This document shows, piece by piece, positions 1 through 32,582 of a stretch of 32,582 bases of DNA (its first letter is position 1; each line of letters opens with the position of its first letter). The notes under the pieces are model-generated. The model was not told the DNA's origin, did no database searches, and worked only from the letters and a program-made list of their open reading frames with translations. The translations under genes were made by a program, and so were the position numbers. Origin of the DNA: Thermoleophilia bacterium (lineage in GTDB: Bacteria > Actinomycetota > Thermoleophilia > Gaiellales > Gaiellaceae); contig JAICNY010000008.1 of assembly GCA_025930955.1 (NCBI GenBank), positions 1 to 32,582 of the forward strand. Reading direction: 5' to 3'.

Positions 1-1
1 C

Positions 2-790
2 GTCTCGCGCCGCAGCCCGGAGCTGATCAAGAAGCTGTTCGCGCTCGAGGTGCCCGAGGTGGCCGACGAGCTGGTCGAGATCGTGAACGTCGCCCGCGAG
101 CCGGGCTACCGCTCGAAGATCGCCGTCGAGTCGCACGCCCAGGGCGTCGACCCGGTCGGCGCGTGCGTCGGGCCGCGCGGCTCGCGCGTCCGCATGGTCG
201 TGTCCGAGCTCCGCGGCGAGAAGATCGACATCATCCCGTGGAACGCCGAGCCGGCGCGCTTCATCGCGAAGGCGCTCTCGCCGGCGCGAGTCCGCGAGGT
301 GCTCGTCGACGACGAGACCCGCGAGGCGACCGTCGTCGTCCCCGACGACCAGCTCTCGCTCGCGATCGGCAAGGAGGGCCTGAACGCCCGCCTCGCCGCG
401 CGGCTCACGGGCTGGAAGGTCGACATCGAGTCCGAGACGGAGTTCGCCCGCGCCGAGGCCGAGGCGGCCTTCGGCGGCGACGCGGCCGTCGGGGAGGACT
501 TCTCCGGCCGCTGCGCCGCGATCCTCTCGAACGGCAAGCGCTGTCCGAACACCGCCGTGCCCGGCTCGCGCTACTGCGGGATCCCGGCGCACCGGGAGCT
601 CGCGGCGCGCGAGGAGGCGGGCGAGGTGGTCGAGAGCGCCGCGCCGGTCACGGCCGACGAGCCGGCCGAGGCGGAGGCCGCCGAGGCCGTCGCCGACGCG
701 CCGGAGGCCGAGACCGAGGCGGAGGCCGAGGCGATCGCCGAGGCCGTCGAGACCGCGCCGGAGGAGGCGGAGGCCCCTGCCGAGTCGTGA
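2..790 (+). CDS. nusA: Transcription termination/antitermination protein NusA, C-terminal part (5' truncated), with Cys/His motif and Ala/Glu-rich tail
   Basis: Frame 2 is open from base 2 ([42 protein letters not shown]...[21 protein letters not shown]...[23 protein letters not shown]), matching NusA S1/KH regions; followed by ylxR and infB. Confidence 0.96.
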
Positions 791-1035
791 CGGAGCCGGT
801 CAGGACGTGCGCCGGGTGCGGGCGGAAGCGTCCGCAGCAGGAGCTCGTGCGCTACACCGCGCCGGGCGGGACGCTTGTCGCGGACCGCGGGCGGCGCGCC
901 CCCGGGCGGGGCGTCTACACCTGCCCGGACGAGGCGTGTCTCGCGCGGGCGGTTGCGCATGGCGGGCTCGCCCGCACGCTTCGGCGCCGGGTCCGTGTCC
1001 CGGACGGGTTGAAGGCACGATCAGGGGAGGAGTAG
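787..1035 (+). CDS. ylxR: YlxR family (DUF448) RNA-binding protein
   Basis: GTG start overlapping the nusA stop (GTGA); [25 protein letters not shown]...[16 protein letters not shown]; located between nusA and infB. Confidence 0.92.
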
Positions 1036-1044
1036 GCTCGAACG

Positions 1045-3039
1045 ATGGCTGACCGGCAGAGGCCACTGCGTCCGAGGGGCGGCTCGCCAGGCGGGCGCCG
1101 CCGGCGCGTCGTCATCGACTCGCAGGCCGCGCGGCCGCGTCCCGACCAGCGCCAGCGCCCCGGCGAGCAGCAGTCGAAGCCGCGCCAGGAGCGTCAGCCG
1201 GCGCCGCAGCCGACGGGGCCCGCGACGATCGCCTCGGGCGCGACGGTCAAGGACGTCTCGGCCGCGCTCGGCGAGCCGGTGGCGAGGATCATGAAGTTCC
1301 TCATGGAGGCGGGTGAGATGGTCACCATCACCCAGTCGCTCTCCGACGAGGCGATCGAGCTGATTGCCGCCGAGCTCAAGCGCGAGGTGACGATCAAGCA
1401 CGCGGACGACGAGGAGCTCGAGCCCGAGGAGTACGAGGACGACCCGGCCGACCTCGCGCCGCGCCCGCCGGTCGTGACGATCATGGGCCACGTCGACCAC
1501 GGGAAGACGTCGCTCCTGGACGCGCTTCGCGAGTCCGCGGTCGCCGAGAGCGAGGCGGGCGGGATCACGCAGCACATCGGCGCCTACCAGGTCGACCACG
1601 ACGGCCGCCGGATCACCTTCCTCGACACGCCGGGCCACGAGGCGTTCACCGCGCTCCGCGCCCGCGGGGCGAAGGTGACGGACATCGCGGTGCTCGTCGT
1701 GGCCGCGGACGACGGCGTCATGCCGCAGACCGTTGAGTCGATCAACCACGCACGCGCGGCCGAGGTGCCGATCGTCGTCGCCGTGAACAAGATCGACAAG
1801 GAGGGCGCGAACACGCAGAAGGTGCGGCAGGAGCTCGTCACCTACGAGCTCCAGCCGGAGGAGTGGGGTGGCCAGACGCAGTTCGCGGACGTCTCCGCGA
1901 AGACGCACCAGGGCCTCGAGGAGCTGCTCGAGCGGATCCTCCTCGTCGCCGACGCCGAGCTGACGCTCGAGGCGAACCCGAAGACCGAGGCCTCCGGGCC
2001 GATCATCGAGAGCCGCCTCGACGTCGGGCGCGGGCCCGTCGCGACAATGCTCGTCCAGCGCGGCACGGTCCGCGTCGGCGACGCGATCGTCGCCGGGGAC
2101 GCGTGGGGGAAGGTGAAGGCGCTCCACGACTACCGCAGCGAGCGCGTGAAGGAGGCGGGGCCCGGCACACCGGTCGAGATCCTCGGCTTCGACAAGCCGC
2201 CGTCGGCGGGCGAGCACGCGCGCGTCGTCGAGAACGACCGCCAGGCCCGCCACCTCGCGCAGCTCCGCGGCCAGCGCGTGCGGGCCGAGCAGCTCGCGCG
2301 GCGCGGCAAGGGCGGCGTCTCGCTCGAGGACCTCTTCACGCAGATCGAGGCCGGCGCCGTCCAGGAGCTGAACATCGTCGTCAAGGCGGACGTCCAGGGG
2401 TCGATCGAGGCCGTGACCGGCGAGCTCGCGAAGATCGACCACCCGGAGGTCGGCGTGAACGTCATCCACACGGGGATCGGCGCGATCTCCGAGTCGGACG
2501 TCATCCTCGCGTCGGCGTCGAACGCGGTCGTCGTCGGGTTCAACGTGCGGCCGAACGCCGAGGCGCGCGCGCTCGCCGAGCGCGAAGGCGTGGACATCCG
2601 CACCTACCGCGTCATCTACCAGCTCACCGAGGACATCCAGCAGGCGCTCGTCGGGATGCTCTCGCCCGAGCGGGTCGAGGAGACGGTCGGCGAGGCCGAG
2701 GTGCGCGCGCTCTTCCGCGCGTCGCGCGTCGGGATGATCGCCGGGTGCTACGTGACGACCGGCGTCGCACGCAGGAACGCCCAGGTGCGAGTCGTCCGCG
2801 AGGGCACCGTCATCTACGAGACGCAGGTCGCGAGCCTGAAGCGCTTCAAGGACGACGTCCGAGAGGTGCAGACCGGCTTCGAGTGCGGGATCCTGCTCGA
2901 GAACTTCAACGACCTGAAGGAAGGCGACGTGCTCGAGTTCTACGAGACGCGCGAGATCGAGCGCACCGACCTCTCGGCCGGGAACGGCGGGCCGCCCGCG
3001 GCGAGCGCCGACGGAGACGGCGCCGCCGCCGACGAGTAG
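1045..3039 (+). CDS. infB: Translation initiation factor IF-2
   Basis: [15 protein letters not shown] (G1), DTPGHEAF (G3), NKIDK (G4); basic low-complexity N-terminus. Confidence 0.98.
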
Positions 3040-3054
3040 CCGCGGGAGACGCCC

Positions 3055-3357
3055 GTGGCGGCCGGCTACGTCGGCATTCTCGCGGTCGAGCTCCACTTCC
3101 CCGAGGCGGGCTCGCTCAAGGGGAAGCGGAGGTTCGTGCGCTCCGCGAAGGCCCAGCTCGTGAACCGCTTCGGCGCGTCCGTCGCCGAGGTCGCGCACCA
3201 CGACCTCTGGCAGCGCGCCGGGCTCACGGTCGCGTGCGTCGCGCGCGAGGCGAACGAGGCGGAGCGGCTCCTCGACGAGGCCGAGCGGTACCTCCACGGG
3301 CAGGAGTTCGAGCTCGTCCGGGCGGCACGCGAGCTCGTCGCGGTGGAGGCGCCGTGA
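3055..3357 (+). CDS. DUF503 / YlxP-like protein
   Basis: GTG start; YVGILAVELHFPEAGSLKGKRRFVRSAKAQLVNRFGASVAEVAHHDLWQRAGLTVACVA; position between infB and rbfA. Confidence 0.9.
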   Translation: MAAGYVGILAVELHFPEAGSLKGKRRFVRSAKAQLVNRFGASVAEVAHHDLWQRAGLTVACVAREANEAERLLDEAERYLHGQEFELVRAARELVAVEAP

Positions 3358-3710
3358 GCGACCGCATGCGGCGGGTGAACGAGGCGCTTCGCGAGGTGCT
3401 CTCGGAGGCGGTCGGGGACCTCAAGGACCCGCGGATCGGGTTCGTGACCGTGACCGGCGTGGACGCGAGCCGCGACCTCCGGCACGCGGTCGTCTACGTG
3501 AGCGTTCTCGGCTCGGAGCGCAAGCGGAAGGCGACGCTCGCCGGGCTCGAGTCCTCGCGCGGCCTGCTCCAGGCGCGGGTGAACAGGGAGCTGAGAATCA
3601 AGCGGACCCCGCAGCTAGCGTTCGAGTACGATCCGACGGTCGAGCGCGGGGTCAGGCTCACGCAGCTGATCGACGACTTATCGCCCGGTGACCGAGACGC
3701 AGATGACTGA
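3354..3710 (+). CDS. rbfA: Ribosome-binding factor A
   Basis: GTGA overlap with preceding stop; MRRVNEALREVLSEAVGDLKDPRIGFVTVTGVDASRDLRHAVVYVSVLG. Confidence 0.95.
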   Translation: MSDRMRRVNEALREVLSEAVGDLKDPRIGFVTVTGVDASRDLRHAVVYVSVLGSERKRKATLAGLESSRGLLQARVNRELRIKRTPQLAFEYDPTVERGVRLTQLIDDLSPGDRDADD

Positions 3711-4695
3711 GCTCGAACAGGTCGTCGCCGCGCTCCGCGAGCACGACCGCTTCGTCGTGACCACGCACGAGAACCCCGACGGGGACGCGCTGGGCTCGCT
3801 CCTCGCGACGACCCTCGCGCTGCGCGCAGCCGGCAAGGACGCGGAGATGTACCTCTTCGGCGACGTCCCCCTCCCGGACGAGTACCGGTTCATGGAGCTC
3901 GCCGACCTTCGCCGCGGGCGGGCGCCGGACCTGGCCGGCCGCGTGCTCGTCGCCGTGGACTGCGCGAACGAGAGCCGGCTCGGCCGGGACTCCGAGAAGC
4001 TCCTCGGGACGGCGAAGCTCGTCGTGAACATCGACCACCACCACGACAACACGCGCTTCGGCGAGGTGAACCTCATCGTGCCGAACGCCTCGTCGACCGG
4101 CGAGATCCTGCGGGACCTGTTCCGCGAGCTCGGCGTCGAGCTCACGCCTGAGATCGCGGAGGCGCTCTACATCGCGGTCGTGACCGACACGGGCCGCTTC
4201 CAGTACTCGAACACGAGCCCGAAGTCGCTCCGCCTCGCCGCCGAGCTCGTCGAGGCGGGCGCCGACGTGCACCGGGTCTTCCAGGGGATCTACGAGAACG
4301 TCGCGTTCGCGAAGCTGAAGCTCCTCGCGCGGGCGCTGGAGCGGGCCGAGGTGCTCGAGGGCGGGCGCGTGATCGTCTCGCACCTCGAGCGCGAGGACTT
4401 CGAGCGGGCCGGGGCGGAGGAGCCGTTCTCCGAGGGGATCATCGACTTCCTGCGCGCCGTCGAGGGGGCGGAGATCGCGGCGCTCATCCGCCAGCCGCCG
4501 ACGCTGAACGGGCCGGGGCGCCGCGTCAGCCTGCGGACGACCGACGAGGGCGTCGACGTCTCCGCGATCGCGCGGAAGAGCGGCGGCGGCGGCCATCGGC
4601 AGGCGGCCGGCTTCCCGTCCGAGGCGAGCGTCGCGGAGATCACGGACTTCATCCGGCGCGAGTTCCTCGCGCAGCGCGCCGCGACCGCGTCGTGA
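3688..4695 (+). CDS. nrnA: DHH/DHHA1 phosphoesterase, NrnA-type (oligoribonuclease / pAp phosphatase-like)
   Basis: THENPDGDALGSLLA, DHHHDN and C-terminal GGGGHRQAAGF motif; start could be GTG 3688 or ATG 3703. Confidence 0.92.
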   Translation: MTETQMTELEQVVAALREHDRFVVTTHENPDGDALGSLLATTLALRAAGKDAEMYLFGDVPLPDEYRFMELADLRRGRAPDLAGRVLVAVDCANESRLGRDSEKLLGTAKLVVNIDHHHDNTRFGEVNLIVPNASSTGEILRDLFRELGVELTPEIAEALYIAVVTDTGRFQYSNTSPKSLRLAAELVEAGADVHRVFQGIYENVAFAKLKLLARALERAEVLEGGRVIVSHLEREDFERAGAEEPFSEGIIDFLRAVEGAEIAALIRQPPTLNGPGRRVSLRTTDEGVDVSAIARKSGGGGHRQAAGFPSEASVAEITDFIRREFLAQRAATAS

Positions 4696-4752
4696 TCTCC
4701 GGTGGACGCGCGCCCGGGTAACGGGAGGCGCCCCCACCCCTCGAGATTCATC

Positions 4753-4784
4753 GTATCGGGGAAAATCGCGCGGATGTGTGACGG
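4753..4784. repeat. Copy A of a dispersed 32-bp intergenic element (upstream of truB)
   Basis: gtatcggggaaaatcgcgcggatgtgtgacgg; 29/32 identical to 13886-13917. Confidence 0.7.
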
Positions 4785-4816
4785 ACTGCGCCGAAATGCG
4801 CACGAGACAGTGCCGG

Positions 4817-5653
4817 ATGCCGGACGCGGGCGCTGACGACGCGGGCGCCGCGACGGGCGGCGCGCGCAATCCGCGGGGCGGCCTCGTGCTCGTGGACAAG
4901 GAGCGGGGGCCCTCGTCCTTCGCGGTCGTCCGCCGGGTGCGGAACCGCTTCGGCCTGAAGGCGGGCCATGCGGGCACGCTCGACCCGCTCGCAACGGGGC
5001 TCCTCCTCTGCCTCGTCGGGCGCTCGACGCGGCTCGCGCGCTACCTCGTCGGCCTCGACAAGCGCTACGAGACGACGATCCGGCTCGGCGCCCGCACGAC
5101 GACCGGCGACGCGGAGGGCGACGAGCTCGAGCAGACGGAGCCGCCGGACCGTGCCGCGATCGAGGCGCTCGCCGGCGAGGTCGAGCTGCCGATCCCGGCC
5201 GCGTCGGCGGTCAAGATCGACGGCGAGCGCGCGTACCGGCTCCACCGGCGCGGCGTCGTGGTCGAGATGCCGACACGCCGCTCGACGATCCACGCGCTCG
5301 AGATCCTCCGCCTCGAGCCGCCCGAGCTGGAGCTCGCGCTCCACGTCTCGAGCGGCACGTACGTCCGCTCGGTCGCCGACGCCCTCGGCGGCCACTGCCT
5401 CACGCTCCGCCGCACGGCCGTCGGCCCGTTCCGGGTGGAGGACGCGGACGAGGAACGCCTGCTGCCGCCGCTCGCGGCCGTCGCGCACCTACCGCATCGC
5501 GAGCTGGGCCCGGACGAAGCGCGCGCCGCCGCGACCGGGGCCGCGGTCCCGTACGAGGGCGAGGGCGCCGTGGCGCTCGTGGCCGCGGGCGAGCTCGTCG
5601 CGGTCGCGCGCGGGGACGGCCGCCGGGCACGCCCGGAGACGGTGCTCGCGTGA
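4817..5653 (+). CDS. truB: tRNA pseudouridine(55) synthase TruB
   Basis: GLVLVDKERGPSSFAVV...KAGHAGTLDPLATGLLLCLVGRSTR; ORF can extend to GTG 4778, but ATG 4817 is preferred because the upstream part overlaps a repeated intergenic element. Confidence 0.93.
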   Translation: MPDAGADDAGAATGGARNPRGGLVLVDKERGPSSFAVVRRVRNRFGLKAGHAGTLDPLATGLLLCLVGRSTRLARYLVGLDKRYETTIRLGARTTTGDAEGDELEQTEPPDRAAIEALAGEVELPIPAASAVKIDGERAYRLHRRGVVVEMPTRRSTIHALEILRLEPPELELALHVSSGTYVRSVADALGGHCLTLRRTAVGPFRVEDADEERLLPPLAAVAHLPHRELGPDEARAAATGAAVPYEGEGAVALVAAGELVAVARGDGRRARPETVLA

Positions 5654-6537
5654 ACATCCTCCGTTCGCCCGCGGAGGCGGAGCCCGCCGAGCGCGCGGTC
5701 GCGGTCGGGACGTTCGACGGCGTCCATCTCGGCCATCGTGCCGTCCTCGCCGCGGCCGCCGGGACCGGCCTGCGTCCCGCCGTCGTCACGTTCGACCCGC
5801 ACCCCCGCGCGGTGCTCGGCTACGAGGTCCAGCTCCTGACGACGCTCGACCGCCGGCTCGAGCTCCTCGCCGAGTCGGGCCCCGAGGACATCCTGCTCGT
5901 CGAGTTCACGCCCGAGCTCTCGCGGCTCACGCCGGAGGAGTTCGCCGAGGCCGTCCTGCGGCCGTTCGGCGCCCGGGTGGTCGTCGCCGGCGAGGGCTTC
6001 CGCTTCGGCGCCGGGCGCAGGGGCGACCTCGACCTCCTGCGCGGGCTCGGGTTCGACGCGCGCCCCGTACCGCTCGTCGAGGAGATCTCGTCGAGCCGGA
6101 TCCGGGAGGCGCTCCGCGACGGCGACATCCCGCTCGCGGCGCGGCTGCTCGGGCGACCGCCGGAGCTCGAGGGCCCGGTCGTCGCGGGCGACCAGCGCGG
6201 CGGCACGCTCGGCTTTCCGACGGCCAACCTCGCGGTTCCGCGCGACCTCCTCGTGCCCGGGTACGGGATCTACGCCGGCGCGGCGCGTCTTGCCGATGCG
6301 CCTGCGGACGCGCATCGCACGGCCCTCTCGATCGGCGTGAACCCGCACTACGGCGGCATCGAGCGGCGCATCGAGGCCTTCCTGCTCGACTTCGAGGGCG
6401 ACCTGTACGGAAGGCGGCTCCGGATCGAGCTCTGGGAGCGCCTCCGCGAGGAGCGGGCCTTCGCGAGCGAGGCCGAGCTCGTGGCGCAGATCGCGGCCGA
6501 CGTCGAGGCCGCCCGCGCCGCCCGGCCGCCCGGCTGA
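5650..6537 (+). CDS. ribF: Bifunctional riboflavin kinase / FAD synthetase
   Basis: AVGTFDGVHLGHRAVL, VTFDPHPRAVL, SSSRIREALRDGD, GTLGFPTANLAVP; follows truB. Confidence 0.96.
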   Translation: MNILRSPAEAEPAERAVAVGTFDGVHLGHRAVLAAAAGTGLRPAVVTFDPHPRAVLGYEVQLLTTLDRRLELLAESGPEDILLVEFTPELSRLTPEEFAEAVLRPFGARVVVAGEGFRFGAGRRGDLDLLRGLGFDARPVPLVEEISSSRIREALRDGDIPLAARLLGRPPELEGPVVAGDQRGGTLGFPTANLAVPRDLLVPGYGIYAGAARLADAPADAHRTALSIGVNPHYGGIERRIEAFLLDFEGDLYGRRLRIELWERLREERAFASEAELVAQIAADVEAARAARPPG

Positions 6538-6610
6538 CGGACGGTCGACAGTTGTAAAGACTTTGCCGGGGCGTGCCGTCGTCTTCCGGCAGGTGTACGA
6601 CAATCGGTGC

Positions 6611-6847
6611 GTGGAGCCGCGCACCCTCGTGAGGACGGTCAACTGCCTCTCCTGCGGGGAGACGTACGGCAAGCCGGAGGGACGCGGCACGGTGCAGACG
6701 AACCCAGGCTGCCCCGAGTGCGGCTACCTCGGCTGGGAGCCGGCGGGCCCGGCGCCCGCCGCCGCCTCGAGGGCGAGCGCCGCGCCGCTCCTGCGCGGAT
6801 CGGCCCCGCCTCCGGCCCTGCTCACGAGGCTCACGCCGCCGAAGTAG
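6611..6847 (+). CDS. Small CxxC...CxxC zinc-ribbon protein
   Basis: [38 protein letters not shown] 6611 preferred over the ORF-track TTG start at 6563; 3' end overlaps the convergent gamma-glutamyltransferase ORF. Confidence 0.65.
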   Translation: MEPRTLVRTVNCLSCGETYGKPEGRGTVQTNPGCPECGYLGWEPAGPAPAAASRASAAPLLRGSAPPPALLTRLTPPK

Positions 6848-8175
6848 TGGTGCCGCGCCGGCCACGGCGTGACCGTGAGCCCTGCGCCCTCCACCGCCTC
6901 GAGCGCCTCGGGCTCGAAGCCCGGCTCGACGTGGACGACCCGCCCGACCCGGTGGAGGCGCGGCCGGTCGACCGCGTCCTGCGGGGGAAGGCCCTCGTCG
7001 AGCACGCCGGCCGTCACCTGCGCGAGCGCGCTGCGGATGCGAGTTCCGCCCGCCGACCCCGCCGCGAGCGCGACGCCCGCCGCGTCGAGCGCGACGAGCG
7101 GCGACATCATGCTCGCCATCCGCTCGCCCGGCTCGAGCCTCGCGCCGAGCAGGTCCGACTCGCCGAGCATCGAGTTCAGATGCACCTGGAACTCCGGCAG
7201 GAAGTCGCCCGAGCCGAGCCCGAGGCTCGTCGTCAGGACGCACACGTTCCCGGCCGCGTCGGCGGTGACGAGGTTCGTCGTGTGCCCCGATCCGACGACG
7301 TCCGGGCCCGAGAGCGCCCGGGCGAGCGCGAGCGCGCGCCGCGCGGGCGGTGCGCCGCGGAGGCGGGGGAGCGAGGAGAGCACCGGCGCGAGCGGCGTCA
7401 GCGCCTCCCGCGTGAGGATCCGCGTTCCCGCGTACGCGAGCCCGGCGGGCTCGCGCCAGACCGGCCGGTAGGCGGCGAGGTCGTCGGCGGTCACGAGGCC
7501 GTTCCGCTCGTCGCAGAGCGCGAGGAGCGCGCGTCCGAGCGTGCCGTCGGGCCGGAACGCGCGGGGACCCTCGCCCGCGACCGCCTCGAGCGCGCGGGCA
7601 AGGCCCGGCTGGCGCAGCTCGTCGCCCGCGTCCTTGAGGACTCCGTCCTCCCGGAGGAAGATCTCCGCGCCCTCGCGCATCGTCATGACCGGCGCGAGCA
7701 TCGCGAGGCACGCCGCGTGCGCGGGCGGCAGGGCGACTCCCTCGCGCGCGAGCGCGATCGCCGGGGCGCAGAGCCGCTCCCACGAGAGCCGCCCGTGGCG
7801 CCGCCAGACCTCGTCCAGGCCGGCCACGACGCCGGGGACGCCGCAGGAGGCGATCCCGATCGCGTAGTGGACGATCTCCGAGCCGAACGGCACCGCGAGC
7901 TCGACGACCTCGGCGTCCGGGCGCGCGCCGCCGAGGCCCGGCATCGCGACGAAGAAGTCGAGGTGCTCTGCGCGGCCTCGCTCCGCGTCCCACCAGATCG
8001 CGTGGCCGCCTCCCGCGAGCCCGGTCATCACGACCTCGACCGCGCACGAAGCGAGCGACGCGGCGACGGCGGCGTCGGCGGCCGTCCCGCCGTCGGCGAG
8101 CGCCTCGAGCCCGACGGCCGCGGTGGCGGGGTGCCCGGCGGCGATTCCGGGCGGGAGGGGGGTGGTCGGCGTCAT
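6724..8175 (-). CDS. Gamma-glutamyltransferase family (Ntn hydrolase) protein
   Basis: [65 protein letters not shown]... and [23 protein letters not shown] (candidate autoprocessing Thr); ATG at 8173-8175 rather than the longer ORF start. Confidence 0.9.
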
Positions 8176-8236
8176 CGTGCGGATCGTCGCAGGGTGGGCG
8201 GAAGACCGTCTCGGGCCGCGTGCTAGCCTAGGCGCG

Positions 8237-8506
8237 ATGGCTCTGACGAAGGACAAGAAGCAGGAGGTCGTGGGAACGTACGGCCGAAGCGACGCCGACA
8301 CGGGCTCGCCGGAGGTGCAGATCGCGCTCCTCACACGCCGGATCGAGGAGCTCACCGAGCACCTCCGGACGCACAAGAAGGATCACCATTCGCGCCGCGG
8401 GCTCCTGAAGCTCGTCGGTCAGCGGCGGCGGCTCCTGAACTACCTTCAGAAGAGGAACCTCGAGGGCTACCGCACGTTGATCAAGGAACTAGGCCTGCGC
8501 CGCTAA
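8237..8506 (+). CDS. rpsO: 30S ribosomal protein S15
   Basis: [70 protein letters not shown]. Confidence 0.99.
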
Positions 8507-8518
8507 TAAGGGCGCGCA

Positions 8519-8600
8519 GGCGTCCGGGAGACGCCGGTGGAAGTTTGAGGGAGCTCCTCCGACGGGAGTTGGCTCAAACCTCCGCCTCGTCTCCCGGGTG
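8519..8600 (+). promoter_or_regulatory. Long structured hairpin in the rpsO-pnp spacer / pnp leader (candidate processing or autoregulatory site)
   Basis: 8521-8533 pairs with 8588-8600 (core CCGGGAGACG/CGTCTCCCGG), 8536-8541 with 8581-8586, GTTTGAG 8543-8549 with CTCAAAC 8573-8579; no U-tract; pnp SD (gaggagg) follows. Confidence 0.75.
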
Positions 8601-8614
8601 AGAGAGGAGGCACG

Positions 8615-11089
8615 ATGGAAACGACGCTTGCCCCGTCCGTGGCGGATGTCACGGTCACGATCGGCGACGCCGAGATCTCGTTCGAGACAGGCCGCCTGGC
8701 GAAGCAGGCCGACGGCGCTGTGCTCGTCCGCTCGGGCGACACGATGGTCCTCGCGACCGCGCAGGGACGGCCGGAGGCGCGCGAGGGCGCCGACTTCTTC
8801 CCGCTCACCGTGGACGTCGAGGAGCGGATGTACGCCGCCGGGAAGATCCCGGGCGGCTTCTTCAAGCGCGAGGGGCGCCCGACCGAGAAGGCGATCCTCA
8901 CCGCGCGGATGATCGACCGCCCGATCCGGCCGCTCTGGCCGAAGGGCTTCCGGAACGAGGTGCAGGTCATCTGCACCGTCCTCTCGGCCGACCTCGTGAC
9001 GCCGCACGACATCCTCTGCCTGAACGGCGCGTCGGCGGCGCTCATGCTCTCGCCGCTCCCGTTCGCGGGGCCGGTCGGCGCGGTGCGCGTCGGCCTCTCC
9101 GAGGGCCGGCTCGTCGTCAACCCGTCCCTGCCCGACCTCGAGGCCGAGAGCGACCTCGACCTCATCGTCGTCGGCACGAAGGAGGGCCTCACGATGGTCG
9201 AGGCGGGCGCCAACCGGGTCGCCGAGGACACGCTCCTCGACGCGCTCGAGCTCGCGCACGAGGAGATCAGGAAGCTCTGCGCCGTCCAGGAGGACCTCCG
9301 CGAGCGCGCCGGCAAGGCCAAGTGGCTCGACCCGGCCACGACGGCCGAGATCGAGGAGCAGCACGCCGGGCGCATCCGCGAGCGGATCCAGTCGGCCGGC
9401 CTCCGCGAGGCGGCGGCCGCGTCCGAGCAGATCCAGGCCGAGCTCGCCCCGCCGATCACGATGGACTCGGGCGAGGAGGAGGCGATCCGCGGCCTCCAGG
9501 TGAAGATGAGCCTCTCGCTCGTCCTCGAGCGCGAGCGCCTCGAGGCCGTGAAGGGCCCGGTGCGCGACCAGTTCGAGACCGAGCTGCGCGGCCTCACCGA
9601 CGCCGAGCAGGACTCGAAGCAGCTCAAGTCCGCGAAGCGCCAGCTCCTCTTCGACCGGATCGTCGAGACCGTGGAGCTGCCGTTCCCGGCCGGCGCCCCC
9701 GTCGAGGGCGACGGGCCGGCGCTCAAGGACCCGCTCACGAAGCAGTTCGTGAAGAAGGCCGCCGAGGCGATCTACAAGGAGCTTGTCCGGACGAAGATCG
9801 CGGTCGACAAGCGCCGCCCCGACGGGCGCGGCGCCGAGGAGATCCGCTCGATCACGTGCGACGTCGGCGTCTCGCCGCGCACGCACGGCTCCGGGCTCTT
9901 CACCCGCGGCCAGACGCAGATCATGTCGCTCCTCACGCTCGGCACCGCGAAGGAGGGGCAGCGGATCGACGACCTCTCCCTCGAGGAGGAGCGCCGCTAC
10001 ATGCACCACTACAACTTCCCGCCCTACTCGGTCGGGGAGACCGGGTTCATGCGCGGCCCGAAGCGGCGCGACATCGGCCACGGCGCGCTCGCGCAGCGGG
10101 CGCTCGAGCCGGTCATCCCGGGGCCGGAGGAGTTCCCGTACACGATCCGGATCGTCTCCGAGACGCTCGAGTCGAACGGCTCGTCGTCGATGGGCTCGGT
10201 CTGCGGCTCGACGCTCGCGCTCATGGACGCGGGCGTCCCGATCGCGGAGCCGGTCAGCGGCATCGCGATGGGCCTCGTGAAGGAGGGTGACGACTACGTC
10301 ATCCTCACCGACATCCAGGGCGCGGAGGACCACCTGGGCGACATGGACTTCAAGGTCGCCGGCACGCGGGACGGGATCACCGCGCTCCAGATGGACATCA
10401 AGATCACCGGCGTCACGCAGGAGATCATGCGCTCCGCGCTCGAGCAGGCGAAGCGGGCCCGCGTGGCGATCATGGACTCGATGCTCGAGGCGATCCCCGA
10501 GGCGCGCACCGAGCTCGCCGCGCACGCCCCGCGCATCTCGACCATGCAGATCGACCCCGACCAGATCGGGCTCGTGATCGGCAAGGGCGGCGAGACGATC
10601 CGCTCGCTCGAGTCGGACTACGACGTCCAGATCGACATCGAGGAGGACGGCACGCTCCTCATCTACGCCACGGAGGGGACGAAGGCCGACGAGGCGATGG
10701 GCGCGATCAAGGCGCTCACGAAGGAGCCGGAGCCCGGCGACGAGTACACGGGGAAGGTCGTGAAGACGACCGACTTCGGCGCGTTCGTCGAGCTGAAGAA
10801 GGGCACCGACGGGCTCCTGCACGTCTCGAACGTCGGCCCGGGCCGCGTCGCGCACATCGAGGACGTGATCTCGCGCGGCGACGTCCTCGACGTGAAGGTG
10901 CTCGAGGTCGACAAGCAGCGGGGCCGGATCGGCCTCAAGCTCGTCGCGAAGCACGAGAACGGCGACCTCGTCCAGCCGGAGACGCTGATCGAGCGCGCGA
11001 AGGACGCGCCCCCGCGCGAGCGGGAGGAGCGCCCGCCGCGCGACCGGGAGCGCGGCGGCCGGGGCGGCCGCGGCCGCGACCGGCGCTAG
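8615..11089 (+). CDS. pnp: Polyribonucleotide nucleotidyltransferase (PNPase)
   Basis: Two RNase PH-like domains, KH (DQIGLVIGKGGETIRSL) and S1 domain (GDEYTGKVVKTTDFGAFVEL); Arg/Gly-rich C-terminal tail; adjacent to rpsO. Confidence 0.99.
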   Translation: METTLAPSVADVTVTIGDAEISFETGRLAKQADGAVLVRSGDTMVLATAQGRPEAREGADFFPLTVDVEERMYAAGKIPGGFFKREGRPTEKAILTARMIDRPIRPLWPKGFRNEVQVICTVLSADLVTPHDILCLNGASAALMLSPLPFAGPVGAVRVGLSEGRLVVNPSLPDLEAESDLDLIVVGTKEGLTMVEAGANRVAEDTLLDALELAHEEIRKLCAVQEDLRERAGKAKWLDPATTAEIEEQHAGRIRERIQSAGLREAAAASEQIQAELAPPITMDSGEEEAIRGLQVKMSLSLVLERERLEAVKGPVRDQFETELRGLTDAEQDSKQLKSAKRQLLFDRIVETVELPFPAGAPVEGDGPALKDPLTKQFVKKAAEAIYKELVRTKIAVDKRRPDGRGAEEIRSITCDVGVSPRTHGSGLFTRGQTQIMSLLTLGTAKEGQRIDDLSLEEERRYMHHYNFPPYSVGETGFMRGPKRRDIGHGALAQRALEPVIPGPEEFPYTIRIVSETLESNGSSSMGSVCGSTLALMDAGVPIAEPVSGIAMGLVKEGDDYVILTDIQGAEDHLGDMDFKVAGTRDGITALQMDIKITGVTQEIMRSALEQAKRARVAIMDSMLEAIPEARTELAAHAPRISTMQIDPDQIGLVIGKGGETIRSLESDYDVQIDIEEDGTLLIYATEGTKADEAMGAIKALTKEPEPGDEYTGKVVKTTDFGAFVELKKGTDGLLHVSNVGPGRVAHIEDVISRGDVLDVKVLEVDKQRGRIGLKLVAKHENGDLVQPETLIERAKDAPPREREERPPRDRERGGRGGRGRDRR

Positions 11090-11100
11090 AAGACGTCATC

Positions 11101-11124
11101 GAGGGGCGGCGCGAGCCGCCCCTC
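11101..11124 (+). terminator. Rho-independent-type hairpin after pnp
   Basis: GAGGGGCGGC-gcga-GCCGCCCCTC, perfect 10-bp stem 12 nt after the pnp stop; no U-tract. Confidence 0.8.
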
Positions 11125-11270
11125 GTCGTCTCTCCCCCGGTGGCGCGCCGGCGGGTACGGTTCCGCGATGACCGGACGGGTGACCGGATGCCCGCGCCCC
11201 GCTTGGGGTGCGCACGGCGCGGACATACTCCGCTGATCGTGACGCCGATCCGGCCATCCGGAGCCGCCCG

Positions 11271-12446
11271 GTGAGGCGGTGGGACGCGATCGTGGTCGGC
11301 GCCGGGCCGGCGGGCTCGTCGACGGCGTTCCGCCTCGCGGAGGCGGGCGCGTCCGTCCTGCTCCTCGACCGCGCGTCCTTCCCGCGGGACAAGCCCTGCG
11401 GGGGCGGCGTGACACCGCGGGCGCTCGAGCACGTCCCCGTGCCGATCGACCAGGTCGTCGAGCACGTGACGACCGCGGTCGAGCTTCGCCTCGGCTTCCG
11501 CCGCGCGGCGGTTCGGGGCCGGGGAGGCCCCCTCGCGTACATGACTCAGCGGCGGCGCCTCGACGCGCTCCTCGCGGAGCGCGCGGCCGGCGCCGGGGCC
11601 GAGCTCCGCGACGGCGTGAAGGTGACAGGCGTCGAGGCGCGGAACGGCGGCGTCGTCGCGACCGCGGGCGGCGAGCGGCTGCACGGGCGGACGGTCGTCG
11701 GCGCCGACGGCGTGAACGGCGTCACTGCCAGGGCGCTCGAGCTCGGCGGGAACCGCTCGGTCGACGTCGCGCTCGAGGGGAACGTCCCGAACGCGCGGAT
11801 CGACCGTAGCCGCTACGACGGCCGGCTGCTCATGGAGCTCGGCACGGTGCCCGGCGGCTACGGCTGGGTCTTCCCGAAGGGCGACCACGTGAACGTCGGG
11901 GTGGGCGGCGACGAGCGCGAGGGGCCGCGCCTGCGCGCGCACCTCGAGCGGCTCTGCCGCGCGCACGGGATCCGGATCGAGGAGCTCGAGGACGTGCGCG
12001 GCTACCGGCTCCCGCACCGCGCGGCGGACTCGACGCTCGCGCGCGGTCCGGCGCTCCTCGCGGGCGACGCGGCCGGGCTCGTCGACCCGCTCACGGGCGA
12101 CGGCATGTTCGAGGCCTTCCTGAGCGGCCGCTTCGCCGCCGAGGCGGTCACGGCGCTCCTCGCCGGCGAGGCGCAGACGCTGGACGAGTACGGCGCGCGC
12201 CTCTCCCGCCGGCTCGCCCCGCATCTCTGGGCGTCGTGGAGCTTCCGCGCCGCGCTCGACCGCTTCCCGCGCACGGCCTACACGCTCGCGAAGGGGCGGC
12301 TCGTCTGGCCGGTCGTCGAGAAGCTCGTCACGGGCGAGATCGCGGACGTCGGCGCGGCCCGCGGGATCGTCCGGGCGCCGCTCGGGGCGCTCACGCTGCT
12401 CGGCCGAGCGGCGGGGAACCCGGGGCACGCGTACAAGCCGGCCTAG
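11271..12446 (+). CDS. Geranylgeranyl reductase family FAD-dependent oxidoreductase
   Basis: WDAIVVGAGPAGSSTAFRLAEAGASVLLLDRASFPRDKPCGGGVTPRAL (dinucleotide-binding plus DKxCGG) and LLAGDAAGLVDPLTGDGMFEAF; GTG start inferred. Confidence 0.9.
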   Translation: MRRWDAIVVGAGPAGSSTAFRLAEAGASVLLLDRASFPRDKPCGGGVTPRALEHVPVPIDQVVEHVTTAVELRLGFRRAAVRGRGGPLAYMTQRRRLDALLAERAAGAGAELRDGVKVTGVEARNGGVVATAGGERLHGRTVVGADGVNGVTARALELGGNRSVDVALEGNVPNARIDRSRYDGRLLMELGTVPGGYGWVFPKGDHVNVGVGGDEREGPRLRAHLERLCRAHGIRIEELEDVRGYRLPHRAADSTLARGPALLAGDAAGLVDPLTGDGMFEAFLSGRFAAEAVTALLAGEAQTLDEYGARLSRRLAPHLWASWSFRAALDRFPRTAYTLAKGRLVWPVVEKLVTGEIADVGAARGIVRAPLGALTLLGRAAGNPGHAYKPA

Positions 12447-12492
12447 CGCCGCGCGGGCAGGAGGCGGGCCGGGCGGGGAGTACCATGCGAGC

Positions 12493-13785
12493 GTGCAGAG
12501 CTACCTCCTGACGACGCTCGACGGGGGTGGCCGGGTGATCACGGAGCCGCTTCCGAGCGTGCGCTCCGCCGCGATCGGGATCTGGATCGGCTCCGGCTCG
12601 CGCGACGAGGACGACTCGCAGGCCGGCCTCTCGCACTTCCTCGAGCACCTGCTCTTCAAGGGCACGAAGTCCTACTCCGCGCTCGAGATCGCCGAGGTCT
12701 TCGACGGGATGGGCGGCGAGCTGAACGCGTCGACCGCGCGCGACTACACCGTCGTCTACGCGCGGGTGCTCGACGCGCACCTCGACACCGCGCTCGACGT
12801 GATGACCGACATGGTCTTCGCGCCGACGCTCGCCGACCTCGACGCGGAGCGGGAGGTGGTGCTCGAGGAGATCGCGATGATCGAGGACACGCCGCCCGAG
12901 CTCGTGCACGACCTGTTCGCCGAGGCGATCTTCGGCGACCATCCGCTCGGCCGGCCCGTGCTCGGCTCGGCGGACGTGATCGCGTCGGTGCCGCCTGCGG
13001 ACGTGGCCGCGTACCACCGCTCGCGCTATCGCCTCGACAACGTCGTCGTCGCCGCCGCGGGGAGCGTCGACCACGACGCGCTCGTCGAGCGGGTGCGCAC
13101 GATGGCGCCGAAGCGGTCGCGCGCGGGTGCGCGGATCGGTGCGCGACCCCCGTTCGTCGCGCCGCCGCCGCCGTCGCTCCGGTTCGTCCGCAAGGACACG
13201 GAGCAGTACCACGTGTGCCTGGGCGCACCGGGGCTCGCGCGCTCCGACCGGCGGCGGTTCACCGCGTCGATCCTGGACGGGATCCTCGGGGGGTCGGCGT
13301 CGTCGCGGCTCTTCCAGGAGATCCGGGAGAAGCGGGGCCTCGCGTACGCCGTCTACACGTTCGGCGCGCAGTACGCGGACACGGGGCAGATCGGCGTGTA
13401 CGTCGGGACCCGCGAGGAGAATCTCGCCGCGTGCATGGAGGTGGTGGCCGCGGAGCTCGACGCCCTCGCCGACGGGGGCGTGCGCGAGGACGAGGTCGAG
13501 CGGGCAAAGGAGAACCTCAAGGGCCGGATCATGCTCTCGATGGAGATGACGTCGAACCGCATGAGCCGGCTCGGCAAGTCGCTCGTGACGGACAGCGAGC
13601 TGCTCTCGCTCGACCAGATCCTCGCGGAGATCGACGCGGTCGAGGCGTCGTCGGTCGCGGGCCTCGCCGCGTACCTGCTCGCCGAGGAGCGCCTCTCCGT
13701 CGCCGGGATCGGGCCGAGCGAGGACCGCTTCCTCGCCGCCGTCGATCGGATCACGCCCGGCCTCGTGGCCGCGAAGGCCGCATGA
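12493..13785 (+). CDS. M16 family zinc metallopeptidase (mitochondrial processing peptidase-like)
   Basis: HFLEHLLFKGT (HxxEH) with downstream EIAMIEDTPPELVHDLFAEAIFGDHPLGRPVLGS; glycine-rich GGSASSRLFQEIREKRGLAYAVY. Confidence 0.95.
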   Translation: MQSYLLTTLDGGGRVITEPLPSVRSAAIGIWIGSGSRDEDDSQAGLSHFLEHLLFKGTKSYSALEIAEVFDGMGGELNASTARDYTVVYARVLDAHLDTALDVMTDMVFAPTLADLDAEREVVLEEIAMIEDTPPELVHDLFAEAIFGDHPLGRPVLGSADVIASVPPADVAAYHRSRYRLDNVVVAAAGSVDHDALVERVRTMAPKRSRAGARIGARPPFVAPPPPSLRFVRKDTEQYHVCLGAPGLARSDRRRFTASILDGILGGSASSRLFQEIREKRGLAYAVYTFGAQYADTGQIGVYVGTREENLAACMEVVAAELDALADGGVREDEVERAKENLKGRIMLSMEMTSNRMSRLGKSLVTDSELLSLDQILAEIDAVEASSVAGLAAYLLAEERLSVAGIGPSEDRFLAAVDRITPGLVAAKAA

Positions 13786-13885
13786 CCGTGGCGACGGCGC
13801 CGCTCGCTGCGCTCCTCGGCGCACGGCCGGTGCACGCCCGCGCGGCGTTCCCCCCCGTCGGGGGAGCGAGCGTCCCTTGCGAACG

Positions 13886-13917
13886 GTATCGAGGAACATC
13901 GCGCGGATGTGTGCCGG
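13886..13917. repeat. Copy B of a dispersed 32-bp intergenic element (upstream of dapB)
   Basis: gtatcgaggaacatcgcgcggatgtgtgccgg; 29/32 identical to 4753-4784; contains perfect ACATC-gcgcg-GATGT inverted repeat. Confidence 0.7.
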
Positions 13918-13960
13918 GAAGTGACGAGGGCGTGCCGGATCGTCCACAGGCGGGCGCCCG

Positions 13961-14605
13961 GTGAAGGTCGCGCTCTTCGGCGCGTCCGGGAAGGTCGGCG
14001 CCGTCCTCGCGCCGCGCCTGCGTGACGCCGGCCACCACGTGACGCCGGTCGAGCGCGGGGAGGAGCCCGAGCTCGCCGGCCACGACGCCGCCGTCGACTT
14101 CACCAGGCCGGACGCCGTGCGCGCGAACGTCGAGCGGGCGCTCGGCGCCGGCGTCCCTGCGCTCGTCGGCACGACGGGCCTCCGTGAGGACGACCTCGCG
14201 GCGCTCGACGCGCTCGCGCGCGAGCAGGCGATCGCCTGCCTCGTCGTGCCGAACTTCGCGCTCGGTGCCGTCCTCATGATGCGCTTCGCAGCGGAGGCCG
14301 CACGCTCCCTCCCGCGGGCCGAGATCGTCGAGCTTCACAACGAGCGCAAGGTCGACGCGCCGTCCGGCACGGCGAAAGCGACCGCGGCCGCGATGGGCGG
14401 CGAGGTCCCGATCCACAGCGTGCGGCTTCCCGGCCTCGTCGCGCACCAGGAAGTCCTCCTCGCCGGCGACGGCGAGCTCCTGACGATCCGCCACGACACG
14501 CTGTCCCGTGAGGCGTTCGTCCCGGGCGTGCTCCGCGCGCTCGACCACCTGCGCGACCTCCCGCCCGGCGTGACGGTCGGCCTCGACGCGGTGCTCCCGG
14601 CATGA
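13961..14605 (+). CDS. dapB: 4-hydroxy-tetrahydrodipicolinate reductase
   Basis: MKVALFGASGKVG (nucleotide-binding), VGTTGL, ELHNERKVDAPSGTA; adjacent to dapA. Confidence 0.92.
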   Translation: MKVALFGASGKVGAVLAPRLRDAGHHVTPVERGEEPELAGHDAAVDFTRPDAVRANVERALGAGVPALVGTTGLREDDLAALDALAREQAIACLVVPNFALGAVLMMRFAAEAARSLPRAEIVELHNERKVDAPSGTAKATAAAMGGEVPIHSVRLPGLVAHQEVLLAGDGELLTIRHDTLSREAFVPGVLRALDHLRDLPPGVTVGLDAVLPA

Positions 14606-15270
14606 CCGACGGCGACGTCCGCGTGCACCTCATGGAGCGGTTCCTCGCCGAGGGCCGCCCGCCGAGCGTCGCCGAGTCGGCTGCCGCGCTGGACGCGTCC
14701 GAGGAGGACGTGGCAGCCGCGTACCGCCGCCTCCAGGAGCAGCGAGTGATCGTCCTCGCGCCGGGCACGCTCGACGTCTGGATGGCGGCGCCGCTCTCCG
14801 CCGTCCCGACCCCGTTCCCGGTCGAGACCGAGCGCGGCACGTACTACGGCAACTGCATCTGGGACGCGCTCGGGATCCCCGCGATGCTCGGCTGCGACGC
14901 GACGATCGCGGCGAGCTGCGCCGACTGCGGCGACCCGCTGCCGATCCGCGTCCGCAACGGGGAGCTGCGCGACGGCGACGGCGTGGCTCATTTCGCCGTC
15001 CCCGCCGCGCGCTGGTGGGACAACATCGGCCACACCTGAGCGACGATGCTCGCCTTCCGGTCGGAGGAGCACGTGGACTGGTGGCTCGCCGCGCGCCGCC
15101 TCCGGCGCGGCTCCGCGTTCACGCTCGAGCAGGCGTGGAGCCTCGCGAACGGGTGGTACAGCGACCGCCTCGACCCCGCCTGGCGACGGAAGACGCCCGA
15201 GGAGGCCGAGGCCGTCTTCGCCGCCGCCGGGCTGACCGGCGACTTCTGGCGCCTCCGGCCGAGCGACTAG
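14602..15270 (+). CDS. MerB (organomercurial/alkylmercury lyase)-like protein, candidate selenoprotein with in-frame TGA (Sec146) at 15037-15039
   Basis: ORFs 14602-15039 and 15046-15270 share frame 1. Joined product: ...RGTYYGNCIWDALGIPAMLGCDATIAASCADCGDPLPIRV...AHFAVPAARWWDNIGHT-U-ATMLAFRSEEHVDWW...LEQAWSLANGWYSDRLDPAWRRKTPEEAEAVFAAAGLTGDFWRL. CxxD aligns with MerB Cys96/Asp99 and U with Cys159 (from recalled MerB sequence). ATGA overlap with dapB. Confidence 0.8.
15040..15074 (+). promoter_or_regulatory. Candidate bacterial SECIS element directly downstream of the in-frame UGA
   Basis: ACG(a)TGCTC(gc)CTTC-[CGGTC]-GGAG-GAGCA-CGT; GGTC in the apical loop begins 19 nt after the TGA. Confidence 0.68.
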
Positions 15271-15279
15271 ACTGCCCGC

Positions 15280-16179
15280 GTGCTCGGCGAAGTCCTGACG
15301 GCGGCCGTCACACCGTTCCGGCCCGACGGGTCGGTCAACTACGAGACGTACGCCGACCTCTGCGTCCACCTCGTGGAGCACGGCTCCGACGGGGTCGTCG
15401 TCGCCGGGACGACCGGCGAGAGCCCGACGCTCACCGACGACGAGCGGCTCGAGCTCGTCGCGACCGCCGTCGACGCCGTCGGCGACCGCGCGACGGTGAT
15501 CGCGGGCACGGGCACGTACTCGACCGCGCACTCGGTCCACCTGACCGAGCGCGCGCACGGGCTCGGCGCGCACGGCTTCCTCGTCGTCACGCCGTACTAC
15601 AACAAGCCGCCGCAGCGGGGGATCGTCGAGCACTTCAAGGCGATCGCGGCCGCGAGCGACCGGCCGATCGTCGTCTACAACATCCCCGGCCGCGTCGTCG
15701 TGAACATCGAGCCGGAGACGATCGCGGAGCTCGCCGGGATCCCGACGGTCGCCGCCGTCAAGCAGGCGAACGACGACCTCGAGCAGGCCCGGCGGATCGT
15801 CGAGGAGACGCGGCTCGCGCTCTATGCGGGCGACGACAACCTCATCTTCCCGTTCCTCGAGCTCGGCGGCGTGGGCGGCGTCTGCGTGCACACGCACCTG
15901 TGGGGCCCGCAGGTGAAGGAGATGATCCGCCTCCACCGCGCCGGCGACGTCGAGGGCGCGCGCGCGATCGACCGCGAGCTCGCGCCCGCCTACGAGCTGC
16001 TCAAGGTCGCGACGAACCCGATCGCGATCAAGGCCGCGCTCGCGATGACCGGCTGGGAGCTCGGCCGCGTGCGTCTCCCGCTCGTCGAGGCGGACGAGGG
16101 CGAGCGCGGGCGGATCCGCGCCTGCCTCGAGCGTGGCGGCGTGCTCTCGGGCGCCGCCGCGGCATCGGCGCGCGGATAG
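15280..16179 (+). CDS. dapA: 4-hydroxy-tetrahydrodipicolinate synthase
   Basis: LTAAVTPFRPDGSVNYETYADL, GTTGESPTLTDDE, YYNKPPQRG, VVYNIPGR, VAAVKQAN (Schiff-base Lys). Confidence 0.96.
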   Translation: MLGEVLTAAVTPFRPDGSVNYETYADLCVHLVEHGSDGVVVAGTTGESPTLTDDERLELVATAVDAVGDRATVIAGTGTYSTAHSVHLTERAHGLGAHGFLVVTPYYNKPPQRGIVEHFKAIAAASDRPIVVYNIPGRVVVNIEPETIAELAGIPTVAAVKQANDDLEQARRIVEETRLALYAGDDNLIFPFLELGGVGGVCVHTHLWGPQVKEMIRLHRAGDVEGARAIDRELAPAYELLKVATNPIAIKAALAMTGWELGRVRLPLVEADEGERGRIRACLERGGVLSGAAAASARG

Positions 16180-16188
16180 GCTCCGAAC

Positions 16189-17841
16189 ATGTCCTGGACA
16201 CGGATCATCCCGCTCGGCGGGCTCGGCGAGGTCGGCAAGAACATGACGGTCGTCGAGAGCGAGGGCGGCATCGTCGTGATCGACGCGGGCCTCTCGTTCC
16301 CACGCGACGAGCATCTCGGCGTCGACCTCATCCTCCCGGACTTCGGGCCGCTCGAGGACCGGCGCGACGAGATCCGGGCCGTGATCCTGACGCACGGCCA
16401 CGAAGACCACGTGGGCGCGCTCCCGTACTTCCTCCGTGAGGTCGGCGCGCCGGCGATCCACGCCACGAAGCTCACGCTCGGGCTCGTGAAGGCGAAGCTC
16501 GACGAGCACGGGCTCGGGAACGCCGCCGACCTCGTCGAGGCCGAGCCGGAGGCGGATCCCGTGCAGATCGGGCCGTTCCGCGTGCAGTTCGTCCGGATGG
16601 CGCACTCGATCCCGGACTCCGTCGCGGTCGTCCTGGACACGCCCGGCGGGCGCATCGTGCACACGGGCGACTACAAGATCGACCACACGCCGGTCGACGG
16701 CTTCCGCACGGACGTCGGGAAGCTCGCGTCGCTCGGGAACGAGGGCGTCGACCTCCTGCTCGGCGACTCGACGAACGCCGAGCGGCCGGGCGTCACGAAG
16801 TCGGAGCGCACGGTCGGTGAGGCGTTCCGCCAGATCATCCCGCCGCTCGAGGGGCGTGTCCTCATCGCGTCCTTCGCGTCGAACGTCCACCGCGTGCAGC
16901 AGGCGATCGACGTCGCGCTCGAGACGGGGCGGAAGGTGTGCCTCATCGGCCGCTCGCTGCGCAAGAACGTCAACATCGCGCGCTCGCTCGGCTACGTCCG
17001 CGTGCCCGACGACCTGCTCGTGAAGCCGAACGTGCTCGCCGAGCTCCGACCGGAGGAGACGATGATCCTCTGCACTGGGAGCCAGGGCGAGCCGATGTCC
17101 GCGCTCACCCGGATCGCGTTCCGCGACCACCAGCACGTCGAGATCCAGGAGGGCGACACGGTCATCCTCTCCGCGAAGCCGGTGCCGGGGAACGAGCTGC
17201 GCGTCCACGACACGATCAACCGGCTCGCCAAGGGCGGCGCGACCGTCCTGCACGAGGAGATCGCGCCGGTGCACACGTCCGGGCACGGGAACGCGGAGGA
17301 GCTCAGGACGATCCTCGCGCTGCTCCGGCCGCGCAACGTCATGCCGGTGCACGGGGAGTTCCGCATGCTCGCGGCACACGCGCGGCTCGCGCGCGAGGCG
17401 GGGATCCCCGAGGACAGGATCGTGCTCGCGGAGAACGGCTCCGTCGTCGAGCTGCGCGGCGGGATCATCCGGCTCGTGGACACGCTGGACGTCGGCTCGA
17501 CGTTCGTGGACGGGCTCGGCGTCGGCGACGTGCGCGACGTCGCGCTTCGCGACCGGCGGCACCTGTCGGAGGACGGCGTCCTGATCGTCGTCGTGACCGT
17601 CGGGAGCGAGAACGGCCGGCGGGCCGCCGCGCCCGAGGTGATCGCGCGCGGATTCTCGGAGCCGGGGCCGCTCTTCGACGAGGCGCGCGAGGAGGTCGAG
17701 CGAACGGTCACCGAGCTCTTGGCGCAGGACATCGAGGAGCTGAAGCTCCTGCAGGAGCACGTCCACGACGCGGTCGGCAAGCTCGTCTACGAGCGCACGC
17801 GGCGTCGGCCGATGATCCTGCCCGTCGTCGTCGAGGTCTGA
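16189..17841 (+). CDS. rnj: Ribonuclease J (metallo-beta-lactamase/beta-CASP)
   Basis: LTHGHEDHVGALPYFL, HTGDYKIDHTPVDG, LLGDSTNAERPG, PVHGEFRML; follows dapA. Confidence 0.95.
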   Translation: MSWTRIIPLGGLGEVGKNMTVVESEGGIVVIDAGLSFPRDEHLGVDLILPDFGPLEDRRDEIRAVILTHGHEDHVGALPYFLREVGAPAIHATKLTLGLVKAKLDEHGLGNAADLVEAEPEADPVQIGPFRVQFVRMAHSIPDSVAVVLDTPGGRIVHTGDYKIDHTPVDGFRTDVGKLASLGNEGVDLLLGDSTNAERPGVTKSERTVGEAFRQIIPPLEGRVLIASFASNVHRVQQAIDVALETGRKVCLIGRSLRKNVNIARSLGYVRVPDDLLVKPNVLAELRPEETMILCTGSQGEPMSALTRIAFRDHQHVEIQEGDTVILSAKPVPGNELRVHDTINRLAKGGATVLHEEIAPVHTSGHGNAEELRTILALLRPRNVMPVHGEFRMLAAHARLAREAGIPEDRIVLAENGSVVELRGGIIRLVDTLDVGSTFVDGLGVGDVRDVALRDRRHLSEDGVLIVVVTVGSENGRRAAAPEVIARGFSEPGPLFDEAREEVERTVTELLAQDIEELKLLQEHVHDAVGKLVYERTRRRPMILPVVVEV

Positions 17842-17879
17842 CGCCCCCCTTCGCGGGATCTTCCGCTAAGACTAGTGAG

Positions 17880-18431
17880 ATGACGGAGAACGGCGGCCAC
17901 TCCTGGGCGGGGCTCCTGCGCTCGTACGACGTGTCGGAGGCGACCGCGACGCGGCTCGTCTCGGCGCTCGCGGCGGCCGAGGTGTCGGCGCTCGCGTTCT
18001 GCCGGCTGCTCGACCGCTGGGCTCGCGGCGAGCCCGATCCGACGACGCCCGGGCGGCGGGAGGCGGCGCTCCGGCGCGCAGCCGAGCGGGTCGAGACCGC
18101 GCTCGCCGGGCTCGAGGGGCCGCTCGGGCGCTTTCTCGTGGAGCTTCAGGCGGACGAGGCGGAAGGCCGCTCGTGGTACGGCGAGCCGGGGGCCGGGGAG
18201 GTCGTCGAGTGGGACGCGACGCTTCGGCGCGCGGGCGTGAGCGCCTCGCCGGCGCGCGTGGCGCAGGCGTATCTCGAGCTCGCGGTGCTCGTGCGGGCGC
18301 TCCAGGGGCTCGGGACGTCCGCCCGGATGGGCTCACTGCCGCACCGCTCAGAGCTCTGGGCGGGGCTCTTCGACCTCCGCGAGAACCTCTACGGGGGCGC
18401 AGTGGACGACCTCCGCGCGCTCGCCGCGTAG
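17880..18431 (+). CDS. Conserved-looking hypothetical protein (183 aa)
   Basis: MTENGGHSWAGLLRSYDVSEATATRLVSALAAAEVSALAFCRLLDRWARGE...; ATG at 17880; no domain recognised. Confidence 0.7.
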   Translation: MTENGGHSWAGLLRSYDVSEATATRLVSALAAAEVSALAFCRLLDRWARGEPDPTTPGRREAALRRAAERVETALAGLEGPLGRFLVELQADEAEGRSWYGEPGAGEVVEWDATLRRAGVSASPARVAQAYLELAVLVRALQGLGTSARMGSLPHRSELWAGLFDLRENLYGGAVDDLRALAA

Positions 18432-18467
18432 CTACTCGCGCGCGCTTAGCGGGTCGGCGCCCGTAAT

Positions 18468-18480
18468 GGGGTCAGACCCC
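18468..18480. repeat. REP-like palindrome GGGGTCAGACCCC, copy 1
   Basis: gcgcccGTAATGGGGTCAGACCCCGCG; 6-bp perfect arms around a central A. Confidence 0.75.
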
Positions 18481-18585
18481 GCGCCAAACCGCCTGAGAAT
18501 CCGTGCCGATTGTGTGACATCCCTGCTCGGAGCGGGTGTTTCTGCGGCGCGAACCCGTCACGGAATTGTCACGCGCCCGTGCTTA

Positions 18586-18600
18586 CGGGGTCAGACCCCG
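18586..18600. repeat. REP-like palindrome CGGGGTCAGACCCCG, copy 2
   Basis: gcgcccgtgcttaCGGGGTCAGACCCCGcg; same orientation, 119 nt after copy 1. Confidence 0.75.
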
Positions 18601-18657
18601 CGTCGAGACCTCACGACTGGGCCGTCGAGGGCCGCGGCGCCCTCGCCGCCCACGGCG

Positions 18658-18691
18658 CTCGGGGGCGGCCGCCGCACGATCCGCCCCCGAG
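18658..18691 (-). terminator. Hairpin downstream of the minus-strand secreted-protein gene
   Basis: CTCGGGGGCGG ... CCGCCCCCGAG, perfect 11-bp stem, 12-nt loop. Confidence 0.65.
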
Positions 18692-18702
18692 ACGCCTGCC
18701 GT

Positions 18703-18990
18703 CTAAGGTCCCTTGACCGTGTTGTCGCGGAAAATGAAGGCTCCCGGCGAGCCGGACGGGTCGGCGCCCGGATACGCGAAGATGCATGTAAGCCCGTCGC
18801 CGTTGCCGTCGAGCGACGCGATGCCCGAGGCGATCTCCGGCGTGATCCCGAGACTCTCTACCGTGACGCGCTGCCAGTCGCCGCCGCTCGGACAGGCGCC
18901 GAGCGATTTCGCCGCCGATCCCGCCGGAAGCGCCAGTGAGACGGCCGCGGCCACCACCGTCACGAGACCCATCACTCTCCGTCCGTTCAT
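18703..18990 (-). CDS. Small secreted protein with Excalibur/EF-hand-like DGNGDGLTC motif
   Basis: Signal peptide MNGRRVMGLVTVVAAAVSLALPAGSAAKS, then GACPSGGDWQRVTVESLGITPEIASGIASLDGNGDGLTCIFAYPG. Confidence 0.75.
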   Translation of the reverse strand: MNGRRVMGLVTVVAAAVSLALPAGSAAKSLGACPSGGDWQRVTVESLGITPEIASGIASLDGNGDGLTCIFAYPGADPSGSPGAFIFRDNTVKGP

Positions 18991-19241
18991 GCGATTCTCC
19001 CCCTGTCGTCGACATGGACGTCCGCGGCTGCGGCCCGAGCGAACGTGACAATCGTTGCGACCGTTTCACGACCGCTCGAGCGTGTCAAGGCTCTTGGCAC
19101 GTGACGCCCGGTCGAGCTCGGGTCGTCGCGGTCGGCCGGCGCCGCACAAACCCGCTGCTCGTGCTGATCGCCGCGATCTGATATCCCCCGCCCACCAATA
19201 TCGCCGGGCCGCAGCGGCGATCTCCACGGAAGGAGCGGAGA

Positions 19242-19712
19242 ATGGGTAGACGGGTTCCGGTTGCGGCGTTGGCGAGCGGGCTGGCCGCTCTGGCTCTCGC
19301 GGTACCGGCCGTCGGTGCACGGCCGACGGTCGAGCGGATCGAAGTCGACGAGACAACCCCCGACGAGTTCCTGACGGAGGCGTGCGGCTTCCCGGTCACC
19401 ACGCACGCGAAGGGGCACCTGGTCGTGATCGAGTCGGGGGGCGAGGGGACAGGTGTCGTCGCCGTCCGCACGCTGAACATCGCGCTGACCGCGACGGCGA
19501 ACGGCAGGACCTACCGCTTCCGGGATGTCGGGGCCGATCAGGTGAGACGGACTCCCGACGGGTTCGAGATCCTCATGATCATCGGCCAGCTCCCGTTCGG
19601 CTTCACGGGGGTCCTGAAGGTCAACGAGACGACCGGAGAGGTCATTCTCGAGCCGCAGCACAGCACGGAAGGCGATCTCGAGGACGCCTGCGCGGCGCTC
19701 GCGCCCGCTTAG
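19242..19712 (+). CDS. Secreted hypothetical protein
   Basis: SD ggaaggagcggaga; signal peptide VPVAALASGLAALALAVPAVGARP; beta-rich remainder; divergent from 18703-18990. Confidence 0.75.
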   Translation: MGRRVPVAALASGLAALALAVPAVGARPTVERIEVDETTPDEFLTEACGFPVTTHAKGHLVVIESGGEGTGVVAVRTLNIALTATANGRTYRFRDVGADQVRRTPDGFEILMIIGQLPFGFTGVLKVNETTGEVILEPQHSTEGDLEDACAALAPA

Positions 19713-19727
19713 ACGGCCGTCCTTCTC

Positions 19728-19762
19728 GCGGAGGGGCGCCGGGTCCGCCGGCGCCCCTCCGC
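19728..19762 (+). terminator. Strong hairpin terminator
   Basis: GCGGAGGGGCGCCGG-gtccg-CCGGCGCCCCTCCGC, perfect 15-bp stem between two CDSs. Confidence 0.82.
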
Positions 19763-19785
19763 CTCCGCCGGGCAGAATCGGCCGC

Positions 19786-20634
19786 GTGGCCGGGCCGTCC
19801 GTCATCGTCGTCGGAAGCTGCAACCTCGACCTCGTCGCGTTCTGCGAGCGGCTGCCGAGACCGGGGGAGACCCTCACGGCGAGCGACTTCGAGCGCGTCC
19901 CGGGCGGGAAGGGCGCGAACCAGGCGGTCGCGGCGGCGCGGCTCGGCGCCTACGTCCGCTTCGTCGGCTGCATCGGGAACGACGAGCACGGACGCCTGGC
20001 GACGGCCGGGCTCGAGGAGGCGGGCGTCGACCTGAGCGGCCTGCGGCGCGTCGACGACGAGCCGACCGGGCTCGCGCTCATCGTGGTCTCCGAGGGCGGC
20101 GACAACCAGATCGTCGTCGTCCCTGGGGCGAACCGCCGCCTCGACGCGGCGGACGCCGACGCGACCGGGGCCGACGCCGTGCTGACCCAGCTCGAGATCC
20201 CGCTCGAGGCTGTGGCCCGCGCGACGGAGACGTCCACCGGGCTCACGGCGCTGAACGCGGCGCCGGCGCGCGACGTCCCGCCCGAGACGCTCGCCCGCTG
20301 CGACCTGATCGTCGCCAACAGCTTCGAGCTCGACGCGCTCGGCTCGAGCCCGCTCGGGCCGCTCTTCGCCCTCACGCTCGGCGCCGACGGCGCGCTCCTC
20401 CTCGAAGGTGGGGAGGAGGTCGCCCGCGCGACCCCGCCGAGCGTCACCGCCGTGGACGGCACCGCGGCCGGCGACGCGTTCACCGCCTGCCTTGTCGTCT
20501 CGCTCGCCGAGGGCCGGCCGCGTGACGAGGCGCTCGAGCGCGCGTGCGCCGCCGGCGCGATCGCGGCGTCCCGTCCCGGCGCGCAACCCTCCCTGCCCAC
20601 CGCCGCCGAAGTGGACGCGATACTGGCCGCGTGA
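19786..20634 (+). CDS. rbsK: Ribokinase / PfkB family carbohydrate kinase
   Basis: VVGSCNLDLVAFCERLPRPGETL, PGGKGANQAVAAARLG, VDGTAAGDAFTACLV. Confidence 0.9.
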   Translation: MAGPSVIVVGSCNLDLVAFCERLPRPGETLTASDFERVPGGKGANQAVAAARLGAYVRFVGCIGNDEHGRLATAGLEEAGVDLSGLRRVDDEPTGLALIVVSEGGDNQIVVVPGANRRLDAADADATGADAVLTQLEIPLEAVARATETSTGLTALNAAPARDVPPETLARCDLIVANSFELDALGSSPLGPLFALTLGADGALLLEGGEEVARATPPSVTAVDGTAAGDAFTACLVVSLAEGRPRDEALERACAAGAIAASRPGAQPSLPTAAEVDAILAA

Positions 20635-21569
20635 GCACCGCGCCTACACCGATCATTCTCGACTGCGATCCGGGGCACGACGACGCGATCGCGCTCCTGC
20701 TCGCGCTCGCGAGCCCCGAGGTGGAGCTTCTCGGCGTGACGACCGTCGCCGGGAACCAGACGCTCGCGAAGACGACAGCGAACGCTCTTCGCACGCTCGA
20801 GCACGTCGAACGGGCGGAGATCCCCGTCGCGGCCGGCGCCGAGCGGCCGCTCGTGCGCGCACAGCACGCCGCTCCCGAGGTGCACGGGGAGACAGGGCTC
20901 GACGGCCCCGACCTCCCGCCGGCGCGCGGACGGCCGCTCGACGTCCACGCCGTCGACTTCATCGCCGAGCGCCTCGCCGCGTTCGACCGCCCGGTCACCC
21001 TCGTCCCCGTCGGCCCGCTGACGAACATCGGCCTCCTGCTCGCGCGCCACCGGGAGGCCGCGGAGCGGATCGAGCGCATCGTCCTCATGGGCGGCGCGAT
21101 CGCCGAGGGGAACGTGACGCCGGCCGCGGAGTTCAACGTCTGGGCCGACCCGGAGGCCGCGCAGCGCGTCTTCTCGAGCGGGCTCGACGTGACGATGGTC
21201 GGCCTCGACGTGACGCACGCGGCGCTCCTCATGCCGGACCGCGTCGAGGAGCTCCGCGCCGCCGGCCGCGCGGGGCGCTTCGTCGCCGAGCTCTTCGACT
21301 TCTTCCATCGCTTCCACGAGCAGATCTACGGCTTCGCCGGTTCGCCGATCCACGACGCGGTCGCGGTCGCCGAGGTCATCCGTCCGGGGATCGTCCGCAC
21401 CGAGCACCGCCACGTCGAGATCGACTGCGCGTCCGAGCTCTGCCGCGGCCGCACGGTCGTCGACCTCTGGCGCCGGACGGGCCAGGAGCCGAACGCGCGC
21501 GTCGGCGTCGGGATCGACGCGGACGCGTTCGTCGAACTGCTCGTCGAGCGCATCTCGTCGCTCGGCTGA
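20631..21569 (+). CDS. Inosine/uridine-preferring nucleoside hydrolase family protein
   Basis: IILDCDPGHDDAIALLLALASPEVELLGVTTVAGNQT; MGGAI, EFNVWADPEAA; GTGA overlap with ribokinase. Confidence 0.94.
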   Translation: MSTAPTPIILDCDPGHDDAIALLLALASPEVELLGVTTVAGNQTLAKTTANALRTLEHVERAEIPVAAGAERPLVRAQHAAPEVHGETGLDGPDLPPARGRPLDVHAVDFIAERLAAFDRPVTLVPVGPLTNIGLLLARHREAAERIERIVLMGGAIAEGNVTPAAEFNVWADPEAAQRVFSSGLDVTMVGLDVTHAALLMPDRVEELRAAGRAGRFVAELFDFFHRFHEQIYGFAGSPIHDAVAVAEVIRPGIVRTEHRHVEIDCASELCRGRTVVDLWRRTGQEPNARVGVGIDADAFVELLVERISSLG

Positions 21570-21610
21570 GTCGGGCAGGAGCGGCGCTCCGCCGCGCGAA
21601 TAGCGCCTGC

Positions 21611-23848
21611 ATGGGCCGGAAGAAGACGCCCGCGAAGACGCGTCCCCGCTCGCCGGCGCGCGTGAAGACGAAGCGGAAGCAGCGGCGGGCAAAGGGCACC
21701 GCGCATCCCGAGCTCGTAGGGCTCGGGCTGCTCGCGCTCGGGCTCTTCCTCGGGACCGTCCTCCTCGCCGGCTGGGACGGCGGCGAGGTGGGCGAGCGGG
21801 TAGACGCCTGGCTCGACGCAGCGATCGGCGGCGCCCGCATCGCGCTCCCGCCGTTCCTCGTCGCCGTCGGCGGGCTCATGGTCGCCCGCTCGGAGCTCGT
21901 CGACGTCCGTCCGTTCCGGACCGGGATCGCGATCTTCTCCGTCGGCCTCCTCGTCCTGCTCGGGGACGAGCGAGGCGGCGCGCTCGGAGGCCTCTCCGAC
22001 GCCGTCTTCGGCCGCCTGCTCGGTGCGACGGGGGCGTTCCTGCTCGGCGCCTTCCTCCTCTCCGCCGGGATCCTCCTCCTCACGGGGGCGTCCGTCGGCG
22101 CGCTCCTGCGGCGCTCGGCGGTGGCCGCCCGCGCCGCGCACGACCGCGCCCGCGAGGCGCGCCGCGCCGCGATCGAGGCCGCGGCGGCGAACCGCCCGCC
22201 CGCGCCGTTCGCCCCCGAGCCCGCCGGCCCGCCCGTCGACGGCGAGAAGTCCTTCCCCGACGTGGTGCGCGACGAGGAGGCGCTCGCGCTCGCCCCGGCG
22301 CTCGTCGACCAGCTCGCGCACGAGGAGCCGGAGGCGCTCGACGATCTCGACGAGCCGAGCGAGCCGTCGCTCTTCCCGGACGACCGGCCGCCGCTCGAGC
22401 ACGCGGACTACCGCCTGCCGGACCCGTCGCTCCTCCGCAAGTCCCGCCCGTCCGACGGCCAGCCCGCGAAGGCGACCGAGCGCACCGCGGAGGCCCTCGT
22501 CACCGCGCTCGCGAGCCACGGCGTCGAGGCGACCGTGATCGGCCAGGTCTCGGGGCCCCGCGTCACGCGCTACGAGCTCCAGCTCGCGCCCGGGACGAAG
22601 GTCGGCAAGGTCTCGAACCTGAAGGACGACCTCGCGTACGCGCTCGCCACGACGGAGATCCGCATCCTCGCGCCGATCCCGGGCAAGCAGGCGGTCGGCG
22701 TCGAGGTCCCGAACCTCGCGCCGAACATCGTGACGCTCGGCGACATCTTCGACACGATGCCGGCGAACGCGAGCCCGGTCAGCGTCTGGCTCGGCAAGGA
22801 CATCTCGGGCGCGTCCGTGTGGGCCGACCTCGCGCGCATGCCGCACCTCCTGATCGCCGGGACGACCGGCTCGGGGAAGAGCGGCTGCCTGAACACGATG
22901 CTCGTCTCCGTCCTCCTGCGCGCGACGCCGGACGAGGTGAGGATGATCCTCGTCGACCCGAAGCGCGTCGAGCTCGGGCTCTACGAATCGATCCCGCACC
23001 TGCTCACGCCCGTCGTCTCGAGCCCCAAGGCGGCCGCGGCCGTCCTCGCGAACGTCCTCACGGAGATGGAGCGCCGCTACGAGCGCATGTCGATCGCCCG
23101 CGCGCGCAACCTCTCCGAGCTGAACAGGGTCCTCCGCGAGCGTGGCGAGGCGCCCCTCCCGTACCTCATGGTCGTGATCGACGAGCTCGCCGACCTCATG
23201 ATGGTCTCGCCGCAGGAGGTCGAGGACGCGGTCATCCGGCTCGCGCAGAAGAGCCGCGCCGTCGGGATCCACCTCGTGCTCGCGACGCAGCGGCCGTCGG
23301 TCGACGTCATCACCGGGATGATCAAGGCCAACGTCCCGAGCCGGATCGCGTTCGCCGTCTCGTCGCAGACGGACAGCCGCGTGATCCTCGACACGTCCGG
23401 CGCGGAGAGCCTCCTCGGGCAGGGCGACATGCTCTTCAAGCCGCTCGGCACGTCGCGGCTCCAGCGCGTCCAGGGCGCGTACGTCTCGGACGAGGAGATC
23501 GCGCTCGTCGTCGAGGCCTGCCGCGGCCAGCGGGAGCAGGAGCTCGACGAAACGCTCCTCGAGGCGCCCGGCGTCCAGGTGACCGAGGGCGACGAGGAGG
23601 GCGACTTCGACCCGGACGAGGACCCGCTCCTCGAGCGCGCGATCGAGATCGTCGTGCAGACGCAGACCGCCTCAGTCTCGCTCCTCCAGCGGCGGCTGCG
23701 CGTCGGCTACACGCGCGCCGGACGGCTGATCGACATGCTCGAGCGGCGCGGGATCATCTCCGGCTACGAGGGCTCGAAGCCCCGCCGCGTGCTCGTCGGC
23801 GAGGCCGAGCTCGAGCACGCGCTGGCCGGTCATCCGTCCGAAGCCTGA
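21611..23848 (+). CDS. ftsK: DNA translocase FtsK/SpoIIIE
   Basis: Hydrophobic N-terminus, Walker A LLIAGTTGSGKSGCLNTM, MVVIDELADLMM, HLVLATQRPSVDVITGMIKANVPSRIAF, C-terminal winged-helix gamma-domain. Confidence 0.97.
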   Translation: MGRKKTPAKTRPRSPARVKTKRKQRRAKGTAHPELVGLGLLALGLFLGTVLLAGWDGGEVGERVDAWLDAAIGGARIALPPFLVAVGGLMVARSELVDVRPFRTGIAIFSVGLLVLLGDERGGALGGLSDAVFGRLLGATGAFLLGAFLLSAGILLLTGASVGALLRRSAVAARAAHDRAREARRAAIEAAAANRPPAPFAPEPAGPPVDGEKSFPDVVRDEEALALAPALVDQLAHEEPEALDDLDEPSEPSLFPDDRPPLEHADYRLPDPSLLRKSRPSDGQPAKATERTAEALVTALASHGVEATVIGQVSGPRVTRYELQLAPGTKVGKVSNLKDDLAYALATTEIRILAPIPGKQAVGVEVPNLAPNIVTLGDIFDTMPANASPVSVWLGKDISGASVWADLARMPHLLIAGTTGSGKSGCLNTMLVSVLLRATPDEVRMILVDPKRVELGLYESIPHLLTPVVSSPKAAAAVLANVLTEMERRYERMSIARARNLSELNRVLRERGEAPLPYLMVVIDELADLMMVSPQEVEDAVIRLAQKSRAVGIHLVLATQRPSVDVITGMIKANVPSRIAFAVSSQTDSRVILDTSGAESLLGQGDMLFKPLGTSRLQRVQGAYVSDEEIALVVEACRGQREQELDETLLEAPGVQVTEGDEEGDFDPDEDPLLERAIEIVVQTQTASVSLLQRRLRVGYTRAGRLIDMLERRGIISGYEGSKPRRVLVGEAELEHALAGHPSEA

Positions 23849-23955
23849 GCGAACCTAACCGTCCGATCGGTCGGGCGTCCTAGTAATGGAGGGCCGTGGT
23901 GGAGTAGCATCGCGGCCAATTCGATGACCAAGGTGCGGATGAGAGGGGAGGTTCG

Positions 23956-25005
23956 GTGAACGCTTCGAGAAGGCTGCCCTGGCTTGCTCTTCTGCTCGCG
24001 GGCCTCGTGCTCGCTCTGGGCGCGGCGGCGTGCGGCGGCGACGACGACGACGACGGGAACGGTGCCGGAGACACGGCCGCCGAGACCGACGAGGGCGGTG
24101 AGGAGGAGCAGTTCCGGGTCGGCCTCGTGACCGACATCGGCGGGCTGAACGACCGCGGGTTCAACCAGCTCGCGTACCAGGGCCTGCAGCAGGCCGAGAG
24201 CGAGCTCGGCGTGGAGATCCGCGTGCTCGAGTCCAAGTCGGACGCGGACTACATCCCCAACCTCCAAACGCTCGCGGACGAGGGCTTCAATCTGATCATC
24301 TCGGTCGGGTTCCTCATGCAGGAGGCGACCGCGACGGCTGCGGAGACCTACCCGGAAACCAACTTCGCGATCATCGACGCGGCCTTCGACCCGGCGCTCC
24401 CGAACGCGCAGGGCGTGCTCTTCAAGGAGCAGGAGGCCGGCTATCTCGTCGGCTACCTCGCGGGGCTCGTGACCGAGAGCGGCACGGTATCGAGCGTGGG
24501 TGGCCAGAAGATCCCACCGGTCGACCGGTTCATCGCCGGCTTCCAGAAGGGCGCGACGGACGCGAACGCGGAGGTGCAGACGCTGAATGCGTACTCCCAG
24601 GACTTCGTCGACCAGGCGAAGTGCAAGGAGGTCGCACTCGACCAGATCAGCCGCGGCAGCGACGTGGTCTTCCAGGTCGCGGGCGGCTGCGGGCTCGGCG
24701 CGCTCGACGCGGCGAACGAGGAGAGCGTCTGGGGCATCGGCGTGGACGCCGACCAGGCCTTCCTCGGCGACTACGTCCTGACGAGCGCCGTGAAGCGCGT
24801 GGACGTCGCCGTCTTCTCGACGATCGAGCAGCTCGTGAACGGTGAGTTCGCGGGCGGCGAGACGACGTCCTACGGCCTGGCAGAGGACGGGGTCGGGATG
24901 GGCGAGACGAGCGCCAACGCGCCGCAGGAGGCGGTCGACGAGGCGCAGGCGCAGACGGACGCGATCATCGCGGGCGAAATCGAGATCCCCGAGACGGTCG
25001 AATAG
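23956..25005 (+). CDS. BMP family (PnrA/Med-type) ABC transporter substrate-binding lipoprotein
   Basis: Lipobox LGAAACGG; RVGLVTDIGGLNDRGFNQLAYQGLQQAESELGV; followed by matching ABC components; SD gagaggggagg. Confidence 0.93.
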   Translation: MNASRRLPWLALLLAGLVLALGAAACGGDDDDDGNGAGDTAAETDEGGEEEQFRVGLVTDIGGLNDRGFNQLAYQGLQQAESELGVEIRVLESKSDADYIPNLQTLADEGFNLIISVGFLMQEATATAAETYPETNFAIIDAAFDPALPNAQGVLFKEQEAGYLVGYLAGLVTESGTVSSVGGQKIPPVDRFIAGFQKGATDANAEVQTLNAYSQDFVDQAKCKEVALDQISRGSDVVFQVAGGCGLGALDAANEESVWGIGVDADQAFLGDYVLTSAVKRVDVAVFSTIEQLVNGEFAGGETTSYGLAEDGVGMGETSANAPQEAVDEAQAQTDAIIAGEIEIPETVE

Positions 25006-25014
25006 ACGAAGCGG

Positions 25015-25044
25015 AGGGGCGCCCCGGCCGGCCGGGGCGCCCCT
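25015..25044 (+). terminator. Strong hairpin between lipoprotein and ATPase genes (terminator/attenuator or 3'-stabiliser)
   Basis: AGGGGCGCCCCGG-ccgg-CCGGGGCGCCCCT followed by TT. Confidence 0.75.
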
Positions 25045-25058
25045 TTGCTCATGCGTCC

Positions 25059-26588
25059 ATGGCGGACCGGCCGCTCCTAGAGCTCGAGGGAATCACCAAG
25101 CGCTTCCCGGGCGTGGTCGCGAACGACGACGTCCATTTCGAGCTGGCCAAGGGCGAGGTGCACGCGCTCCTCGGCGAGAACGGGGCCGGCAAGTCCACGC
25201 TCATGAACATCCTCTACGGGCTCTACCACCCGGACGAGGGCGAGATCCGGCTGAACGGCGAGACGGTCCGGATCGACTCGCCGAGCCGGGCGATCGACCT
25301 CGGAATCGGGATGGTGCACCAGCACTTCATGCTCATCCCGGTCATGACCGTGGCGGAGAACATCGTCCTCGCCACGGAGCCGCACAAGGGCCCGTTCATC
25401 GACATCGCAGGCGCCGAGAAGCGCGTCCGCGAGCTCTCGGAGCAGTTCGGCCTCGCCGTGCGGCCCGAGGCGCGCGTCGAGTCGATCTCCGTCGGCCAGC
25501 AGCAGCGCGCCGAGATCCTCAAGGCGCTCTACCGGGGTGCCCAGATCCTCATCCTCGACGAGCCGACCGCGGTCCTGACGCCGCAGGAGGCACGCGAGCT
25601 CTTCGACATCATCGAGTCGCTCAAGGCCGAGGGGAAGTCGATCGTCTTCATCACGCACAAGCTGAACGAGGTGCTCGAGGTGGCCGACCGGATCACCGTC
25701 CTGCGCCGCGGGAAGACGATCGAGACCGTTCCGCGCGAAGGCGCGACCGAGCAGGGCCTGGCGACGCTCATGGTCGGCCGCGAGGTGCTCCTGCGCGTCG
25801 ACAAGCCGCCCGCGCACCCCGGCGACCCGGTGCTCTCCGTGACCGACCTCGAGGTGGACGACGAGCGCGGCCTTCCGGCCGTGCGCGGCGTCTCCCTCGA
25901 GGTGCGGGCGGGCGAGATCGTCGGCCTGGCGGGCGTCGACGGGAACGGGCAGAGCGAGCTCGTGGACGCGATCGCCGGCCTGCGCAAGGTGCGCGCCGGG
26001 AGAATCGTCGTCGCCGGGAAGGACGTGGCCGGCGCGAGCGCACGCGAGTCGCTCGACGCGGGCGTCGGCCACATCCCGGAGGACCGCCATCTGCGGGGCC
26101 TCGTCCTCGACTTCACGCTCGCCGAGAACCTCTCCCTCCACGACTACCGCACGGCGCCCGAGTCGCGGTTCGGCTGGCTCTACCCCCGCAAGATGGTCGC
26201 CAAGGCGCGGCGGATCCTCAAGGAGTTCGACGTGCGCGGCGGGGGCCCCGAGACGCCGGCCGCGTCGCTCTCGGGCGGCAACCAGCAGAAGGTCGTCGTC
26301 GCGCGCGAGGTCAGTCGGGATCCCGCCATCCTGCTCGCCGGGCAGCCGACCCGCGGGCTCGACGTCGGCGCGATCGAGTTCGTCCACCGGCGTCTCGTCA
26401 CCGAGCGCGACGAGGGTCGCGCGATCCTCCTCGTGAGCTTCGAGCTCGAGGAGGTTCTCTCCCTCTCCGACCGCATCCTCGTCATGTTCGAGGGCCGGAT
26501 CGTCGGCGAGTACTCGCCCGACGTGACCGAGGAGGAGCTCGGGATCGCCATGACGGGCGGTGGGCGCGAGCAGGAGGCGGCGGCGTGA
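25059..26588 (+). CDS. ABC transporter ATP-binding protein, two ATPase domains (nucleoside/sugar importer type)
   Basis: LLGENGAGKSTLMNILYGLYHPDEG, SISVGQQQRAEILKAL, ILILDEPTAVLTPQEA and second module SLSGGNQQKVVVAREV. Confidence 0.95.
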   Translation: MADRPLLELEGITKRFPGVVANDDVHFELAKGEVHALLGENGAGKSTLMNILYGLYHPDEGEIRLNGETVRIDSPSRAIDLGIGMVHQHFMLIPVMTVAENIVLATEPHKGPFIDIAGAEKRVRELSEQFGLAVRPEARVESISVGQQQRAEILKALYRGAQILILDEPTAVLTPQEARELFDIIESLKAEGKSIVFITHKLNEVLEVADRITVLRRGKTIETVPREGATEQGLATLMVGREVLLRVDKPPAHPGDPVLSVTDLEVDDERGLPAVRGVSLEVRAGEIVGLAGVDGNGQSELVDAIAGLRKVRAGRIVVAGKDVAGASARESLDAGVGHIPEDRHLRGLVLDFTLAENLSLHDYRTAPESRFGWLYPRKMVAKARRILKEFDVRGGGPETPAASLSGGNQQKVVVAREVSRDPAILLAGQPTRGLDVGAIEFVHRRLVTERDEGRAILLVSFELEEVLSLSDRILVMFEGRIVGEYSPDVTEEELGIAMTGGGREQEAAA

Positions 26589-27838
26589 CCGAGCGGGAGC
26601 GGCGGCCGCCGGAGACACCTGGGCCGGCCGAGAACGCCCCCGATCCGGAGGACGCGCCGCGCTCCTTCACCGAGTCGGTTGGCGCATGGTTCGGAACCGC
26701 CGTCGGCGGCATCGCCATTCCGGTTGCCTCGACCGTGCTCGCGTTCCTCGTCGGCGGGCTCGTCGTCGCCGCGACCGGCCACAACCCGCTCGGCGCGTAC
26801 AAGGCGATCTTCGAGGGCACCGGGCTCAACCCGCTCTCGTACATCTCCGAGGACGACAGGCGAGGCGCGTGGGCCGACCTTCAGCAGACGCTCATCATCT
26901 TCACGCCGCTCGTCCTGACGGCGATCGCAGTCGCGTTCGCCTTCCGCTGCGGGATGTTCAACATCGGCGGCCAGGGCCAGTACCTCGTCGGTGTCTACGC
27001 GGCCGTGCTCGTCGGGACGAGCCTCTCCGGGACGCCGAGCTTCCTCCACATCCTGATCGCGATCGGCGCGTCGATCCTCGCGGGGGTGATCTGGGGCGGG
27101 ATCGCCGGGATCCTCAAGGCGACCGTCGGCGCCCACGAGGTGATCACGACGATCATGCTGAACTGGATCGCCATCTACGGCGGCCAGTACCTATTCGAGC
27201 TCGGCGGGCCGCTGCAGGGCGCCCAGGAGTCGATCCCGCGCTCCGACCCGGTGATGGACGCGGTCCATCTGCCCGCCTTCCCGCTTTCGACCGGCCTCCA
27301 GCCGCTCCACATCGGCGTGCTGGTCTCGATCGCCGCGCTCGTCGTCTACACGCTTCTTCTCAACCGCACGACGCTCGGCTACGAGGTGCGCGCGGTCGGC
27401 TTCAACCCCGAGGCGGCCCGCTACGGCGGCATCTCCGTCGGGCGGAGCTACTTCCTCGCGCTCGCCATCGCCGGCGCCTTCGCCGGGCTCGCCGGCTCGC
27501 TCGACATGCTCGGCTGGAAGTACACCGTGGCGACGAACGACATCCAGATTTCGGCGGTCGGGTTCACCGGGATCGCGGTCGCGCTGCTCGGGCGCAACAA
27601 GGCGGTGGGGATCTTCCTCGCCGCGCTCCTCTTCGCCGCGCTCCAGACGGGCACGTCCGCGCGCCAGCTCGACCCGGCCGTCTTCCCGCCGGAGCTCGCC
27701 ATCCACCTCTCGACGCTGATCCAGGCGCTCATCATCCTGTTCGTCGCGACCGAGCTCCTGATCGTCTACATCTGGGGCGCGCGGAAGCGGCTCGGGTTCG
27801 GCGGCCCCGCCCGCGTCCAGCCGGAGCTGAAGGCCTGA
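26585..27838 (+). CDS. ABC transporter permease (BPD_transp_2 type)
   Basis: GTGA overlap with ATPase; multi-TM; FRCGMFNIGGQGQYLVG, GAHEVITTIMLNWIA. Confidence 0.92.
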   Translation: MTERERRPPETPGPAENAPDPEDAPRSFTESVGAWFGTAVGGIAIPVASTVLAFLVGGLVVAATGHNPLGAYKAIFEGTGLNPLSYISEDDRRGAWADLQQTLIIFTPLVLTAIAVAFAFRCGMFNIGGQGQYLVGVYAAVLVGTSLSGTPSFLHILIAIGASILAGVIWGGIAGILKATVGAHEVITTIMLNWIAIYGGQYLFELGGPLQGAQESIPRSDPVMDAVHLPAFPLSTGLQPLHIGVLVSIAALVVYTLLLNRTTLGYEVRAVGFNPEAARYGGISVGRSYFLALAIAGAFAGLAGSLDMLGWKYTVATNDIQISAVGFTGIAVALLGRNKAVGIFLAALLFAALQTGTSARQLDPAVFPPELAIHLSTLIQALIILFVATELLIVYIWGARKRLGFGGPARVQPELKA

Positions 27839-29055
27839 TGGCGACGATCGACGCCGCCGAGCGCCCTCTCGCCGACCGTCTCCGCCGGCTCACCGAGCCG
27901 CGGGCGATCGCACTGCTCGGGATCGCGCTCGGGATCCTCGCGTTCTGGCTCGCGCTGCCGCCGTGGACGATCCGCGCGGCCGGCATCCCGATCTCCGTCG
28001 GCCTGCTCGGCGCGTTCGCCGGCCTCTGGGCGCTCATGCGCGACGAGCGGAAGCTCGGGATCTGGGCGATCGCCGTCTCCGGTCTGGGGATCGCGGCAGC
28101 GCTCTGGGCGCAGGGCCGTGACGAGAGCTCGCTCCAGGCGGTCGTCTCGGTCGGACTCGTGACCGCCACGCTCCGCTTCGCGACGCCGCTCGCGTTCGCC
28201 GCGATCGGCGGGATCTTCAACGAGCGCTCCGGGATCGTGAACATCGGCCTCGAAGGGATGATGCTCGCGGGCGCGTTCTTCGGGATCTACGTGGCCGCGG
28301 AGACGGGCTCGTGGGTGCTGGGGATCGTCGGCGCGATGATCGCCGGGGCGACGTTCGGGCTCATCCACGCGTTCTTCACGATCACGATGCGCGCCGACCA
28401 GATCGTGATCGGCTTCGCGATCAACTTCCTGGCGCTCGGGTTGACCGGCTATCTCTTCCGCTCGATCTACGGGCCCGAGGGAACGCCGTCCGACGTTCCC
28501 CGCATCCCGGACGTGTCGATGCCGCAGTTCATCAAGGACATCCCGTTCGTCGGGCCCGTGTTCGGCGACCTGAGCGTGATGACGTGGCTCATCATCGTCA
28601 TCGTCGTCCTCTCCTGGGCCGTCATCTTCAAGACGCCGATCGGCCTGCGGCTGCGCTCGGTCGGCGAGCACCCGCGCGCCGCCGAGACGGTGGGGATCTC
28701 CGTTTACAAGATCCGCTACGGGGCCGTCATCCTCTCGGGGATCCTCGCCTCGCTCGGCGGGGCGTACATCTCGTTCGGCTTCGGGGGCTCGTTCAACGAG
28801 AACATGAGCGGCGGGCGCGGCTTCATCGCGCTCGCGGCCGTCATCCTCGGGAAGTGGCACCCGGTCGGCGCGTTCGGCGCGTGCCTCCTGTTCGGCTTCG
28901 CGAGCGGCCTCGCGCAGCGGCTCCAGGGCGAGGCGGACATCTCCGCGAACCTCCTCTCGACGCTTCCATACGTGCTCGTGCTGATCGCGCTCGTCGGCGT
29001 GATCGGGCGCTCGCGCCCGCCGGCGGCCGTCGGGCGGCCGTACGTGAAGCAGTAG
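27838..29055 (+). CDS. ABC transporter permease (BPD_transp_2 type)
   Basis: TGATG overlap with previous permease; FNERSGIVNIGLEGMMLAGAFFG, RADQIVIGFAINFLALGLTGYLFR. Confidence 0.93.
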   Translation: MATIDAAERPLADRLRRLTEPRAIALLGIALGILAFWLALPPWTIRAAGIPISVGLLGAFAGLWALMRDERKLGIWAIAVSGLGIAAALWAQGRDESSLQAVVSVGLVTATLRFATPLAFAAIGGIFNERSGIVNIGLEGMMLAGAFFGIYVAAETGSWVLGIVGAMIAGATFGLIHAFFTITMRADQIVIGFAINFLALGLTGYLFRSIYGPEGTPSDVPRIPDVSMPQFIKDIPFVGPVFGDLSVMTWLIIVIVVLSWAVIFKTPIGLRLRSVGEHPRAAETVGISVYKIRYGAVILSGILASLGGAYISFGFGGSFNENMSGGRGFIALAAVILGKWHPVGAFGACLLFGFASGLAQRLQGEADISANLLSTLPYVLVLIALVGVIGRSRPPAAVGRPYVKQ

Positions 29056-29082
29056 CCAGCGCGGCCGGTAGAGTCGCCGCCG

Positions 29083-29427
29083 GTGCGGAACCCGGTCGCC
29101 TTCCTCGCGCTCCTCGTCGCCCTGCTCGCGCTCGGCGCGGTGGCCGGCACGGGGTACGTCGCGCAGACGCGGTTCGAGGTGAGCTGGCTCGAGGCGGCGT
29201 ACGGGATCCCGGTCGTCGTCGTCCTCGCCCTCCTGGCCCTCGTGCTCGCGAACCGTGCACGGATGCGGCACCAGCGCACGCTCGGGCGGTCGGGCGGGAC
29301 GGCGATCGCGGGGCTCGCGCGGGTCGTCGCCGGGCTCGCGCTCCTCTGCGCGGCCGCGGCCGTCGTGGCCCTGATCGTCTTCTTCGTGCTCGTCCAGACG
29401 GACGGGCTCACGGAGGCCCCGTGGTAG
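29083..29427 (+). CDS. Small integral membrane protein (hypothetical)
   Basis: 114 aa with three hydrophobic segments; GTG start. Confidence 0.65.
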   Translation: MRNPVAFLALLVALLALGAVAGTGYVAQTRFEVSWLEAAYGIPVVVVLALLALVLANRARMRHQRTLGRSGGTAIAGLARVVAGLALLCAAAAVVALIVFFVLVQTDGLTEAPW

Positions 29428-29456
29428 CGACCTGCGTGGTCGGTCGCCACGGAAGC

Positions 29457-29462
29457 TACAAT
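29457..29462 (+). promoter_or_regulatory. Candidate -10 element (TACAAT) upstream of the rodZ-like gene
   Basis: TACAAT 35 nt upstream of ATG 29498; no convincing -35. Confidence 0.4.
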
Positions 29463-29497
29463 CGCAAGCTGCTCCGCCGCACCACCCCCTAGAGGCC

Positions 29498-30247
29498 ATG
29501 TTCGAGATCGGCAACAGCCTGCGTGAAGCCCGGCTCCGCCAGGGGCTCGACCTCGCGCGCGTCGAGGACGACACGAAGATCCGCGCGAAGTACCTCCAGG
29601 GGCTCGAGGACGAGCGCTTCGAGGTGCTCCCCTCCGAGACGTACGTCAAGGGCTTCCTCCGCACGTACGCCGAGTACCTCGGCCTCGACGGGCAGCTCTA
29701 CGTCGACGAGTACAACTCCCGCTTCTCCGCGGCGGAGGAGCCGCCGATCGCCTCGCCGCCCGCGCGCCGGCGGCGGCGGCGCGCGGCCGAGTCGAACCTC
29801 GTCGTCGCCGCGCTCGCCGGGATCGTCGCCGTGGCGGTGCTCGTCGTCGTCGCGTTCACCCTCTCGGAGGGCCGGCCGGACGTCTCGCCGACCGCGGGCC
29901 TCGGGCCCGGGACGACGACCGGGGCGCAGCCGGAGACGACGACGGAGGAGACCGGGACGGCGCCGCCGCCCGCGAACCGCGCGAGCGTCGCGCTCGTGCT
30001 CGTGGCGAGCCGCGGCGACTGCTGGGTGACGGTCCGGCGCGGCGCCCCGAACGGCGACGTCGTCTTCTCCGGGACGATCTACCAGGGTGAGACCCAGCGG
30101 TTCACCGGACGGCGGCTCTGGCTCGAGTTCGGCGACGCGCCCTCGGAGAACCTGAACGTCCGGCTGAACGGCCGGCGCGTGCGGGACTTCCCCGTCGGCG
30201 AGCCGGTCGTGATCGTGACGCCCGAGGGCGTCCGAGCCCAGGATTGA
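29498..30247 (+). CDS. RodZ-like helix-turn-helix membrane protein
   Basis: FEIGNSLREARLRQGLDLARVEDDTKIRAKYLQGLEDERFEVLPSETYVKGFLRTYAEYLGLD (HTH_25), TM segment, C-terminal DUF4115-like domain. Confidence 0.88.
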   Translation: MFEIGNSLREARLRQGLDLARVEDDTKIRAKYLQGLEDERFEVLPSETYVKGFLRTYAEYLGLDGQLYVDEYNSRFSAAEEPPIASPPARRRRRRAAESNLVVAALAGIVAVAVLVVVAFTLSEGRPDVSPTAGLGPGTTTGAQPETTTEETGTAPPPANRASVALVLVASRGDCWVTVRRGAPNGDVVFSGTIYQGETQRFTGRRLWLEFGDAPSENLNVRLNGRRVRDFPVGEPVVIVTPEGVRAQD

Positions 30248-31506
30248 GCGACCGGCCGCGGGCCGCGATCCTCCTGACGGGGAGCGAGCTCGCGCGCGGC
30301 GCGATCCGCGACGCGAACGGGCCGTTCCTCGCGCGCGAGCTGACCGGGCTCGGCCTCGAGCCCGCGCGCTGGACGCTCGTCGGCGACGCGCCCGAGGAGC
30401 TCGAGGCGGCGCTCCGCGAAGGCCTCGCGGCCCACCTCTGCGTCGTATCGGGCGGGCTCGGGCCGACGCACGACGACCGCACGGTCGAGCTCCTCGCGCG
30501 CGCGACCGGGCGGGCGCTGCACGTCGACGCGGAGCTCGAGCGGGATATCGACGGCGTCGCGCGGGCCGTGGCCGAGCGGCTCGGACGGCCGTACGCCGAG
30601 CTCGCGGTCGGCGTACGGAAGCAGGCGTCGCTCCCCGAAGGGGCGGTTTCGCTCGGCCTCGCTGGAACGGCGCCCGCGCTGCTTCTCGAGCACGAGGACG
30701 GTCGCGTCGCCGTGACGCTGCCCGGCCCGCCCGGCGAGCTGCGGCGGCTCTGGCCGCGTGTGGTCGAGTCGGCGCCCGTACAGGCCCTCGCCTCGCGTGC
30801 AAGGCCGCGGGAGCAGCGGGTCCTGCGCTTCTTCGCCGTGCCCGAGGCGGCGGTCGCGCTGGCGGTCGAGCACGCGGGCGGGGAGGGCGACGGCGTCGAG
30901 CTCACGATCTGTGCGCGCAACTTCGAGCTCGAGGTCGACCTGTTGGTCTCCCCGGGCGGGGAGGAGCGGGCCGCCGCGCTCGAGGACGAGCTCGTGGCCG
31001 GGTTCGGAGACGCGCTCTTCGCGCGCGACGAGCGGCCGGTCGCGGCGCTCGTCCTCGACCGGTGCCGGGAGCTCGGGTTGACGCTCGCGACCGCGGAGAG
31101 CTGTACGGGCGGGCTCGTGGGCGCGCGGTTGACCGACGTCGCGGGCGCGAGCGACGTGTACCTCGGCGGGGTGGTCGCGTACGCGAACGAGGTGAAGGCG
31201 GCCAGGCTCGGCGTGGGGGAGGACGTGCTCGCGCGCCACGGCGCGGTGTCGGAGGAGACCGCGCGCGCGATGGCCGCCGGGGCGCGGGCGGCGCTCGGTG
31301 CCGACGTCGGCATCGCGGTCACCGGCGTCGCCGGCCCCCGAGGCGGCACGGCGGAGAAGCCCGTCGGGCTCGTCCACGTCGCCGCGGAGGGGCCGGGAGG
31401 GGCAACCGCACGCGAGTTCCGGTTCCCGGGCGACCGGGAGGAGATCCGCGAGCGCGCGGCCGTGATGGCCCTCCACGAGGCGCGCACGCTTCTGGCACGG
31501 CTCTGA
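30244..31506 (+). CDS. cinA: CinA family competence/damage-inducible protein
   Basis: TTG start overlapping stop; AAILLTGSELARGAIRDANGPFLARELTGLG, VSGGLGPTHDDRTVELLARATG, ATAESCTGGLVGARLTDVAGASDVYLGGVVAYANEVK. Confidence 0.93.
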   Translation: MSDRPRAAILLTGSELARGAIRDANGPFLARELTGLGLEPARWTLVGDAPEELEAALREGLAAHLCVVSGGLGPTHDDRTVELLARATGRALHVDAELERDIDGVARAVAERLGRPYAELAVGVRKQASLPEGAVSLGLAGTAPALLLEHEDGRVAVTLPGPPGELRRLWPRVVESAPVQALASRARPREQRVLRFFAVPEAAVALAVEHAGGEGDGVELTICARNFELEVDLLVSPGGEERAAALEDELVAGFGDALFARDERPVAALVLDRCRELGLTLATAESCTGGLVGARLTDVAGASDVYLGGVVAYANEVKAARLGVGEDVLARHGAVSEETARAMAAGARAALGADVGIAVTGVAGPRGGTAEKPVGLVHVAAEGPGGATAREFRFPGDREEIRERAAVMALHEARTLLARL

Positions 31507-31556
31507 CACCGAATCGGCACATCCCGGCGCACTCCCGTGCGCATCCGCCGCCTAGG

Positions 31557-32099
31557 GTGGAGGGCGATGACCGCCACCGCCTCTTCGTTGCGCTCCCCTT
31601 CCCGGAGGAGACCGTGGAGCGGCTCGCGCGCTGGGGCGCCGTGGAGCTCGCCGGCGCACGGGACGCCCGGCTCGTCCCGCCGGAGAACCTCCATGTCACG
31701 CTCGCGTTCCTCGGCTCGCGGCCCGCGGGCGAGCTGGACGCGATCGCCGCGGAGCTCGCCGGGGCCGCCCGCGCCGCCGCGCCGCCGGTGCTCACCGTCG
31801 AGCGCTATCGCGAGACGCGGAGCGTCGGCATGGTCACCCTCGGCGACGAGGGCGGACGGGCGACGCGGCTCGCCGCAGACGTGGCGGAGCGGCTCGCGCG
31901 GATCGGCGTCTACCGGCCGGAGGAGCGGCCGTGGCTCCCGCACGTGACCGTCCTGCGCTTCCGCCGACGGCCGCGCCTCGCGCCCGCGCCGCCCGACCTC
32001 GGGCGGGTCAGTCCGTCCGATGTCGCTCTCTACACTTCAGTCCTGCGCCGGACGGGGGCGCAGTACGCGATCCGGGACGCATTCCCGCTAGGAGGCTGA
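31557..32099 (+). CDS. thpR: RNA 2',3'-cyclic phosphodiesterase (2H phosphoesterase)
   Basis: [16 protein letters not shown], two HxT motifs ([17 protein letters not shown]); lies between cinA and recA; GTG start inferred. Confidence 0.88.
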
Positions 32100-32106
32100 G
32101 AGACCG

Positions 32107-32582
32107 ATGGACCGTGAGCAAGCACTCGACGCAGCCCTGAGCCAGATCGAGCGGGCCTACGGCAAGGGCTCCGTGATGAAGATGAGCGACCAGGCCCAGG
32201 TGGCGATCCCCTCGATCTCGACCGGGTCGCTGTCGCTCGACGTGGCGCTCGGCATCGGCGGCCTCCCGCGGGGCCGCGTGGTCGAGGTGTTCGGCCCCGA
32301 GAGCTCGGGGAAGACGACGCTCGTCTACCACGTGATCGCCGAGGCGCAGCGCCGCGGCGGGATCTGCGCGTTCGTGGACGCCGAGCACGCGATGGACCCG
32401 GCGTACGCGCGCCGCATCGGCGTGAACATCGACGACCTCCTCGTCTCGCAGCCCGACAACGGGGAGCAGGCGCTCGAGATCGCCGAGCTCCTCATCCGGT
32501 CGGGCGCGCTCGACGTCGTCGCCGTCGACTCGGTCGCCGCGCTGACGCCGAAGGCGGAGATCGAGGGCGAGATGGGCGACAC
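32107..32582 (+). CDS. recA: Recombinase RecA, N-terminal part (3' truncated)
   Basis: [26 protein letters not shown]...[45 protein letters not shown]. Confidence 0.99.

Follow-up and report, generated by a model that had tools for sequence, protein, structure and literature searches.

The rpsO-pnp Locus and Its Intergenic Hairpin

The analyzed stretch of DNA, in the following called the window, comprises 32,582 nucleotides from the 2.72 Mb genome of a Thermoleophilia bacterium of the family Gaiellaceae. The gene rpsO, coding for ribosomal protein S15 (Pfam PF00312, E = 5.5e-37), is located on its forward strand at 8237-8506 with the stop codon TAA at 8504-8506. It is followed after a spacer of 108 bases by the gene pnp (8615-11089, forward strand), which encodes a polynucleotide phosphorylase (PNPase) with the full set of PNPase domains in Pfam, namely two RNase PH domains, a KH and an S1 domain. 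An RNase III with a dsRNA-binding domain is encoded as a single copy in the same genome, which accordingly carries both enzymes of an RNase III/PNPase-controlled leader, the PNPase with its KH and S1 domains. Furthermore, a gene encoding RNase J with beta-CASP, RMMBL and C-terminal domains was found a few genes downstream of pnp (16189-17841, forward strand), with dapB (13961-14605) and ftsK (20408-23848) in its vicinity.

The spacer contains a long imperfect duplex, as is known from pnp leaders processed by RNase III. Three stacked stems had been described here in the initial annotation, and all of them pair as described. The outer stem (8521-8533/8588-8600, forward strand as all following features) has 13 pairs including two G-U pairs; its inner part, 8526-8533 with 8588-8595, and the extension to 8521/8600 are based on the minimum free energy fold and on covariation in the family. 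A 2x1 loop separates it from the second stem GGTGGA (8536-8541/8581-8586), which includes one U-G pair and belongs to the conserved core of the family alignment. This stem is followed by a single A.C mismatch (A8542 and C8580, placed by the family alignment) and by the core stem, a perfect 7 bp duplex of GTTTGAG (8543-8549) and CTCAAAC (8573-8579), and then by a 2x2 internal loop with GG (8550-8551) opposite GG (8571-8572). The hairpin is completed by an apical stem-loop (8552-8570, stem 8552-8558/8564-8570), which was missing from the initial annotation and differs in sequence and length among the relatives. The duplex comprises 24 pairs in about 27 layers and is therefore long enough for RNase III. 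The region 8500-8630 folds at -62.4 kcal/mol (z = -3.1), and none of 200 shuffled sequences was as stable.

Conservation and Covariation of the Hairpin

The initial annotation had proposed to look for covariation in related rpsO-pnp spacers, and the hairpin was indeed found to be conserved and strongly covarying. In 103 genomes of the family of the window, whose members are uncultured actinobacteria, an rpsO match was obtained in 93, one of these partial, and the spacer up to pnp could be extracted at 87 loci. The hairpin is present in all 87 readable spacers, which represent 33 genera. Covariation statistics were calculated for 24 pairs in an alignment of 58 leaders. Of the alignment cells, 92.5% are paired (shuffles: 84.4%), changes on both sides occur at 15 pairs and in 108 cells compared to 31 in shuffles, and the covariation score is 0.309, whereas shuffles reach 0.168 and slid versions of the alignment 0.101 at most. 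The hairpin, its covariation and its family-wide conservation are direct observations, and it is a real, exceptional element.

In the same 58 leaders the duplex is also conserved in sequence, namely in the motifs GUUUGAG and GGUGG. The core stem (columns 25-31/74-80) is almost invariant, with some double changes. The A.C mismatch is found at the alignment pair of the window (columns 24/81) in 31 leaders and one pair further outward in 15 more, adding up to 46 of 58. At the inner pair of the 2x2 loop (columns 33/72), 48 of 58 leaders share a conserved G.G mismatch. Conserved stem sequence and mismatches exceed the needs of a plain RNase III duplex, which suggests that something recognizes the hairpin. 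The G.G and A.C mismatches suggest a specific protein contact or the placement of a nuclease cut.

A strong GC-rich hairpin between two genes could also be a transcription terminator or an attenuator acting between rpsO and pnp. However, the stem in the window is followed by GGGTGAGAG, so that the U-tract of an intrinsic terminator is lacking, as the initial annotation had stated, and neither the conserved stem sequence nor the mismatches are necessary for termination, which makes this explanation very improbable. Just as little can be said for an operator through which ribosomal protein S15 controls its own synthesis. The hairpin adjoins rpsO, and a protein could attach to its conserved non-Watson-Crick motifs, but it lies downstream of rpsO and beside the Shine-Dalgarno (SD) sequence of pnp, and the predicted fold of the leader has no three-way junction.

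In several leaders (L167, L176, L185, L189, L190, L194, and L041) an extra palindrome, GCCAGACTGAAGTCTGGC or variants of it, was identified between rpsO and the hairpin. Its exact pattern has only 0-3 copies in each of six genomes and possibly represents a small dispersed repeat.

Distribution and Relation to Known RNA Families

A covariance model detected the element in 92 of the 103 family genomes with one locus per genome. The remaining 11 consist of the ten genomes in which no rpsO was found and the one with the partial rpsO match. Model matches on the minus strand overlapping the main one are an effect of the near-palindrome and do not represent a second element. Among 296 other genomes of the class no match was obtained, and in a sample of 397 genomes of the phylum only its four family members matched. 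Large genome surveys were filtered more strictly, so that remote forms could be missed there. Elsewhere in the order and class, the families differ in their spacers, and several of these spacers contain shorter hairpins. In three leaders from other families of the class (L234, L237, and L248) the spacers are about 280-345 bases long and contain several strong hairpins unlike the family element; these are possibly separate leader types.

The Rfam database gave nothing at the gathering threshold in the window nor in eight scanned relatives of the family. Eukaryotic miRNA families appeared at E >= 0.4, which was attributed to chance matching of the long hairpin. The pnp leader that has been described in Actinomycetales is Actino-pnp (RF01688; PMC2864571), and the family hairpin has the same position upstream of pnp in Actinobacteria. 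However, RF01688 did not match the window at its gathering threshold (47.7 bits), nor the region 8400-8700 at E <= 10, whereas six actinobacterial loci used as positive controls matched at 58-70 bits, and matches were obtained in Streptomyces, Amycolatopsis and others. The sequence family is new, as is the predicted closing of the SD described below; hairpins for the control of pnp are a known kind.

Alternative Folds and Accessibility of the Shine-Dalgarno Sequence

The initial annotation had suggested a two-state element, with a local hairpin GGCGTC-CGGGA-GACGCC at 8519-8535 competing for the 5′ strand. This hairpin exists exactly as described and has -9.0 kcal/mol alone; the whole leader becomes less stable by 6.5 kcal/mol when this hairpin is imposed on it (-64.1 compared to -70.6 kcal/mol). 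The freed strand CGTCTCC, which was expected to become available next to the SD, pairs with the SD side in the forced fold. The 8519-8535 hairpin itself is limited to a clade, and local stems in the 5′ half vary irregularly between 2 and 9 bp across the family. A similar local 5′ stem together with an SD hairpin was found in the near relatives L034, L036, L045, L051, and L188, for which the SD-closed fold was computed to be equal or better.

The competing fold that is conserved across the family is instead built by the 3′ strand of the hairpin, which is complementary both to the SD and to the flank upstream of it. In the window this predicted anti-SD strand lies at 8573-8595 and the SD region GAGAGGAGGC at 8602-8611, with the SD GGAGG at 8606-8610. 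Both in the fold of the tail that would remain after processing and in the forced fold, the segment 8584-8593 forms the predicted alternative hairpin, in which 8584-8588 pairs with 8607-8611 and 8590-8593 with 8602-8605 and which would represent the OFF state.

The accessibility of the SD was assessed for different processing states by computed energies, and the results below are such energies and correlational tests. Across the family, the median cost of opening the SD is 3.2 kcal/mol in the intact leader, 2.7 kcal/mol after a cut with the 5′ strand still annealed, and 9.6 kcal/mol when the 5′ strand is gone. The effect is smaller in the window itself, where the computed cost rises from 0.3 kcal/mol in the intact to 3.8 kcal/mol in the processed leader and the open probability falls from 0.62 to 0.002; the cut state with annealed 5′ strand is modelled there at 4.3 kcal/mol, which is not below the processed state. 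Closing of the SD upon processing is rare at other rpsO-pnp loci, with 16% of a control set that includes four family members, compared to 87% in the family.

In the uncut RNA the long hairpin and the SD-closed fold differ by a median computed gap of 1.7 kcal/mol in 82 leaders, and because of these close energies the leader might also switch by conformation alone, with no cleavage involved. The leader would then change between the long hairpin with free SD and a three-hairpin fold with closed SD, biased by a protein (PNPase through KH and S1, or S15) or by temperature. It was also described that PNPase of E. coli represses its own mRNA through binding without digestion (PMC10362022). The selection on the SD flank described in the following shows up in the processed tail alone, however, and the intact leader behaves like its swapped controls, which renders a switch of this type unlikely.

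Co-evolution of the 3′ Strand and the SD

The motif GTGGAGG, a near copy of the hairpin 5′ strand GGTGGAAG, forms the SD context in 49 of the 87 pnp leaders. In a pattern count in eight family genomes it was found at 78 of 1175 GGAGGA-N(3-8)-ATG sites, which corresponds to a background of about 7%. Co-evolution was analyzed with one sequence per genus in 33 genera. Duplexes of the cognate 3′ strand and SD have an advantage of 1.3 kcal/mol over permuted ones (mean z -4.3), compared to a mean z of -1.2 for control regions in the pnp gene start and the upstream spacer. With an SD block taken from another genus, the SD of the processed tail became easier to open in 27 of 33 genera (p = 2e-4); the same was seen in 26 of 33 when only the SD flank was shuffled (p = 5e-4), whereas in the intact leader the swap of the SD block had no effect on the opening cost in these genera (p = 0.8). 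Swapped SDs in the processed tail still cost 7.4 kcal/mol to open, so the SD GGAGG and the stem CCUCC are partly complementary whatever the cause. The complementarity of the 3′ strand and the SD is observed to co-evolve between genera by these computed energies, with the genera being non-independent samples whose kinship is controlled solely through the control regions. By correlation, the leaders thus have the mutually exclusive strand/SD pairing, conserved together with covariation, that is expected of a two-state leader.

These results also bear on the simplest explanation, a plain processing or stability site at which an RNase III cut destabilizes the mRNA and the 3′-strand/SD complementarity has no regulatory role. 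Position, length and internal loops of the hairpin match such a site, and the complementarity of SD and CCUCC is trivial. In S. coelicolor, RNase III cuts on both sides of the internal loop of the hairpin, and the lack of RNase III raises PNPase activity 2-4-fold (PMC10126417). Against it stand the advantage of the cognate duplexes, the restriction of SD closing to the processed tail and the excess of GTGGAGG in pnp leaders over background sites, so that a plain processing site seems doubtful, but clearly less so than the cleavage-free switch.

Proposed Regulation of pnp

Cleavage of the rpsO-pnp hairpin by RNase III lowers PNPase in both E. coli and S. coelicolor (PMC10126417, PMC8708148). 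In E. coli, the released short strand, which protects the pnp mRNA, is then digested by PNPase, and the mRNA becomes accessible to RNase E (PMC10362022). The initial annotation had suggested an analogue of the E. coli system. Position, length, internal loops, conservation and the presence of both enzymes in the genome agree with this; cleavage by RNase III, digestion by PNPase, the effect on translation and the switching are inferred. With slightly better than even chances, the element is an RNase III/PNPase autoregulatory leader of pnp, in which the 3′ strand would cover the SD after removal of the 5′ strand by PNPase.

During transcription the long hairpin would form first and leave the SD of pnp free (ON). 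RNase III would then cleave the duplex at a site probably close to the 2x2 internal loop, and the SD would stay free as long as the cut 5′ strand is annealed. If PNPase is plentiful, it may digest the 5′ strand from the new 3′ end, and the freed 3′ strand would pair with the SD region and block the translation of pnp (OFF), a state which might also expose the mRNA to decay. This way, PNPase would exert a negative feedback on its own translation. A more specific version, which is put forward tentatively and with somewhat less than even chances, is a switch of this family that is read by an exonuclease: the 5′ strand would serve as a disposable anti-anti-SD, PNPase would sense its own abundance by digesting it, and the 3′ strand would then close the SD.

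Comparison With Known Leaders

With the element in this family, a new and strongly covarying RNA family joins the known pnp leaders, and it gives a testable account of how translation could be switched off by digesting a single strand of the hairpin. Like Actino-pnp, which is found in the same phylum and place, it consists of one hairpin in which a 1x1 mismatch and a symmetric internal loop lie between the outer and the apical stem. The conserved sequence differs, and the mismatch and the inner loop are separated by 5 bp in Actino-pnp and by 7 bp in the family hairpin. The S. coelicolor leader likewise consists of an intergenic hairpin with an internal loop in the same operon layout, but cleavage is known there and only assumed for the family hairpin.

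The E. coli leader shares the intergenic place and the long duplex with internal loops directly before pnp, but no common sequence family was found. Whereas digestion of the strand exposes the mRNA to RNase E in E. coli, the freed 3′ strand of the family leader is predicted to cover the SD. In this respect it resembles leader switches with anti-SD and anti-anti-SD, in which an upstream strand and the SD are alternative partners of the same strand; there the upstream strand is displaced by a ligand, whereas in the family leader it would be removed by the product of the gene itself. The hairpins that occupy this intergenic place in Gammaproteobacteria, in Actinomycetales and in this family are unrelated, which suggests that one control logic has evolved repeatedly.
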